Shown here: in pieces, positions 1-64,000 of the stretch | How the letters are laid out: every line of letters starts with the position of its first letter | How positions within the stretch are numbered: the stretch's first letter is position 1 | Origin: Bradyrhizobium sp. NFR13 | GTDB taxonomy: Bacteria > Pseudomonadota > Alphaproteobacteria > Rhizobiales > Xanthobacteraceae | Reading direction: 5' to 3' | NCBI RefSeq assembly: GCF_900114605.1 | Contig: NZ_FOTP01000001.1 | Coordinates: forward strand, 1,178,001-1,242,000 | DNA: 64,000 nucleotides | Position numbers and translations under genes: made by a program | The notes under the pieces: generated by a model | The model's input: the letters and a program-made list of their open reading frames with translations, nothing else | Database searches by the model: none | Told to the model about the DNA's origin: nothing

Positions 1-116
1 GGCGGCGGCTCGATATGTTTGCCATCTTCGCCGACGACGCCGACGATCGACCCCTTCACATCAGACGCGTCGGATGCAGGTGCGGGCTTGGATTCATTAA
101 CGGACTGCTTGTTCAT
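1..116 (-). CDS. hypothetical protein, 5' part only
   Basis: An open frame starts with ATG at 116 and runs off the left edge of the window. It gives 38 codons without a stop: a polar, Ser/Ala/Pro-rich N-terminus followed by a segment beginning VKGSIVGVVGEDGK. It lies about 50 bases downstream of the histidine kinase on the same strand and could be co-transcribed with it. No Shine-Dalgarno sequence is obvious, and too little is present to name a family. The long frame on the opposite strand is taken to be a shadow of the kinase. Confidence 0.4.
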   Translation of the reverse strand, partial: MNKQSVNESKPAPASDASDVKGSIVGVVGEDGKHIEPP

Positions 117-167
117 GGCGCGATAACGCCAAGGAAATCAGAAGGTTCCCTCAAGTTCCCGAGCGGC

Positions 168-2297
168 TCAGACGGCCTCGCGCCGGGCTTTGCGCCAGGT
201 ACCGGCCTTGCTGAGTACGCGCGACAACTGCTCGACCGAATAGGGCTTATGCAGCAGCTCGAACCCGAAGGTGCCGTTTTGCGCAAGGACATGGCTGTAG
301 CCGGAGGTCAGCACCACCGGCAGGTCCGGGTAAAGTTTTCGAATCTCCTGCGCCAGTTCGATGCCGGTCATTCCCGGCATCACCACATCGGAGAATACTA
401 CGTCGTAGTACGTCGCGTGGCGGGCGAGTTCGGCGAGCGCTTCCTGAGCGTTCGGCCGCAGCACCGTGGTGTAGCCAAGCTCGCGCAACGCATCGGTGGC
501 AAAGGTGCCGACGTCGCGATTGTCTTCTACCACCAGCACGGACATGCCGTGACCATCGACGACGGGCGCTTCGCTCGCCGACAGCGCCGGCGCGATGCTG
601 TCGCCGGAGACACGCGGCAGATAGAGGGTGAAAGTGCTGCCCTTGCCGACTTCGCTGGCGACCACGACCTCGCCGCCGGATTGCTTGGCAAAGCCGAACA
701 CCTGCGAAAGTCCGAGGCCAGTGCCCTGCCCGACTTCCTTGGTCGTATAGAATGGCTCGAAGATGCGCTCGAACTGATCGGCGGGGATGCCGGCGCCGGT
801 GTCGGATACGGAGACCGCCACATAGCCGTCAGACCTCAGGGCGAGCGCAACAGGGATTTGCTCCGCCGCGCTGACAGCGATCGTCAGCCGTCCCTCGCCC
901 GCCATTGCATCACGCGCATTGACCGCGATATTGATCAACGCGGTTTCAAACTGACCGATATCGGCATGCACGAACAACGCTTCATCGGGCACGTGGGTCA
1001 TAATTTCGATGGGCGCCCCTGTCAGCGTACCGATAATCTCGCTCACGGAATGCACGCATTGGCCAACGTCGAACACTTCTGGCTTCAGCGTCTGACGCCG
1101 CGCAAAAGCCAGCAATTGCGCCGTCAGCTTGGCGGCGCGATTCACTGTTTCGGAGATCGCTGCAATGTAGCGGGCACGACGATCAAGCGAGAGATCGGGC
1201 CGTTGCAGCAGATCGACCGACGAGCGGATCACGGTGAGGAGATTGTTGAAGTCATGCGCGACGCCGCCAGTCAACTGGCCGAGTGCTTCGAGCCGCTGAC
1301 CATGTTTCAATGCCTCCTCGGCCTCGCGTCGCTTCATCGCTTCGAAATTAAGCCGGCGGGTGCGACGGATCGCGAATGCCAGTAGCAGGAACAGTAATGC
1401 CGTCGCAGGAACGCCGAAGATCAGATGATAGCTGATGGTGCGCAGCCAGCGCGCACGGATCGCTGACGTTTCAAGACCTGCCGCGACATAAACCGGATAG
1501 CCGGCGAGCTGCTGATAGCCGATACGGCGCTCAATATTGTCGCCGGGCGAGACAAGCGTGACCAGTCCTCCAGCAGGATGGGCCGAGAGGGTGCGGCCCA
1601 CGGGCCCCTTGGGATCGAGTCGCACCTCACGGTCGAGATGCGGATAACGTGCCAGGATCGAACCGTCGGTGAGACCAAGCGCAAAGAAGCTTCCGGCATC
1701 GTGGCCGATGCGCGCATAGAAACGATCGAAATATTCCGGAAAGACCGAGGCCTGCACCACACCGGTAAAGCTACCATCGGCCGAGCCCCGCCTGCGGCTC
1801 ACCCCAAAGAACGACGCGCCCTGATAGGGCGGGCGCGGCAACAATGATTGACCAATGAACGTGCCGGCATCACCTGCGATATGGGCCCTGTAGTAATCGC
1901 GATCAGAGAAATCGAGATCCGGCAGCGCCAGATCCAGGCTGTTGACCAGCGCGCGACCTTTATTGTCGAACACCCAGACCGACTTCAACTGCGGCAGCGC
2001 ATCGGTAACCTGCTTCAACCGACCCGCCATCTGGCCCGATTGCGAACGCAGCTCGTCGTCGGATTTACCGCGCACAATCTCGTTCATTTCGGACAGGCTG
2101 CGATCGATGGTCTCGAACACTTTCAACGCGTGTTCGTGCGCTACATCGAGCGCACGCTCAATCTCGCGGTCGGCGATCTCGCGCGTCGACACCCATGACG
2201 TCGTCGCTGCGAACAGAAACAGTGCAAGCGGAAGGGCCAGCGAAGCGGCCATCATCCATTGCAGCGTTCTCAACGAATTTTGGTGTTCTGTCTTCAA
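168..2297 (-). CDS. hybrid sensor histidine kinase with receiver domain
   Basis: Membrane-bound hybrid two-component kinase of 709 aa. A membrane segment near residues 14-36 is followed by a periplasmic region to about 285 of the type found in extracellular CACHE sensors, then a second membrane segment (about 290-310). The H-box GGVAHDFNNLL puts the phosphorylated His at 348. The ATPase domain shows the N-box around N460, DTGAGIP near 499 and GTGLGLS near 526. A C-terminal receiver domain (about 585-700) has acidic residues at 591-592, probable phospho-acceptor D637 and K684. No DNA-binding output domain or partner regulator is adjacent, so the target is unknown. The first codon would be TTG, with AAGGAG somewhat far upstream; an internal ATG at 2255 is the alternative. 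The ligand cannot be predicted. Confidence 0.9.
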   Translation of the reverse strand: MKTEHQNSLRTLQWMMAASLALPLALFLFAATTSWVSTREIADREIERALDVAHEHALKVFETIDRSLSEMNEIVRGKSDDELRSQSGQMAGRLKQVTDALPQLKSVWVFDNKGRALVNSLDLALPDLDFSDRDYYRAHIAGDAGTFIGQSLLPRPPYQGASFFGVSRRRGSADGSFTGVVQASVFPEYFDRFYARIGHDAGSFFALGLTDGSILARYPHLDREVRLDPKGPVGRTLSAHPAGGLVTLVSPGDNIERRIGYQQLAGYPVYVAAGLETSAIRARWLRTISYHLIFGVPATALLFLLLAFAIRRTRRLNFEAMKRREAEEALKHGQRLEALGQLTGGVAHDFNNLLTVIRSSVDLLQRPDLSLDRRARYIAAISETVNRAAKLTAQLLAFARRQTLKPEVFDVGQCVHSVSEIIGTLTGAPIEIMTHVPDEALFVHADIGQFETALINIAVNARDAMAGEGRLTIAVSAAEQIPVALALRSDGYVAVSVSDTGAGIPADQFERIFEPFYTTKEVGQGTGLGLSQVFGFAKQSGGEVVVASEVGKGSTFTLYLPRVSGDSIAPALSASEAPVVDGHGMSVLVVEDNRDVGTFATDALRELGYTTVLRPNAQEALAELARHATYYDVVFSDVVMPGMTGIELAQEIRKLYPDLPVVLTSGYSHVLAQNGTFGFELLHKPYSVEQLSRVLSKAGTWRKARREAV

Positions 2298-2361
2298 AGC
2301 ACCTGCCCGACTCCTTACAGTCTAACGCAAGGGCGGTGTCTCACCAACCGCTTCGCGAGCA

Positions 2362-2390
2362 GGAACCCGGCCCTGGCCGGGCCGGGTCCT
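2362..2390. terminator. GC-rich hairpin after the ABC operon
   Basis: The inverted repeat ACCCGGCCC/GGGCCGGGT (arms 2365-2373 and 2379-2387) lies just past the stop of the ABC permease gene and upstream of the kinase gene. There is no T-tract, so intrinsic termination is uncertain. It may instead be a REP-like palindrome. Confidence 0.4.
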
Positions 2391-2396
2391 ACCGCC

Positions 2397-3170
2397 CTAG
2401 CCGGCTGCGCTCATCTGTGACCGGAACGCCCATTTAGTGAAATGCTGCTCGATCCCCGCGAAGACGGCGTACATGAGCACGCCTTCGAAGGCGAGCAGCA
2501 GCAAGGCGGCGTAGACATTCGCCATGCGGAAGCTGGCGCCCTCCAGCGCGATCAGATAGCCGAGCCCGGCATTAGCGCCGAGTGTCTCCGACACCACGGT
2601 GCCGACGAAAGCCAGCGTGATGGCAATCTTCAGCGAACCGAAGAAATATGGCAGCGCACGCGGAATGCCGACCTTGAGCATGATGTCGAGCTTGCCGGCG
2701 CCGAGGGCCCGCAACACGTCCTCGAGTTCCGGCTCGGTGGTCGCCAGACCCGTGGCGATATTGACCACGATCGGGAAGAACGAAATCAGGAAGGCGGTGA
2801 CGATTGCCGGCACTTCGCCGATGCCGAACCACAGGATCAAGAGCGGGACGATGGCGACCTTCGGGATGGTGTTGAAGCCGATCATCACCGGATAGAGACC
2901 GCGATAGATGGCACGCGACCAGCCGACGACGAGCCCGAGGATGATGCCGAAGCCGACGGCCAGGGCAAATCCGACCATGGTCACCCAGAGCGTGACCCAG
3001 GAATGATAGAGAAACACGCGCCAGAGCTTGAACATCGCCGCAAAGGCAGCCGACGGCGGCTGCAGCACCGACGTGTTGATCTTGAAGACGATGCAGGCCA
3101 GCTCCCAGATCAGGAAGATGGCAATGGTGAAGAGCCAGGGCGAAAGCTTTTCGAGAGTCCGCGGGTTCAT
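2397..3170 (-). CDS. ABC transporter permease, NitT/TauT (SsuC) type
   Basis: Inner-membrane permease of 257 aa. It has about six hydrophobic segments and the cytoplasmic coupling loop typical of binding-protein-dependent permeases (region around EPELEDVLRALGAGKLD). Family resemblance is to importers of nitrate, taurine, alkanesulfonates or thiamine precursors (SsuC/TauC). Its ATG overlaps the stop of the ATPase gene in an ATGA arrangement, so the two are translationally coupled. The gene order is binding protein, ATPase, permease. The substrate cannot be read from the sequence. Confidence 0.9.
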   Translation of the reverse strand: MNPRTLEKLSPWLFTIAIFLIWELACIVFKINTSVLQPPSAAFAAMFKLWRVFLYHSWVTLWVTMVGFALAVGFGIILGLVVGWSRAIYRGLYPVMIGFNTIPKVAIVPLLILWFGIGEVPAIVTAFLISFFPIVVNIATGLATTEPELEDVLRALGAGKLDIMLKVGIPRALPYFFGSLKIAITLAFVGTVVSETLGANAGLGYLIALEGASFRMANVYAALLLLAFEGVLMYAVFAGIEQHFTKWAFRSQMSAAG

Positions 3171-3955
3171 GACTGGCGCACCTGTGCGATCTTCATGCGC
3201 AGCTCCATCACGATGTCGCCGAAATCCTTTTCATAGGTGACCTGCAGATCACGCGGGCGCGGAAAATCTACCGACTTGATCTGGACGATGTGACCGGGGC
3301 GCGCGCTCATGACGTAGATATTATCGGCCAGGAACGCCGCCTCACGCAGATCGTGCGTCACCAGAATCACCGTGAAGCCGAGCCGCTGCCAGAGATCGCG
3401 CAGCACGCACCACAGTTCTTCGCGCGTGAACGCGTCGAGAGCCGCGAAAGGTTCATCCAGCATCAGCAGCGCCGGCTCGTGGATCAGCGAACGGCACAGC
3501 GAGACACGCTGCTGCATGCCGCCGGACAATTCCCAGGGATAGCGGTCGCCGAAGCCGGCGAGACCGACCGTGGCCAGAAGCTGCTCGGCCTTGGCGCGGA
3601 ACTCCACTTTCTTGGAACGAAACTGCGAGCGATGCGGCTCAACGATTTCGAGCGGCAGCAAGACGTTGTCGATCACCTTACGCCACGGCAGCATATTGGC
3701 GTTCTGGAACGCCATGCCGGCCATCTTGACCGGTCCCGTCACCTGTTTGCCGTCGATGGCGATAGTGCCGGCCGTTGGCTTGTGCAGGCCCGTGACGAGC
3801 CGCATCAAGGTGGACTTGCCGCAGCCGGAGGGGCCGACCACCGCGGCGAATTCGCCGCGCTGGACTTTGAGCGTCGCATCCTGAAGCGCGACAATGTCAC
3901 CCGACGCGCCACGGTATTTCAGCGTGACGCCGTCGATATCTACGAACGCTTCCAT
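3167..3955 (-). CDS. ABC transporter ATP-binding protein, NitT/TauT type
   Basis: Cytoplasmic ATPase of 262 aa that powers the adjacent permease. The Walker A loop GPSGCGKST is at 41-49, the Q-loop lies near AFQNANML (82-89), the signature LSGGMQQR is at 143-150, Walker B LLMLDEP at 163-169 and the switch His in VTHD further on. All catalytic elements are intact. It is most like SsuB/TauB ATPases. The gene starts 30 bases downstream of the binding-protein gene and overlaps the permease gene by four bases, so it is the middle gene of the operon. Confidence 0.93.
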   Translation of the reverse strand: MEAFVDIDGVTLKYRGASGDIVALQDATLKVQRGEFAAVVGPSGCGKSTLMRLVTGLHKPTAGTIAIDGKQVTGPVKMAGMAFQNANMLPWRKVIDNVLLPLEIVEPHRSQFRSKKVEFRAKAEQLLATVGLAGFGDRYPWELSGGMQQRVSLCRSLIHEPALLMLDEPFAALDAFTREELWCVLRDLWQRLGFTVILVTHDLREAAFLADNIYVMSARPGHIVQIKSVDFPRPRDLQVTYEKDFGDIVMELRMKIAQVRQS

Positions 3956-3985
3956 GCGCGACGACCTGGCCTTCTGTCGTGGCGC

Positions 3986-5002
3986 TTAGAACTTACGCGC
4001 GTCTGCTGGGGGCAGATATTCCGAGGTGAACAAATCCCCTGCCTTCGGCTTCGGATTCTTGAACTCGTAGGTCACAGCGATCTGATCGATGGCATCGGTC
4101 ATACGCTTCTCATCGATGCCGCCAACGCCATTGGCCTTCACCCACGGCGTCACGAAATTATCCTTCAGCGACATCTTGAGACGGGCGAGTTCGATCTTCT
4201 CGTCGGCGGTCTCGTTGCGCTTCATCACCGACTTGATGGCCGTATCAGGGTCTTTGATGGTGTCGATGATGCCCTTGACGGTCGCGCGCACGAAGCCGGC
4301 GACCACCTTCGGATTGGCCTTGGCGAATTCCGGGTTCACCATGATGGCATTGCCATAGAGCACGATGCCATAGTCCGACATCAGCATCACCTTGATGTCC
4401 TTCTCGGCAATGCCCTTGGACATCAGGTTGAAGTAGGACGAGAACGAGAAACCGGTGATCGCATCGACCTTGCCGTCCGCGAGCATCGGCTCGCGCACCG
4501 GAAAGCCGACATTTTCGATCTTCACCTTGCTGTCGTCGATCTTGTTCTCTTTGACGAAGGCCTTCCACTGGGCAAAGGCGCCGTCCGGTGCCGGTGCGCC
4601 GAGGATCTTGCCTTCGAGGTCCTTCGGTCCATTGATGCCGGACTTCGCGATACTGACAATGGAGAAGGGCGGCTTGTCATAGACCATCAGGACGCCCTTG
4701 ACGTCCTTGTCCGGGTTCTGGTCGCGGAAGCGCGCCAGCGAATTGATGTCGAAGAAACCGATCGGATAGGTGCCCGCCGCGACCCGTGCGATGCCGGCGA
4801 CCGAGCCCGGGCCGGAGTCGATGGTCACATTGAGGCCTTCGGCCTTGTAGTAACCCTTGTCGAGCGCAACAAAATAGGGAGCCGACGGGCCTTCGAATTT
4901 CCAGTCGAGCGCAAATTTGACATCGGTGTCGGCGCTCGCGGACATCGCAGATGCCAGCAATGCCGCACCCGCCACCACGCTCAAACCCAGCTGACGAAAC
5001 AT
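3986..5002 (-). CDS. ABC transporter substrate-binding protein, NMT1/THI5-like
   Basis: Periplasmic solute-binding protein of 338 aa. The start is placed at the ATG at 5002 rather than an in-frame codon 18 bases upstream. AGGGAG lies just upstream of it, and the protein then begins with a clean signal peptide (MFRQLGLSVVAGAALLASA, cut after SASA). The mature part shows the NMT1-like pattern: FALDWKFEG, GYYKAEGLNV, and a later PAPDGAFAQWKAF. Relatives bind sulfonates, nitrate, pyrimidines or thiamine precursors. It is the first gene of the three-gene importer; the substrate is not predictable. Confidence 0.9.
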   Translation of the reverse strand: MFRQLGLSVVAGAALLASAMSASADTDVKFALDWKFEGPSAPYFVALDKGYYKAEGLNVTIDSGPGSVAGIARVAAGTYPIGFFDINSLARFRDQNPDKDVKGVLMVYDKPPFSIVSIAKSGINGPKDLEGKILGAPAPDGAFAQWKAFVKENKIDDSKVKIENVGFPVREPMLADGKVDAITGFSFSSYFNLMSKGIAEKDIKVMLMSDYGIVLYGNAIMVNPEFAKANPKVVAGFVRATVKGIIDTIKDPDTAIKSVMKRNETADEKIELARLKMSLKDNFVTPWVKANGVGGIDEKRMTDAIDQIAVTYEFKNPKPKAGDLFTSEYLPPADARKF

Positions 5003-5138
5003 GTAAAACTCCCTGATCAAATATCAGGCACAGGCTAGCACAGCCCGTGCCAACCTTGGCGAGTCCCCATTTCAACGAGAAATGGTGCAGCATCCCGACA
5101 GATCGGGATCCGGGGAGGCAATCTGATTAAACCATGGG

Positions 5139-5175
5139 CAAAAAAGAACACCGGCCTGCTTGCGCAAACCGGTGT
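5139..5175 (-). terminator. intrinsic terminator of the sdh operon
   Basis: Reading the minus strand downstream of sdhB, the stem ACACCGG/CCGGTGT (arms at 5169-5175 and 5148-5154) is followed by TCTTTTTTG. The internal palindrome TTGCGCAA fills the loop. Placement and the T-tract support Rho-independent termination of sdhCDAB transcripts. Confidence 0.8.
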
Positions 5176-5205
5176 CCTGATCGGCAAATCCGGAACTGTG
5201 AAACG

Positions 5206-5988
5206 TCAGACCTGACGTTCAACCATCTTCATCTTCAGCTCGGCGATGGCTTCGGAGGGGTTGAGACCCTTCGGGCACGCCTTGGCGCAGTTCATGATGG
5301 TGTGGCAGCGATAGAGCCGGAACGGATCTTCGAGATTGTCGAGACGCTCGCCGGTGGCTTCGTCGCGCGAATCCTTGACCCAGCGGGTAGCCTGAAGGAG
5401 CGCAGCCGGTCCGAGGAAGCGGTCGCTGTTCCACCAGTAGCTCGGGCACGAGGTCGAGCAGCAGGCGCACAGGATGCACTCGTAGAGACCGTCGAGCTTT
5501 TCACGGTCCGAGTGGCTCTGCTTCCATTCCTTCTGCGGAGTCGGCGTGGTGGTCTTCAGCCACGGCTCGATCGACGCATACTGGGCGTAGAAGTTGGTGA
5601 GATCCGGCACCAGGTCCTTCACGACAGGCTGATGCGGCAGCGGATTGACCTTGATGGCGCCGTCGTCGACTTCGTCCATCGCGCGGGTGCAGGCCAGCGT
5701 GTTCTGGCCATCGATGTTCATGGCGCAGGAGCCGCAGACGCCCTCACGGCAGGAGCGGCGGAAGGTCAGCGTCGGATCGATGTTGTTCTTGATCCAGATC
5801 AGACCATCGAGAACCATCGGACCGCAGTCGTTGGTGTCGATGTGATAGGTATCGACCGACGGGTTCTTGCCGTCATCCGGATTCCAGCGATAGACGCGGA
5901 ATTCGCGCGTCTGCGTGGCACCAGCCGGCTTCGGCCATTCCTTGCCGCCGGTGATCTTGGAATTCTTCGGAAGTGCGAACTCAGCCAT
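5206..5988 (-). CDS. sdhB: succinate dehydrogenase iron-sulfur subunit
   Basis: Electron-transfer subunit of complex II, 260 aa, at the cytoplasmic face of the membrane. It carries the three clusters in order: [2Fe-2S] Cys at 80, 85, 88 and 100 (CREGVCGSC); [4Fe-4S] Cys at 171, 174 and 177; and the remaining Cys at 181, 228, 234 and 238 ([14 protein letters not shown]), which complete the [3Fe-4S] and [4Fe-4S] sets. The length is normal for alphaproteobacterial SdhB. It is the last gene of sdhCDAB, 24 bases after sdhA, and is followed by a terminator. Confidence 0.97.
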
Positions 5989-6012
5989 TCTCTCAAGCCT
6001 TCGCTGTCATCA

Positions 6013-7851
6013 TTAGTACACGCGTGCTTTGGGCACGATGTACTGAACGTCGTTGGTCATCGTGTAGTCGTGCACCGGGCGATAATCGATGGAGGTCTTG
6101 CCGCCCTGATCGATCCACGCCAGCGTGTGCTTCATCCAGTTCTTGTCGTCGCGTTCCGAGAAATCCTCGCGCGCATGCGCGCCGCGGCTCTCGGTACGGT
6201 TCGCCGCCGAGTCCATGGTGACGATCGCCTGAACGATGAGGTTGTCGTATTCGAGGGTCTCGATGAGATCCGAATTCCACACCAGCGACCGGTCGGACAC
6301 GGCGATATCGCCGATGCCGCTATAGACCTTGTGGATCAGGGTCTTGCCCTCATCCAGCACTTCGCCGGTACGGAACACGGCGCAGTTGGTCTGCATCACG
6401 TGCTGCATGTTCTCGCGCATCTTCGCGGTCGGCGTGCCGCCCTTCGAATTGCGATAGTGATCGAGACGACCGAGCGCGCGGTCGGCCGAGTCCTTCGGCA
6501 GATCGGGCTGCTTCGCGTTCGGCGTCAGCTTCTCGGCGCAGCGCAGCGCGGCCGCACGGCCGAACACCACGAGATCGATCAGCGAGTTGGAGCCGAGACG
6601 GTTGGCGCCGTGGACCGAGACGCAGGCAGCTTCGCCCACAGCCATCAGGCCCTGCACCACCGCATTGTCGTCGCCGTCCTTCTTGGTGACGACTTCGCCG
6701 TGATAGTTCGTTGGGATGCCACCCATATTGTAGTGCACCGTCGGAACGATCGGGATCGGCTCCTTGGTGACATCGACGCCGGCGAAAATGCGCGCCGAGT
6801 CGGAGATGCCCGGCAGACGCTCTGCCAGCACCTTCGGATCGAGATGGTCGAGATGAAGGAAGATGTGATCCTTCTTCTTGCCGACGCCGCGGCCTTCGCG
6901 GATTTCGATGGTCATCGCGCGCGAAACGACGTCGCGCGAAGCGAGGTCCTTGGCCGACGGCGCGTAGCGCTCCATGAAGCGCTCGCCTTCCGAATTGACG
7001 AGATAACCGCCTTCGCCGCGTGCGCCTTCGGTGACGAGACAGCCCGAACCGTAGATGCCGGTCGGATGGAACTGAACGAATTCCATGTCCTGCAGCGGCA
7101 GACCGGCGCGCAGCGCCATAGCGCCGCCATCACCGGTGCAGGTATGCGCCGAGGTGCAGGAGGCATAGGCGCGACCATAGCCGCCGGTGGCGAGAATGAC
7201 GGTCTGCGCCTTGAAGCGGTGCAGCGTGCCGTCGTCGAGCTTGAGTGCAATGACGCCGCGGCAGACGTTCTGATCGTCCATGATCAGATCGATGGCGAAG
7301 TATTCGATGAAGAATTCGGCCGAGTGGCGCAGGGCCTGGCCGTACATCGTGTGCAGCATCGCGTGACCGGTGCGGTCGGCGGCGGCGCAGGTGCGCTGGG
7401 CCTGGCCCTTGCCGTAGTCCATGGTCATGCCGCCGAACGGGCGCTGATAGATCTTGCCGTCTTCGGTGCGCGAGAACGGCACGCCCCAGTGCTCGAGCTC
7501 GTAAACGGCGTCGGGCGCGTTGCGCACCATATATTCGATGGAGTCCTGATCGCCGAGCCAGTCCGACCCCTTCACGGTGTCGTACATGTGCCAGCGCCAG
7601 TTGTCCTCGTGCATATTGCCGAGTGAGGCGGAGATGCCACCCTGTGCTGCAACCGTGTGCGAGCGGGTCGGGAACACCTTGGTGATACAGGCGGTGCGCA
7701 AACCGGCTTCGCCGCAGCCAACCGTCGCGCGCAGGCCGGCGCCGCCGGCGCCGACGACAACGACGTCATAGGTGTGATCTTCGATAGGATAGGCGTGGCC
7801 GTTGGTGGCGGGGCCGCCAACGCCGTTCGCGCCAGTGCCGTTGACGGCCAT
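6013..7851 (-). CDS. sdhA: succinate dehydrogenase flavoprotein subunit
   Basis: Catalytic subunit of complex II, 612 aa. It oxidises succinate to fumarate and passes electrons to SdhB. The dinucleotide-binding motif GAGGAG is at 34-39. The signature [10 protein letters not shown] at 63-72 contains the His (65) that carries covalent FAD. Substrate-site residues are recognisable in HPTGIYGSG and TEGARGEGG. The N-terminal Gly/Asn-rich 20 residues are slightly longer than usual. It starts 3 bases after sdhD ends, so all four sdh genes form one tight operon. Confidence 0.97.
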
Positions 7852-7854
7852 GCG

Positions 7855-8256
7855 CTACACTCCGGATGAAAGTTTAAGGATGGCGTAGATCGATGCCAGC
7901 GCCACGGCGGCAGAGAAGAAATTGTTGCCGATGATCGAGATCAACTTGATCTTCTCGTCATGGACATAGTCTTCGATCACAACCTGCATGCCGATCTTCA
8001 TGTGCCAGATGCTGGCAATAATGAAGAGCAGCATGACGATGGCGACAATAGGCGAACCAAGAACCTGCGCGACGCCGGCCTGGTTGCTTCTGAGAAGCGA
8101 CATCACAATGAAGATCACAGGAATCAGCAAAAGCAGCATCGCGACAGCTGTGAGGCGCTGACGCCAGAAGTCTGATGTGCCCGAATGCGAGGAGCCGAGA
8201 CCGCGAACACGACCGAGCGGCGTGCGTACCGACTTCGGGGAGTTGGAGCCGCTCAT
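7855..8256 (-). CDS. sdhD: succinate dehydrogenase membrane anchor
   Basis: Hydrophobic anchor of 133 aa with three membrane segments. The His in WHMKIGMQVVIEDYVHDE is the conserved heme b ligand region, and the DY downstream is typical of the quinone site. The start at 8256 is chosen because its ATG overlaps the sdhC stop in an ATGA arrangement. An open frame extending 28 codons further upstream lies inside sdhC and has no ribosome site. Confidence 0.93.
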   Translation of the reverse strand: MSGSNSPKSVRTPLGRVRGLGSSHSGTSDFWRQRLTAVAMLLLLIPVIFIVMSLLRSNQAGVAQVLGSPIVAIVMLLFIIASIWHMKIGMQVVIEDYVHDEKIKLISIIGNNFFSAAVALASIYAILKLSSGV

Positions 8257-8651
8257 CGTCCGCCTCCGATCGCGTATGCAATGATCCAGAGCAGGATGGT
8301 GATGCCGATGCCGCCGATCAGTGCGGCCCAAGTAAGCCATTCACGCTCGGATGGCTTGAAGCCGTAGCCGAGATCCCAGACCAGATGGCGGATGCCGCTC
8401 ATGGCATGATGGATCAGCGCCCATGTATAACCGAAGGCAATCAGGCGGCCCAGAATACTTCCGGTAAAGGCCTGCACATGGGCATAGGCGGCTGGCCCGG
8501 ATGCGGCGGCGATCAGCCACCAGACAAGAAGCAGAGTGCCGAAATACAAGGCGACGCCGGTAGCACGATGCACGATGGACAGCGCCATCGTCAGGGTCCA
8601 GCGGTACACTTGCAGATGCGGCGAAAGGGGTCGTTCGATCCGAGCGGTCAT
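8253..8651 (-). CDS. sdhC: succinate dehydrogenase cytochrome b556 subunit
   Basis: First gene of the sdh operon, 132 aa with three membrane helices. It shows the family signatures RPLSPHLQVYRW near the N-terminus, HRATG in helix 1 and HHAMSGIRHLVWD around the heme-binding helix. With SdhD it binds heme b and ubiquinone and anchors SdhAB. No Shine-Dalgarno sequence is evident ahead of the ATG. Confidence 0.95.
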   Translation of the reverse strand: MTARIERPLSPHLQVYRWTLTMALSIVHRATGVALYFGTLLLVWWLIAAASGPAAYAHVQAFTGSILGRLIAFGYTWALIHHAMSGIRHLVWDLGYGFKPSEREWLTWAALIGGIGITILLWIIAYAIGGGR

Positions 8652-8713
8652 TTAGCAACTTTGACAGGTTAATGGGCAGACGGTGCCCGATTGGGGATCG
8701 CGTAGAGCAATTC

Positions 8714-8742
8714 TATTTACGAACTCAAAACAACCAGTGCAA
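8714..8742 (-). promoter_or_regulatory. candidate promoter for sdhCDAB
   Basis: On the minus strand TTGCAC (8737-8742) and TAAATA (8714-8719) are separated by exactly 17 bases and lie about 60 bases ahead of sdhC. The -10 match is poor, so this is only a candidate. The 228-base gap to the next gene must also hold the promoter of the divergent TauE-like gene. Confidence 0.3.
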
Positions 8743-8879
8743 TCGCGAAATGACATACTCCGAACAATCGTTCAGAGCTTCAAATGAGCCTTGCATTTGC
8801 GGGTATTGACAGTTGCCAGGCTTGTTGCTGACAGCCTTGGTGAAGCGCGATTCATGAGAACTTCATGATGCGATAGCAA

Positions 8880-9746
8880 ATGGCAATCGGGGCGGGAATG
8901 ACCGGACTCAATGTAACCGAGATTGTCGAACTGGCGGCGCTTCTTATTGCCGTCGGCGCACTGGCCGGTTTCCTGGCAGGCGTCTTCGGAATAGGCGGGG
9001 GCGCCATCCTGGTTCCCGTATTTTACGAGTGTTTCCGCATCGCCGGAGTACCTCTGGAAGTGCGGATGCCGCTCTGTATCGGCACTTCGCTTGCCATTAT
9101 CATCCCGACCTCGATCCGGTCCTTCCGTGCCCATATGGCGCGCGGCGCCGTGGACATGGAGATTCTGCGGAAGTGGTGGTGGCCGATCCTGATCGGCGTC
9201 ATCATCGGCAGCGTCACAGCGCGTTATGCCCCGGAGCGGCTGTTCAAGATCGTTTTCGTGGCCGTCGCCTGGTCCGCAGCAGCACGGCTGCTGCTCGCGC
9301 GCGACGGCTGGAAACTCGGTAACGACCTGCCCGACGGCCCGCTGATGAAGATCTACGGCTTCTTCGTCGGTCTTCTCTCCACGCTGATGGGCATCGGCGG
9401 CGGATTGTTCTCCAACCTGCTGATGACCTTTTACGGCCGGCCTATCCATCAGGCGGTGGCGACATCCTCTGCCCTCGCAGTGCTGATCTCGATCCCCGGC
9501 GCCATCGGCTACATCTATGCCGGCTGGCCGGCCGCCGCGCGCTTTCCCGACGTCGCAGCGCTGCAGCTGCCGTTCGCTGTCGGTTATGTCTCACTGATCG
9601 GCGCGGTGCTGGTGATGCCGACCAGCCTGCTGGTGGCGCCGCTCGGCGTGAAGGCAGCGCATGCGATGTCGAAGCGCGCGCTGGAAATGGCGTTTGGAAT
9701 TTATCTATTCATCGTCGGCAGCCGGTTTGTCATCGCTCTAATATGA
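8880..9746 (+). CDS. TauE/SafE family sulfite/anion exporter
   Basis: Integral membrane protein of 288 aa with about eight hydrophobic helices. It has the two repeated glycine motifs of the TauE/SafE family: GVFGIGGGAILVPV near residue 35 and LMGIGGGLFSNLL near residue 170. Members export sulfite, sulfoacetate or related organic anions. It is divergent from sdhCDAB, with no sulfur-metabolism gene next to it. An internal ATG at 8898, preceded by GGGGCGGGA, is an alternative start that would remove six residues. The substrate is uncertain. Confidence 0.85.
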   Translation: MAIGAGMTGLNVTEIVELAALLIAVGALAGFLAGVFGIGGGAILVPVFYECFRIAGVPLEVRMPLCIGTSLAIIIPTSIRSFRAHMARGAVDMEILRKWWWPILIGVIIGSVTARYAPERLFKIVFVAVAWSAAARLLLARDGWKLGNDLPDGPLMKIYGFFVGLLSTLMGIGGGLFSNLLMTFYGRPIHQAVATSSALAVLISIPGAIGYIYAGWPAAARFPDVAALQLPFAVGYVSLIGAVLVMPTSLLVAPLGVKAAHAMSKRALEMAFGIYLFIVGSRFVIALI

Positions 9747-9842
9747 CCCCGTAGACCGGGGCGGCCGACGCCTATCGGCCGCCGTAATAGTATCCGGATC
9801 ACAACTTGCTATGGATGCCGTCAGACCACGCGACGGAACACG

Positions 9843-10835
9843 ATGGCGCACTCACATCACGATCATGACGACCACGGTCACACGCACGACCATGCCGGCC
9901 ACAGTCACGCGCATGGCGATCACGGCCATGCGCACGCCCCCGGCGGGCACGTGCATGCGCCCGCGAATTTCGGCATGGCCTTCGCCATCGGTATCAGCCT
10001 CAATACCGTCTTCGTCGTCATCGAGGCGATTTACGGCTATGCCAGTGGCTCGATGGCGCTGGTGGCCGATGCCGGGCACAATCTCTCGGATGTGCTCGGG
10101 CTGATCGCGGCATGGACCGCGGCTGTGCTGTCAAAGCGCGCACCGACGCCGCGCTTCACCTATGGCTTGCGCGGTTCTTCAATTCTCGCGGCGCTCTTCA
10201 ACGCGGTGTTCCTGCTGGTCGCCGTCGGTGCCATCGCCTGGGAAGCCGTACTGCGACTGTTCAATCCCGAACCGGTAGCCGAGATCACCGTGATGATCGT
10301 CGCCACCATCGGCATCGTCATCAACGGCGTAACCGCGTGGCTGTTTGCCTCGGGCCGCAATAGCGACCTCAACATTCGTGGCGCCTATCTGCATATGGTC
10401 GCCGACGCTGCGGTCTCGGTTGGCGTGGTCATCGCCGCAATCGTCATCATGTTCACCGGCTGGTTGCGGATCGATGCCCTGACCAGCCTCGTCATCTGCG
10501 TGCTGATCGTCTGGGGCACCTGGAGCCTCTTGCGCGACTCCACTGCGATGTCCCTCGCCGCCGTGCCACGTGGCATCGATCCCGTGGCCGTGCGCAGCTA
10601 TCTCGAACAATGCTCCGGCGTGGCTCAGGTGCATGACCTGCATATCTGGCCGATGAGCACCACCGAGGTCGCTCTGACCTGCCACATGGTGATGCCCGCG
10701 GGCACACCCGGCGATGCCTATCTGATGGAGATCGCCGCACGCCTGAAGCGCGATTTCGGCATCGAGCATGCGACGATCCAGATCGAGATGGATCCGAACT
10801 CAGCCTGTGCGCTGGCGCCGGAGCATGTGATCTAG
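9843..10835 (+). CDS. cation diffusion facilitator, zinc/cobalt/cadmium exporter type
   Basis: Inner-membrane divalent-cation/proton antiporter of 330 aa. The first 45 residues are extremely His/Asp-rich (repeats of HDH, HAH and HGH), the usual cytoplasmic metal-binding tail of CzcD/ZnT-like proteins. Six membrane helices follow. The paired transport-site motifs are present: HNLSD in helix 2 and HMVADA in helix 5. The C-terminal domain has VHDLHIWPMS. It most probably exports zinc. No metal-responsive regulator is adjacent. Confidence 0.93.
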   Translation: MAHSHHDHDDHGHTHDHAGHSHAHGDHGHAHAPGGHVHAPANFGMAFAIGISLNTVFVVIEAIYGYASGSMALVADAGHNLSDVLGLIAAWTAAVLSKRAPTPRFTYGLRGSSILAALFNAVFLLVAVGAIAWEAVLRLFNPEPVAEITVMIVATIGIVINGVTAWLFASGRNSDLNIRGAYLHMVADAAVSVGVVIAAIVIMFTGWLRIDALTSLVICVLIVWGTWSLLRDSTAMSLAAVPRGIDPVAVRSYLEQCSGVAQVHDLHIWPMSTTEVALTCHMVMPAGTPGDAYLMEIAARLKRDFGIEHATIQIEMDPNSACALAPEHVI

Positions 10836-10855
10836 GGCACGGCCGCATGCTCCGT

Positions 10856-10900
10856 CCTCATCCTGAGGAGCGCGCTGTGGCGCGCCTCCTCACCATGAGG
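10856..10900. repeat. REP-like intergenic palindrome (CCTCAT...ATGAGG)
   Basis: Between the stops of the convergent CDF and matB genes, nested inverted repeats run from CCTCAT to ATGAGG. The inner arms are GAGGAGCGCGC and GCGCGCCTCCTC around a 4-base loop. The layout matches the short palindromes that are abundant between genes in this bacterial group. It could also act as a bidirectional terminator, although T-tracts are absent. Confidence 0.6.
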
Positions 10901-10913
10901 GATCGTGCTGGGA

Positions 10914-12428
10914 CTATTTCGCGTAGATATCCTTGTAACTATCGCGCAGCACGTTCTTCTGCACCTTGCCCATGGTGTTGCGCGGCAGATCGTCGACGAA
11001 GATCACGCGCTTCGGCATCTTGAACTTGGCGATCTGGCCATCCAGCGCCTTGAGCACGGAGGCCTCGTCGATCGCGGTCTTCTTGTCGCTCACGACTACG
11101 GCAGTGACGCCCTCGCCGAAATCCGCATGCGGCACACCGATCACAGCGCTTTCGATCACGCCGGGCATGGCGTCGATCTCGCTTTCGATTTCCTTCGGAT
11201 AGACGTTGAAGCCGCCGGAGATCACCAAATCCTTGCCGCGGCCGAGAATGTGCACGTAACCCTTGGCGTCGATCTTGCCGAGGTCGCCGGTGATGAAGAA
11301 GCCGTCGTCGCGGAATTCCGCCTTGGTCTTCTCCGGCATCCGCCAATAGCCCTGGAAGACGTTCGGGCCCTTCACCTCGATCATGCCGATAGTATCGCGC
11401 GCGAGCTCTTTGGCCGTCTCCGGATCGGTGACGCGCACGGAGACGCCAGGCAGCGGGAAACCGACCGCACCGGGCACGCGCTCGCCGTCGTAGGGATTCG
11501 ACGTGTTCATGTTGGTTTCAGTCATGCCGTAGCGCTCCAGCACGGCGTGCCCGGTGCGCGCGAACCATTCGCGATGGGTGTCCGCCAGCAGCGGCGCGGA
11601 TCCCGAGATGAACAACCGCATATGGCTGCAAGTTTCTTTCGACAGGTTCGGCGACTGCAGCAGGCGTGTATAGAAAGTGGGGACGCCCATCAGAACGGTG
11701 GCGCGGGCCATCAGCTTGATGATGAGTTCCGGATCGAGCTTCGGCAGGAAGATCATCGACGCACGCGCAAACAGCGTCACGTTGCTTGCCACGAACAGAC
11801 CGTGCGTGTGATAGATCGGCAGGGCGTGGATCAGCACGTCATCCCTGGTGAAGCGCCAATATTCGACAAGGCTCAGCGAGTTCGACGCCAGATTGTCGTG
11901 GCTCAGCATCGCCCCCTTAGAGCGTCCGGTAGTGCCCGACGTATAGAGGATCGCGGCGAGATCCTCGTTCTTGCGCGCGACGGTCTGGAAATCCGGCTTC
12001 TCTTTCGCTGCGGCATCGGTCAGCGAGCCCTTGCCATCAGCACCCAGTGTTTCGACCTTCGCGCCGACCTTGGCCGCAATAGCGGCAAAGCCCTCGGCCT
12101 TGGAGGGGTCGCAGACCACCAGGGACGGTTCGGCATCGGTAATGAAATAATCGAGCTCGTTGAGCGTATAGGCGGTATTGAGCGGCAGATAGACCGCACC
12201 GGCCCGTACGGTCGCCAGATACAGCACCAGAGCGGGCACTGACTTCTCGGTCTGCGCCGCCACGCGGTCACCCGGCTTGACGCCGCGGGCGACCAGAACA
12301 TTCGCCATCTGACCCGCCAGCGCGATCAGATCGCCATAGCTGATGTGCTTGCCCTCGGGCGTCTCGATCGCGAGACGCGAGGGATCGTCGAGTTTGTCGA
12401 ACAGGCGAGAAAACAGATTGGCGTTCAT
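10914..12428 (-). CDS. matB: malonyl-CoA synthetase
   Basis: ATP-dependent ligase of 504 aa that joins malonate and CoA, in the ANL acyl-CoA synthetase superfamily. The P-loop YTSGTTGRSKG is at 162-172, ERYGMTETNM at 298-307, the hinge region around TGDLGKID at 380-387, and the A10 motif PRNTMGKVQ carries catalytic Lys488. This matches the Rhodopseudomonas palustris MatB residue reported to be inactivated by reversible acetylation. It stands alone, without matA, matC or a matR-like regulator. Confidence 0.92.
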   Translation of the reverse strand: MNANLFSRLFDKLDDPSRLAIETPEGKHISYGDLIALAGQMANVLVARGVKPGDRVAAQTEKSVPALVLYLATVRAGAVYLPLNTAYTLNELDYFITDAEPSLVVCDPSKAEGFAAIAAKVGAKVETLGADGKGSLTDAAAKEKPDFQTVARKNEDLAAILYTSGTTGRSKGAMLSHDNLASNSLSLVEYWRFTRDDVLIHALPIYHTHGLFVASNVTLFARASMIFLPKLDPELIIKLMARATVLMGVPTFYTRLLQSPNLSKETCSHMRLFISGSAPLLADTHREWFARTGHAVLERYGMTETNMNTSNPYDGERVPGAVGFPLPGVSVRVTDPETAKELARDTIGMIEVKGPNVFQGYWRMPEKTKAEFRDDGFFITGDLGKIDAKGYVHILGRGKDLVISGGFNVYPKEIESEIDAMPGVIESAVIGVPHADFGEGVTAVVVSDKKTAIDEASVLKALDGQIAKFKMPKRVIFVDDLPRNTMGKVQKNVLRDSYKDIYAK

Positions 12429-12840
12429 GGCAAGGTCACGCGGTGCAGGAGTGCGGGAGCGACCGGTGCAGCTAGCCCAACGATCGCGTCAATTTGTCCC
12501 GTTCCTTAGCAAGAATGGTCACATCTAGGCAACGTATCCTGCAGGCGGATGGAGTGCCATATCTGGTGGATCAGCCGCTTGGAGCAGCGTCATCCCGTCG
12601 CGGTTTTCGCGCGTGATTGTATCAAACGCGATGTATCGAACTGGTTGTTGCCTCGCGCGAACGAAATGCATCCGCGAAAGTTTCAGCAGTGACGAAAAAT
12701 ATAGACTGAAACCGGCCCCGAGGCCTCGCGTAGCTCGGGCATCGACGGCGCAATCGAACCTCCAGGGGATCACCGCGGTCGATACCCAATCATCGCACCA
12801 GCGAGATCGTTGGTCATTCATATCACTCGGGAGACGATCC
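12429..12840. other. divergent intergenic region, no gene seen
   Basis: This 412-base gap lies between matB (minus) and the fasciclin gene (plus). Frames on both strands lack ribosome sites and coding character. It must carry the two divergent promoters, but I found no convincing -35/-10 pair and no long dyad. Confidence 0.5.
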
Positions 12841-13428
12841 ATGTCCAAGCGCATTGCACTTCTGTCGGCCGTCGCATTCAGCACCCTCGCCATCACTGGC
12901 GTCGTGCTTGCCCCCGCACAGGCCGAAGACAAGAAGATGATGAAGAGCGAAATGTCGGGCGAGAAGACCGTGATGGTCGGCGGCGCACCGATGTATCCGT
13001 CGAAGAACATCGTCGAGAATGCCGTCAACTCGAAGGATCACACCACGCTGGTCGCCGCCGTGAAGGCCGCCGGCCTGGTCGATACGCTTTCCAGCAAGGG
13101 CCCGTTCACGGTGTTCGCACCGACGAACGCCGCCTTCGGCAAGCTGCCGGCCGGTACCGTCGACACGCTGGTGAAGCCTGAGAGCAAGGCGACCCTGACC
13201 AAGATCCTGACCTACCATGTGGTCCCCGGCAAGCTGAACGCCGCCGACCTCAAGGACGGCCAGAAGCTGAAGACCGTCGAAGGCGAAGAGCTGACCGTGA
13301 AGGCTTCGGGCGGCAAGGTCATGATCGTGGATGCCAAAGGCGGTTCTTCGACCGTAACCATCGCCGACGTCAACCAGTCGAACGGCGTGATTCACGTCAT
13401 CGATACTGTCCTGATGCCGAAAGCCTGA
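12841..13428 (+). CDS. exported fasciclin-domain protein
   Basis: Secreted protein of 195 aa: signal peptide to about residue 27 (ending APAQA), a Met/Lys-rich linker, then one FAS1 (beta-Ig-H3/fasciclin) domain from about 55 to the end. The FAS1 hallmarks are [34 protein letters not shown] and [12 protein letters not shown]. The start at 12841 has GGGAGACG upstream and avoids a longer frame that opens into the leader. FAS1 proteins act in adhesion or envelope interactions. Here the gene precedes a cytochrome b-like protein and a molybdoenzyme on the same strand, separated by a strong terminator. Confidence 0.92.
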
Positions 13429-13486
13429 TCTCCGGCTTCTGCGCAACAAGTTCGCGCATTCTGACTTGTCCCCACAGGATGCGTGC

Positions 13487-13513
13487 GCGCCCCCCAAGGA
13501 TACCGAGGGGCGC
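13487..13513 (+). other. stem-loop ahead of the fasciclin terminator
   Basis: Arms GCGCCCC (13487-13493) and GGGGCGC (13507-13513) form a 7-bp stem about 60 bases after the fasciclin stop and directly before the main terminator. It may protect the 3' end of the mRNA or be part of a double terminator. Confidence 0.4.
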
Positions 13514-13517
13514 CAAG

Positions 13518-13549
13518 AAGCGAGCCGGGGCAACCTGGCTCGCTTTTTT
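13518..13549 (+). terminator. intrinsic terminator after the fasciclin gene
   Basis: A perfect 9-bp stem AAGCGAGCC/GGCTCGCTT with a 10-base loop is followed by a T-run. It separates the fasciclin transcript from the downstream cytochrome and molybdoenzyme genes, which therefore probably have their own promoter. Confidence 0.88.
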
Positions 13550-13623
13550 GTGATCGGAATGGTTGGCGTTCCGGAAGGTTGAGAAGACAGCGTCCGTAAC
13601 GAATGGCACTTTATGCCGTATAG

Positions 13624-14289
13624 ATGCCAGAACCCATGAAAATGGATGATTCCATGTCCAGCATCTCCCTGAGCGAAGAACGTACGGCTGCAGCCAAGCC
13701 CAAAACGAAGGTGATCCAGCCCGCCTGGGTCCGTGTCGTGCATTGGATCAACGCCGTGGCGATCGTGCTGATGATCATGTCGGGCTGGCAGATCTACAAC
13801 GCTTCCCCGCTGTTCAACTTCACCTTCTCATCGTCGATCACGCTCGGCGGCTGGCTCGGCGGCGGCATTATGTGGCACCTCGCCGCGATGTGGCTGCTGG
13901 TGATCAACGGCCTGGTCTATCTCACACTCGGTATCGTCACCGGCCGCTTCCGCAGGAAGCTGTTGCCTATTTCCGCGAAAGGCGTGCTCGACGACACCAA
14001 GGCCGCACTGACCGGCCAACTCTCGCACGCTGATCTCTCGACCTACAATCAGGTGCAGAAGCTGCTCTATACCGGAATCATTGGGGTCGGCATTCTGATC
14101 GTGCTGTCCGGCCTCGCGATCTGGAAGCCTGTCCAGCTGCAATATCTCACAGCGCTGTTCGGCGGCTACGACACCGCACGCTATGTGCATTTCTTCATGA
14201 TGGCTGCCATTGTCGGCTTCCTCGTCATCCATGTGGCTCTGGCCTTGATCGTGCCGAAGAGTCTGCGTGCGATGATTATCGGACGCTGA
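13624..14289 (+). CDS. cytochrome b561-type membrane protein
   Basis: Membrane protein of 221 aa of the bacterial cytochrome b561 / Ni-hydrogenase cytochrome b type. It has four main hydrophobic helices after a 30-residue cytoplasmic lead. Candidate heme-ligand histidines are in VVHWINA, MWHLAAM, ARYVHFFMM and VIHVALA. Its stop lies 12 bases before the molybdoenzyme, so the pair is an operon, and it likely passes electrons between the quinone pool and the exported molybdoenzyme. The exact start is uncertain because several in-frame ATGs (13624, 13636, 13654) lack a clear ribosome site. Confidence 0.85.
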   Translation: MPEPMKMDDSMSSISLSEERTAAAKPKTKVIQPAWVRVVHWINAVAIVLMIMSGWQIYNASPLFNFTFSSSITLGGWLGGGIMWHLAAMWLLVINGLVYLTLGIVTGRFRRKLLPISAKGVLDDTKAALTGQLSHADLSTYNQVQKLLYTGIIGVGILIVLSGLAIWKPVQLQYLTALFGGYDTARYVHFFMMAAIVGFLVIHVALALIVPKSLRAMIIGR

Positions 14290-14301
14290 GGGAGTACGAC
14301 C

Positions 14302-15084
14302 ATGATCAGAAAAATCCGCTCCCTCATCATTCCCGGCGTCGACAAGGATCTCCTCGTCAAGGATGCCACCAAGCTGATGCCCGATCTGTCGCGCCGCCGT
14401 TTCATCGCGTCGGGTGCAAGTTTCGGCGCGTTGACGTTGCTCACCGGCTGCGATGTCAGCGACAGTCTCTCGGCTGAAAACCTGCTGACGCACATGTCGA
14501 AATTCAACGACATGGTGCAGGCCCGAATTTTCAATCCGAACACGCTTGCTCCGACCTACTCGGAGAAAGACATCAAACGTCCCTTCCCATTCAATGCGTT
14601 CTATGCCGAGGACGACGCGCCGAACGTGGACGGCAAGGAATGGAAGCTCGAAGTCTCCGGCCTGGTGCAGGACAAGAAGTCGTGGACGCTTGATGAACTG
14701 CACAAGCTGCCGGAAGTGTCACAGATCACCCGCCACATCTGCGTGGAAGGCTGGAGCGCCATTGGTTCCTGGCAGGGCACGCCGCTGCGCGACTTCCTCA
14801 AGCTGGTCGGTGCAGACACCAACGCGAAGTGGGTCCATTTCCGCTGCGCCGAGGATTATACGAGCTCGCTCGATATGCCCACGGCCATGCATGCGCAGAC
14901 GCAAATGACCTTCAAATTCGACAACCAGCTTCTGCCCCGGGCCTATGGTTTCCCGATGAAGATCCGCGTGCCAACCAAACTCGGCTTCAAGAATCCGAAA
15001 TACGTCGTCGCGATGGAAGTCACCAACGACTACAAGGGCGGCTATTGGGAAGATCAGGGCTATAACGATTTCAGCGGGAGCTGA
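14302..15084 (+). CDS. Tat-exported molybdopterin oxidoreductase, sulfite oxidase/YedY fold
   Basis: Molybdenum cofactor enzyme of 260 aa with a sulfite-oxidase-type fold. The Tat signal has SRRRF at 30-34, followed by a hydrophobic stretch ending LLTGC (Cys50), which would also suit a lipoprotein anchor. The Mo-ligating cysteine is Cys147 in RHICVEGW. C-terminal YGFPMKIRVP and GYWEDQGYN are typical of the family. GGGAG lies ahead of the start. Sulfite oxidases and MsrP (YedY) are the nearest known activities. The partner here is a b561-type protein rather than MsrQ, so substrate and direction of electron flow are open. Confidence 0.88.
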   Translation: MIRKIRSLIIPGVDKDLLVKDATKLMPDLSRRRFIASGASFGALTLLTGCDVSDSLSAENLLTHMSKFNDMVQARIFNPNTLAPTYSEKDIKRPFPFNAFYAEDDAPNVDGKEWKLEVSGLVQDKKSWTLDELHKLPEVSQITRHICVEGWSAIGSWQGTPLRDFLKLVGADTNAKWVHFRCAEDYTSSLDMPTAMHAQTQMTFKFDNQLLPRAYGFPMKIRVPTKLGFKNPKYVVAMEVTNDYKGGYWEDQGYNDFSGS

Positions 15085-16258
15085 TCGGCTTCTGGAACAT
15101 CGACATGGCAGCGCCGACGCCCAGCGTCGCCGCCGACACTACCAGCGCTGAAGTCAGACTCCCTGTCGCGTCGCTGATGGCGCCGACCGCAATCGGTCCC
15201 ATCGTCTGCCCGATGCCGAACACGATCGTCACCACCGCAATCGCCTTGGGCCATGTCTCCTTCGGATAGTTGAAGCGCACGAAGGCCGTCGTCGCCGCGA
15301 CGACAGCGAAGAACGACACGCCGAACACTGCCGCCGACACGCCGAGCACCAGCGGCGAATGGCCGAGCAAGGGCATCGCAGCACCAACGGCATTGGTGCC
15401 GAGAATGATCGCCATCGCGCGTCCGCTCTGTCCGCGCGCCAGCACGCCACGCCACAGCCAGGGCGACGCGAAAGAACTCGCGCCGATCAGGCACCAGAAC
15501 GCGCTCTGCGCGACGGCGCTGCCGCCGCCATCGCGGACATAGGCGATCATGAAGGTCATGTAGGCGATGTAGCCGGCACCAAACATGAAATAGGCGACCA
15601 GGAAAATCCACATCGGCCGGATCGTCATGGACGGCGCCGCGGCGCGCGACGTGCCTTCGCTTGCGTCCACCAGCTTGCGTAGCAGCGGCAAGCCCATCAC
15701 CACCGAGACGAGACCAATCACCAGCCAGACGATCCACCAGGAGCCGGCGCCGAACCCCTGCAGCACGAAGGGGGCGATCAAGCCGGACACCAGAATGCCG
15801 ATTCCAGGTCCGGCATAGAACAGGCTGAGCAGATAGGACGACCGCTCCGGATGCGCGAGGCCAATGGTTGCCGCGAGCGCACCGCCCGCAACGAAAGAGA
15901 TCGCCGCACCAAATCCGGTGACGAAACGGGCGATGCTGAGCAGCGTGAAATCCGCTGTGACGCCGCAAACCAGCAGCGACACGATGCTGGCCACCGTACC
16001 GATCTGGATCACCGCGAAAAGCCCGTAGCGTTTGCCGAGACCTGCTGCTGCCAGCGCGCCGAGCAGATAGCCGGCGGCGTTGACGGTATTCATGAAGCCC
16101 GCCGCCGAATACGACCATTGCAGGCTGCCGCGCATGTCCGGTAGCACGAGCGAATAGACAAAACGGCCGATGCCAAGACCGATAGCCGGCGCCAGCGAGA
16201 GCATCAGGATCAGCAGGGCTGGATTGCGGCGCGAAAACGAAGGGTCGGATGACGTCAC
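15071..16258 (-). CDS. MFS transporter, YbfB/YjiJ family
   Basis: Twelve-helix major facilitator protein of 395 aa. The N-terminal half contains the family pattern GLGIGRFVYSLVLPDM and a Gly/Ala-rich MNTVNAAGYLLGALAA. The function of this family is not established. The start is placed at GTG 16258, because AGGAG ends six bases upstream of it; a TTG two codons earlier would be too close to that site. The 3' end overlaps the molybdoenzyme gene tail to tail by 14 bases. Confidence 0.85.
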   Translation of the reverse strand: MTSSDPSFSRRNPALLILMLSLAPAIGLGIGRFVYSLVLPDMRGSLQWSYSAAGFMNTVNAAGYLLGALAAAGLGKRYGLFAVIQIGTVASIVSLLVCGVTADFTLLSIARFVTGFGAAISFVAGGALAATIGLAHPERSSYLLSLFYAGPGIGILVSGLIAPFVLQGFGAGSWWIVWLVIGLVSVVMGLPLLRKLVDASEGTSRAAAPSMTIRPMWIFLVAYFMFGAGYIAYMTFMIAYVRDGGGSAVAQSAFWCLIGASSFASPWLWRGVLARGQSGRAMAIILGTNAVGAAMPLLGHSPLVLGVSAAVFGVSFFAVVAATTAFVRFNYPKETWPKAIAVVTIVFGIGQTMGPIAVGAISDATGSLTSALVVSAATLGVGAAMSMFQKPISSR

Positions 16259-16394
16259 TGGCAACTCCTGCTGGCCGTCACTGTCGCAGGTTCTGCGGTC
16301 GCTGCAATCGCGCCTTTAGCAAGGCTGTCTTGCCAATGCGGCAATGACGGCTTAGCACTCGCCCGAAATTCGACGTTCAGAGAAGGAAACGATC

Positions 16395-17507
16395 ATGGCG
16401 GCGCATAAACTGCTGGTTCTCCCCGGCGACGGTATCGGCCCCGAAGTGATGGCGGAGGTGACGCGCCTGATCGACTGGATCGACGCCCAGGGCATCGCCA
16501 AATTCGAAACCGAGACCGGCCTCGTCGGCGGCGCATCCTATGATGCCGACAAGCTGCCGATCACGGATGCCACCATGGCCAAGGCCAATGCTGCCGACGC
16601 CATCATCTTCGGCGCCATCGGCGGCCCGAAATGGGACGGCGTACCCTATGAGCATCGCCCGGAAGCCGGGCTGCTACGCCTGCGCAAGGATCTCGGCCTG
16701 TTCGCCAATCTGCGCCCGGCCGTGTGCTACCCCGCGCTTGCGGATTCTTCGAGCCTGAAGCGCGAGGTCGTCGAAGGCCTCGACATCATGATCGTGCGCG
16801 AGCTCACCGGCGGCGTCTATTTCGGCGAGCCGAAGACCATCACCGATCTCGGCAACGGCCAGAAGCGCGCCGTCGATACGCAGGTCTACGACACCTATGA
16901 GATCGAGCGCATCGCACGAGTCGCCTTCGATCTGGCCCGCAAGCGCCAGAACAAGGTGACGTCGATGGAGAAGCGTAACGTCATGAAGTCGGGCGTGCTC
17001 TGGAACGAGGTCGTCACCCAGGTGCATGGCCGCGAATACAAGGACGTTACGCTCGAGCATCAGCTCGCCGATTCCGGCGGCATGAACCTCGTGAAGTGGC
17101 CGAAGCAGTTTGACGTCATCGTCACCGACAACCTGTTCGGCGACATGCTCTCGGATATCGCTGCGATGCTGACGGGGTCGCTGGGCATGCTGCCCTCGGC
17201 GTCGCTCGGCGAAGTCGATGCCAAGACCAGGAAGCGCAAGGCAATGTATGAGCCGGTGCACGGCTCGGCGCCTGACATCGCCGGCAAGGGCATGGCCAAT
17301 CCGCTGGCCATGATCGCCTCGTTCGGCATGGCGCTGCGCTACTCGCTGGATCTCGGCGATCTTGCCGACAAGGTCGACCAGGCCATCGCCGCGGTTCTGG
17401 CAAAGGGTCTGCGGACGGCGGATATCAAGTCGGACGGCGCGACCGTTGTGAGCACATCAGGCATGGGCGAGGCGCTGCTGAAGGAATTGCAGGCGTTGCA
17501 CGCTTAA
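16395..17507 (+). CDS. leuB: 3-isopropylmalate dehydrogenase
   Basis: NAD-dependent oxidative decarboxylase of leucine synthesis, 370 aa. It has [11 protein letters not shown] at the N-terminus, [12 protein letters not shown] near 136, and the isocitrate/isopropylmalate dehydrogenase signature [19 protein letters not shown] near 246-264, followed by [24 protein letters not shown] precedes the ATG. It is transcribed alone and ends at a strong terminator. leuC and leuD are elsewhere in the window. Confidence 0.97.
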
Positions 17508-17530
17508 GCGCGCTCAAACCCCTCCCCTAA

Positions 17531-17559
17531 GAAAATGCCCGGCTCAGCCGGGCATTTTC
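17531..17559. terminator. bidirectional terminator between leuB and a convergent gene
   Basis: A near-perfect palindrome GAAAATGCCCGGCT/AGCCGGGCATTTTC has A/T tracts on both sides. It can terminate leuB on the plus strand and the convergent small gene on the minus strand. Confidence 0.88.
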
Positions 17560-17579
17560 GTATCGATATGTCGCGGCAC

Positions 17580-17960
17580 TCAGTAGAGCGGGAAGCGCTC
17601 GGGATAGCCGCCGAGATCCCACTGCGAATTGAGCGGCTGGCGGTCCAGCGGACGGTTGTTGTTGTCGCGGGCAAAGGAGTAGCCCGGCGGATAGGCGTAA
17701 TCGGTGAACTTGCGATCACCCGGGAGCACTTCGACGCCGGCATCGAGCCAGGAGCGCCGCGTCACGTAAACGCGGGTGCGGCCCTGCTGATAGGACACAT
17801 TCGGGCCGCGCGCACCGTAAGCGGCGGCATCGCGGTCGGAAACGCGAACCTTCTTCTTGGTGGCGGCATCGGCCGGCGAGACAGCAACGGCGGTCGCGAT
17901 GACGGCAACCGTCGCGAACAACATGGCGAGAGTTTTCGCGGCGGGAAATTTCAAGGTCAT
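17580..17960 (-). CDS. small exported protein of unknown function
   Basis: 126 aa with a clear signal peptide (cleavage after about residue 32, ADA). The mature part is rich in Arg, Tyr, Asp and Pro, with a basic KKKVRVSDRDAAAYG stretch and an aromatic C-terminus ending in GGYPERFPLY. GAGG lies 5 bases ahead of the ATG. I do not recognise a domain. It is probably a periplasmic or envelope protein restricted to this bacterial group. Confidence 0.75.
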   Translation of the reverse strand: MTLKFPAAKTLAMLFATVAVIATAVAVSPADAATKKKVRVSDRDAAAYGARGPNVSYQQGRTRVYVTRRSWLDAGVEVLPGDRKFTDYAYPPGYSFARDNNNRPLDRQPLNSQWDLGGYPERFPLY

Positions 17961-18140
17961 CAGGTCCTCATTGCAGTCAAGAGATCGGCCACGCGAGTCG
18001 GCAAATCCGATTTGCGGTCAATTTAGCTGGCCGGGGTATCCGGCCACAAGGTCTATCCGGCCACAGTCGCCGATATAATGCGCGGTGTGGCCGAATGTTG
18101 CATGTAATCCAAGGTCTTGGTCCTGCCTATCACGAAGAGG
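17961..18140. other. intergenic region with repeated TATCCGGCCACA
   Basis: The 180-base gap holds the leader of the exported protein. The words GTATCCGGCCACA and CTATCCGGCCACA occur 14 bases apart near 18036-18066. No gene was found here. Confidence 0.4.
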
Positions 18141-18959
18141 TCACAGACTGCCGCGGAGCAGCGGGTTTTGGGCGCCGGTGACCCAATCGGCCGATGTCGC
18201 CGACAGCGCCGCGCCGCTGATGCAGCCGGCCCGCTTCAGCTCGGCCTGGGCGAAGGCGTCCTGCAGCCGGGGTTCATTGCCGGCTGTCAGCAGCACCAGC
18301 CGGTTCAGGGTACAGCCTATGGCCGCCCGCCGGGCCGGCAGGCCGTCGCCCTGGCACGACCAGCCGGAAATCCTGAGATTGGCGGCATCCAGGGTCTTCA
18401 TGAAGCCCAGGCAGCGCTTGCTGTCCTTCAGCCGATCGGCAAAGCCCATCAGGGCAACCGGCCCGAATTTGGTATCGATGATGCCCTCGCCCACCACTTC
18501 ACGAACGCCGCCGGGGTCCATGCGGCCGGCGATGTCCGCCCCTGGCGGACCGGCGCGACCGGCCTCGGCGCCCGGGCGATACAATTCCAGCTCGGCCACC
18601 GGGGTCTCCCCGGGCGACGCCCAGCGCAGGACATCCTTGCGGCCCCCTTCGGGGTGCCTGAATATCTCATAAGATGATGTTTTACCTGACGAATCGAACT
18701 GGCTGACGGCAAAATTGGGATGCGAGCGACTGGCGACACTCCAGCCAGCCTTACTCCAGCCAGCCTTGGCGGGTGGTTCACTGCCGAAGTCGAATTCCAG
18801 TCCGTCGAACACGGTGACCGCGGCCATGACAACCAGTGCCAGCACCCCCATATAGGCGAGCAGACGTATGGCGACGGCGCCGCACTCGTCGGCAAAGCTC
18901 TGCAGGGCCGGATGGACGCCTGCCGGCTTTGGGTGGTGCGGAACCAAAATTGAACGCAT
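18141..18959 (-). CDS. hypothetical protein with one membrane segment
   Basis: 272 aa from the ATG at 18959; a TTG four codons upstream is the alternative. One hydrophobic helix near residues 30-52 is followed by a large extracytoplasmic region. That region contains the short tandem SKAGWSVA after PAKAGW, and several cysteines (RCLGFM, WSCQGD, GCTLNR, GCISGA) that could form disulfides. I cannot assign a family. It is divergent from asd with about 115 bases between them. Confidence 0.7.
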   Translation of the reverse strand: MRSILVPHHPKPAGVHPALQSFADECGAVAIRLLAYMGVLALVVMAAVTVFDGLEFDFGSEPPAKAGWSKAGWSVASRSHPNFAVSQFDSSGKTSSYEIFRHPEGGRKDVLRWASPGETPVAELELYRPGAEAGRAGPPGADIAGRMDPGGVREVVGEGIIDTKFGPVALMGFADRLKDSKRCLGFMKTLDAANLRISGWSCQGDGLPARRAAIGCTLNRLVLLTAGNEPRLQDAFAQAELKRAGCISGAALSATSADWVTGAQNPLLRGSL

Positions 18960-19075
18960 CAAAACACGCAAAAACGCTTAGGACGTTGTCTTTGCGGCGT
19001 TTCTCGCATAGAAGCGCTCGCTCTTCCCTTTCCGCAAACGGCGGCCGGGAGGCATTTTTCTTCGGAGAGTGAACG

Positions 19076-20110
19076 ATGGGTTACAAAGTCGCGCTGGTCG
19101 GAGCGACCGGCAATGTCGGGCGTGAAATGCTCAGCATTCTGGATGAACGTAAATTCCCCGCTGACGAGGTCGTGGCGCTTGCGTCGCGCCGCAGCATGGG
19201 CGTTGAGGTTTCCTTCGGCGACAAAACCCTGAAATGCAAAGACCTCGCGACCTATGACTTCAGCGACGTCGACATCTGCCTGATGTCGGCCGGCGGAGCC
19301 GTGTCGAAGGAATGGTCGCCGAAGATCGGCGCAGCCGGTGCCGTCGTGATCGACAACTCGTCGACCTGGCGCATGGACCCGGACGTGCCGTTGATCGTGC
19401 CGGAAGTAAACGCCGCTGCCGTTGATGGCTTCACCAAGAAGAACATCATCGCAAACCCGAACTGCTCGACTGCGCAGCTCGTGGTGGCGTTGAAGCCGCT
19501 GCACGACAAGGCAACCATCAAGCGCGTCGTCGTCTCGACCTATCAGTCGGTGTCGGGTGCGGGCAAGGATGCGATGGACGAGTTGTTCTCGCAGACCAAG
19601 GCCGTCTACACCAACAGCGAACTGGTCAATAACAAATTCCCGAAGCGTATCGCCTTCAACGTCATTCCACAGATCGACGTGTTCATGGAGGACGGCTACA
19701 CCAAGGAAGAGTGGAAGATGATGATGGAGACCAAGAAGATTCTTGATCCCAAAATCAAAATGTCCGCGACCTGCGTGCGCGTGCCGGTGTTCGTCGGCCA
19801 CTCGGAAGCGGTCAATATCGAGTTCGAGAATCCGATCTCGGAAGATGAAGCCCGCGACATCCTGCGCAATGCGCCGGGTTGCCTCGTGATCGACAAGCGC
19901 GAGCCCGGTGGCTACGTCACGCCTTACGAAGCCGCTGGCGAAGACGCGACCTATATCAGCCGCATCCGCACGGATGCGACGGTCGATAACGGTCTCGTTC
20001 TGTGGTGCGTCTCGGACAACCTGCGCAAGGGCGCGGCGCTCAACGCCGTGCAGATCGCGGAATGCCTGATCAACCGCAAGCTGATCACCGCGAAGAAGAA
20101 GGCCGCTTAA
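19076..20110 (+). CDS. asd: aspartate-semialdehyde dehydrogenase
   Basis: NADPH-dependent enzyme of 344 aa that makes aspartate semialdehyde for lysine/diaminopimelate, threonine and methionine synthesis. The nucleotide motif GATGNVGRE is at 9-17 and the catalytic cysteine is Cys130 in NPNCSTAQL. Active-site QSVSGAGK and a later HSEAVNIEF are present. GGAGAG precedes the ATG. It stands alone and ends at a strong terminator. dapF, which uses the same pathway, is at 39221. Confidence 0.97.
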   Translation: MGYKVALVGATGNVGREMLSILDERKFPADEVVALASRRSMGVEVSFGDKTLKCKDLATYDFSDVDICLMSAGGAVSKEWSPKIGAAGAVVIDNSSTWRMDPDVPLIVPEVNAAAVDGFTKKNIIANPNCSTAQLVVALKPLHDKATIKRVVVSTYQSVSGAGKDAMDELFSQTKAVYTNSELVNNKFPKRIAFNVIPQIDVFMEDGYTKEEWKMMMETKKILDPKIKMSATCVRVPVFVGHSEAVNIEFENPISEDEARDILRNAPGCLVIDKREPGGYVTPYEAAGEDATYISRIRTDATVDNGLVLWCVSDNLRKGAALNAVQIAECLINRKLITAKKKAA

Positions 20111-20132
20111 GCCGCTTCGATATCGAAACACG

Positions 20133-20166
20133 AAAGGCCGGGTGCATCGCATCCGGCCTTTTTTGT
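20133..20166 (+). terminator. intrinsic terminator of asd
   Basis: Stem AAAGGCCGGGTGC/GCATCCGGCCTTT (one G-T pair) with a 3-base loop, then a T-run. It also separates asd from the convergent carbonic anhydrase gene. Confidence 0.9.
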
Positions 20167-20208
20167 TTGCCCCGCGACAACTCCGCTCCTCACGGCGAGG
20201 ACGGAGCG

Positions 20209-20865
20209 CTACGCTGTCGGCTTCGCCTGTCCGACCGGCTTGAACACCTTCTCCACCTTGTCGAGCACCGACAGCGAGCCGAGCGCTACGCCGAAATAGG
20301 CGCCATGCAGCAGGAGGTCGCCGGCTTCGACGCGTTTCTTCACGAAGGGAAAGGTCATCAGGTTTTCGAGGCTGCGGAACACTGCAGCCTTCTCGATGCG
20401 GGTGACGAAATCCTGCATCGATTCATGGTCGCGGATTTCGACGATCTCGCCCGGCTTGGTGAACATCGACATCCAGCGGCCGATGAAGTCGCCCGGCGAC
20501 AGCGGCGCGGTCTTGTCCACGAAGGCGCGGATGCCGCCGCATTGCGCGTGACCGAGAATAACAATGTGCTTCACCTTCAGCACCTGCACGGCATATTCCA
20601 GCGCAGCGGAGACGCCGTGAGCATTGCCGTCGGGCTGATAGGGCGGCACCAGATTGGCGATGTTTCGCACCACGAACAATTCGCCCGGCGAAGCATCGAA
20701 GATGACCTCGGGTGATACCCGCGAGTCGCAGCAGCCGATCACCATCACTTCGGGGAACTGGCCCTTTTCCGACAGTTCGCGAAAGCGCGACTGTTCGGTC
20801 GGCAAACGTTCCGACGAGAAGGTCTGGTAGCCGGAGATGAGTTGCTGCGGAAACGATGCGGTCAT
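20209..20865 (-). CDS. beta-class carbonic anhydrase
   Basis: Zinc enzyme of 218 aa that interconverts CO2 and bicarbonate. Zinc ligands and catalytic residues are in GCCDSRV (Cys45 or Cys46, Asp47, Arg49) and GHAQCGG (His106, Cys109). The start at 20865 is chosen because GAGG lies six bases upstream. A longer frame extends into a dispersed repeat at 20880-20924 that should not be coding. It is cytoplasmic, since no signal peptide is present. Confidence 0.93.
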   Translation of the reverse strand: MTASFPQQLISGYQTFSSERLPTEQSRFRELSEKGQFPEVMVIGCCDSRVSPEVIFDASPGELFVVRNIANLVPPYQPDGNAHGVSAALEYAVQVLKVKHIVILGHAQCGGIRAFVDKTAPLSPGDFIGRWMSMFTKPGEIVEIRDHESMQDFVTRIEKAAVFRSLENLMTFPFVKKRVEAGDLLLHGAYFGVALGSLSVLDKVEKVFKPVGQAKPTA

Positions 20866-20879
20866 GGTTTGCCTCGTCA

Positions 20880-20924
20880 GCATGATCCCGAAAAGTGGAT
20901 GCCAGTTTTCGGATCGGATCATGC
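20880..20924. repeat. dispersed repeat with GCATGATC ends, copy 1
   Basis: The sequence runs from GCATGATC to GATCATGC (8-bp inverted ends). Inside are CCGAAAAGTGGATGCC and GTTTTCGG. A second, longer copy in opposite orientation lies at 24956-25021. It sits in the leader of the carbonic anhydrase gene and creates a false upstream extension of that frame. Confidence 0.75.
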
Positions 20925-21049
20925 TCAAACAGATGGGTCCCACGGATAACCATAGGACGCCAGCGCGAACAAGCCTTCCGGGCGGCGAACTGAGATGCTA
21001 TCGCGAATGCCGACCCACAAGCAGGCACCAAATTTCAGGGAAATACGCC

Positions 21050-21928
21050 ATGATCCGTCCGCGCCGCAGCCATTTGTTCATGCCAGGCTCGAATCCGCGC
21101 GCGCTGGAGAAGGCCCGCACCGTACCGGCCGACGGCATCATCCTGGACCTCGAAGACGCCGTGGCGCCGGACGCCAAGGGAACCGCCCGCGACGCCATCG
21201 CACAGACGCTGGCGGCCGGCGGCTTCGGCAAGCGCGAGGTCATCATCCGCATCAATGCGCTGGATTCGCCGTGGTGGATCGACGACGTCACAATGGCCGG
21301 CAAGGCCAAGCCCGACGGCATCCTAGTGCCGAAGATTTCCAGCGTCGAGGATCTCTCCGCCGTTGCGGATCGCCTGAGCGATATCGGCGCCGACATGTCG
21401 ATCAAGGTCTGGGCCATGATCGAGACCTCGCGCGCCATCCTGCATGCGGAAGAACTCGCGGCCGCCTCACGCGATTCCGAGAACCGCCTGGCCGGCTTCG
21501 TGTTCGGCCCCAACGATATCGCCCGCGAGACCCGCATCCGCATGATGCCCGGCCGCGCGGCGATGCTTGGCATGATCACCCATTGCGTGCTGGCAACGCG
21601 GTTGCATGGTCTCGAAATCCTCGATGGTCCCTATAGCAATTTCAGCGACACCGAGGGCTTCATCGCCGAAGCTGAACAGGGCCGTGACATCGGCTTCGAC
21701 GGCAAGACGCTGATCCATCCGAGCCAGATCGAGGCCTGCAACAAGGTCTTCACGCCGCCCGCCGACGAAGTCGCCCAGGCCCGCCGCATCATCGCGGCTT
21801 TCGAACAGCCGGAAAACGCCAGCCGCGGCGCGATCCAGCTCGACGGCAAGATGGTCGAGCGCCTGCATGCGGAAATGGCCAAGCGCACGATCGCGATTTC
21901 GGACGCGATCGCGGCGATGGGAAGCTGA
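21050..21928 (+). CDS. CoA-ester lyase, HpcH/HpaI aldolase (citrate lyase beta/malyl-CoA lyase) family
   Basis: 292 aa TIM-barrel lyase of the CitE-like group. Recognisable elements are RPRRSHLFMPGSNPRALEKA at the N-terminus, the metal/substrate motif ILDLEDAV at 31-38, and the second acidic site in VWAMIETSRA. KTLIHPSQIEACNKVF near the C-terminus is typical. AGGGA precedes the ATG at 21050; the frame stays open upstream, but that part lacks coding character. Relatives cleave malyl-CoA, methylmalyl-CoA or citryl-CoA; the substrate here is unproven. It is monocistronic as far as can be seen. Confidence 0.88.
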   Translation: MIRPRRSHLFMPGSNPRALEKARTVPADGIILDLEDAVAPDAKGTARDAIAQTLAAGGFGKREVIIRINALDSPWWIDDVTMAGKAKPDGILVPKISSVEDLSAVADRLSDIGADMSIKVWAMIETSRAILHAEELAAASRDSENRLAGFVFGPNDIARETRIRMMPGRAAMLGMITHCVLATRLHGLEILDGPYSNFSDTEGFIAEAEQGRDIGFDGKTLIHPSQIEACNKVFTPPADEVAQARRIIAAFEQPENASRGAIQLDGKMVERLHAEMAKRTIAISDAIAAMGS

Positions 21929-21962
21929 CGCGCAGGCGTCATACCTAACCGGGACGAACGGC

Positions 21963-21978
21963 GCGAAGCAAGCTTCGC
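21963..21978 (+). terminator. short hairpin after the CoA-ester lyase gene
   Basis: Arms GCGAAGC and GCTTCGC around AA lie about 35 bases past the stop. There is no T-tract, so this is a weak terminator candidate. Confidence 0.3.
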
Positions 21979-22002
21979 GATGCTCGCAGGTCTATCACCA
22001 CA

Positions 22003-22102
22003 TCATGGCCGGGCTTGTCCCAGCCACCCACGTCTTCCTTTGTGGCCAAGACGTGGATACGCGGGACATCTAGCGAAGCCCGTTTCGCGCTGCCCGCGCA
22101 TG
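22003..22102. repeat. intergenic repeat, TCATGGCCGGGCTTGTCCC family, long form
   Basis: It begins TCATGGCCGGGCTTGTCCCA and ends in GCCCGCGCATGA. Inside is the 9-bp inverted pair CCACGTCTT (22028-22036) and AAGACGTGG (22048-22056). The first 20 bases are almost identical to the short palindrome at 27657-27687, so they are related elements. Confidence 0.65.
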
Positions 22103-22105
22103 ACG

Positions 22106-22777
22106 GCGTTTTGTTTGGGCGTTGGCGCGTCACGCGATTTCAGATTCAACTGTCAAACAGCCACTGTTCTGGAGAGTCTTGTCCTTCAGACATGCGTCAT
22201 CGCCCCTGTTGTTAGCGGCGCGGGGGCGCCGTCGTCTTTTGCATTCCCGCCCCCCTTGCGAGAGGGCGTGCGGAACGCCGGGTGCCCGTTGCACCCTTGG
22301 GCCTGATGCGAATGCGGCCTTCCGCAATTCAGAGTGCATCAGGACTTTCGGAGGCGCCGAGCAAGTGCCCAGCGTTCCGCCTGCGGTGTTTTTTCGGTTG
22401 CTTGCGCGTTGCCATGGCGAACGATCCGATCACCAAGATTACAGTCCCAGGGCGGAGGGACAGGGTGCCTCAAGCGAGTAAGCCGGACGCGTTTCGATTT
22501 GGTCGTCCGTCACACTGTCCAGAGGGTCTTTCCATCTCAAGGCCAGCCGTCTCCTTGCCAGTGGCAGTGCTGGCGCAGATCCGTCCTGCCCGAAGACAGA
22601 CGTCACCCATGAACCGCGTAACGCCGCATCTCCGGCGTCCACCGCATCCCACCCCGCGAACGTGACGATCGCGATCGCCCCTCTCGGTGGGGCAGGACGA
22701 AACGGAATATAATCAATGTAGGGATATTGTCAATCGAAAATAGGAAAAAATATTTGGCGCATTTCCAACCCCAAACT
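22106..22777. other. ORF-poor region, possible decayed dispersed repeat
   Basis: About 670 bases without a convincing gene on either strand; the short open frames lack ribosome sites and codon bias. The base composition fluctuates and becomes AT-rich near 22700-22770. Flanked by two other repeat elements, it looks like a long non-coding dispersed repeat of the type seen between genes in this group. No second copy lies in the window to prove this. Confidence 0.4.
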
Positions 22778-22915
22778 GTCATTCCGGGGCGGCTGCGCAC
22801 CTTCGCGCAGACGAACCCGGAATCCCGACATGGGAGTCTCCGATCGTGCCAAACACTCTGAGACTCCGGGTTCACACTTCAGCGGCTTTGCCGCTTCCGT
22901 GCGCCCCGGAATGAC
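22778..22915. repeat. 138-bp element with inverted ends, copy 1
   Basis: It starts GTCATTCCGGGGC and ends GCCCCGGAATGAC, an exact 13-bp terminal inverted repeat. Inside are GAACCCGGAATCCCG and GACTCCGGGTTCAC, which form a second inverted pair. Related copies lie at 28914-29067 and 44826-44963. All three are intergenic. Confidence 0.88.
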
Positions 22916-22955
22916 GGTGGAAACCCAGGGTTCAGTCCGGGTCGCTATGACGTGC

Positions 22956-23747
22956 CTACCTCTTGCCGACCCGCTCGGTCGCCCAGGCATAAAAGCTTCC
23001 GGGCATCGGCGCTTCCTTCCCGCGTCCCTTTGGCGAGATGTGAAAGCCGAGAATATCCGGATCGCCGACCAGCGCCGCGAAGTCCGACGGCTCGAAGAAA
23101 AGCTTTGGCTCCGCGTGAATCGAATAATAAGCCTTCCGCGGCAGCGCGTGATGCTGCAATCCGTGGCGCTTCGCGAGCGCCGTCAGCGATGCCGGGCCGA
23201 AGATCGCGACGCGCACATCACTGGCACGCTTCGCGCTATCGCGCAGCTTGCGCCATGCGAAAGCGAGGCGATGGCGCAATGACATCCAGTCTGGCGTCAA
23301 CTCGTCCTGCCTGATCAGCGCCTCGAACGCCGCGACAATCGGATCGTCAGGCGGAAGATACAGCACCGAATTGCCGAGCTGACGTCGCTTCTCCCAGGCG
23401 AAATAGGGCTTTGCGGGATCGATCTCGATCGGCTTCAGCAGCAGCACATCCGCATCGAGCCAGAGGCCGAGACCTTCCGCCATCAGCCGGATGCGAAAGA
23501 AATCGCTGAACTGCAGGGGTGTCCAGCCCACCCATGTGCCGTCGGGAGCTGACGGCCGCAGCCGGTCCGCGAAAGCGCGCGGCAACACGGCTTCCGCATC
23601 GGCATTGCTCACGCCATCCGGCAGATCGGTAATGGGTGCAAAACTATAGAGCGTGACGCGGTGGCCGGCCTGCACCTGCGAGCGCAGACAGAGCCTGCGC
23701 AGCGCATCGAGCGGCCCCTCCCAAAAGGTGACGACGTCAGGAATCAC
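22956..23747 (-). CDS. glycosyltransferase with DXD motif (capsular polysaccharide type)
   Basis: 263 aa. It has the DXD sugar-binding arrangement FSDFFRIRLM...GLWLDADVLLL (around residues 80-103), which coordinates the metal and nucleotide sugar. Overall it resembles bacterial glycosyltransferases of the Gly_transf_sug family used in polysaccharide decoration. The start is GTG at 23747, supported by GGAAGGTGA upstream. It begins 20 bases after leuD ends, so it is probably co-transcribed, although a functional link is not evident. Donor and acceptor are unknown. Confidence 0.8.
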   Translation of the reverse strand: MIPDVVTFWEGPLDALRRLCLRSQVQAGHRVTLYSFAPITDLPDGVSNADAEAVLPRAFADRLRPSAPDGTWVGWTPLQFSDFFRIRLMAEGLGLWLDADVLLLKPIEIDPAKPYFAWEKRRQLGNSVLYLPPDDPIVAAFEALIRQDELTPDWMSLRHRLAFAWRKLRDSAKRASDVRVAIFGPASLTALAKRHGLQHHALPRKAYYSIHAEPKLFFEPSDFAALVGDPDILGFHISPKGRGKEAPMPGSFYAWATERVGKR

Positions 23748-23767
23748 GCGTCACCTTCCGAAGTGAA

Positions 23768-24373
23768 TCAGGCCCAGGCGCGCTCGGTCTTGAGCTTGGA
23801 CTCATAGCTGTCGATGGAGGCCTTCTTCTCCATCGTCAGGCCGATGTCGTCGAGACCGTTGAGCAGGCAGTGCTTGCGGAACGGATCGATCTCGAATTTC
23901 ACCGTGCCGCCGTCAGGACCACGGATTTCCTGGTTCGGCAGATCGATGGTGATCGTCGCATTGGCGCCGCGTTCGGCGTCGTCGAACAGGGCGTCGAGAT
24001 CTTTCTGCGAGACGCGGATCGGCAGCACGCCGTTCTTGAAGCAATTGTTGTAGAAGATGTCGCCGAACGAGGTCGAGATCACGCAGCGGATGCCGAAGTC
24101 CAGCAGCGCCCACGGCGCGTGTTCGCGCGACGAACCGCAGCCGAAATTATCGCCGGCAACCATGATCTTGGCGTTACGATAGGCAGGCTTGTTGAGGACG
24201 AAATCCGGGTTCTCGCTGCCGTCATCGAGATAGCGCGCTTCCGAGAACAGGCCCTTGCCGAGGCCGGTGCGCTTGATGGTCTTCAGATACTGCTTCGGGA
24301 TGATCATGTCGGTATCGACATTGATGATCTTCAGCGGCGCCGCGACGCCTTCCAGCGTGGTGAACTTGTCCAT
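23768..24373 (-). CDS. leuD: 3-isopropylmalate dehydratase small subunit
   Basis: 201 aa swivel-domain subunit that works with LeuC to isomerise 2- to 3-isopropylmalate. It shows [14 protein letters not shown] at the start, [28 protein letters not shown] and [16 protein letters not shown], all family landmarks. The ATG at 24373 fits the usual N-terminus; an upstream extension of 18 codons does not match the family. leuC is about 5 kb away and leuB about 6 kb, both outside this transcript. Confidence 0.96.
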
Positions 24374-24444
24374 GAACGTATCCTCGGATTGAACGGCCGT
24401 TTTAGCCCGATCGGGCGGCCCGTCCAAGGGTGATTTATGCAGGG

Positions 24445-24846
24445 CTAATCGGCGACGCCAGCCTCGATGGCCTCCATATCGGCGTCCGACAGGCCGAAAT
24501 GGTGGCCGATCTCGTGGATCAGCACGTGGCGGACGATATGGCCGAGGGTTTCGTCATGTTCGGCCCAGTAATCCAGGATCGGCCGGCGATACAGCCAGAT
24601 CATATTGGGCAACTGGCCAGTGTTGTCATGGCTCTGAAACGGCAGTCCGACGCCCTGGAACAGACCCAGCAGGTCGAATTCGGTCTCGGCCTGCATCTCC
24701 TCCAGCACCTCGTCACTGGGAAAGTCATCGACCCGGATGATCACGCCCTCGCAGAGCTTGCGGAAATCTTCCGGCAGGAGGGCGAGCATGGCATGGGCCA
24801 TGTCCTCCATTTCGGCGAGATCGGGTGCTTTTGCCTGGTGCCACAT
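24445..24846 (-). CDS. zincin-like metallopeptidase family protein
   Basis: 133 aa small cytoplasmic protein with the metalloprotease motif [11 protein letters not shown] (HExxH followed by a third His) near the C-terminus. It belongs to the short zinicin-like (DUF1025) metallopeptidase family. AGGGA precedes the ATG at 24846. The frame stays open upstream, but that stretch lies in a repeat-containing leader. It is 70 bases upstream of leuD on the same strand. Its substrate is unknown. Confidence 0.85.
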
Positions 24847-24955
24847 GTTTCCCTGTCTAGCCAATTCCCGTGACATGGCAATGCGCCGGTACGGCGCTGT
24901 CCCGGCGGTTGACGGGCGGGCGTCAATCGGAGACTTTGCGGCGTTTCCTTTTGAA

Positions 24956-25021
24956 GCATGATCTCTCGACAAACGAACCCGTTTGTCGGCGAAAACCGGC
25001 ATTTACTTTTCGGGATCATGC
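24956..25021. repeat. dispersed repeat with GCATGATC ends, copy 2 (longer)
   Basis: In reverse orientation to copy 1, it runs between GCATGATC and GATCATGC and shares CCGAAAAGT and ATGCCGGTTTTCG with it. An insert of about 20 bases contains the perfect arms ACAAACG and CGTTTGT around AACC. It lies between the divergent metallopeptidase gene and the small exported protein gene. Confidence 0.75.
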
Positions 25022-25044
25022 CCATGGCGGTTTGGGGCGTTAAA

Positions 25045-25341
25045 ATGCGGATCATGATGGCAGCACTGGGATTGGCGGTTGCGCTCGGCGCGTTGCCTAT
25101 GGTTGGCGTCGCACAGGCCCAGACGGCCACGCAGATCGCCCAATCCGACGACAGCGTTCAGCCTCGCCGCGCGCGCCCGCGCGTTCGCATCTATCGCACC
25201 CCGGACGAACGCGGTGTCTATCCCAGCTACAATCCCGGCCCGAACGCCGTGCGCGATTGCACCGCCAATCTGGTGCAGGAATATCGCCCGAGCGGCACCG
25301 TGATCGTGCCGCGCATGAACTGTTACTGGCGCCGCGGCTAA
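25045..25341 (+). CDS. small exported protein of unknown function
   Basis: 98 aa with a signal peptide (MRIMMAALGLAVALGALPM, cleavage near QAQ). The mature part is basic with RRARPRVRIYRTPDERG, then two cysteines (RDCTANL, MNCYWRRG) that could pair. The start at 25045 excludes the repeat element that opens the frame further upstream. It is typical of small rhizobial periplasmic proteins with no assigned function. Confidence 0.7.
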   Translation: MRIMMAALGLAVALGALPMVGVAQAQTATQIAQSDDSVQPRRARPRVRIYRTPDERGVYPSYNPGPNAVRDCTANLVQEYRPSGTVIVPRMNCYWRRG

Positions 25342-25342
25342 C

Positions 25343-25555
25343 CTAGCGGCGCTGCCGCGCGGCACCGATCAGACCCGCTGCAATCACCATCGCCGAACTG
25401 CCATAGACGATGATCGCCATGGCGAGCTGAACTGTCGTGCTTGCCGTGCCGGGCATCACGCCGGGGCCTTGCGACGCCTGCGCGCGTTCGATCCACGGAT
25501 CCAGAGCGGCGGAGACAAATGCGAGCGTGACAACAATCGTCGAGATCAAACGCAT
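25343..25555 (-). CDS. small membrane protein of unknown function
   Basis: 70 aa with two hydrophobic helices (residues about 3-20 and 43-65) joined by a loop containing WIERAQASQGPG, and a basic C-terminus. GGAGG lies eight bases before the ATG at 25555, which selects this start over the ATGs at 25570 and 25573. It meets the previous gene tail to tail with one base between the stops. No known family recognised. Confidence 0.62.
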   Translation of the reverse strand: MRLISTIVVTLAFVSAALDPWIERAQASQGPGVMPGTASTTVQLAMAIIVYGSSAMVIAAGLIGAARQRR

Positions 25556-25800
25556 GATGATGGCCTCCATCATTGCATGATCGAGATACGCGTCGTGCAG
25601 CGATTCGGTTTTACAACCACGCTTCTGTCTGGCGCGATGACGCGTATTCGTTCCACGGCTGCGACAGTCCGCCACCGCGTCATATCGCTCAGGCCGCATT
25701 CACATCGCGTTCACCTCCCGAACCCTAGCGTCATCAGCATGGGCGATGATCCATTTGCAGCGTGCATGTTGAGATGTGCGCAGACCTGAGGAGACGACAC

Positions 25801-26094
25801 GTGAACGTAAAGAAAATTTTTGGCTTCGCTGCCATCGCAGGATTGCTGTTCGTCGCAGCGCCCACGCAGCAGGCGAACGCCGCTTCGCTGAACGGCCCAG
25901 GCATCGCGGCATCGGTTCAGGGCGGCGCCAGCGAGAAGCTGACGACCGAAGTTCAGTATCGTCATCACCACAATCACGGCTATCGCCCGCATCACGGCGT
26001 GCGCCGTCACCACGGCTGGCACCGCCCGCATCACGTCCGCCGTCATCATGGCTGGCACCGGCCACACCATGTGCGTCCTCACTGGCGCTACTGA
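25801..26094 (+). CDS. His-rich exported protein with tandem repeat
   Basis: 97 aa starting at GTG 25801, preceded by GAGGAGACG. A signal peptide ends near QANA (residue 27). The C-terminal half is made of His, Arg, Pro and Trp; a 12-residue unit RRHHGWHRPHHV is repeated exactly at 68-79 and 80-91, encoded by two 36-base DNA repeats at 26002-26073. Such a tail could bind divalent metal, though that is inference. It is the first of three low-complexity secreted proteins in a row. Confidence 0.78.
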   Translation: MNVKKIFGFAAIAGLLFVAAPTQQANAASLNGPGIAASVQGGASEKLTTEVQYRHHHNHGYRPHHGVRRHHGWHRPHHVRRHHGWHRPHHVRPHWRY

Positions 26095-26112
26095 GAATAT
26101 TTCGGAAATGGA

Positions 26113-26140
26113 AACAGGCGCGCGCAAGTGCGCCTGTTCT
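26113..26140 (+). terminator. hairpin after the His-rich gene
   Basis: Stem AACAGGCGC/GCGCCTGTT with an 8-base loop, then TCTCG. It resembles the terminator after the next gene, which has the same ACAGGCGC core, but its T-tract is weak. Confidence 0.55.
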
Positions 26141-26257
26141 CGTTGACGGGATGTTGACCGCGTCTCTCTGTCGCGGGAAATCGCGGTCACCATATGCGTT
26201 ATGGGGTGGAGGCGACGAAAGACGATCGATGGAAAGCGATCGAGGCAAGGAAAAAAC

Positions 26258-26698
26258 ATGAAGAACTGGGTAGGCGCAGCCATGCTGGCTGCAACACTTT
26301 CACTCGGCGGCGCATTGACCAGCGCCCCCGCCATGGCTGACACGCAGGCGAGTCAAAAGGCTGCGTCGGACAACAAGGCGAAGGCAACGGACTTCAGCGC
26401 ACAGCGGCGCCATCGCCACTTCCACCACCGCCATCACTTCGGCCACCGGCATTACGGGTATCGCGGCTATTACGGCCCGCGTTATGGCTACGGATACGGC
26501 TATCGCCCGTACCGCTCCTATTACGGCCCGGCATATTACGGACGCCCCTATGCCTATCGCCCTGCTTACTACGGCGGATACGGCTATCGCCCCTACGGCT
26601 ATTACGGCGGCTATCATCCTTATGGCGCCTATGGCTACGGCCCGGGCTTCGGTTTCGGCGGCCCGCTCAGCGTCGGCTTCAGCTTCGGCCGCTGGTAA
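26258..26698 (+). CDS. Tyr/Gly-rich exported protein
   Basis: 146 aa: signal peptide to about residue 27 (APAMA), a short polar segment, a His-rich stretch near 50-65, then a long low-complexity tail of Tyr, Gly, Arg and Pro with irregular repeats such as YYGGYGYRPYG. It ends in GPLSVGFSFGRW. No catalytic domain is visible. The composition suggests an envelope or extracellular structural protein. The start has AAGG upstream; the frame before it is not coding. Confidence 0.75.
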   Translation: MKNWVGAAMLAATLSLGGALTSAPAMADTQASQKAASDNKAKATDFSAQRRHRHFHHRHHFGHRHYGYRGYYGPRYGYGYGYRPYRSYYGPAYYGRPYAYRPAYYGGYGYRPYGYYGGYHPYGAYGYGPGFGFGGPLSVGFSFGRW

Positions 26699-26724
26699 AT
26701 CCTGACATCATCGGACGACATCGA

Positions 26725-26753
26725 CAGGCGCCCTTTGCGGCGCCTGTTTTTTT
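26725..26753 (+). terminator. intrinsic terminator after the Tyr/Gly-rich gene
   Basis: Stem ACAGGCGCC/GGCGCCTGT with a 6-base loop, followed by a T-run. It cleanly ends the previous transcript. Confidence 0.88.
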
Positions 26754-26759
26754 GCGCGC

Positions 26760-26782
26760 ATGACGCAGCCTGCCTGCGTCAT
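26760..26782. promoter_or_regulatory. palindrome upstream of the Gly-rich gene
   Basis: Perfect 9-bp arms ATGACGCAG and CTGCGTCAT around CCTGC lie just after the previous terminator and about 160 bases ahead of the next start. This could be an operator or an extra hairpin. No regulator is encoded nearby. Confidence 0.35.
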
Positions 26783-26941
26783 TCATGACGCGTTCAGATC
26801 GACATCCCTAATTTTCCGTCAAGGCGCGACAACCCACATGACACGACCATGCGCAAACGCACCGTTAGCGCAAGCGAGGACCTGCGCCGTCAGGTTCGCG
26901 CGATCGATGTCCCATGCGCTGATCGATGGAGGATGTTTCCG

Positions 26942-27640
26942 ATGAGACATGTTCAAGATCGACAATCTGTCCCGAATGCCGAACGAGGTTTTGCGATCAG
27001 ACCATTCATGACGCGCTCGCTCGGCGTGGCTGCCGCCGCAGCGATGATGATGTCGCTGACGCCACCGGCACGGGCCGTCTCGCTGATCAATCCCGGCGCG
27101 GCACCCGCGGCAAAGCAGGCTCATAACGCTTTGTTCACGCAGGTCCAGCATCGCGGTGGACGCGGCGGTGGTGGCGGAGGAGGTTTCCGCGGCGGTGGCG
27201 GAGGCGGCGGTCACGCCTTTCATGGCGGAGGCGGCGGCGGATTTCGCGGCGGCGGCATGCCGGCATTTCGGGGTGGCGGTGGAGGCGGAGGCTTCCGTGC
27301 CGTAGCGCCTGCGTTCCGCGGCGGTGGCGGTTTCCGCCCGGGCCCGGCCTTTGTCGGCGGCGGCTTTCGGCGTGGACCCGTATTCCATGGTGGCTATCGT
27401 GGCGGCTACCGTCACTTCGCGCCAGTGCGCTATTACGGTCATCGCCATCACTTCTTCCGACCGCGCTATTACGGGTATTACGGACCGAGCTACTATTACG
27501 GCCCGCGCTACTATCAGCCGCGGCGCTTCTGCCGGATCGTCTGGACCTATTACGGCCCACGCAAGATCTGCCGCTATCGCCCCTGGCATCACCGCCACTG
27601 GCACTACCGGCGGCATTACCGGTTCCATGCTTACTGGTGA
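26942..27640 (+). CDS. Gly-rich exported protein with Tyr/His/Arg C-terminus
   Basis: 232 aa if started at 26942, where GGAGG lies nine bases upstream; an ATG at 27008 would give a shorter signal peptide but has no ribosome site. After a hydrophobic segment ending SLTPPARA, the protein has runs of glycine with the unit GGGGFRGGG, then an aromatic/basic tail (YYGPRYYQPRRF) and two cysteines near the end (FCRIVW, ICRYRP). No enzymatic domain is seen. It is the third low-complexity exported protein of this group, possibly structural or adhesive. Confidence 0.72.
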   Translation: MRHVQDRQSVPNAERGFAIRPFMTRSLGVAAAAAMMMSLTPPARAVSLINPGAAPAAKQAHNALFTQVQHRGGRGGGGGGGFRGGGGGGGHAFHGGGGGGFRGGGMPAFRGGGGGGGFRAVAPAFRGGGGFRPGPAFVGGGFRRGPVFHGGYRGGYRHFAPVRYYGHRHHFFRPRYYGYYGPSYYYGPRYYQPRRFCRIVWTYYGPRKICRYRPWHHRHWHYRRHYRFHAYW

Positions 27641-27656
27641 GTTGTAATTCACACGC

Positions 27657-27687
27657 CGTCATGGCCGGGCTTGTCCCGGCCATGACG
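27657..27687. repeat. REP-like palindrome CGTCATGGCCGGG...CCCGGCCATGACG
   Basis: A perfect 13-bp inverted repeat with a CTTGT loop lies between convergent genes. It shares 17 bases with the start of the repeat at 22003 and with a segment inside the RhiA-like gene at 40396-40412. It may also act as a terminator. Confidence 0.78.
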
Positions 27688-27713
27688 ACTAAGTGTAGCT
27701 GTAGCTACTACAC

Positions 27714-28883
27714 TCACTCTCCCAGCTGAAACGCCTCGAACCGCGCGAGCTCTTCCTCGATGCGCCGCTTCCATTCCTTGCGCGGCGTCTTCGGCTTCGT
27801 GCCCTCACCGACCCAGCTCCATTGCTGCATCAGCAATTTGCGCTTCTGCCGATCGGTCTTGAGATCGACGGCCGCCACGATCTTGTCGTCCACCAGCACC
27901 GGCAATGCGAAATAGCCGAGTTGGCGTTTTTCCTTCGGCACATAAGCCTCGAAGCGGTGGTCGTGGCCGAAGAACAGATTCGTGCGCTTACGTTGGATCA
28001 CCAGGGGATCGAACGGCGACAGCACATGCACCAGCCCCGCCTCGCCTTCGCTGGTGTCTTCGAGCGCGGCAGGTGTCGTCCAATGCTCCTGCTTGCCGGC
28101 GCCGTCGAGCGCGACGGCCACCAGCTCACCCTTGCGCAACCGCGCCTCGATCAGCTTGCGAATGCCGGCCTTGGAGGGCGCATCGAGATGGCAGATCGAA
28201 TCGAGACTGACGATGCCCTGCGAGCGCAGCGCGCGATCGAGCAGATAGGCGAATTTCTCGTTCGCCGACGCTGCCTTCGGCAGTTTCTCCCAGCCGAAAT
28301 GGCGCAACAGAAGATCATAGGTCTTCAGCATGCCCGTGCGTTCGGAAATCGTGAGGTGGCCTTCATAGAACGCCAGTTGCAGCGCCCGCTTCGACGGCTT
28401 GCGGCTGGCCCATTCGTGGTCCTTCTCGCGCAGCACATCGTCATCGATATCGCGAATCGACAGCGGACCAGCCTTGGCCAGCCGCATCACCTTGCGCTTG
28501 TCCGCCGGCGTCACCGTGACAAACCAGCCATGACCCTCACGGCGATAATATTTCATGTCCGGCACGAAGAAGCCGATATCGTCAGTCGGCACATAAGCGA
28601 GCGCATGGGTCCAGTATTCGAACACACTCTTGTCGTGCGTCTGCGCCTGTTTGAGATCGGCGCGCCTGTAATCGGGAATACGCGAGAACAGGATGTGATG
28701 ATGGCTGCGCTCGATCACATTGATCGTATCGATCTGCACATAGCCGAGATGCTGCACGGCAGCCTTCACCGCCGCGGCGCCATCGCCAAACGGCGCACGC
28801 GCATCGAGCCGTTGCGCACGCAGCCAGATGCGGCGGGCGGCGGAGGTGGTGAGTTGGACGGGCTTAGCGGCGAGGCGAGGCAT
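27714..28883 (-). CDS. winged-helix protein of the YcaQ family
   Basis: 389 aa protein of the HTH_42/YcaQ family, whose Escherichia coli member is a DNA glycosylase acting on interstrand crosslinks. Family-like landmarks are GYVQIDTINVIERSHHHILFSRIP, EYWTHALAYVP and a C-terminal FDPLVIQRKRTNLFF segment. The start at 28883 is chosen because the frame upstream runs into a repeat element. It is probably a DNA-repair glycosylase by homology. It stands alone. Confidence 0.82.
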   Translation of the reverse strand: MPRLAAKPVQLTTSAARRIWLRAQRLDARAPFGDGAAAVKAAVQHLGYVQIDTINVIERSHHHILFSRIPDYRRADLKQAQTHDKSVFEYWTHALAYVPTDDIGFFVPDMKYYRREGHGWFVTVTPADKRKVMRLAKAGPLSIRDIDDDVLREKDHEWASRKPSKRALQLAFYEGHLTISERTGMLKTYDLLLRHFGWEKLPKAASANEKFAYLLDRALRSQGIVSLDSICHLDAPSKAGIRKLIEARLRKGELVAVALDGAGKQEHWTTPAALEDTSEGEAGLVHVLSPFDPLVIQRKRTNLFFGHDHRFEAYVPKEKRQLGYFALPVLVDDKIVAAVDLKTDRQKRKLLMQQWSWVGEGTKPKTPRKEWKRRIEEELARFEAFQLGE

Positions 28884-28913
28884 GCAGCAAACGTAACCCG
28901 GATGGATTCGACT

Positions 28914-29067
28914 GTCATTCCGGGGCGCGAGCGCCTTCAGGCGATCGCGAACCCGGAATCCCGGCGTGTTCATCACCTGCCAATACCGGGCGGCGGAGAA
29001 GTAGACTCACTTCGGGATTCCGGGTTCACGCCGGCCCGCTACGCGACCCGGCCTGCCCCGGAATGAC
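28914..29067. repeat. 154-bp element with inverted ends, copy 2
   Basis: It begins GTCATTCCGGGGC and ends GCCCCGGAATGAC, the same 13-bp ends as copy 1. The internal GAACCCGGAATCCCG and GGGATTCCGGGTTCAC pair with each other. It lies between leuC and the YcaQ-like gene, which are transcribed in the same direction. Confidence 0.88.
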
Positions 29068-29078
29068 GAGCGAGTGAC

Positions 29079-30491
29079 TCAGTGCCACTCCCTGATATCG
29101 ACGAAGTGCCCGGCGATCGCAGCCGCAGCGGCCATTGCCGGCGACACCAGATGGGTGCGGCCCTTGTGGCCCTGGCGGCCCTCGAAGTTGCGGTTCGAGG
29201 TGGCGGCGCAGCGCTCTTCCGGACGCAGCTTGTCCGGATTCATCGCCAGGCACATGGAGCAGCCCGGCTCGCGCCATTCGAAGCCGGCCTTCAGGAAGAT
29301 TTTGTCGAGGCCTTCGGCCTCCGCCTGCTCCTTTACCAGACCCGAACCCGGCACGATCATGCCCGACACATTGCCGTTGATGGTCTTGCCCTCGACCATC
29401 TTCGCTGCGGCGCGCATGTCCTCGATGCGGCCATTGGTGCAGGAACCGATGAAGACGCGGTCGATCTTGATGTCCGTGATCTTCGTACCCGCGGTCAGGC
29501 CCATATAGGCCAGCGCGCGCTCCTTGGAGAGACGCTTTGCTTCATCCGCGATGTCAGCCGGGTTCGGCACCTTGCCGGTGATCGAGATGACGTCCTCGGG
29601 CGAGGTGCCCCAGGTAACGATGGGCGGCAGCTTCGCGGCATCGAGACGAATCTCGTGATCGAAATGCGCGCCTTCGTCGGAGCGCAGCGTGTCCCAGTAG
29701 CGGACGGCAGCGTCCCACATCTCGCCCTTGGGCGACATCGGGCGACCCTTGAGGAATTCGTAGGCCTTCTCGTCGGGCGCGATCAGGCCGGCGCGGGCAC
29801 CGCCTTCGATGGACATGTTGCAGACCGTCATGCGGCCTTCCATCGACAGCGAACGGATCGCCTCGCCGGCATATTCCAGCACATAGCCGGTGCCGCCGGC
29901 GGTGCCGATCTCGCCGATGATGGCCAGGATGATGTCCTTGCCGGTGACGCCGTCGGGCAACTTGCCATCGACGGTGGCGCGCATGTTCTTCGCCTTCTTC
30001 TGGATCAGCGTCTGTGTCGCCAGCACGTGCTCGACTTCCGACGTGCCGATGCCATGCGCCAGCGCACCGAACGCGCCATGCGTCGAGGTGTGGCTATCGC
30101 CGCAAACGATCGTCGTTCCCGGCAGCGTGAAGCCCTGCTCGGGGCCGATGACGTGGACGATGCCCTGACGCTTGTCGAACTCGTTGTAATATTCGATGCC
30201 GAATTCGCGCACGTTCTCGGCCAAAGTCGCGATCTGCTCGGTCGATTCCGGATCGGGATTGGGCTTGGTGCGATCGGTGGTCGGCACGTTGTGATCGACG
30301 ACAGCGAGCGTCTTCTCCGGCGCATGCACACGGCGACCGGCGGCGCGCAGACCCTCGAAGGCCTGCGGGCTCGTTACTTCGTGCACCAGATGGCGATCGA
30401 TATAGAGCAGGCAGGTGCCGTCGGCGGCTTCCTCGACCAGATGGTCGTTCCAGATCTTGTCGTACAGGGTGGTCGGCTTGGATGTTGTCAT
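29079..30491 (-). CDS. leuC: 3-isopropylmalate dehydratase large subunit
   Basis: 470 aa aconitase-family enzyme that binds a [4Fe-4S] cluster and, with LeuD, isomerises isopropylmalate. Cluster cysteines are in IGSCTNGR and GCSMCLAMN; the active-site region [20 protein letters not shown] is at the N-terminus and DHNVPT at about 66. [16 protein letters not shown] is typical. It ends only 11 bases from a 154-bp repeat element. There is no leuD next to it. Confidence 0.97.
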
Positions 30492-30857
30492 TTTGCTTGG
30501 GCCTGACTTGGAAATTTCCTGGAAATTTCGAACCTGTTGCGGCTGCCGAGAGATTTGCCGCGCTGGCGGCGCAGGGCACGCAACTGAAGAACGGAAGGCT
30601 TAACGCGTGAGATTGCTCACGCGCTTCTAAGCGTGCCCACGATGGAGGTCGTGAAGCGACCGAAGAAGCGACCGGGCAGCCGGCTGTGATCGTCGATGAC
30701 GATGCGCAAAGCGTGCTGGTGCAGGTCTAGAAACATTCCAGTCATATAGCATTCGGGGAACGCAACGCCAATGCGACAGAGGCATGCGGCATCCGCCCAA
30801 CAAAAAAGCGCGGCTTGCGCCGCGCTTTTCGTCTCGCACAATTCGATGGTGCGGAAA
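30492..30857. other. leader region between rplS and leuC
   Basis: The 366-base gap contains the rplS terminator at 30802-30829 and a strong hairpin with arms CGCGTGAG (30604-30611) and CTCACGCG (30616-30623), about 115 bases ahead of leuC. The hairpin could be a leader structure or operator for leuC. A 39-codon frame at 30617-30736 on the minus strand lacks a clear ribosome site and is not annotated. Confidence 0.4.
30802..30829 (-). terminator. intrinsic terminator of the trmD-rplS transcript
   Basis: On the minus strand AAAAGCGCGG and CCGCGCTTTT form a 10-bp stem with a 6-base loop, followed by further T residues, just after rplS. Confidence 0.88.
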
Positions 30858-31256
30858 TTACTTGGCAGCGGCCGCAGCTGCGACCTTCGCCGGGCGATCG
30901 GTCTTCTTCTCGACGATACGGGCCGACTTGCCGCGCAGATCGCGCAGGTAATACAGCTTGGCGCGACGCACCTTGCCGCGACGCACGACCTTGATCGAGT
31001 CGATCATCGGGGAGAGCAGCGGGAACACGCGCTCGACACCCTCGCCGTAGGAGATCTTGCGAACGGTGAAGCTCTCGTTGATACCACCGCCGTTGCGGCC
31101 GATGCACACGCCTTCATAGGCCTGCACGCGGGAGCGCTCGCCTTCGACAACCTTCACGTTGACGATGAGGGTGTCGCCGGGACCGAATTCCGGGATCGAC
31201 TTGGTGGCGGAAAGGCGGTCGAACTGCTCTTTTTCAAGCGTCTGAATCAGGTTCAT
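30858..31256 (-). CDS. rplS: 50S ribosomal protein L19
   Basis: 132 aa ribosomal protein at the 30S-50S interface. It starts [11 protein letters not shown] and contains [20 protein letters not shown] and [20 protein letters not shown], diagnostic for L19. The Ala/Lys-rich tail after residue 115 is common in alphaproteobacteria. The ATG at 31256 is chosen by homology; the upstream open frame is non-coding. It is the last gene of the interrupted ribosome/SRP operon, 122 bases after trmD. Confidence 0.96.
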
Positions 31257-31378
31257 CGAAAATCTCCATCGGCGGCGCGCCCAGACATTGCGCGGGCTGC
31301 GCTCGAAACTCTTACCCTGCCATTGCACGGATTTGGCGCTGCTATACGGGAAAGCGAAGCCGTTGTCACCCGTCTGTG

Positions 31379-32137
31379 TCACTCACCCGTCGTGATTTTT
31401 GGCGGTTTTCGCTTTTTGCCCGATTCCGGCGCTTTCGGACGGCCCGCCCATAAATCGGGCCGCCGCGCCGCGGTCAGCGCTTCCGCTTCGGTCAGTCGCC
31501 ATTTGGCAACCCTGGCGTGGTCGCCCGAAATCAACACATCAGGGATTTCGCGCCCCTCGAAGACCTGCGGGCGGGTATATTGCGGGTATTCCAGTAGTCC
31601 GTCGGAAAAACTCTCGTCGGTTCCAGACGCCAGCTTGCCCATAACCCCCGGCAGAAGCCGCACACAGGCGTCAATCAGCGTCATGGCGGCGATTTCGCCG
31701 CCGGACAGCACGTAGTCCCCGATCGAGACTTCCTCGAGCCCGCGGGCGTCGATGACCCGCTGGTCGATCCCCTCGAAGCGGCCGCAGACGATCAGGGGGC
31801 CCGGTCCTGCGGCGAGTTCCGCCACCCGGGCCTGGGTCAATGGCCGACCACGCGGGCTCATGACCAATCGCGGGCGGTCCCCGGCATCCACCGCATCGAT
31901 CGCCGCCGCCAGCACGTCCGCCCGCAGCACCATGCCCGGCCCGCCGCCGGCCGGCGTGTCGTCGACGCTGCGATGCTTGTCGGTGGCCGAGGCGCGGATA
32001 TCGCGCGCCTCCAGCGCCCACAGGCCGGACGCCAAAGCCTTGCCTGCGAGGCTGATGCCGAGCGGCCCCGGAAACATCTCGGGGAATAGCGTCAGAACGG
32101 TCGCGCGCCATGGGGCGGATGAAAGATCGGAAGTCAT
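31379..32137 (-). CDS. trmD: tRNA (guanine-37-N1) methyltransferase
   Basis: 252 aa SPOUT-class enzyme that methylates G37 next to the anticodon and prevents frameshifting. It contains [13 protein letters not shown] at the N-terminus, the knot motifs [20 protein letters not shown] and LPGVMG, and a C-terminal domain with [17 protein letters not shown]. The length is normal. Normally it follows rimM directly; here an hxlR-qorB pair separates them, so trmD must depend on read-through from hxlR or on its own promoter. Confidence 0.96.
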
Positions 32138-32188
32138 GTCACTCCATCGCGCGTCCGGTGCGAGGCGTCAAACCCCGGCGATATCGGC

Positions 32189-32611
32189 TCAGGCTGCCGA
32201 CATCTGCTCACTGGTATCGCCGGCATCGAAAGCAGCGCGCGACGCCTTGATCTCCGCAAAGCTCCGTTCGGCCCAGTCGATCAAGCTCGCCAGCGGGGCC
32301 ATCGCCGACTGGCCTAGCGGCGAGAGGCGATATTCGACTGAGGGCGGCTTGGTCGGAAACACATGACGGGTGATCAGCCCGTCGCGCTGCAGATCGCGCA
32401 GGGACTGGGTGAGCATCCGCTTGGAAATATCCGGCACGGCGCGGTGCAGCTCGCTGAAACGGCGCGGCTTCGCTGCGAGAGCGACCAGCAGCAGCGACGT
32501 CCATTTGTCGCCGATACGATCCAGCACATTGCGCACCGGGCAGGCTTCGGCGTCGAAGCCTTGTGCCTGCCATTCGTCGAAGCGGGTGGCCAAAGACGCA
32601 TCATTTGGCAT
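32189..32611 (-). CDS. HxlR-family transcriptional regulator
   Basis: 140 aa winged-helix protein of the HxlR/YtfH type. The conserved Cys24 in [14 protein letters not shown] is the residue used by redox-sensing members such as HypR and QorR. The recognition region is [33 protein letters not shown] lies seven bases before the ATG. It is divergent from the qorB-like gene, the same arrangement as ytfH-ytfG in Escherichia coli, and probably controls that gene and itself. It lies 51 bases upstream of trmD on the same strand. Confidence 0.92.
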
Positions 32612-32645
32612 CGGGAAGCTCCTTCAGATCGGGAGCAGGTCACTT

Positions 32646-32669
32646 CCAGGTAACTCCGAAGTAACCTGG
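32646..32669. promoter_or_regulatory. inverted repeat near hxlR, candidate operator
   Basis: CCAGGTAACT and AGTAACCTGG face each other across CCGA with one mismatch. The dyad lies 35 bases upstream of the hxlR start in the shared divergent promoter region. Confidence 0.5.
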
Positions 32670-32704
32670 CGAGAAAAACCTGCCTCCTTACGGAAATGGT
32701 CTTC

Positions 32705-32739
32705 GGTCTCTATTCAAGACCTACTGTCAATTAGAGACC
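32705..32739. promoter_or_regulatory. inverted repeat near qorB, candidate operator
   Basis: A perfect 8-bp pair GGTCTCTA (32705-32712) and TAGAGACC (32732-32739) lies 15 bases before the qorB start. The spacing of the arms suits a dimeric winged-helix repressor. Confidence 0.45.
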
Positions 32740-32754
32740 ATATAGGATCCCACC

Positions 32755-33624
<870 letters not shown>

Positions 33625-33627
33625 GCC

Positions 33628-34152
33628 TTATGCCGCGGTGGGATCATCGCCGATGATCTCACCCGGCAATTCGATCACGACACGGCCGGCCGCGAGATCG
33701 ACGGTCGGCACCACCGCATTGGTGAAGGGCAACAACAGGGTCGCGCCTTCTTGTGGCGCGATCTCGATGATGTCGCCGGCACCGAAATTATGGATGCCGA
33801 CGACACGGCCAATCGCATCGCCCGCGGCATTGACCGCAGCGAGGCCGATCAGATCGGCGTGGTAATATTCATCATCTTCGGTATCGGGCAGCGCATCGCG
33901 CGCCACATAGAGCTCGACGCCATTGAGGCGTTCGGCGTCTTCGCGGGTGGCGACGCCCTTCAGCGTCGCGACGAGATGGCCCTTGGCCTCACGCACATCA
34001 TCGACTTCGAAACTCCGCTTGCCGTCCTTGGTGGCAAGCGGACCGTAGTCGAGCACGGCGAATGGATCTTCGGTGAAGGTCCACAGCCGCACCTGACCGC
34101 GCACACCATGCGGCGCGCCGATGCGCGCGACGCAGATTTGCGCGGTGGTCAT
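33628..34152 (-). CDS. rimM: ribosome maturation factor RimM
   Basis: 174 aa protein that binds S19 and helps the head of the 30S subunit mature. It has the N-terminal RimM domain ([21 protein letters not shown]) and a C-terminal PRC-barrel part with YYHADLIGL and [15 protein letters not shown]. It lies seven bases after rpsP. Its downstream neighbour is the convergent qorB gene instead of trmD. Confidence 0.95.
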
Positions 34153-34158
34153 GCGCTC

Positions 34159-34479
34159 TTACTTGGCTTCTGCAGCCTTGCGCTCCTTGCGCGGCACGGC
34201 CTTCTCGGGGTTGTTGCGGGCTTCGCGCTTCTTGACGCCAGCGGCATCGAGGAAACGAGCCACGCGGTCCGACGGCTGCGCGCCCTTGGCGATCCAGGCC
34301 TTGGTCTTTTCGAGGTCGAGCTTCAGGCGCAGCTCGTTATCCTTGGCGAGCAGCGGATTGAAGTAGCCGAGACGCTCGATGAAGCGACCATCGCGGGGAA
34401 AACGCGAGTCGGCGACGACGACGTGATAGACGGGGCGCTTCTTGGTGCCTGCGCGAGCGAGGCGGATAACGACGGACAT
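34159..34479 (-). CDS. rpsP: 30S ribosomal protein S16
   Basis: 106 aa. [19 protein letters not shown] and [21 protein letters not shown] are the S16 hallmarks; the Lys/Ala/Glu-rich tail is common in alphaproteobacteria. AGGAGAACACC gives a strong ribosome site. It lies between ffh and rimM. Confidence 0.96.
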
Positions 34480-34526
34480 GGTGTTCTCCTAAGTGTGTTC
34501 GTTCGAATGTGAGTGAGTTGATCGGG

Positions 34527-36041
34527 TTATTTCTTTTTCCCGAGACCGGGAAAGCCGCCGAGTCCCGGCAGCGTCGGTTTGCCCAGGCCCGACAGGCCCG
34601 GGAAATCTTTCGGCAATGACGGCATGCCCTGCGGCAGTCCGCCCGGCATCTTCTCGGCCATCGCCTTCATCTGTTCGGGCGACGGCATGCCGCCACCGAA
34701 GCCCATGGCCTGCGCGATACCGGCCATCGGGCCGCGCTTGCCGGAGCCCATGGCCTTCATCATGTCGGCCATGTTCCGGTGCATCTTCAGCACCTTGTTG
34801 ACTTCCTCGACCTTGAGGCCGGCGCCGGCAGCGATACGCTTCTTGCGGCTGGCCTTGAGGATGTCGGGATTCTTGCGCTCCTGACGGGTCATGGAGTCAA
34901 TGACCGCGATCTGGCGCTTCACCACGCGGTCATCGAGACCGGCGGAGGCAATCTGGTTCTTCATCTTGGCGATGCCGGGCATCATGCCCATCAAGCCCGA
35001 GAGACCGCCCATATTCGTCATCTGGATCAACTGCTCACGCATGTCGGTGAGGTCGAACTGGCCCTTGCGCATGCGCTCGGCAGTGCGCGCGGCTTTTTCG
35101 GCATCGATATTCGCAGCGGCGCGCTCGACCAGCGAGACCACGTCGCCCATGCCGAGAATGCGGCCGGCGATACGGCTCGGATGGAAGTCTTCCAGCGCAT
35201 CGGTCTTTTCACCGGTACCGATCAGCTTGATCGGCTTGCCGGTGACGGCGCGCATCGACAATGCAGCACCACCGCGGCCATCGCCGTCCACGCGCGTCAG
35301 CGCGATGCCGGTGAGACCGACGCGTTCGTTGAAGGAACGTGCAAGATTGACGGCGTCCTGACCGGTCAGCGAGTCAGCGACCAGCAGCACTTCATGCGGA
35401 TTGGCGACGGCTTTGATCTCGATCGCTTCCGACATCATCTCTTCGTCGAGCGTCGTGCGGCCGGCGGTATCGAGCAGTACCACGTCGTAGCCGCCGAGCT
35501 TCGCAGCAGACAGCGCGCGCTTGGCGATCTCGGCCGGCTTCTGGCCTTCGACGATCGGCAGTGTCTGAATATCGAGATCGCGGCCGAGCACCGCGAGCTG
35601 CTCCATAGCAGCCGGACGATAGACGTCGAGCGAAGCCATCAGCACCTTGCGCTTGTCGCGTTGGGTGAGACGGCGTGCTAGTTTTGCAGTGGTGGTGGTC
35701 TTACCCGAGCCCTGCAGACCGACCATCATGATGGCGACGGGCGGCACGGCCTGAAGATCGATACCGCCTTCACCGTCGGCGCCGAGGGTGGCGACCAGCT
35801 CGTCATGGACGATCTTGACGACCATCTGGCCGGGCGTGACCGACTTGACGACGGTGGCGCCGATCGCCTGTTCGCGCACACGATCGGTGAAGGAGCGAAC
35901 GACATCGAGCGAGACGTCGGCCTCGAGCAGCGCGCGGCGTACTTCGCGCATCGCGGCATCGACGTCAGCCTCCGACAGCGCGCCGCGCCCGGTGAGCCGG
36001 TCGAGAATTCCGCCAAGTCGTTCCGACAGATTGTCGAACAT
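34527..36041 (-). CDS. ffh: signal recognition particle protein Ffh
   Basis: 504 aa SRP GTPase that binds 4.5S RNA and signal peptides. An N-domain is followed by the P-loop GLQGSGKTTTT at 108-118, DTAGR, TRVDGDGRGG and a Met-rich M-domain. The C-terminus is a Gly/Pro/Leu-rich tail ending LPGLGGFPGLGKKK. The start at 36041 (MFDNLSERLGG) matches the family; the upstream extension does not. Its receptor ftsY is also in this window. It is the first gene of the ffh-rpsP-rimM block. Confidence 0.97.
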   Translation of the reverse strand: MFDNLSERLGGILDRLTGRGALSEADVDAAMREVRRALLEADVSLDVVRSFTDRVREQAIGATVVKSVTPGQMVVKIVHDELVATLGADGEGGIDLQAVPPVAIMMVGLQGSGKTTTTAKLARRLTQRDKRKVLMASLDVYRPAAMEQLAVLGRDLDIQTLPIVEGQKPAEIAKRALSAAKLGGYDVVLLDTAGRTTLDEEMMSEAIEIKAVANPHEVLLVADSLTGQDAVNLARSFNERVGLTGIALTRVDGDGRGGAALSMRAVTGKPIKLIGTGEKTDALEDFHPSRIAGRILGMGDVVSLVERAAANIDAEKAARTAERMRKGQFDLTDMREQLIQMTNMGGLSGLMGMMPGIAKMKNQIASAGLDDRVVKRQIAVIDSMTRQERKNPDILKASRKKRIAAGAGLKVEEVNKVLKMHRNMADMMKAMGSGKRGPMAGIAQAMGFGGGMPSPEQMKAMAEKMPGGLPQGMPSLPKDFPGLSGLGKPTLPGLGGFPGLGKKK

Positions 36042-36386
36042 CGCTGCTTCGCTTCCGAATGCCATCCCGAGGAGATGGCGATGAACCAAACACTTTTGCG
36101 CCCGAGGGCGCATCGCGCTGTCGGGCGTTGACCTCCAGTCTCAAGGACCGGTCGGCGGGTCGAAAAGAGGACTTTTCGAGAATTGGCGGGGATTTACAGC
36201 GCCAGAGCCCGGCGAGTCAAGGAAATACACCCGTGGCGTCACCATCCAAAACGGCAACTTGTTCAAGATAAAGGATATTTTCGGCCAAGGGCGATTAAAT
36301 TGATAATTGGCAATTGGATTTCCGCGTGAGCTGGCCTAGATGTGAGTGATCGCTCACCTAGGTTCCCCTTTTCGGCGCCTCACATC
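36042..36386. other. divergent promoter region between ffh and the MBL gene
   Basis: The 345-base gap is GC-rich near ffh and AT-rich from about 36230 to 36325 (GATAATTGGCAATTGGATTT). A palindrome at 36335-36362 is listed separately. No gene was found; 4.5S RNA is not obvious here. Confidence 0.45.
36335..36362. promoter_or_regulatory. palindromic operator candidate upstream of the MBL hydrolase
   Basis: CCTAG, GTGAG, then CTCAC, CTAGG: two nested inverted pairs around TGATCG, with two extra bases on the left side. It ends 24 bases before the ATG of the hydrolase gene, a position suited to repression. Confidence 0.55.
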
Positions 36387-37451
36387 ATGACCATCACCCG
36401 CCGCAAGCTTCTCGCATCCATCGGTGGCCTCGCAGCCACAGTGGGGCTGTCGGCCATCTGGGCTTCCCGTATGACCAATTATGACGGCCCCGTCTCCGAT
36501 CACTTCGACGGCAAGATCTTTTTCGATCCCGATGGGGTGCCGCCCAGGTCGTTCGGTGAAGTGCTGCGCTGGCAATTCGGCGGCGGCCGCACCCGGGAGG
36601 TCTGGCCCGACTGGGTCGAGAACGAGTTTGCCGATACGCCGCCGGCGAAGGTCGAGGGCACGGGCGTTCGTTTTTGTTACGTCGGTCACGCCAGCTGGCT
36701 GATCCAGACGGCCGGGATCAACATCCTGTTCGATCCGGTGTGGTCCGATCGCGTATCGCCATTGTCATTTGCCGGGCCGAAGCGTCACAACGCGCCGGGC
36801 ATCGCCTTCGACAAACTGCCCAAGATCGATGTCGTGCTGGTGTCGCACGGTCATTACGACCATCTCGATCTTCCGACCCTGTCGAAGCTATCAGCCAAAT
36901 TTGCACCGCGGGTGATCACGCCGCTCGGCAATGACGTCACCATGAAAAGTGCCGACAGCACGATCAAGGCCGAGGCCTATGACTGGACAGATCGCGTCGA
37001 GCTTGGCGGCGGCCTCGCCGTGACGCTGGTCCCGACGCGGCACTGGACGGCACGCGGCCTGTTCGATCGCAACAAATCGCTCTGGGCGAGCTTCGTGCTG
37101 GAGACGCCAGCCGGCAAGATCTACATCGTCGGCGACAGCGGCTATGGCGACGGCCTGCACTTCCGCCGCGTGCGCGAGGCCCATGGTGCTATCAGGCTCG
37201 CGATCCTGCCGATCGGCGCCTATGAGCCGCGCTGGTTCATGAAGGACCAGCACATGAATCCGGAAGACGCCGTGAAGGCGTTTGCAGATTGCGGCGCGCA
37301 GCAGGCGCTGGCCAGCCATCACTCGACCTTCCAGCTCACCGATGAGGCGATCGACGGACCGGTGCAGGGATTGGCGGCCGCATGCAGCGCGGCGGAATTG
37401 CCCAGCGAGAAATTTATGGCGCTGAAGCCGGGACAGGTGGTGGAGATCTAG
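36387..37451 (+). CDS. exported MBL-fold metallo-hydrolase, NAPE-PLD/UlaG-like
   Basis: 354 aa. The N-terminus TRRKLLASIGGLAATVGLS looks like a Tat signal. The metal-binding motif SHGHYDHLD is at 153-161; further histidines are in TRHWTARG, and an acidic residue in GDSGYGDG, as in NAPE-phospholipase-D-like hydrolases. The start at 36387 is preferred over GTG 36342 because that codon lies inside the palindrome. The substrate is unknown; lipid phosphodiester or lactone hydrolysis are possibilities from the family. Confidence 0.83.
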   Translation: MTITRRKLLASIGGLAATVGLSAIWASRMTNYDGPVSDHFDGKIFFDPDGVPPRSFGEVLRWQFGGGRTREVWPDWVENEFADTPPAKVEGTGVRFCYVGHASWLIQTAGINILFDPVWSDRVSPLSFAGPKRHNAPGIAFDKLPKIDVVLVSHGHYDHLDLPTLSKLSAKFAPRVITPLGNDVTMKSADSTIKAEAYDWTDRVELGGGLAVTLVPTRHWTARGLFDRNKSLWASFVLETPAGKIYIVGDSGYGDGLHFRRVREAHGAIRLAILPIGAYEPRWFMKDQHMNPEDAVKAFADCGAQQALASHHSTFQLTDEAIDGPVQGLAAACSAAELPSEKFMALKPGQVVEI

Positions 37452-37453
37452 CT

Positions 37454-37479
37454 GTCGTTCCCGCGAAGGCGGGGACGAC
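37454..37479. repeat. short intergenic palindrome between convergent genes
   Basis: GTCGTTCCCGC and GCGGGGACGAC form an imperfect stem with a GAAG loop between the MBL and SIMPL genes. It resembles REP palindromes and may terminate both transcripts. Confidence 0.5.
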
Positions 37480-37495
37480 AACTGAGCTTTGCCTA

Positions 37496-38209
37496 CTACT
37501 GCGCTGGCTTGATTTCCCAGCTCACGCTGACATTCACGCGCAGCACTTCCTCGCCTTGCGCGACCGGAGCCGATGCCGCGTCGGCACCCATCTTGCGCAG
37601 CATCATCGGTGCCGGCGCGCTGCCGGAGTCCTCGGAGATGCTGATCGGCGCGCCGAGCTTGACGCCGGCCGCCTTGGCGTAAATCTCCGCCTTGCGCCGC
37701 GCGTCAGCGACCGCTTCGCTGCGCGCGTCGTCGAGCAGTTGCGACGCCTTCGTCACCATGAAATTGATGCCGCCGACCTCATTGGCACCCGAAGCCACCA
37801 GCGCGTCGATGGTGCTGGCCACCTTGGTCACGTCGCGCACCCGGATGGTGACGCGGTTGCTGGCGCGATAGCCCGAGATGACATTGGGGCCAGGATTGGG
37901 ATTGGGACGGGTCTGCTGCGTGTATTGCGGAAACAGCGACAGCCGCGATGTCTGCATGTCCTTTTCGGCAATGCCGGCGCTCTTCAGGGCCGCAAGCACC
38001 TTGGCCATCGCCGCATTGTTGGCCTCAGCGGCCTCGCGTGCGGTCTTGGCGTCGGTCGTCACGCCGCCATCGACGACAGCGAGATCCGGCGGCACCGAGA
38101 CGGTGCCTTCACCGGAGACGGAAATCATCGGCGGTGGATTGACCTGCGCGAGCGCAGGAGTGGCGATGAGCGCAATGCCGAAAACGGCCAGAGTCAGATG
38201 ATTTTTCAT
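37496..38209 (-). CDS. exported SIMPL-domain (DUF541) protein
   Basis: 237 aa periplasmic or outer-membrane-associated protein. A signal peptide ends near ALA (residue 20). The SIMPL pattern follows: ISVSGEGTVSVPPDLAVV, a helical segment ending in MQTSRLSLFPQY, YRASNRVTIRVRD, and a C-terminal RVNVSVSWEIKP. Bacterial members occur widely in envelopes, with links to oxidative stress; the molecular role is not settled. It lies 70 bases downstream of the GyrI-like gene on the same strand. Confidence 0.88.
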   Translation of the reverse strand: MKNHLTLAVFGIALIATPALAQVNPPPMISVSGEGTVSVPPDLAVVDGGVTTDAKTAREAAEANNAAMAKVLAALKSAGIAEKDMQTSRLSLFPQYTQQTRPNPNPGPNVISGYRASNRVTIRVRDVTKVASTIDALVASGANEVGGINFMVTKASQLLDDARSEAVADARRKAEIYAKAAGVKLGAPISISEDSGSAPAPMMLRKMGADAASAPVAQGEEVLRVNVSVSWEIKPAQ

Positions 38210-38279
38210 GCCCGATCTCTCGCGACCGTCCAAGGCTTCTTTATGACCAGAGATTCTTTATCGCTGGCCTTCGCTTCTA

Positions 38280-39026
38280 TTACTTCAGCGGCACATAGAC
38301 ATTGATGACGAGCTTGTCTTCCGCCGTCTTCAAGGGATCGGTCATGTATTCCTCGATGAAGGTGTCTTTTGCCTCCAACTTCTTGTCGTCGAGGTGGTTG
38401 GTGATCGCCTCATAGGTGTTGTCCATATTGTCGTAGGAGCCGCGATGGACGAACTTCAGTGCCTTGCCATCCGGTGACAGACCCATCTTCATCGCCTTCG
38501 GCAGGTTCTTCACCTCCTGATCGACCGGGATTTCCGCGAGGAAGGTGAAGCCGGTGTCATCGGTGGTCGTATAGACGATCATCGGATTGCCCGATGACTT
38601 GACGCCCTGTTTGTCGAGCACGGTGGTGATCTGCTTGAACGCATCCATCAGCGTATCGAAGGCCGAATCCCAATTGGCCTTGCCGACGAAGGTCACCATC
38701 TGCTTCGGCGACAGCGTGATTTCCTCGCCGAACGGATCGGCAACCTGGACCTGAGGCGCGGCCGGCGCTGCGGGAGCCTGCGCCGCGGCGGGCGGCGTTG
38801 CCGGCGCGACGGGGGCCGGCGTCTCCGGTGCGGCGGGAGCGGGAGTGGCGGGAGCCGTTGCCGCCGGAGCTGGTGTGGCCGGTGCGGGCGCGGGCGGGGT
38901 CGCCGGGGTGCTTGCCGCTGGCGGCGTGGCGGGTGGAGATTGCGCCCAGGCCGCGGCGTTCAGCGTCAGCGCGGCTGCCGGGATCAGCGCCGCAGTGGCG
39001 AGGCGGGACAGGCGAGAACGGGTCAT
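38280..39026 (-). CDS. exported GyrI-like domain protein with Pro/Ala linker
   Basis: 248 aa. A signal peptide (residues 1-28, ending AAAWAQ) is followed by a linker of about 60 residues made almost wholly of Ala, Pro and Thr, then a GyrI-like/effector-binding fold (region from QMVTFVGKANWDSAF to VINVYVPLK). Soluble GyrI and AraC-type effector domains bind small molecules; here the domain is predicted to be exported. The start at 39026 has GGAG upstream; an alternative ATG at 39047 adds seven residues. Confidence 0.78.
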   Translation of the reverse strand: MTRSRLSRLATAALIPAAALTLNAAAWAQSPPATPPAASTPATPPAPAPATPAPAATAPATPAPAAPETPAPVAPATPPAAAQAPAAPAAPQVQVADPFGEEITLSPKQMVTFVGKANWDSAFDTLMDAFKQITTVLDKQGVKSSGNPMIVYTTTDDTGFTFLAEIPVDQEVKNLPKAMKMGLSPDGKALKFVHRGSYDNMDNTYEAITNHLDDKKLEAKDTFIEEYMTDPLKTAEDKLVINVYVPLK

Positions 39027-39220
39027 TCGAAGGGTCTCCAGTGACATCCTGCAGCGCAGTGTCCGGCAACATGCGCGATACGGCACCATGGTAACACGCA
39101 GCCGCGGCTTTCGTCCCCTCCCCAAATTGCGCAGGGCCATTCAAAACAACCGACACAGAATAGCCGCACTGGTCAATCGGAGCGGCCTCGCCATATAAGG
39201 CAGGGACAACGGGACACGAC

Positions 39221-40093
39221 ATGAGCGCACTGGCCAACCATTCCTTCGCCAAGATGAACGGCATCGGCAACGAGATCGTCGTGATCGACCTGCGCGATAC
39301 GGCTTCCGGTATCACGCCGGCCGACGCCCGCGCCGTGGCCACTCCCGAAGGCGTGCCCTATGACCAGTTGATGGTGTTGCAGAAGCCCCGGCTGGCCGGC
39401 ACCGACGCCTTCGTTTCCATCTACAACAATGATGGCTCCGAAGCCGGCGCCTGCGGCAACGGCATGCGCTGCGTGGCGCGGCAGACTTTCGCGGGCGGCG
39501 ACAAGACGGCACTCACATTCGAGACAAAGGCCGGCCTGATCAATTGCTGGCAAGGCCCGGCGCCGGATCTCTACACGGTGGATATGGGCACGCCGAAGTT
39601 CGGCTGGCAGGACATTCCGCTGGCGGAGGAGTTTCGTGACACCCGCGGGATCGAGCTGCAGATCGGCCCGATCGACGCGCCGATCCTGCATACGCCGTCA
39701 GTCGTCTCGATGGGCAATCCCCATGCGATCTTCTGGGTCGACGATATCCAGGCCTATGACCTCGAGAAGTTCGGGCCGCTGCTGGAAAATCACCCGATCT
39801 TTCCGGATCGCGCCAATATCACGCTGGCCCATATCGTCGATCGCGATCACATCGTGATGCGCACATGGGAGCGCGGCGCAGGTCTGACCAAGGCCTGTGG
39901 CTCCGCAGCTTGCGCAACCGCTGTTGCCGCCGCTCGCCTGCGCCGGACCAATCGCACCGTGCATATGACGCTGCCCGGCGGAGAACTCACCATCGAATGG
40001 CGCGAGAGCGACGACCACGTGCTGATGACGGGGCCGGCCGCGTTTGAATATGAGGGCACGTTCGATCCGAAGCTGTTCGCTTCGGTCGCCTGA
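39221..40093 (+). CDS. dapF: diaminopimelate epimerase
   Basis: 290 aa cofactor-independent racemase that converts LL- to meso-diaminopimelate for peptidoglycan and lysine. The two catalytic cysteines are Cys78 in [11 protein letters not shown] and Cys226 in [10 protein letters not shown]. The N-terminus [16 protein letters not shown] is typical. From memory, in relatives dapF is commonly followed by mtaB and then ftsY; here a RhiA-like gene and a pseudouridine synthase lie between dapF and ftsY. Confidence 0.96.
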
Positions 40094-40180
40094 AGCAAGC
40101 CGCGTGCACGAACGGCCGAACTGATCTTCAGTCAGGCACCATAGCCGACAATCCATTTTGTATTGGCACGCCCTTTTATT

Positions 40181-40193
40181 CAACTATTAGTTG
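40181..40193. promoter_or_regulatory. short palindrome CAACTATTAGTTG
   Basis: A perfect 6-bp inverted pair around a central T lies 33 bases before the RhiA-like start, in a locally AT-rich stretch that contrasts with the flanking genes. It could be a regulator site. Confidence 0.35.
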
Positions 40194-40226
40194 TGATACG
40201 CTGATCCAGCGCGTGGGGAGGTGGAC

Positions 40227-40919
40227 ATGCCGTCAGTCATTCGCGTCAATTCCGCAGACCACAGCAGTAGCGGGCCAGGTTCGACGGCAGCATCGGCCGC
40301 CGCGGGCGGCATGCCGACCTATGAACTGAAATTTCTCAATAACACTGCTTCGACACAGACATTCGTCTGCTTCCAGTCCACCCAGAACCCGCCTTCCGGG
40401 CTTGTCCCGGCCTGGTTCGCCATGCGAGTCAGCCCGAGGACGCAACTGCTCTTTTCCTGGCAAGCGACTTATGACTTCGTCTGGATGGAGAGCGGCAAGC
40501 TCGCGCCGGGCATCACATTCGCTGCGGTCGAGGTCCTTCCGGCGACACTGCCGGCCAGCAGCCTCGTGACATTGACCTATGGCAGCGGGGCCTTTGGCTT
40601 CATCGACCAGCGGCAGGGGCGCAGCGACTCCCTGATGATCACATGCGACGGGACGGTTCCGACGGACACGGCAAGTGTCGGCATCGGCATGGCCGGGGCG
40701 GCGACCGAGATCATGCAGGCCGGGCCAAACATGACATTCACCTTCGCGCCGACGGCGAGATACTGGATGACGCTCGCCGATGTCGTGCAGGGCGAAATCT
40801 TTGATCCGTCCAAGCTGGTGCCCGTCGTGCCATTGGTCTTCGAACCGAACGTGTATGCACTCACCGTCACGTTAAACCCCGATGGCACGGTGACAGTTCA
40901 GAACGGCGTCTCCGCATGA
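40227..40919 (+). CDS. RhiA-like protein of unknown function
   Basis: 230 aa without a signal peptide or membrane segment. After a Ser/Ala/Gly-rich lead (1-27) it has PTYELKFLNN, VPAWFAMRVSPRTQLLFSWQ, DFVWMESGKLAPGI, TASVGIGMAGAATEIMQAGP and ARYWMTLADVVQGEIFDP. I recognise this pattern from memory as resembling the rhizosphere-expressed RhiA of Rhizobium leguminosarum and its relatives; no search was possible. RhiA's function is unknown and in R. leguminosarum it is quorum-regulated. The ATG at 40227 has GGGGAGG upstream; a GTG two codons earlier is within that site. No rhiB, rhiC or luxR homologue is adjacent. Confidence 0.6.
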   Translation: MPSVIRVNSADHSSSGPGSTAASAAAGGMPTYELKFLNNTASTQTFVCFQSTQNPPSGLVPAWFAMRVSPRTQLLFSWQATYDFVWMESGKLAPGITFAAVEVLPATLPASSLVTLTYGSGAFGFIDQRQGRSDSLMITCDGTVPTDTASVGIGMAGAATEIMQAGPNMTFTFAPTARYWMTLADVVQGEIFDPSKLVPVVPLVFEPNVYALTVTLNPDGTVTVQNGVSA

Positions 40920-40934
40920 GCATGGCCTGTCATT

Positions 40935-40952
40935 GCGCGGCTAATGCCGCGC
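40935..40952 (+). terminator. hairpin after the RhiA-like gene
   Basis: Stem GCGCGGC/GCCGCGC with a TAAT loop lies between convergent genes. No T-tract follows, so it is a weak candidate. Confidence 0.4.
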
Positions 40953-40964
40953 TATCCCGGCGCG

Positions 40965-41720
40965 TTACTCCCCGTTCCAGCCACATGCCCTGAGCCGTTC
41001 ATGCAGATGCGGCGGGGCCGGCGCAACGACGCGGATCGGGTCCTTGTTGCGCGAGATCGGAATCACGATCTCGCGGGCATGCAGATGCAGCGTCGGTTCG
41101 CCGAAGCGCGGCCCATTGCCATAGATATTGTCGCCAACGATCGGATAGCCCGACGCCGACGTATGCACGCGCAGTTGATGCGTGCGGCCCGTAACCGGCT
41201 CCAGCGCCAGCCAGCTCATGCCGCCGCCGCGGCCCAGCACGGTGAAGTTCGAGACCGACTTCAGCCCTTCCGGATCCGGTTTCATCCACCAGCCCCGATC
41301 GGCATTGAGCCGCCCGAGCGGCATGTCGATCACGCCCGAATCTTCGGCAGGCCCGCCCTCGACCACCGCCCAATATGTCTTCCGGATACGGCTGTGCTTG
41401 AACAGCAGGCCGAGCGACGCCGTCGCCTTGCGGTGCCGCCCCAGCACCAGGCAGCCGGAGGTGTCGCGATCCAGCCGATGCGCCAGAACGGGCGCGCGCG
41501 GCAGGCCATAGCGCAGGAACTCGAACGAGGTTTCCAGATTGGCGCCCCCCTTGGGGCCGCGATGCACCGGCAGGCCGGCCGGCTTGTCGATCACCAGCAT
41601 CAGGCCATCACGATGCAGCACCCGCGCCAGAATCTCGGCCTCGGTGAGCTCGACCGCATCGGTGCGGGGTTCCAGCCGGGGCTCCGCCTCCGACCTGATA
41701 TCTTCGTCACTTTCGTTCAT
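40965..41720 (-). CDS. RluA-family pseudouridine synthase
   Basis: 251 aa enzyme isomerising uridine in rRNA or tRNA. The catalytic motif HRLDRDTSG (Asp84) and the downstream GRTHQLRVH are intact. There is no N-terminal S4 RNA-binding domain, which points to the RluA/RluC-like short subgroup, but the target site cannot be assigned. It is divergent from ftsY with 28 bases between the start codons. Confidence 0.9.
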   Translation of the reverse strand: MNESDEDIRSEAEPRLEPRTDAVELTEAEILARVLHRDGLMLVIDKPAGLPVHRGPKGGANLETSFEFLRYGLPRAPVLAHRLDRDTSGCLVLGRHRKATASLGLLFKHSRIRKTYWAVVEGGPAEDSGVIDMPLGRLNADRGWWMKPDPEGLKSVSNFTVLGRGGGMSWLALEPVTGRTHQLRVHTSASGYPIVGDNIYGNGPRFGEPTLHLHAREIVIPISRNKDPIRVVAPAPPHLHERLRACGWNGE

Positions 41721-41748
41721 GGCGCGAAACGGCTAACACACCCCCGAC

Positions 41749-42693
41749 ATGAGCGACACTCCCGAAACGCCAAAACTGAGCTGGTGGCGACGGCTCTCCG
41801 GCGGGTTAAAGCGCACCTCGAGCGCCCTTGGCACCGCGGTCGCCGACCTCGTGACCAAGCGCAAACTCGACCGCGCCATGCTCGAGGATATCGAGGACGT
41901 GCTGCTGCGCGCCGACCTCGGTACCGAGGTTGCGGCGCGGATTTCCGCCGCCGTCGGCCATGGCCGGTACGACAAGGCGATCTCCGCCGACGAGGTCAAA
42001 ACCGTCGTGGCCACCGAGGTCGAGAAAGTGCTCTCGGCGGTCGCCAAGCCGCTGGTGATCGACACTTCGCACAAGCCGTTCGTGATCCTCGTGGTTGGCG
42101 TCAACGGTTCCGGCAAGACCACCACCATCGGCAAGCTGGCATCCACCTTCTCCGCCGAAGGCCGCAAAGTCATGCTGGCTGCCGGCGATACGTTTCGCGC
42201 GGCAGCTATCGAGCAGCTCAAGGTCTGGGGTGAGCGCAACAAGGTGCCGGTCATTGCCGGCGCGCAGGGTTCAGATTCCGCGAGCCTCGCCTTTACCGCC
42301 GTCACAGCAGCCCGCGACGACAATCGCGACGTCCTGCTGATCGACACCGCCGGCCGGCTGCAGAACAAGACCGAGCTGATGGTCGAGCTCGAGAAGGTCG
42401 TGCGCGTCATCAAAAAGGTCGATACCACGGCGCCGCATGCGGTGCTGCTGGTGCTCGATGCCACGGTGGGACAAAACGCGCTGTCGCAAGTCGACGCATT
42501 TCATCGTACGGCTGGCGTCACCGGTCTGGTGATGACCAAACTCGACGGCACCGCGCGCGGTGGCATCCTGGTGGCCCTGTCCGAGAAATACAAATTGCCG
42601 GTGCATTTCATCGGCGTCGGCGAAGGCATCGATGATCTCGCGCCCTTTACTGCCAAGGATTTCGCGCAAGCGATTGCAGGAATTGAAAGCTGA
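41749..42693 (+). CDS. ftsY: signal recognition particle receptor FtsY
   Basis: 314 aa SRP receptor GTPase at the inner membrane. The NG domain is complete: P-loop [14 protein letters not shown] at 117-130, [20 protein letters not shown] and [10 protein letters not shown]. The acidic N-terminal A domain of enterobacteria is absent, as is normal in alphaproteobacteria. One base separates its stop from the yciB ATG. Confidence 0.96.
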
Positions 42694-42694
42694 C

Positions 42695-43321
42695 ATGACC
42701 CAACCTGGAATTTCCAGCGTGATCGACAAGAAGCAGCCGCACCCGCTGTTCAAGCTCGGCACCGAGCTCGGCCCACTGATCGTGTTCTTCGTCGCCAATG
42801 CCAAGTTCAATCTGTTCGTCGCCACCGGCGCGTTCATGGTGGCCATCGTCGCGGCGATGATCGCGTCTTACGTCGTGGTCAGGCACGTGCCGATCATGGC
42901 GCTGGTCACCGCTGTCATCGTGCTGGTGTTCGGCACGCTGACGCTAGTGCTGCATGACGAGACCTTCATCAAGGTCAAGCCGACCATCATCTATGGCCTG
43001 TTCGCAGCGATCCTCGGCGGCGGCCTGTTGTTCGGCCGCTCCTTCATCGCCATCATGTTCGACCAGATGTTCAATCTCACACACGAAGGCTGGCGCGCGC
43101 TAACGAAGCGCTGGGCGCTGTTCTTCCTGGCCATGGCGCTTCTGAACGAAGCGATCTGGCGCACCCAGAGCACCGATTTTTGGGTGGCCTTCAAGGCGTT
43201 CGGCGTGATCCCGCTGACCATGGTCTTCGCGGTGGCGCAGATGCCGCTGATCAAGCGCTACAGCATCGAGCCGGCGACACTCGCGGAAAGCGCGGCCGAT
43301 GAAGGCGATATCAGCAAATAG
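42695..43321 (+). CDS. yciB: YciB-family inner-membrane protein (intracellular septation protein A)
   Basis: 208 aa with about five to six membrane helices. Landmarks are [40 protein letters not shown] and [15 protein letters not shown]. Family members affect envelope integrity and septation; mechanism unknown. It directly follows ftsY, with the ATG at 42695; the open frame overlapping ftsY upstream is not coding. Confidence 0.92.
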
Positions 43322-43349
43322 ACTAGCCGCACGTCGTTCCTGACGGCGA

Positions 43350-44141
43350 TCATCGCCCCGTATAGACGGGCTGCCGCCGCGCGGCCCAGGCGCGCAATCC
43401 CTCACCGAGGTCATGCGTTGGCGCCATGCGCGCGAATTGCTCGCGCTCCATTTCCAGACCTTCGCCGATGCTCTGGTTCAGACCGCGCGTGACGGCCGTG
43501 ATGATGCCGGCCACCGCCAGAGGCGAATGACGCTGGATGCGCCGCGCGAGATCATATGCCGCCGGCAGCAACTGATCGTGCGGCACCACTGCATTGACCA
43601 GGCCGATCTGCAGGGCATGGGCTGGCGAAAAGCTGTCGCCGGTCAGCAATAGCGCGAGGCCGCGCTTGCGCCCGGCGAGGCGCGGCAGGCGCTGCGTTCC
43701 GCCAAAGGTCGGCGGCATGCCGAGATTGATTTCCGGCTTGGCGAACAACGCCCGCTCGCTCGCAACGGCCAGATGCACCGCTTCGGTGATTTCGCATCCG
43801 CCCCCGAAAGCGAGACCATTCACGGCTGCGATGACAGGCTTCGAAAACGCTTCGAGACGCGCGGTCATGGCCTGCCCGCGCCGGACAAAATCGCGGACCG
43901 CCCTATTCGGCCCCTGCGCCACGCTTGCCGTGAATTCCGGAATGTCCGCACCGGCCGAGAATGCACGATCTCCCGCGCCGGTGAGAATGACGGCGCAAAT
44001 GTCATCCGCGACCTCGATCTCGTCGAGCAGCGCCATCAGGCGATCGATCAGCGCATAGCTGAGCGCGTTCAGCTTGTCCGGCCTATTGAGGGTCAGGAGC
44101 GCGATTCCGCGATCGACCCCCATGGTGACGATGTCTGGCAT
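43350..44141 (-). CDS. enoyl-CoA hydratase/isomerase family protein
   Basis: 263 aa crotonase-fold protein. The oxyanion-hole pattern FSAGADIPEF and the active-site segment AVNGLAFGGGCEITEA are present, and both glutamates of the hydratase pair appear to be retained (GGGCE and PEINLGMPP). It probably hydrates 2-enoyl-CoA in fatty-acid or aromatic degradation, though the substrate is open. It is divergent from a TetR regulator that likely controls it. Confidence 0.9.
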   Translation of the reverse strand: MPDIVTMGVDRGIALLTLNRPDKLNALSYALIDRLMALLDEIEVADDICAVILTGAGDRAFSAGADIPEFTASVAQGPNRAVRDFVRRGQAMTARLEAFSKPVIAAVNGLAFGGGCEITEAVHLAVASERALFAKPEINLGMPPTFGGTQRLPRLAGRKRGLALLLTGDSFSPAHALQIGLVNAVVPHDQLLPAAYDLARRIQRHSPLAVAGIITAVTRGLNQSIGEGLEMEREQFARMAPTHDLGEGLRAWAARRQPVYTGR

Positions 44142-44195
44142 ATCCCGGTCTCCGGCAGGTGAAACTGCCGCGACCCTAGGAGCCCGGTGCCGTTG

Positions 44196-44219
44196 TGTAT
44201 ATTCACTGGTCAGTATACA
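44196..44219. promoter_or_regulatory. overlapping dyads, candidate TetR operator
   Basis: TGTATA and TATACA frame a 24-base site, and ACTG/CAGT (44205-44214) form a second dyad within it. The site lies between the divergent hydratase and regulator genes and touches the regulator's ATG. Confidence 0.55.
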
Positions 44220-44809
44220 TGCCGATCATGGCCAGTCCTGCACCATCGACCCGCGACCGCATTGTCGCCGCAGCCAACAAGCTGTTCTATGCCGAGGGCA
44301 TTCGCGGCGTCAGCGTCGACGCCGTGGCCGACAAGGCCGGCGTCACCAAGCGCACGCTGTATTATCACTTCCAGAGCAAGGACGATCTGATCGCCGCCTA
44401 TCTGGCGGGGCGGGATCAACCCAATCTCGAACTGTTCAAGCGCTGGTTCGACGAAGCCAGGGGCGGATTGGCTGCGAAGGTGCAGGCGATCTTTGACAAT
44501 CTCGCCACATCGGCCCGTCATCCGAAATGGAAGGGCTGCGGATTTCTGCGCACCTCCGCCGAACTCGCCAACATGCCGGGCCATCCAGCCATCAAGATCG
44601 GCGCGGCGCACAAGAAGAAGTTCGAGGCATGGATGGCAGCCGAATTTGCGGCCGCAAAACTTTCCGACGCGGTCTTGCTCGCACGGCAGGTCACGCTACT
44701 GCTCGATGGATCGTTCGCCACAGTGCTACTGCACCGCGATCCCGCCTATATGGAAGCTGCGGGGCAGGCGGCGAACGCGTTGATTACCAACGCGCACCGC
44801 AAGCGGTAG
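44219..44809 (+). CDS. TetR/AcrR-family transcriptional regulator
   Basis: 196 aa. The N-terminal helix-turn-helix is GVSVDAVADKAGVTKRTLYYHFQSKDDLIAAYL; the C-terminal ligand domain has GCGFLRTSAELANMPGHP, typical of a subgroup controlling oxidoreductases and acyl-CoA genes. The start is ATG 44219 or 44228; neither has a ribosome site, and the first lies at the edge of the operator, so translation may be leaderless. A GTG at 44195 is rejected because it lies at the operator. Confidence 0.88.
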   Translation: MPIMASPAPSTRDRIVAAANKLFYAEGIRGVSVDAVADKAGVTKRTLYYHFQSKDDLIAAYLAGRDQPNLELFKRWFDEARGGLAAKVQAIFDNLATSARHPKWKGCGFLRTSAELANMPGHPAIKIGAAHKKKFEAWMAAEFAAAKLSDAVLLARQVTLLLDGSFATVLLHRDPAYMEAAGQAANALITNAHRKR

Positions 44810-44825
44810 ACGATCGATAACACCG

Positions 44826-44963
44826 CCATTCCGGAGCGATCGCGCATCTTGCGCGAGCGAATCCGGAATCTCGATGTGCTCATCTACTTTGAGATTCCCC
44901 GCCACTCCAATTGGAGTGGCTGAGGTTCACGTGCGCGAAGATGCGCACATGCCCCGGAATGAC
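44826..44963. repeat. 138-bp element with inverted ends, copy 3 (diverged)
   Basis: It starts CCATTCCGGAGCG and ends GCCCCGGAATGAC, with GCGAATCCGGAATCTCG and a degenerate GAGATTCCCCG inside. The additional hairpin CACTCCAATTGGAGTG lies in the centre. It is more diverged than copies 1 and 2. It lies between the TetR and superoxide dismutase genes. Confidence 0.82.
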
Positions 44964-44971
44964 GAGATACC

Positions 44972-45727
44972 TCACACCGCCAGCGTGCCAGCTTTCGCCG
45001 CCGTATAGCGTTCGCCGACCTTGGTCCAGTTGACTGTATTCCACCATGCCTTGAGATAATCAGCGCGGCGGTTCTGGTAAGTCAGATAATAAGCGTGCTC
45101 CCAGACGTCGTTGCCCATCAGCGCGCGCTTGCCGTCCATGATCGGATTGTCCTGATTCGGGCGCGTCTCGATCGACAGCTTGCCGTCCTTGTCGACGATC
45201 ACGAACACCCAGCCCGAGCCGAACTGACGGCCGCCGGCCGCATTGAAGTCGGTCTGGAATTTCTCGAACCCGCCGAGGTCGCGATCGATCGCAGCCAGCA
45301 CGTCACCTTCGGGCTTGCCGCCATTCGGACCCATAATCTGCCAGAACATGGTGTGGTTGGCATGACCGCCGAGATTGTTGCGCACACCGGTGCGGATCGC
45401 GTCAGGCACGCTGTTGAGATTGCCGAGCACCTCGACCAGCGGCTTCTCGCCGATCACCGGGGTGTCCTTGGCAAAATTGTTCATATTGGCGACATAGGCG
45501 GCGTGATGCTTGTCGTGATGGATCTCCATCGTCTTGGCATCGATATGCGGTTCAAACGCCGTGACCGGATAGGTCAGCGGCGGCAGAATGAAGGGCGCAT
45601 TACCGGCGGCGGGGGTGGCCGGCGCAGCAGCCTGGGCGAAAGCAAGACGGGGCGCGACGGCCGCGGCAGCGATGCCGGTCGCAGCGAGCATGAGATGGCG
45701 TCGGGACATCAATGCGGGGGTCGTCAT
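44972..45727 (-). CDS. Tat-exported Fe/Mn superoxide dismutase
   Basis: 251 aa. A twin-arginine signal (MSRRHLMLAATG, residues 7-18) and an Ala/Pro linker precede a complete Fe/Mn dismutase. Metal ligands are His70 (MEIHHDKHH), His125 (NHTMFW), Asp207 and His211 (DVWEHAYY). It should convert superoxide in the periplasm after folding with metal in the cytoplasm. AGGGAGAAG supports the ATG at 45727; the upstream frame is non-coding. It is monocistronic. Confidence 0.93.
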   Translation of the reverse strand: MTTPALMSRRHLMLAATGIAAAAVAPRLAFAQAAAPATPAAGNAPFILPPLTYPVTAFEPHIDAKTMEIHHDKHHAAYVANMNNFAKDTPVIGEKPLVEVLGNLNSVPDAIRTGVRNNLGGHANHTMFWQIMGPNGGKPEGDVLAAIDRDLGGFEKFQTDFNAAGGRQFGSGWVFVIVDKDGKLSIETRPNQDNPIMDGKRALMGNDVWEHAYYLTYQNRRADYLKAWWNTVNWTKVGERYTAAKAGTLAV

Positions 45728-45825
45728 GGGGCTTCTCCCTGAGGAATTGCGGGTGCGTCGGACAGATACGCAATGCATCACTGCCAGTTTCATATGCGGG
45801 CATTGTGACGCAGCGGGACATAGCA

Positions 45826-45837
45826 CATCACGTGATG
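45826..45837. promoter_or_regulatory. palindrome CATCACGTGATG upstream of the dismutase gene
   Basis: A perfect 12-base palindrome about 100 bases ahead of the superoxide dismutase ATG. It could be an operator; no regulator is encoded nearby. Confidence 0.3.
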
Positions 45838-45892
45838 GGGAGGCGTGCTTCTCTTGTTTCTCCCGGCGCCCTCAGAAAGCATCGCCGCAAAC

Positions 45893-45921
45893 AAAAAAGG
45901 GCGACCTTTCGGCCGCCCTTT
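45893..45921 (-). terminator. intrinsic terminator of pnp
   Basis: Minus-strand stem AAAGGGCG-GCC/GGT-CGCCCTTT with a GAAA loop and a T-run downstream, directly after the pnp stop. Confidence 0.88.
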
Positions 45922-45947
45922 CGCAACTCATCTCGCGTGAGCGAAGA

Positions 45948-48092
45948 TTACTCGGCTGCCGGAGCAGCTTCGGCCTTCTGCTTGGCTTCGAGGTCTTCGC
46001 CGGTCTCCTGATCGACAGCCTTCATCGACAAACGCGTCTTGCCGCGATCGTCGAAGCCGAGCAGCTTGACCTTGACCTTGTCGCCTTCCTTGACGACGTC
46101 GGAGGTCTTCTGCACGCGGCCGCCGGCGAGCTGGCTGATGTGAACCAGACCGTCCTTGGCGCCGAAGAAGTTCACGAATGCACCGAACTCCATGACCTTG
46201 ACCACGGTACCGTCATAGATCGCATTGAGCTCCGGATCCGAAGCAATCGACTTGATCCACTTGATCGCAGCCTTGATCGACTCGCCATCGGATGAGGCCA
46301 CCTTCACGGTGCCGTCGTCTTCGATGTTGACCTTGGCGCCGGTCTTTTCGACGATCTCGCGGATCACCTTGCCGCCGGTGCCGATCACTTCACGGATCTT
46401 GTCGGTGGCGATCTTGAAGGTCTCGATGCGCGGCGCGTATTCGCCGAGCTCGGCACGGGCATTGTTGAGCGCCTTCGACATCTCACCGAGAATGTGGATG
46501 CGGCCTTCCTTGGCCTGACCCAGAGCGACCTTCATGATCTCTTCGGTGATACCGGCGATCTTGATGTCCATCTGCAGCGAGGTGATGCCGGTATCGGTAC
46601 CAGCCACCTTGAAGTCCATGTCGCCGAGGTGATCTTCATCACCCAGGATGTCCGACAGAACCGCGTAGCGCGAACCTTCAAGGATAAGGCCCATGGCGAT
46701 ACCCGCCGTCGGCCGCTTCATCGGAACGCCCGCATCCATCAGCGCCAGCGAAGCGCCGCAGACCGACGCCATCGACGACGAACCGTTGGACTCGGTGATT
46801 TCCGACACCACGCGCACCGTGTACGGGAATTCGTGATGACCCGGCAGAACCGGATGGATCGCGCGCCAGGCGAGCTTGCCGTGGCCGATTTCGCGACGCT
46901 TGGTGCCGCCCATGCGACCGGTCTCGCCGACCGAGTAGGGAGGGAAGTTGTAGTGCAGCAGGAACGTCTCTTTGTACGTTCCCGACAGCGAGTCGATGTA
47001 CTGCTCGTCTTCACCGGTGCCGAGCGTGGTCACAACCAGCGCCTGGGTTTCACCGCGGGTGAACAGTGCCGAGCCGTGGGCGCGCGGCAGCACGCCAACT
47101 TCAGCAACGATCGGACGAACCGTGGTCAGGTCGCGGCCGTCGATGCGCTTCTTGGTGTCGAGGATGTTCCAGCGAACGATCTTCGATTCCAGTTCCTTGA
47201 ACACGGCGGCGATGCGGAGCTTGTCGTATTTCGGCTCCTGGCCTTCCGGGAAGTAGTGCGCGATCGCCTTGGCCTTGACGTTGGCGACGGCGGCATAGCG
47301 GTCCTGCTTCACAGGGATCGCGTAGGCAGCACGCAGCTCGGACTCGACGAGACCGAGCATTTCTTTCTCGATTTCGCTGTCATCGATGGTTTTGACCTCG
47401 CGCGGCTCCTTGGCGGCCTTCTCGGCGAGTTCGATGATCGCCTTGATGACCGGCTGGAAGTGGCGGTGACCGAACATCACGGCGCCGAGCATCACGTCTT
47501 CGTTGAGCTCCTTGGCTTCCGATTCCACCATCAGCACGGCGTCGGCGGTGCCGGCGACGACGAGGTCGAGATTGCTGTCGGCCATTTCGTCGAGGGTCGG
47601 GTTGAGGACGTATTCATCATTGATGAAGCCGACGCGGGCCGCACCGATCGGGCCCTGGAACGGGGCGCCGGAAATCGTCAACGCAGCCGAGGTGGCGACG
47701 AGCGCAAGAATGTCCGGATCGTTTTCCATGTCGTGCGACAGCACGGTGACGACGATCTGGGTTTCGTTGCGCCAGCCGTCGACGAACAGCGGGCGGATCG
47801 GACGGTCGATCAGGCGGGAGACCAGCGTCTCCTTCTCGGTCGGACGACCTTCGCGCTTGAAGTAGCCACCGGGAATGCGGCCGGCTGCGTAGGTCTTCTC
47901 GATGTAGTCGACGGTCAGCGGCAGGAAGTCGATGCCGTCCTTGGCAGTCTTCGCAGCGACGACGGTGGCGATAACGACGGTCTCGCCATAGGTGGCGATG
48001 ACGGCGCCGTCAGCCTGACGGGCAACCTTGCCGGTTTCCAGCTTGAGCGGACGACCGCCCCAATCGATCTCGACGGAGTGAACATTAAACAT
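45948..48092 (-). CDS. pnp: polyribonucleotide nucleotidyltransferase
   Basis: 714 aa phosphorolytic 3'-5' exoribonuclease, a trimer in the RNA degradosome. Two RNase PH-like domains flank an all-helical linker (first has DRPIRPLF, second has [14 protein letters not shown]). They are followed by a KH domain ([12 protein letters not shown]) and an S1 domain ([17 protein letters not shown]). The length is normal. It follows rpsO with a 306-base leader on the same strand, as in most proteobacteria. Confidence 0.97.
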
Positions 48093-48398
48093 CTTAGGTT
48101 TCTTTCATGGGTTCACGGAGGACGTGACGGCCAAAAACACAAAAGCCATGCGCAAGACGGCAAGAAGCTGCTCGCGATGTCGCGAAATCAGCGTCCGGCG
48201 ATCCTGCCATGGCTCTGGTATTCTGAATGGCGTCCATCCTTCCGATGGTCGCGGGGATCTTTGGAGGATCGCACCGCGCGACGGGCACCTTGCCCGTCAT
48301 CGTCCAGTTGCCGGATTGCTTCTGAACGTTATCGCGAAAGCCGCACATGGCTTCCGCTACAAAAAACGCGCGCAAGGAACTTGCGCGCGTGATTTCGC
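48093..48398 (-). promoter_or_regulatory. pnp leader region with stem-loops
   Basis: Between rpsO and pnp on the minus strand, the region holds the rpsO terminator and then a leader. Two hairpins are seen: GCGGAAGCC/GGCTTTCGC near 48340-48360 (imperfect) and GACGGGC/GCCCGTC at 48280-48298. In Escherichia coli the pnp leader is cut by RNase III and controls PNPase synthesis; a similar role here is inference. No gene was found. Confidence 0.45.
48360..48390 (-). terminator. intrinsic terminator of rpsO
   Basis: A perfect 11-bp stem ACGCGCGCAAG/CTTGCGCGCGT with a 3-base loop and a T-run on the minus strand, just after rpsO. Confidence 0.9.
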
Positions 48399-48668
48399 TT
48401 AACGGCGAATGTTGTGCTTCTCGAGCAGCGCCTTGTAGCGCGCCTCGTCCTTGCGCTTGATGTAGTCAAGCAGCGAGCGACGGGTGGAGACGAGCTTCAG
48501 GAGGCCACGACGGGAGTGATTGTCCTTGGTGTGGGTCTTGAAGTGTCCGGTCAGGTTGGCGATGCGCTCGGAGAGGATCGCAACCTGGACTTCCGGCGAA
48601 CCTGTGTCGCCGGCCTTGTTGGCATTGGTCTTGATGACTTCCGCTTTGCGTTCTGCGGTAATCGACAT
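48399..48668 (-). CDS. rpsO: 30S ribosomal protein S15
   Basis: 89 aa. [28 protein letters not shown] and [18 protein letters not shown] are diagnostic. It binds the central domain of 16S rRNA. It lies two bases after truB, forming the usual truB-rpsO-pnp order. Confidence 0.97.
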
Positions 48669-48670
48669 CG

Positions 48671-49831
48671 TCAGTTACTTTCTTTGCGAGCCGAACTGGC
48701 GGTCAGTCCGGTCAGGTTAAACACGCGCTTGGGGATGAGTTCGCCATTGCCAACTTCAGCGAGGGCCAATAATCGCCCTGCCACCGTGACATAAACTGTG
48801 CCGCTACAATCGGGCGCATCCCGTCCGCGCAACAAAACGGCCTGGCCCCGATGGAGCCTTGCCGCATCCGCCCGTGTGACGGCCAGTGCCGGGATGTCGT
48901 CCAGCGCGGTCTCAACGGGCAGTAGCGCGTCGGCGAGGCTCCCCTCGCCAGACGCGGCTCTATCGCACAAAGCCTCCAACTGTTCCAGCGGAATCATGTC
49001 GGCTTCTGCGAAAGGTCCGACCAGGGTGCGACGGAGCGCACTGATATGGCCGTAGCAGCCGAGCAAACGGCCGATATCGCGGGCCAGCGCGCGCACATAG
49101 GTGCCCTTGCCGCACTCGGCCTCGAACACGGCATGGTCGTTATCTGGCTGTTCTGTAAGGACTAATTCATGAATCACGACCGGCCGGGGAACCAGCGGCA
49201 CCACCTCGCCGTCGCGGGCGAGGTCATAGGCGCGCTCGCCCTGGATCTTGATTGCCGAGTATTGCGGCGGGGTCTGTTCGATATTGCCGGTAAATTGCGG
49301 CAGCAGTGCCCGGATCTGGTCGGCCGTTGGCCTATTCGGGCTGGTGAAGGTCACCCGCCCCTCGGTGTCGTCGGTATCGCGCTCCTCGCCCCAGGCCACC
49401 GTGAAGCGATAGCGCTTGCGGCCGTCCATCACGAACGGAACCGTCTTGGTGGCTTCGCCCAGCGCGATCGGCAGACCGCCGGAGGCCAGGGGATCCAAGG
49501 TACCGGCATGGCCGGCGCGCTTGGCCTGGAACAGGCGCTTGGCAACCGCGACCGCCTGGGTGGAGGTCATGCCGATCGGCTTGTCGAGGATCACCCAGCC
49601 ATGGACGTCGCGCTTGTCGCGCCGGACCTGACCCTGCTGACGCTGCTTGCCGCCCTGATGGCGCGGATCGTTGTTGCCGCGATGGCCCTGATGCGGACGT
49701 TGGTTATTGCCGCCGCGGTCACCTTGCTGACCGTGGTCGCCGTGCTGCACAGCCGGAGACAGGGTGGCCTCGCCATTGCCCGCTTCATCGAGGCGTGAAT
49801 CGAGGGCGGCGGCTGGTGTCGTCACAGTCAT
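48671..49831 (-). CDS. truB: tRNA pseudouridine-55 synthase with N-terminal extension
   Basis: 386 aa. The catalytic domain begins near residue 77 ([18 protein letters not shown]), with Asp113 in [11 protein letters not shown], and ends with a PUA-like C-terminus. It makes pseudouridine 55 in the T-loop of tRNAs. The first 75 residues are an extra disordered segment rich in Gly, Gln, His, Asn and Arg, absent from typical TruB of about 300 aa; it may bind RNA. The ATG overlaps the rbfA stop (ATGA). An internal start nearer the domain cannot be excluded. Confidence 0.93.
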
Positions 49832-50244
49832 TCGTTTTCGTCCGAGTCTGGTTTGAGGTCGCGCGCAACGGCAGGCGTGCGCAGAAGTTTGTCGATGCGC
49901 TCGGCTTCGTCGAAGCGCTCATCGATGCGGAAGCGGAGATCGGGGGCGTATTTGAGGTTCACGCGATGCGCAGCCTCGGTTCGCAGGAAGCTCTTGTTCG
50001 CCGCGAGCGCCTTCAGCACCGGTTCGGTGTTCTGGCCGCCAAGTGGCATCACATAAACGGTGGCGAGCTTGAGATCGGGGGACATCTTCACCTCCGGCAC
50101 GGTGATGATGGTGGTCGCCAGGACGGGATCGTGGACCCCACCTTGCGACAGGATATCGGCGATCGCATGACGCATCAGCTCGCCGACACGCAGCTGACGC
50201 TGCGAGCCGCCCGGCGCCGCGGACTTCTGGTGATGCTTGGGCAT
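49828..50244 (-). CDS. rbfA: ribosome-binding factor A
   Basis: 138 aa KH-like protein needed for late 30S maturation and cold adaptation. [17 protein letters not shown] and VMPLGGQN are family features. The start at 50244 has AGGGA upstream; the eight-codon extension is unlikely. It is followed by truB with a 4-base overlap, but separated from infB by about 150 bases holding two palindromes. Confidence 0.94.
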
Positions 50245-50270
50245 CAGTTTCCCTGTCAAAAACAACATAC

Positions 50271-50300
50271 GTCATGGCCGGAATTGTTCCGGCCATTCAC
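50271..50300. repeat. REP-like palindrome, TCATGGCCGG family
   Basis: ATGGCCGGAA and TTCCGGCCAT form a perfect 10-bp stem around TTG. It shares the CATGGCCGG core with elements at 22003 and 27657. It lies inside the infB-rbfA transcript. Confidence 0.7.
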
Positions 50301-50330
50301 GTTTTCAACGACTGAAATTCAAAGACGTGG

Positions 50331-50354
50331 ATGCCCGGCAACTACGCCGGGCAT
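50331..50354. repeat. second palindrome between infB and rbfA
   Basis: ATGCCCGGC and GCCGGGCAT form a perfect 9-bp stem around AACTAC, about 40 bases from the infB stop. Together with the previous element it makes a paired-palindrome arrangement. Confidence 0.65.
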
Positions 50355-50393
50355 GACATCTCGTTAAATCCGGTCTCTCTGTAAGATTTGGAC

Positions 50394-53174
50394 TTACAGG
50401 GAGCGCTGGATGGTCTCTACGCGGTAACACTCGATCACGTCGCCGGCGCGCATGTCGCCGTAGTTCTCGAACGCCATGCCGCATTCCTGGCCTGACGCCA
50501 CTTCCTTCACTTCGTCCTTGAAGCGCTTCAGTGTCGACAGCTTGCCTTCGTGCACAACGACGTTGTCGCGGATCAGGCGCACATTCGCGCCGCGTTCCAC
50601 GGTTCCGTCGGTGACACGGCAACCCGCAACCTTGCCGACCTTGGAGATGTTGAACACTTCCAGGATCTGCGCATTGCCCAGCATGGTTTCGCGCAACGTC
50701 GGCGCGAGCAGACCGGACATGGCCTTCTTCACGTCATCCACGAGGTCGTAGATGATGTTGTAGTAGCGGATTTCGATGCCGTTGCGCTTGGCAGCGGCAG
50801 CGGCTTCCTTGTTGGCACGAACCGAGAAGCCGATGATGGCGGCGTTGAAGCCTTCCGCCAGTGTGACGTCCGATTCCGAAATGCCGCCGACGCCCGCATG
50901 CAGGATGCGCGCAGCGACCTCGTCGGTGCCGAGCTTCTCGAGCGAGCCGAGAATGGCTTCGAGCGAACCCTGCACGTCGGCCTTGATGATCAGCGGGAAG
51001 TCCTTGCGACCCGAGGTCTTCAGCTGGCTCATCATCTGCTCGAGCGAGCCACGCATGCCGGAGGCGGAGGCAGCGGACTTCTCGCGCTTCTGATGCGCGC
51101 GATAGCTGGTGATTTCGCGGGCGCGGGCTTCATTCTCGACCACCGCCATACGATCGCCAGCTTCCGGCGGACCGTTGAAACCGAGCACTTCGACCGGCAC
51201 CGACGGACCTGCTTCGGTCAGCGTCTCGCCCTGATCGGAGATCAGCGCGCGGACACGGCCCATTTCTGCGCCGGCCACGATGATGTCGCCAACACGCAGG
51301 GTGCCGCGCTGAACCAGCACGGTCGCCACCGGACCACGGCCACGATCGAGCTTGGCTTCGATCACGGTACCTTCCGCCGGACGTTCCGAATTGGTCTTCA
51401 GGTCGAGAATATCGGCCTGCAGCGCGATCATTTCGAGCAGCTTGTCGAGATTGGTCTTGTTCTTCGCTGACACTTCGACGTCAACGACATCGCCGCCGAA
51501 GGATTCGACCTGCACATCATGCTGCAGCAACTCGGTGCGCACGCGCTCCGGCTTGGCGTCAGGCTTGTCGATCTTGTTGATTGCCACGATGATCGGCACG
51601 CCGGCAGCCTTGGCGTGGTTGATGGCTTCGACGGTCTGCGGCATGACGCCGTCATCGGCGGCCACCACCAGGATGACGATATCCGTGACCTTGGCGCCGC
51701 GGGCGCGCATCGCGGTGAACGCAGCATGGCCGGGCGTATCGATGAAGGTGATCTTCTTGCCGCTCTCGGGCGACATGACCTGATAAGCACCGATATGCTG
51801 GGTGATGCCGCCGGCTTCGCCGGACACCACATTGGCATGGCGCAGCGCGTCAAGCAGCGAGGTCTTGCCGTGGTCGACGTGGCCCATGACGGTCACGACC
51901 GGCGAACGCGGCTCGGTATCGGTGGAATCGTCGACAACGTCGAACAGACCTTCTTCGACGTCCGATTCGGCGACGCGCTTGACCGTGTGGCCCATTTCTT
52001 CGGCCACCAGCTGCGCGGTGTCGGCATCGATGACGTCGTTGATCTTGTGGATCGCACCCTGCTTCATCAGCAGGCGGATCACGTCCACGGCGCGCTCGGC
52101 CATACGGTTGGCGAGCTCCTGAATCGTGATCGCTTCCGGGATCGTGACTTCACGAACCAGCTTTTCCTTCGGTTCGTTCGACTGATGACCCTTCAGGCGC
52201 TGGGTGCGGCGACGGAACGAGGCGATCGAACGCTCACGCACGTCGTCGGCCGACAGCGCGGTGACGACCGTGAGACGGCCGCGCTGCTTCTGCGGACCGG
52301 GCTTTGCGGTCGGCTTGGGCGCGATGACCGGACGCGCGGCGCCACCGGGACCACGGCGAATCGTACGCGGACCTTCATCCTCGTCGGAACCATCGGCGGC
52401 AACACCTGGCGCGCGCGCCGGCGTAGCGGCCGTTGCACCGGGACGGGCCGTCGTCGTAGCCGGCTTGGCGGCCTTCGCATCGGCTTCAGCCTGACGGCGC
52501 TTGGCCTCGACTTCGGCGCGGCGCTTGGCTTCCTCTTCCTGACGGTGACGCTCTTCCTCGGCCTTGCGACGGGCTTCGGCGGCTTCACGCTCTTCCTGTT
52601 CCTTGAATTCCTTGGTGTTGCGGCGCGCAGCCTCGAGCTCGGCGAGACGACGCTCTTCCTGCTCGCGCACGCGGGCATCGGCCAGCGCGCTGGCGCGGGC
52701 ATTGCGCTCTTCCTCGGTCAGGGTGCGGAGCACGACGCCCGAACCCGAACGGGCCGGCGGCTGCGGGCGCTGCGGCGCGCGCGACGGCGCTGCGGGTGCC
52801 GGGGCTGAGCTGCGCCCTGCGGGAGAAGGTGCAGCAGTACGGGGAGCCGGTGCGGCCGGTGCAGGCGCAGCAGCGCGCGCAACCGGCGCCGCGGGCGCAG
52901 CAGTTGCAGCGGGAGCAGCCGGCGCAGCAGCAACGGGAGCAGGTGCAGCGGTCACGACAGGCGCGGGAGCAGCCGATGCCGGAGCGGCAGCGGGCGCAGC
53001 AGCCGGCGCATCGCCGGGCATGCGTCGCTTGCCGCGCTTCTCGACCACCACCTGCTTGGTGCGGCCATGGCTGAAGCTCTGGCGCACAGTGCCCTGCTCG
53101 ACGCGCGGCTTGAGCGTCAAGGTCTTGCTGGGAACGCTCAGAGTCTTGTCGCCAGGCGTTTTCGTATCAACCAT
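50394..53174 (-). CDS. infB: translation initiation factor IF-2
   Basis: 926 aa GTPase that places initiator tRNA on the 30S subunit. The long N-terminal part is Ala/Pro-rich (about 55-140), then a charged Glu/Arg/Lys coiled-coil-like stretch (155-235). The G domain begins at [10 protein letters not shown] (431-440), with DTPGHAAF and INKIDK following; domains II-IV complete the protein. It lies nine bases after the ylxR-like gene. The size is normal for alphaproteobacteria. Confidence 0.97.
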
Positions 53175-53183
53175 TCAGCAGTC

Positions 53184-53972
53184 CTAATCTTGTTGCGTTG
53201 TGCGCGGTCGCACAGTCGTCGAAGTTTCGATCAGTGAGATCGTTGGTGTCAGCGGCGCCGGTTCCGGCGCAGCGGTTGTCAGCGAAGCTTTGGCGCTTGC
53301 GTTGATGTCGTCGTCGGCCAGCCGGTATTGGACCAGAGTCTGGCTGCGTGACAGGAACGTTTTGCCCGCCGGGCCCGTAAGCACGGCAGCATGTATCACA
53401 TTTGACCGCCCCAATGCCAAATCCAATTCATCGGAGCTCAAAACCGTAATAATCGGCATTTGTCCCGCGTCGTCGCCGGATTCCGCATCAAATTCCACGC
53501 GTTGGCGGGCAATGCCGTCGAGTTTGCGGATTCCGTCGGCGGCGCCGTCGGAGGCATGGAGCAGAACACCTACCGTTCCGCGGCGCAGGGCGTCCTCGAC
53601 CTTGGTGAAACCGGAAACCACCTGACCGGCCTTGGCGGTCATGGCCAGCGCCTCGATGACGCCGCGCACCATGAGCTTGTCGGTGTCGTCGGCCAGGGTT
53701 GGCGACGATTTAACGGCTTTCTTGAAGCCCTTGGCGAAAAGATTGCGCTTGGCCGCCTCGGCGACCGCCTTGCGGGAGGCGGTAACCCAGAGGCCGCGGC
53801 CGGGAAGCTTGCGCTTCAGATCGGGAATCGCCTCGCCCGTGGGCGCAACGACGAACCGGATCAGATCGTCGATCGGGCGCACGCTCCGCGTGACCACGCA
53901 CATCCGCATCGTCCCGGGCTTGGTGCTCCGGGGGCCGTTGTCCAGATCTGCTTGGTCAGCAATGGCGAGCAT
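53184..53972 (-). CDS. YlxR-family RNA-binding protein with L7Ae-like extension
   Basis: 262 aa. The N-terminal YlxR (DUF448) domain has MCVVTRSVRP and PGRGLWVTASRKAV. An L7Ae/YlxQ-like part follows (about 95-190), with KAGQVVSGFTKVEDALRRG and VLLHASDGAADG. It is a fused YlxR-YlxQ protein of the nusA-infB operon, a putative RNA-binding helper of translation or transcription. The ATG at 53972 avoids overlap with nusA, though a start inside nusA is possible. Confidence 0.85.
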   Translation of the reverse strand: MLAIADQADLDNGPRSTKPGTMRMCVVTRSVRPIDDLIRFVVAPTGEAIPDLKRKLPGRGLWVTASRKAVAEAAKRNLFAKGFKKAVKSSPTLADDTDKLMVRGVIEALAMTAKAGQVVSGFTKVEDALRRGTVGVLLHASDGAADGIRKLDGIARQRVEFDAESGDDAGQMPIITVLSSDELDLALGRSNVIHAAVLTGPAGKTFLSRSQTLVQYRLADDDINASAKASLTTAAPEPAPLTPTISLIETSTTVRPRTTQQD

Positions 53973-53988
53973 GCGCGTGGCATTGTCC

Positions 53989-55593
53989 TTACGCTTCTTC
54001 GGTGGCGTCGAGCACGGCACCCTTGTCGAGATCGGCCTGGGTGATCCAGCCGGCCACGACGCGGGCCTGCATGATCAGCTGTTCGGCGTCTTCACGCGAA
54101 ATCTCGCTGGCATCGAGAATGCCCGGGTGCTTGGTCGGCTCGGAACCTTCCTTGCGCTCGGTCCAGCCGACGAGATCGTCGGTGGCACAGCCGGCGAGAT
54201 CCTCGACGGTCTTGATGTCGTTTTCGCCGAACTTGACCATCATCTTGAGGGTCACGCCCGGAACATCCTTCAAAGCGTCTTCCACACCCAGTTCCTTACG
54301 TTTGCCTTCGAGTTCAGCTTCGAGCTGCTCGAGGTATTCACGTGCACGGCTCTGCAATTCGGCCGCTGTTTCGTCGTCGAAGCCCTCGATGCTGGCCAGT
54401 TCCTTGGCATCGACCATCGAGAGTTCTTCCACCGAGGTGAAACCTTCCGACGCGAGCAGCTGACCGACGACTTCGTCGACGTTCAACGCTTCCATGAAGA
54501 CGCGCGTGGAATTTTCGAAATCGGCCTGGCGACGTTCGGATTCTTCCTGCTCGGTCAGGATGTCGATATCCCAACCGGTCAGCTGCGAAGCCAGGCGCAC
54601 ATTCTGGCCGCGACGACCGATCGCAAGGGATAGCTGGTTATTCGTGTCGGGAACGACAACCTCGATGCGCTCACGATCTTCATCGATCACGACTTTCGAG
54701 ACTTCTGCCGGCGCCAGCGCGTTCACCACGAATGTGGCGATATCCGGCGACCACGGAATGATGTCGATCTTTTCGCCCTGCAGCTCGTTGACCACGGCCT
54801 GCACGCGGGAACCACGCATACCGACGCAGGCGCCGACCGGATCCACCGACGAGTCGCGCGAGATCACGCCGATCTTCGCACGCGAACCGGGATCGCGGGC
54901 CACAGCCTTGATCTCGACGATACCGTCATAGATTTCAGGCACTTCCTGCGCGAACAGCTTGGCCATGAATTGCGGATGAGTGCGCGACAGGAAAATCTGC
55001 GGACCGCGGGTCTCGCGGCGCACGTCGAACACATAGGCGCGAACGCGGTCGCCGTTGCGGAACACTTCGCGCGGCAGCATCTCGTCGCGACGCACGATGG
55101 CTTCGCTACGGCCGAGATCGACGATCACCGAACCGTATTCGACGCGCTTGACGATGCCGTTGACGATCTCGCCGATGCGATCCTTGAATTCCTGGTACTG
55201 CCGGTCACGCTCGGCTTCGCGCACCTTCTGCACGATGACCTGCTTGGCGGACTGCGCAGCGATACGGCCATATTCCAGCGGCGGCAGCGTGTCGGCGATG
55301 GTATCGCCGATCTGCGCACCCGGATTGGCGCGCTGCGCATCATGCAGCGAAATCTGGAAAGACGAATTCTCGACGTCCTCGACCACCAGCATGTGGCGGG
55401 TCAGCGAGAGCTGGCCGGTCTTGGGATGAATCTCGGCATGAACGTCGGTTTCGGAGCCGTAACGGGCACGGGCCGCTTTCGCGATCGCCTCTTCCATCGC
55501 CTGGATGACGATGTTGCGGTCGATCGATTTTTCACGTGCGACGGCGTCGGCGATCTGCAGCAGTTCGAGTTTATTGGCGCTGACAGCGGCCAT
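53989..55593 (-). CDS. nusA: transcription termination/antitermination protein NusA
   Basis: 534 aa. Domain order: N-terminal RNA-polymerase-binding region, S1 domain (about 135-200), two KH domains (around [12 protein letters not shown] and [16 protein letters not shown]), and C-terminal helix-hairpin-helix repeats. It acts in pausing, termination and antitermination. It may feed back on its own operon through the attenuator upstream of rimP. It follows rimP by three bases. Confidence 0.97.
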
Positions 55594-55596
55594 GGC

Positions 55597-56376
55597 TCAT
55601 TCTCCTTCGATGGGATCGATTTCGCCTCGACGCGCACGCTCGGCGGCCAGACGATGTTCTTTGGTATTCTTCGGCAAAGGCTTCTTGGCAGCTTTCGCAG
55701 CCTTGAGTTTCGGCTTCGGCGCAAAGCTCTTCTTGGGATCGCTGCGCTTGGCATGCGGCGCCGGCGGCGGCGCGAGACCCAGCTGCTGCTTCAAGTCGCG
55801 CTCGGCCTGCTTGCCGCGGCGCATGGACTCGGCGATCAATTCGTCAGTCAGCACCAGGCTGGCATTGGAGATGTCTTCCAGCGGCAACCGCGTGATGGGG
55901 TCCTCGCCGTCGCGGGCGCCTTCGCGTTCGATCAGAACGACATCACCCTCAATGGCGCCGAGCGTGCCACGGAAACGTTTGCGGCCACCGACGGCGACAG
56001 CCATCTCGATCTTAACCAGATAACCATTATAGCGCTCGAAATCGGAGCGTCGCACCAGCGGACGATCGATGCCGGGCGAGGAAATCTCAAGCCGATAGGC
56101 GCGCTGGATCGGATCGGCGACATCCATCACCGGCGACAGCGCGTGCGAGATCGCCTCGCAGTCCTCGACCAGCATGGTACCATCGGGTCGCTCTGCCATG
56201 ATCTGCACGGTGCAGCCGAGCTCGCCGGAAATCTTGATCCGCACCAGCCGGTAACCCATGGCTTCGAGTACCGGCGTAGCCACAGCCGACACCCGCGCCG
56301 CAGCACCCGGCTCGATCACCAGGCGCGGCTCGGAAAGCAGCTCGGTATCAACGGTTTCTGGCTTCTGGTCGGTCAT
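55597..56376 (-). CDS. rimP: ribosome maturation factor RimP
   Basis: 259 aa. The core shows [49 protein letters not shown] and [10 protein letters not shown], as expected. The last 70 residues or so are an Ala/Lys/Arg-rich extension with many basic residues ([16 protein letters not shown]), common in this family of bacteria and absent from enterobacterial RimP. It assists 30S maturation. It is the first gene of the operon, with a long leader. Confidence 0.94.
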
Positions 56377-56514
56377 GTGAGGATCGAAATATTCCGGTTC
56401 GAGGATGTCTGAATGCGCGTGCAGCCTGTAGATCGTGTGTCGCGTCGGGCTTTCGGCCCTTCATTAGCCCCGTACGAGTCAGGCCCGGAGATCACCGGCC
56501 AAGGTCCGTTCAGG

Positions 56515-56548
56515 TAATAAAAAAGAGCGGGTCCCGAGGGGCCCACTC
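56515..56548 (-). promoter_or_regulatory. leader terminator/attenuator of the rimP-nusA-infB operon
   Basis: On the minus strand GAGTGGGCCC-CTCG-GGACCCGCTC forms a stem with one mismatch, followed at once by TTTTTTA. It has full intrinsic-terminator form but sits between the predicted promoter and rimP, about 140 bases before the gene. It therefore probably attenuates the operon. A second small hairpin GGGC-CGAAA-GCCC lies further downstream in the leader. Confidence 0.75.
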
Positions 56549-56586
56549 TCAAACGCGATCGTATGAGAACCTAATAAGTTGTGGGC

Positions 56587-56615
56587 GATATAGCCGTTTT
56601 CCGGCACCCCGGCAA
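56587..56615 (-). promoter_or_regulatory. promoter of the rimP operon
   Basis: TTGCCG (56610-56615) and TATATC (56587-56592) are separated by exactly 17 bases. Transcription would start near 56580, about 200 bases ahead of rimP and before the attenuator hairpin. It is the best promoter-like sequence seen in the window. Confidence 0.7.
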
Positions 56616-56743
56616 GGCCGCAATGGCTGCTCCGCAATATTTCTGCAACCCGCGGTAGCCCAATCCTGCGGACTAACCGTTCCTTCATCAACGCCATCTA
56701 GGGTGCGTCAGCCTTTCCGTAGGGTGGTGTTGAGTATTGTTTG

Positions 56744-57847
56744 ATGGCTGAGGCGAAATCGCTCATTCCGGGGCTGGAGAACATCGTCAGAGATGGCGAT
56801 CCCAAGCGCCGCGGCGAGGCGGTGCGTAAGATTTCCGAGCTTTTCCTGCGGGGCGCATCCCGTTTTCAGCCGGCCCATGTCGATCTGTTCGACGGCGTTC
56901 TGACGAGTCTGGTTCCACAAACCGAGGTCGAAGCGCGCAGCGCGCTGGCCGAACGGCTATCAGATCTCGTCAACGCACCTCCGCAACTGGTGGCCTTGCT
57001 CGTCCGCGATGACGAAATCCTGATCGCCGGGCCACTGCTGCGCCGCTCTCCGCTGATCGACGAGCCGACGCTGGTCGATATCGCCAAGGTCCAGGGCCAG
57101 TCACATCTGCTGGCGATCTCCGATCGCTCGACACTGACGCCGCGCATTACTGACGTGATCGTCCGCCGCGGCGACCGCGACGTGATCCGTCGCGTGGCCG
57201 GCAATGCCGGTGCCGCTTTCTCGCAACTCGGCTATACCGGTCTCATTCGCCGCGCCAGCGATGATGGCGTGCTCGCCGTCACGGTCGGGCAGCGCGACGA
57301 TCTCGCGCCGGAACAACTCAAACACCTCCTGGCGCAGTCGGTCGAGGTGGTTCGCCGCCGGCTGTTCGACGCCGCCGCGCCCGAACTGCGCAACGCAATC
57401 AACCGTGCGATGCAGGACATTACCGGCGCGCCGACGCATCTCGCCGCCACCCGCGATTTCGCCACCGCACAGCGGGCCATTCGCAAGCTGCACCAGGCCG
57501 ACGAGCTGGACGAAGGCGCGTTGTTGCGCTTTGCCCGCGCTCATCAATATGAGGAAACCGCCGCCGCCCTCGCCGCTCTGTCAGGCGTGCGGATCGGTAC
57601 CATTGACCAGCTTCTCAAGGGCGACCGCGACGATCCGATGCTCATCCTCGGCAAATCGATCGGGATTTCCTGGGCCACCGTCCGCGCCCTGATGACACTA
57701 CGTCTCGGCCCGGGCCGTTCGCCTGCCGCCGCCGACATCGAGGAAGCCCGGCAGAATTTCGAGCGCCTGGTGCCTGCCACGGCACAGCGCGTGCTGACCT
57801 TCTGGCAGACCCGCGAGACCGCCTCAGCGATCCCCCTGCCGCTCTGA
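56744..57847 (+). CDS. DUF2336 domain-containing protein
   Basis: 367 aa cytoplasmic, probably all-helical protein that I assign to DUF2336, a family confined largely to alphaproteobacteria. It has SLIPGLENIVRDGD at the N-terminus, LVALLVRDDEILIAGPLLRRSP and LLAISDRSTLTPRITDVIVRRG. Some members have been linked to signalling and surface functions, but the role is unproven. It starts at ATG 56744, with a TTG just before it. It is convergent with the LysR gene, with stops adjacent. Confidence 0.85.
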   Translation: MAEAKSLIPGLENIVRDGDPKRRGEAVRKISELFLRGASRFQPAHVDLFDGVLTSLVPQTEVEARSALAERLSDLVNAPPQLVALLVRDDEILIAGPLLRRSPLIDEPTLVDIAKVQGQSHLLAISDRSTLTPRITDVIVRRGDRDVIRRVAGNAGAAFSQLGYTGLIRRASDDGVLAVTVGQRDDLAPEQLKHLLAQSVEVVRRRLFDAAAPELRNAINRAMQDITGAPTHLAATRDFATAQRAIRKLHQADELDEGALLRFARAHQYEETAAALAALSGVRIGTIDQLLKGDRDDPMLILGKSIGISWATVRALMTLRLGPGRSPAAADIEEARQNFERLVPATAQRVLTFWQTRETASAIPLPL

Positions 57848-58777
57848 TCAGCTGGGGTTCTCCGGGGTCGCTGCCAAGCGTTCCCGTTTGCGCCACTCCG
57901 CGACAAAACTCACAAAGGCCGCCAAGGCCGGCGGCGGTTGCCGGCGACTCGGATAATACAAAAACGGCCCGGGGAACGGCGGCAGCCAGTCTTCCAGAAC
58001 GCTGACCAGCCGGCCGGCCGCGAGGTCGTCCCGCACATAGCCTTCGAAGGTCACGTAGAAGCCCAGCCCGTCCCGCGCCGTGTCCAACCCCAGCCGTGAA
58101 TAGCTCGCCAGGAGCGGCCCCTTGGGCGGAACCCTGACCACCTCGCCGTCTTTTTCGAACTCCCATTCCGGAATCGAGCCGTTGTCGAAACGCGTTCTGA
58201 TGCAGCAATGCTGCAGCAATTGCTGCGGTGCAATAGGGCGCCCATGCTGCGCAATATATTGCGGTGACGCCACCATCACGAAGCGCTGCGGCGGCCCGAG
58301 TGAGACCGCAATCATGTCCTGCGCCAGATCCTCGCCATAACGAATGCCGGCGTCGAAACCTTTGGCAACGATGTCTATCAACGACGTCTCAGCAACGATC
58401 TCAATCTCAACCTGCGGATATCGCTGCAGAAATGGCGTAACTATCGGCGCCACGACGATATCGACGGCTGGTGCCGGACCGTTGATCCTCAGCCGGCCGG
58501 ACGGCACATCACCGAAGTCGCGGACTTGCTGCAACGCAGCATGAACGTCACCCATGGCCGGAGCGATTTTGCGTTGCAGCAATTCCCCCGCCTCGGTCAG
58601 CGCTACGCTGCGCGTTGTGCGATGCAGCAAGCGCACCCCGAGCCGTTCTTCCATGTCGCGCAGCCGCTGACTCAGGCTGGACACTGACACATGGATCTCC
58701 ACCGCGGCCCGCCGGAAATTCCGGGTCCGGGCCACCGCCAGAAAGGCCGCCAGATCGCGTAAATCGAGATCGCTCAT
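57848..58777 (-). CDS. LysR-family transcriptional regulator
   Basis: 309 aa. The winged helix-turn-helix (residues 1-60) has LAAFLAVARTRNFRRAAVEIHVSVSSLSQRLRDMEERLG; the effector domain follows (around 90-295). It is divergent from the aldo/keto reductase with 127 bases between them, so that gene is its probable target. The inducer is unknown. Confidence 0.93.
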   Translation of the reverse strand: MSDLDLRDLAAFLAVARTRNFRRAAVEIHVSVSSLSQRLRDMEERLGVRLLHRTTRSVALTEAGELLQRKIAPAMGDVHAALQQVRDFGDVPSGRLRINGPAPAVDIVVAPIVTPFLQRYPQVEIEIVAETSLIDIVAKGFDAGIRYGEDLAQDMIAVSLGPPQRFVMVASPQYIAQHGRPIAPQQLLQHCCIRTRFDNGSIPEWEFEKDGEVVRVPPKGPLLASYSRLGLDTARDGLGFYVTFEGYVRDDLAAGRLVSVLEDWLPPFPGPFLYYPSRRQPPPALAAFVSFVAEWRKRERLAATPENPS

Positions 58778-58904
58778 TGTTCGCCAGAGTGAACAAGGCT
58801 TTCGGGATTGTCCAGCTTATCGGCTCAATGCATCGGGCTCATATCGGGGCAGCAGCGGCATGGATCGGTAGGGATCGGTCCGGCCGCCTTCTGGGAGAAC
58901 CACC

Positions 58905-59906
<1,002 letters not shown>

Positions 59907-59913
59907 GTGCGGC

Positions 59914-59945
59914 TAAGCTACCCTCTCTTACAGGAGGGTAGCTTA
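59914..59945. terminator. bidirectional hairpin between the reductase and moeB-like genes
   Basis: A perfect 12-bp stem TAAGCTACCCTC/GAGGGTAGCTTA with an 8-base loop lies between convergent genes. It suits termination in either direction. Confidence 0.8.
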
Positions 59946-59947
59946 AA

Positions 59948-60748
59948 CTATAGATACCCGCTCAAGTCCTTGATCGTCGGCGCGTCGCCGTTCAGCGGAT
60001 TCCCCGGATCGCGCCCGTAACGCAGCGTCTCGAAGCGCAGGTTGCGAGCGTCGATCATCAGCAAGCGACCCACCAGGCCCTCACCAAAGCCAACGATCTC
60101 GCGAATCGCTTCCAGCGCCATCATCGAGCCCACCATGCCGGCCAGCGCGCCCATCACGCCGGCTTCCTGGCAGCTCGGCACCGTGCCCGGCGGCGGCGCT
60201 TCGGGAAACAGGCAGCGATAGGTCGGGTTCAATACGCCCGCCGCATTGGTCTCATGCGCGCGGATCGTGGTCAGCGACGCGTCGAAAGTGCCGAGCGCCG
60301 CGGAGATCAACGGCTTCCTTGCGAGATAGCACGCATCCGATAGCAGATAGCGCGTGGTGAAATTGTCGGAACCATCGAGCACGATGTCGTAACCCGACAA
60401 CAGCGCCATCGCATTCGCCGCATTGAGCCTGACGGCATGGCCGATAAATCTGACATGCGGATTGAGCGCATGAATCTTTGCAGCGGCGCTGTCGGTTTTC
60501 AGCGCGCCGATATCCGGCGTTGCGTGAATGACCTGCCGCTGCAGGTTCGACAGCGACACCGTATCGTCATCCACCACACCGAGCGTGCCGATGCCCGCGG
60601 CCGCGAGATACATCAGCGCCGGTGCGCCGAGCCCGCCGGCGCCGATCACAAGCACTTTCGCGCCCTGCAGCGCGGTCTGGCCGGGACCACCGACCTCGCG
60701 CAACACGATGTGACGCGCATAGCGCTCGAGTTCATCGGCATTCAGCAT
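59948..60748 (-). CDS. MoeB/ThiF/HesA-type adenylyltransferase
   Basis: 266 aa E1-like enzyme that adenylates the C-terminus of a small sulfur-carrier protein, most likely MoaD for molybdopterin. VIGAGGLGAPAL, the nucleotide-contacting SNLQRQVIH and LDGSDNFTTRYL are intact, and a catalytic-type cysteine is in SCQEAGVMG. Zinc-ligand CxxC pairs of Escherichia coli MoeB are missing (here TYRC, and no pair at the C-terminus). The start at 60748 fits the family N-terminus; a frame open to 60868 would almost reach the divergent gene. Confidence 0.85.
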   Translation of the reverse strand: MLNADELERYARHIVLREVGGPGQTALQGAKVLVIGAGGLGAPALMYLAAAGIGTLGVVDDDTVSLSNLQRQVIHATPDIGALKTDSAAAKIHALNPHVRFIGHAVRLNAANAMALLSGYDIVLDGSDNFTTRYLLSDACYLARKPLISAALGTFDASLTTIRAHETNAAGVLNPTYRCLFPEAPPPGTVPSCQEAGVMGALAGMVGSMMALEAIREIVGFGEGLVGRLLMIDARNLRFETLRYGRDPGNPLNGDAPTIKDLSGYL

Positions 60749-60871
60749 CGTGTCGTTACGTCCTCGTTCTGCATCAGCGTGAACCCATCCCGCGCTGTCA
60801 CCGACCCAGCAGATGTGCTTAATTCCACTGAAATCAATCGCCAGCTTCAAGGCCCAGGGTTTGGACATGTC

Positions 60872-62233
60872 ATGAGATCGATGCTTTCAGCAACATTGAT
60901 GATCGTGACGGCCTCAGCAGCCCACGCACAAGCGCAGGCGACGCCTCCCGCAGTGCAGGGTGTCAAGCCGAAGCCGGTGACCACTACGCCGGTCCGTCCG
61001 GCGCTGCAGACCCCTGCCGACACCGCCAATGCCATGGCGCAGGCCGAGCGGCTTGGGATTCAGTCGGATCTGGCATGGACCGGGCAATATAACGGCGCCA
61101 TCACCGGCGAGGTCTCGGATCGCATGGTCAATGCGATCAAGACCTTCCAGAAGGATAACGGCGCCAAGCAAACCGGCGTGCTGAACCCGCAGGAGCGCGA
61201 TGTGCTGCGCGCGGCAGCGAAGAAACTTCAGGACAATGTCGGCTGGAAAATGGTCACCGACATGGTGACCGGCGCACGGCTTGGCATTCCCGGCAAGCTC
61301 GTGCCGCAGCAGACCACCGACATCAACGGCAGCAAGTGGTCGTCCTCCACCGGCACGATCCAGATCACGCTGGCGCGCCGCAAGGAGGAAACACCGTCCA
61401 CAGCGAAACTCGCCGAGACGGAGCGCAAGGAGCCTGGACGCAAGATCGACTATCAGGTGGTGAAGCCGGATTTCTTCGTGCTGTCCGGGTTGCAGAACCA
61501 GAAGAAGTTCTACATCCGCGGCCAGTTCAAGGACTCCGAGGTCCGCATCCTCTCGATCTTCTACGATCAGGCCACTGAAGGCACGATGGAGCCGGTAGTG
61601 ATTGCGATGTCGTCAGCCTTCAACGCATTCCCGACCGGCGCACAGGCGATGGGCCCACCGCCACGCAAGAAGGTTGAATATGCGTCGGGGGTCGTCGTGA
61701 GCGATGACGGCACCATCGTCACCGATCGCCAGGCCGTGGACGGCTGCATGTCCATCGTCGTCGCTGGTTACGGCAATGCCGACAAGCTGGCCGAAGACAA
61801 GGTCCGCGATCTCGCGCTGCTGCGTATCTATGGCGCCAGCGAGCTGAAGCCGCTGTCGCTCGGCGCAGGGGTAGCGAAGCCCAATCTCGATCTCGTGGGA
61901 ATCGCCGATCCGCAGAATCAGGGCGGCGGCGCGGCCGTCACCAGCCTGAAGGCATCCACCACGCCGGTTGGCACCGGTACAGAACTGGCGCTGTCGCCTG
62001 CCCCCGGCATCGGCTTCTCCGGCGCGGCAGCCATCGACAGCGACGGCAAATTCGCGGGCCTCGCGCAATTGAAGCCACTGCTCGTTGCTGGCCCGCCCAA
62101 TGCAGCGCCACAGGCGGCACTGGTGCCCGCGGAACTCGTGCGGAATTTCGTCAAAGCGAATGGCGTGAGCGCGAACGGCACCTCGACCGATGCCAGGGCT
62201 GCGATGGTGCGTGTGATCTGCGTGCGGAAGTAG
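60872..62233 (+). CDS. exported peptidoglycan-binding protein with degenerate trypsin-like domain
   Basis: 453 aa. A signal peptide (1-20) is followed by a Pro-rich linker and a peptidoglycan-binding domain (about 55-118, with WTGQYNGAITGEVS and NAIKTFQKDNG). The C-terminal part from 270 resembles HtrA-type proteases: SGVVVSDDGTIVT, DLALLRI and GFSGAAAIDSDG. The catalytic His position is Gln287 (TDRQAV where TNxHVV is usual), while Asp313 and Ser383 remain. It is therefore probably inactive as a protease and may act as a wall-anchored binding protein. Confidence 0.78.
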   Translation: MRSMLSATLMIVTASAAHAQAQATPPAVQGVKPKPVTTTPVRPALQTPADTANAMAQAERLGIQSDLAWTGQYNGAITGEVSDRMVNAIKTFQKDNGAKQTGVLNPQERDVLRAAAKKLQDNVGWKMVTDMVTGARLGIPGKLVPQQTTDINGSKWSSSTGTIQITLARRKEETPSTAKLAETERKEPGRKIDYQVVKPDFFVLSGLQNQKKFYIRGQFKDSEVRILSIFYDQATEGTMEPVVIAMSSAFNAFPTGAQAMGPPPRKKVEYASGVVVSDDGTIVTDRQAVDGCMSIVVAGYGNADKLAEDKVRDLALLRIYGASELKPLSLGAGVAKPNLDLVGIADPQNQGGGAAVTSLKASTTPVGTGTELALSPAPGIGFSGAAAIDSDGKFAGLAQLKPLLVAGPPNAAPQAALVPAELVRNFVKANGVSANGTSTDARAAMVRVICVRK

Positions 62234-62264
62234 CTATTAGGATCCTGAGCGCACCAACGCGTCT

Positions 62265-62942
62265 CTAATCCACTTCCTCGTACATCGCATCCATCTGCGC
62301 CGCGAATGGTGTCGCACGCGGCGGCGGCGCTGCGGGGGCGCAGATGATCCGGCGTTCGAGTTGTTCGCGGTTCTGCTGCTCGACAAATTTCACTGCGAAG
62401 CCGCCTTCGAGATGACGCACAACGCGGCCGATGCAGGCACCGACCGCCAGCGGCGTTCCGACCTCCGGCTGTACATCGGCCGAGACCGCGGCGCCGGACA
62501 CCGACATGTCGATGACGAAGCAGCTTTTCATCGATCCGTCGCCAAAGGTCAGCATGGAATGCGGGCTCGCGGGAATGATGCGGGCCTGCTTGCGCTCCTC
62601 GCGCACCATCGGGTCCTTCTGGAATTTCTCCAGCCAGGTGAGCTTGTCCGACAGCTTCTGGCGCATCGGCGGCGTCATGTTCAGTTCGAGCAGAAAACTG
62701 CCCGAGATAGTGTCCGTGATGCGACCTTCGAGCTGACCGAAATCGCCGAAATAGGGCGTGATGCGATCGCCGATACGACCGACCACCGGCACATCGACAA
62801 TCATCCGGAACGGCGAGACGCGGCTGGTCCGGCAAGCAAAACTGCGCGGCCTGCCTTCGGAGTCCAGCCAGTTCGACAGCGTATATTGCCCGCTGACGAC
62901 AACATTGACGGCCCGCTGCTTGAGGAATTTTTCGACGGACAC
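62265..62942 (-). CDS. PilZ-domain protein
   Basis: 225 aa from GTG 62942, which has AGAGGGTGA upstream; an ATG at 62999 would add 19 hydrophobic residues. A PilZ-like domain in the C-terminal half has RKQARII and DMSVSGAAV (the RxxxR and DxSxxG motifs for cyclic di-GMP). The N-terminal half may be a second, diverged PilZ-like domain (RTSRVSPFRM and VVGRIGDRITPYF). It is a probable cyclic-di-GMP effector. It is convergent with the pseudo-protease gene, with 31 bases between them. Confidence 0.82.
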   Translation of the reverse strand: MSVEKFLKQRAVNVVVSGQYTLSNWLDSEGRPRSFACRTSRVSPFRMIVDVPVVGRIGDRITPYFGDFGQLEGRITDTISGSFLLELNMTPPMRQKLSDKLTWLEKFQKDPMVREERKQARIIPASPHSMLTFGDGSMKSCFVIDMSVSGAAVSADVQPEVGTPLAVGACIGRVVRHLEGGFAVKFVEQQNREQLERRIICAPAAPPPRATPFAAQMDAMYEEVD

Positions 62943-63114
62943 AGGTTCACCCTCTACGGTACATTTCCACCACCATAGAAAACCCAGCCACGCGAGCATT
63001 TCCGCCCGCCGTGGTTATTTCGTTACTTATATACCCCTTCAAGTTGAGGAAATATTACCTGCAAATCCGGGCTATTTGGCCATGGCAGCCAGAAACACTG
63101 CCTTAGTCGAGGCT

Positions 63115-63912
63115 TTAGCCGGGCACCCGCCCCTTGATGGCATTGGCGCGGGCACTGCAGGTGACCCGCCCCGTCGCATCCTGTGCAAGTCCCGCCCGGA
63201 CACGCGATTTGAGCTGCGCGATTTCTGCAGGCGACATCACCGTCAAAGCCGCTTTCACAGACGGGCCCGCTGACGAGGCCTCCCAGAAGTCCTCAAAGTC
63301 GATGAACACGCGAGTCACGTCGATCACACGCGTTTCGACGTCCACCAGACCGGCGGTGGTCCATAGCGACTGCATCACATCGAGGCGCGATGCGTCCACG
63401 CTCGGCGGAAGCGATGGCATCTGGCCCATTTTGCGGAGTTCACCGAGGATCGGCTCCAGCGGAAAGCCGCCCCCGTCCATGTCCCAGGCATAGGCGGCCA
63501 CCGTGCCGCCGGGCGACACGACACGGACCATTTCCGACACGCCCCTGGCCGGCTCCGGCACGAAGAAGATCACCAGCGCCATCACAGCCACATCAAAGCT
63601 GCGATCCGGAAACGGCAGCGCCATCGCATCGCCCTGATGAAACGCGGCCATCGCCGCGCCCGGCCGCGTCCGCGCATAAGCAAGCTGCGGCTCCGAGGGA
63701 TCGATGCCGTCGATTTTCGCCGGCGCATGGCGTTCGGCAATCAACTGCGTAAACGCGCCGTTACCACAGCCAACATCAACCCAGGCCAGCCCTGGTTTTG
63801 GCGCCATCCACTCCAGAAAAATCTCGCCGGCGCTGCGGCTCCACACGCCCATCATCCGCTCATAGGACGCGCCGTCGTTGAAACGGATGGAGGGGGAAGA
63901 TGCGTCGGTCAT
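63115..63912 (-). CDS. class I SAM-dependent methyltransferase
   Basis: 265 aa. The SAM-binding motif WVDVGCGNGAFTQL is near residues 45-58, followed by GIDPSEPQLAYAR and a motif II-like FDVAVMALVIFFVPEP. It resembles the UbiE/Methyltransf_11 group. GAGG six bases upstream supports the ATG at 63912. The substrate is unknown. It lies upstream of the PilZ gene with a 170-base gap. Confidence 0.87.
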   Translation of the reverse strand: MTDASSPSIRFNDGASYERMMGVWSRSAGEIFLEWMAPKPGLAWVDVGCGNGAFTQLIAERHAPAKIDGIDPSEPQLAYARTRPGAAMAAFHQGDAMALPFPDRSFDVAVMALVIFFVPEPARGVSEMVRVVSPGGTVAAYAWDMDGGGFPLEPILGELRKMGQMPSLPPSVDASRLDVMQSLWTTAGLVDVETRVIDVTRVFIDFEDFWEASSAGPSVKAALTVMSPAEIAQLKSRVRAGLAQDATGRVTCSARANAIKGRVPG

Positions 63913-64000
63913 GGGTGTCCTCAATAGGATGTTGGCGGCAGATCATGAACGGAAATGCATCGCCTGCAACCTCTGCCTTCGTGGCGGGATCGTGGCGTCG

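Follow-up and report, generated by a model that had tools for sequence, protein, structure and literature searches.

A putative rimP-leader attenuator ahead of the rimP-nusA-ylxR-infB operon of Bradyrhizobium sp. NFR13 and its form in the Rhizobiales

Described rimP leaders and the leader of Bradyrhizobium sp. NFR13

The rimP-leader was defined by Naville and Gautheret in 2010 as an element upstream of the rimP-nusA-infB operon and was called the most ubiquitous attenuator at that time; the part of the paper considered here names Gammaproteobacteria and Firmicutes as its groups (PMC2965389). From the conservation of its stem, the same authors argued for recognition by a protein and suggested NusA or, less likely, RimP (PMC2965389). 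For B. subtilis, NusA is reported to control its own expression by stimulating termination in the 5' leader (Mondal 2016, via the review PMC12288461). For the S. agalactiae operon gbs0413-gbs0418, a short leader RNA ends 31 nt after a start common to the long transcript, and feedback by NusA was proposed (PMC4448216). The E. coli metY-rimP leader carries two terminators, t1 and t2, before rimP, and the operon's transcript levels are raised in mutants in which NusA brings about less termination (PMC6511841).

The window analysed here is a stretch of 64,000 nucleotides from Bradyrhizobium sp. NFR13 (contig NZ_FOTP01000001.1, positions 1,178,001 to 1,242,000). On its minus strand, a promoter-like pair with a spacer of 17 bases on direct reading is followed by a terminator-like hairpin with the arms AGAGTGGG...CCCGCTCT (56549-56524), a T-run and the rimP operon. 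The features, in the order of transcription, are as follows.

56610-56615, minus strand: -35 hexamer TTGCCG, read in the sequence; CTTG is kept in the 80-locus alignment
56587-56592, minus strand: -10 hexamer TATATC, read in the sequence; GCTATATc is largely kept in the 80-locus alignment
56548-56567, minus strand: P1 hairpin CUCAUACGAUCGCGUUUGAG, from the alignment and folding energies; abuts and overlaps the terminator base
56524-56549, minus strand: terminator-like hairpin AGAGUGGGCCC-CUC-GGGACCCGCUCU; the stem has a U.G wobble, carries a bulged A and is nearly invariant
56519-56524, minus strand: T-run (U-tract) of six T, the first of which doubles as the stem-closing base; found in 80/80 related loci
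56511-56518, minus strand: octamer ATTACCTG immediately after the T-run, conserved in the family
56377-56510, minus strand: remaining rimP 5' untranslated region; conservation in the 80-locus alignment is lower over roughly its first 40 bases
55597-56376, minus strand: rimP (NF000933, 472.5 bits)
53989-55593, minus strand: nusA, the second gene (TIGR01953, 436.1 bits)
53184-54020, minus strand: gene of a ylxR-type RNA-binding protein (NF006622, 288.1 bits; PF04296 YlxR)
50394-53174, minus strand: infB (TIGR00487, 779.4 bits)
45948-50268, minus strand: rbfA, truB, rpsO and pnp, continuing the gene order from infB

Transcription would start near 56580, and the predicted short product of the leader, from the promoter-like pair to the terminator-like hairpin, is about 60 nt long. 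The initial annotation had described the same promoter, which direct reading confirms, and had placed the first gene about 140 bases beyond the T-run; indeed, the rimP ATG (56376) lies 142 bases past it. The hairpin and T-run that it had put about 30 bases after the promoter are present, but the distance from the -10 hexamer to the hairpin is 37 bases. The P1 hairpin overlapping the terminator base was absent from that annotation. Judging by the gene order, a shared transcript might perhaps reach rbfA-truB-rpsO-pnp. The upstream neighbour is a DUF2336 gene diverging from the rimP leader; since it points away on the plus strand, no gene of the same strand is seen whose 3' end the hairpin would be. 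A 72-aa ORF at 56479-56697, which begins upstream of the promoter and has no Pfam match, was discarded.

Comparison with the published rimP-leader revealed a shared hairpin with a G-rich 5' arm and a C-rich 3' arm followed by a U-stretch, a conserved stem and the same position before the operon (PMC2965389). The initial annotation had remarked that leader attenuation of rimP operons had been proposed in other bacteria. Some specific traits differ from what that paper describes. For instance, the distance to the gene is 142 nt in the window versus 4-130 nt, and the published GGGc(...)gCCC corresponds in the window to GGGC on the 5' side, whereas the 3' side reads GGGACCC, with an A between G and CCC; an exact GGGC..GCCC is found in several members of the class. 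The general rimP-leader is described as having no visible antiterminator, whereas P1 of the window overlaps the terminator foot, with predicted competition between the two. Unlike the published element, the form of the order is typically GAG-GUGG...CCGCUC, and members with a T-poor tail occur.

The likeness to the other systems is of a looser kind. The B. subtilis nusA leader, likened here by description only, has a leader terminator in common with the window, the effect of NusA being experimental there and proposed here. In the Firmicute S. agalactiae, as in the window, the terminator lies close behind the start, a likeness of architecture and not of terminator sequence. The E. coli leader differs in that it includes, further upstream, the tRNA gene metY, and its hairpin sequences are unlike those of the window.

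Judged from its sequence, the element is of the rimP-leader attenuator kind, in an alphaproteobacterial form that Rfam's rimP model misses. The Rfam search gave no family at its gathering score at the leader site. The rimP family RF01770 (gathering score 47), which has the operon position and the general idea in common with the window element, gave no match at the site up to E 10 in a search of the own genome, and its seven sub-threshold matches in this genome all lie elsewhere. Matches to sbrA (E 0.073) and the L20 leader (E 2.2), which align to the terminator and its tail, were rejected as weak and far under the gathering scores. The sole Rfam match of the window over its gathering score is the ffh sRNA (RF01793; 36091-36142, minus strand; 63.5 bits). 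A search of open-licence papers yielded no account of the Rhizobiales form or its T-poor members; the supplement of the 2010 paper may list alphaproteobacterial ones.

Conservation of the leader hairpin among relatives, across the order and beyond

Taken alone, a single sequence makes a modest case for the element. For the 73-nt leader the predicted folding energy is -21.3 kcal/mol (z -2.57), a value equalled by 2 of 200 shuffles, and the stability of the 245-nt leader is unremarkable (z -0.37; equalled by 71/200). Generic promoter and terminator scans reported none of either at the site; by our reading of the scan recipes, the hexamers score only 8/12, TATATC lacks a T at position 6 and the stem has a bulged A. 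It is the comparison of sequences across genomes that makes a convincing case.

A covariance model was built from 22 leaders, that of the window included. In the own genome it gave one strong match, the window site (E 3.9e-16), the next best having an E of 0.16. Among the best 80, by RimP similarity, of at least 421 rimP loci in named genome records, GACCCGCTCTTTTTT occurs exactly once before rimP in 80/80, the stretch searched being 420 nt upstream of the gene (213 in L071). In the alignment of these loci the flanks have diverged, and promoter, P1, stem and the octamer behind the T-run stand out from them; the T-run itself begins between 46 and 222 nt upstream of the RimP match. These 80 loci are near relatives and give evidence of conservation, not of independence. 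In locus L030, the terminator lies 338 bases before rimP, and a second T-run with a possible hairpin is found 50 bases before the gene. A BLAST search with the leader found matches in 38 of 61 genomes, the own one counted, the distant matches covering mostly the terminator part.

For the octamer, P1, the partner of the stem U and the reading frame, we used a leader set in which the pattern matched 143/163 loci, that is, 134 distinct leaders. The octamer ATTACCTG is conserved at 82-99% per position in 94 distinct family-rich leaders and is degenerate past its T-rich start in 39 other Rhizobiales leaders. A resembling GTTATCTG follows the first T-run in E. coli K-12 (L249, 4066-4059, minus strand); this likeness is weak outside the family and perhaps due to chance. 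Given the degeneracy in the 39 leaders, a motif shared between alpha- and gammaproteobacteria was dropped and the octamer was treated as family-specific.

The GAGAG bases with which P1 pairs also build the terminator foot; GAG is thus used twice. In the window, the full terminator has an energy of -18.1 kcal/mol and P1 with a shortened terminator one of -20.5 kcal/mol, and the three outer terminator pairs have predicted probabilities of 0.35, 0.63 and 0.84. P1 is thus predicted to compete for the lowest pairs of the terminator. It reaches -3 kcal/mol or lower in 95/95 family-rich leaders, yet also in 52% of shuffles; among the 39 other Rhizobiales leaders it reaches -3 kcal/mol in 27 and -5 kcal/mol in 22, the latter value being attained by 29% of shuffles. 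By its conserved sequence, P1 is firm in the family; beyond the family it is only suggestive.

Across the order Rhizobiales, the covariance model at E <= 0.01 gave matches in 158/249 genomes. Forty of them were fetched: 38 families contributed one each, and two were second matches. A rimP gene found by tblastn lies directly downstream on the same strand in 36 of these 40; the remaining four have no RimP match beside them, two of these being the second matches. To avoid choosing leaders by their motif, the RimP domain was used as an anchor. It located rimP in 247/249 genomes by Pfam, and 90 upstream stretches from 26 families were taken, 30 being the top-scoring loci and 60 hand-picked for spread. 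A strict pattern including the outer pairs found the hairpin in 84/90 leaders, 73 with a T-rich and 11 with a T-poor tail. The chance level, from 50 shuffles each, was 0.02 for the T-rich and 0.62 for the T-poor form (0.64 together), and a coding control gave 0/30 stretches; since this pattern was written after the same leaders had been seen with a looser one, these figures describe the leaders and give an estimate of chance but do not amount to a blind test. Under the looser pattern, T-poor hairpins occurred in 15/90 leaders versus 17.9 in shuffles and so gave no signal. A promoter-like TTG-N16-18-TA pair stands upstream of the hairpin, mostly by 25 to 60 bases, in 71 of 81 leaders versus 5.8 expected, the 81 being the 84 GTGG-pattern cores minus three with too little sequence.

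Six of the 90 leaders gave no match to the strict pattern, namely L312 and five of family f18. L312 instead has a hairpin of the form GCGGG..CCCGC, T-rich in its tail, in which a C-G pair takes the place of the U.G. Among the eight leaders of f18, the hairpin is absent by the strict pattern in L345, L348, L354, L361 and L364, is kept with its T-run in L284 and L298, and has a T-poor tail in L349. Perhaps these leaders constitute a natural loss series.

The stem itself is nearly invariant, and no pair was altered on both sides in the 22-row alignment; the fold is therefore not proven by covariation, which we do not count as support. The U of the stem faces a G in 95/95 family-rich and 37/39 other leaders and in 83/84 order-wide cores; in these counts, the search pattern itself prescribes the U. 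An A would pair better with this U, yet G is kept.

In the other alphaproteobacterial orders, 29 of the 30 top-scoring loci of the class were long enough for analysis. A GGG..CCC hairpin with a T-run was found in 18/29 of these leaders versus 0.00 in shuffles, and any hairpin with a T-run in 24/29 versus 4.65 expected. In other classes of the phylum, the GGG..CCC pattern occurred in 0/20 leaders (0.20 expected), and some hairpin with a T-run in 18/20 versus 3.95 expected; five of these leaders (L250 and L253 to L256) show GGGC...GCCC hairpins, which correspond to the motif published for rimP leaders in general. In this sample, then, a terminator in the leader of rimP is general, the version GUGGG...CCCRC with a T-run being seen in its alphaproteobacterial part. 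With the covariance model, 27/240 genomes of the class, the own one included, gave matches at E <= 0.05, many of them near chance. In the eight class genomes with both a model match and a located rimP, the two are adjacent only in G292 and G335; the match lies away from rimP in G297, G298, G320, G323, G325 and G333.

Collectively, the attenuator architecture proposed by the initial annotation is strongly supported by conservation and by operon specificity. That annotation had named the lack of a conserved stem and T-run among relatives as a refuting result, and the comparison did not refute it. The stem is kept in 84/90 leaders, but some of these keep the hairpin with no T-run, and the covariation that it had also looked to for support is absent.

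Leaders with a T-poor tail and the readings of the element

We consider it fairly probable that the element is a cis-acting transcription attenuator, in which the choice between termination in the leader and read-through would set operon expression, with NusA as the likeliest tuning factor. The start site, termination, the role of NusA as effector and the direction of control are inferred. Among the observations against it are the 11 of 90 leaders with a T-poor tail, which belong to families f16 (six), f35 (two), f45, f2 and f18 (one each). Seven of them have only one or two T in nine bases (L194, L281, L296, L310, L330, L344 and L363), so at least these can hardly terminate intrinsically; the other four are borderline, with four T in nine bases (L290, L301, L331 and L349). 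A promoter-like pair nevertheless stands upstream of the hairpin in 11/11. Twelve T-poor leaders, six from this set and six from elsewhere, were also checked singly, and the pair lies 33-51 nt before the hairpin in 11 of them, none being listed for L185. In family f35, L344, L363, L191 and L211 share an identical TGACATCGTCGACTGGCT in the stretch from promoter to hairpin, an extra conserved element of the leader. The most surprising point is that a specific stem is kept although a terminator devoid of its U-tract should decay. The persistence of hairpin and promoter in leaders with T-poor tails makes it probable that the hairpin itself is recognised.

It is possible, if doubtful, that the hairpin is in the first place a signal, for recognition or for pausing, read by a protein such as NusA, RimP, RNase III or a factor of ribosome assembly or RNA chaperoning, with intrinsic termination as one optional output and with pausing, Rho or RNA processing taking its place in lineages lacking a U-tract. 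The 11 T-poor hairpins against 0.62 in shuffles, their promoter-like pairs and the G kept opposite the stem U in 83/84 cores all favour such a signal, and Naville and Gautheret likewise reasoned from stem conservation (PMC2965389). On the other hand, the T-rich tail kept in 73/90 leaders would be needless for a pure recognition element. In E. coli, a fusion of the rimP 5' UTR and ORF is reported to have reduced rather than raised expression in a Rho mutant (PMC7815308), a result that lends no support to termination by Rho in that species. We suggest only tentatively that the conserved unit is not the terminator but a sequence-specific hairpin, likeliest a NusA-responsive hairpin pause, which most lineages would couple to a U-tract; several Rhizobiales families would have lost this tract, so that NusA or another factor would control the operon in them by pausing, Rho or RNA processing.

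Further readings are much less probable. Cold-shock antitermination, in which a CspA-type RNA chaperone melts the hairpin and lets the polymerase pass, was an earlier proposal for the E. coli operon, as mentioned in PMC6511841, but the northern data of PMC6511841 are said there not to fit its premise, and we regard this mode of control as very improbable for the window. An independent small RNA with its own terminator, merely located before rimP, could account for the promoter-like pair, the terminator-like hairpin and a product of about 60 nt; it is nonetheless very unlikely, because the hairpin precedes rimP in 84/90 RimP-anchored leaders, the position that a cis element should have. The released leader might still act in trans.

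That CGCUCUUU at the 3' arm is a boxA site bound by NusB-S10 is highly improbable and was rejected: it resembles the gammaproteobacterial consensus GYTCTTTAANA (PMC5725501), but what we read as boxA in the organism's own rRNA leader is GCTGTTTGACAAG versus CGCTCTTTTTTA here, several leaders outside the order end in CCCACTTTT instead, and PMC5725501 reports none upstream of nusA in its gammaproteobacterial genomes. A leader-peptide attenuator, which would need a conserved short frame running over the hairpin, was likewise rejected, since differences in the length of the core shift the frame: the three phases hold 82, 8 and 5 of 95 leaders in one set and 15, 13 and 11 of 39 in the other.

A possible mechanism and its meaning for the operon

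Under the favoured reading, a cis-acting attenuator, RNA polymerase would start near 56580 and synthesize a leader of about 60 nt, in which P1 would form first and the GUGGG...CCCGC hairpin afterwards. At the U-tract, transcription would either terminate, giving a short leader RNA, or read through into rimP-nusA-ylxR-infB and perhaps the genes behind. By occupying GAGAG, P1 could weaken or delay the closing of the last terminator pairs and make the terminator tunable. More NusA would then lead to more pausing and termination and to less operon mRNA. Such a negative feedback is plausible by analogy, NusA being the best candidate effector because of the B. subtilis, S. agalactiae and E. coli reports on the same operon; factors other than NusA may also act.

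The analysis adds an RNA element to a conserved core-gene operon where Rfam annotates none at the site. From the Rhizobiales set come a precise consensus, the competing P1 hairpin and natural leaders of both kinds, those that have a U-tract and those that lack it. Since these leaders separate a stable hairpin plus U-tract from a recognised sequence, the question of the effector becomes testable.
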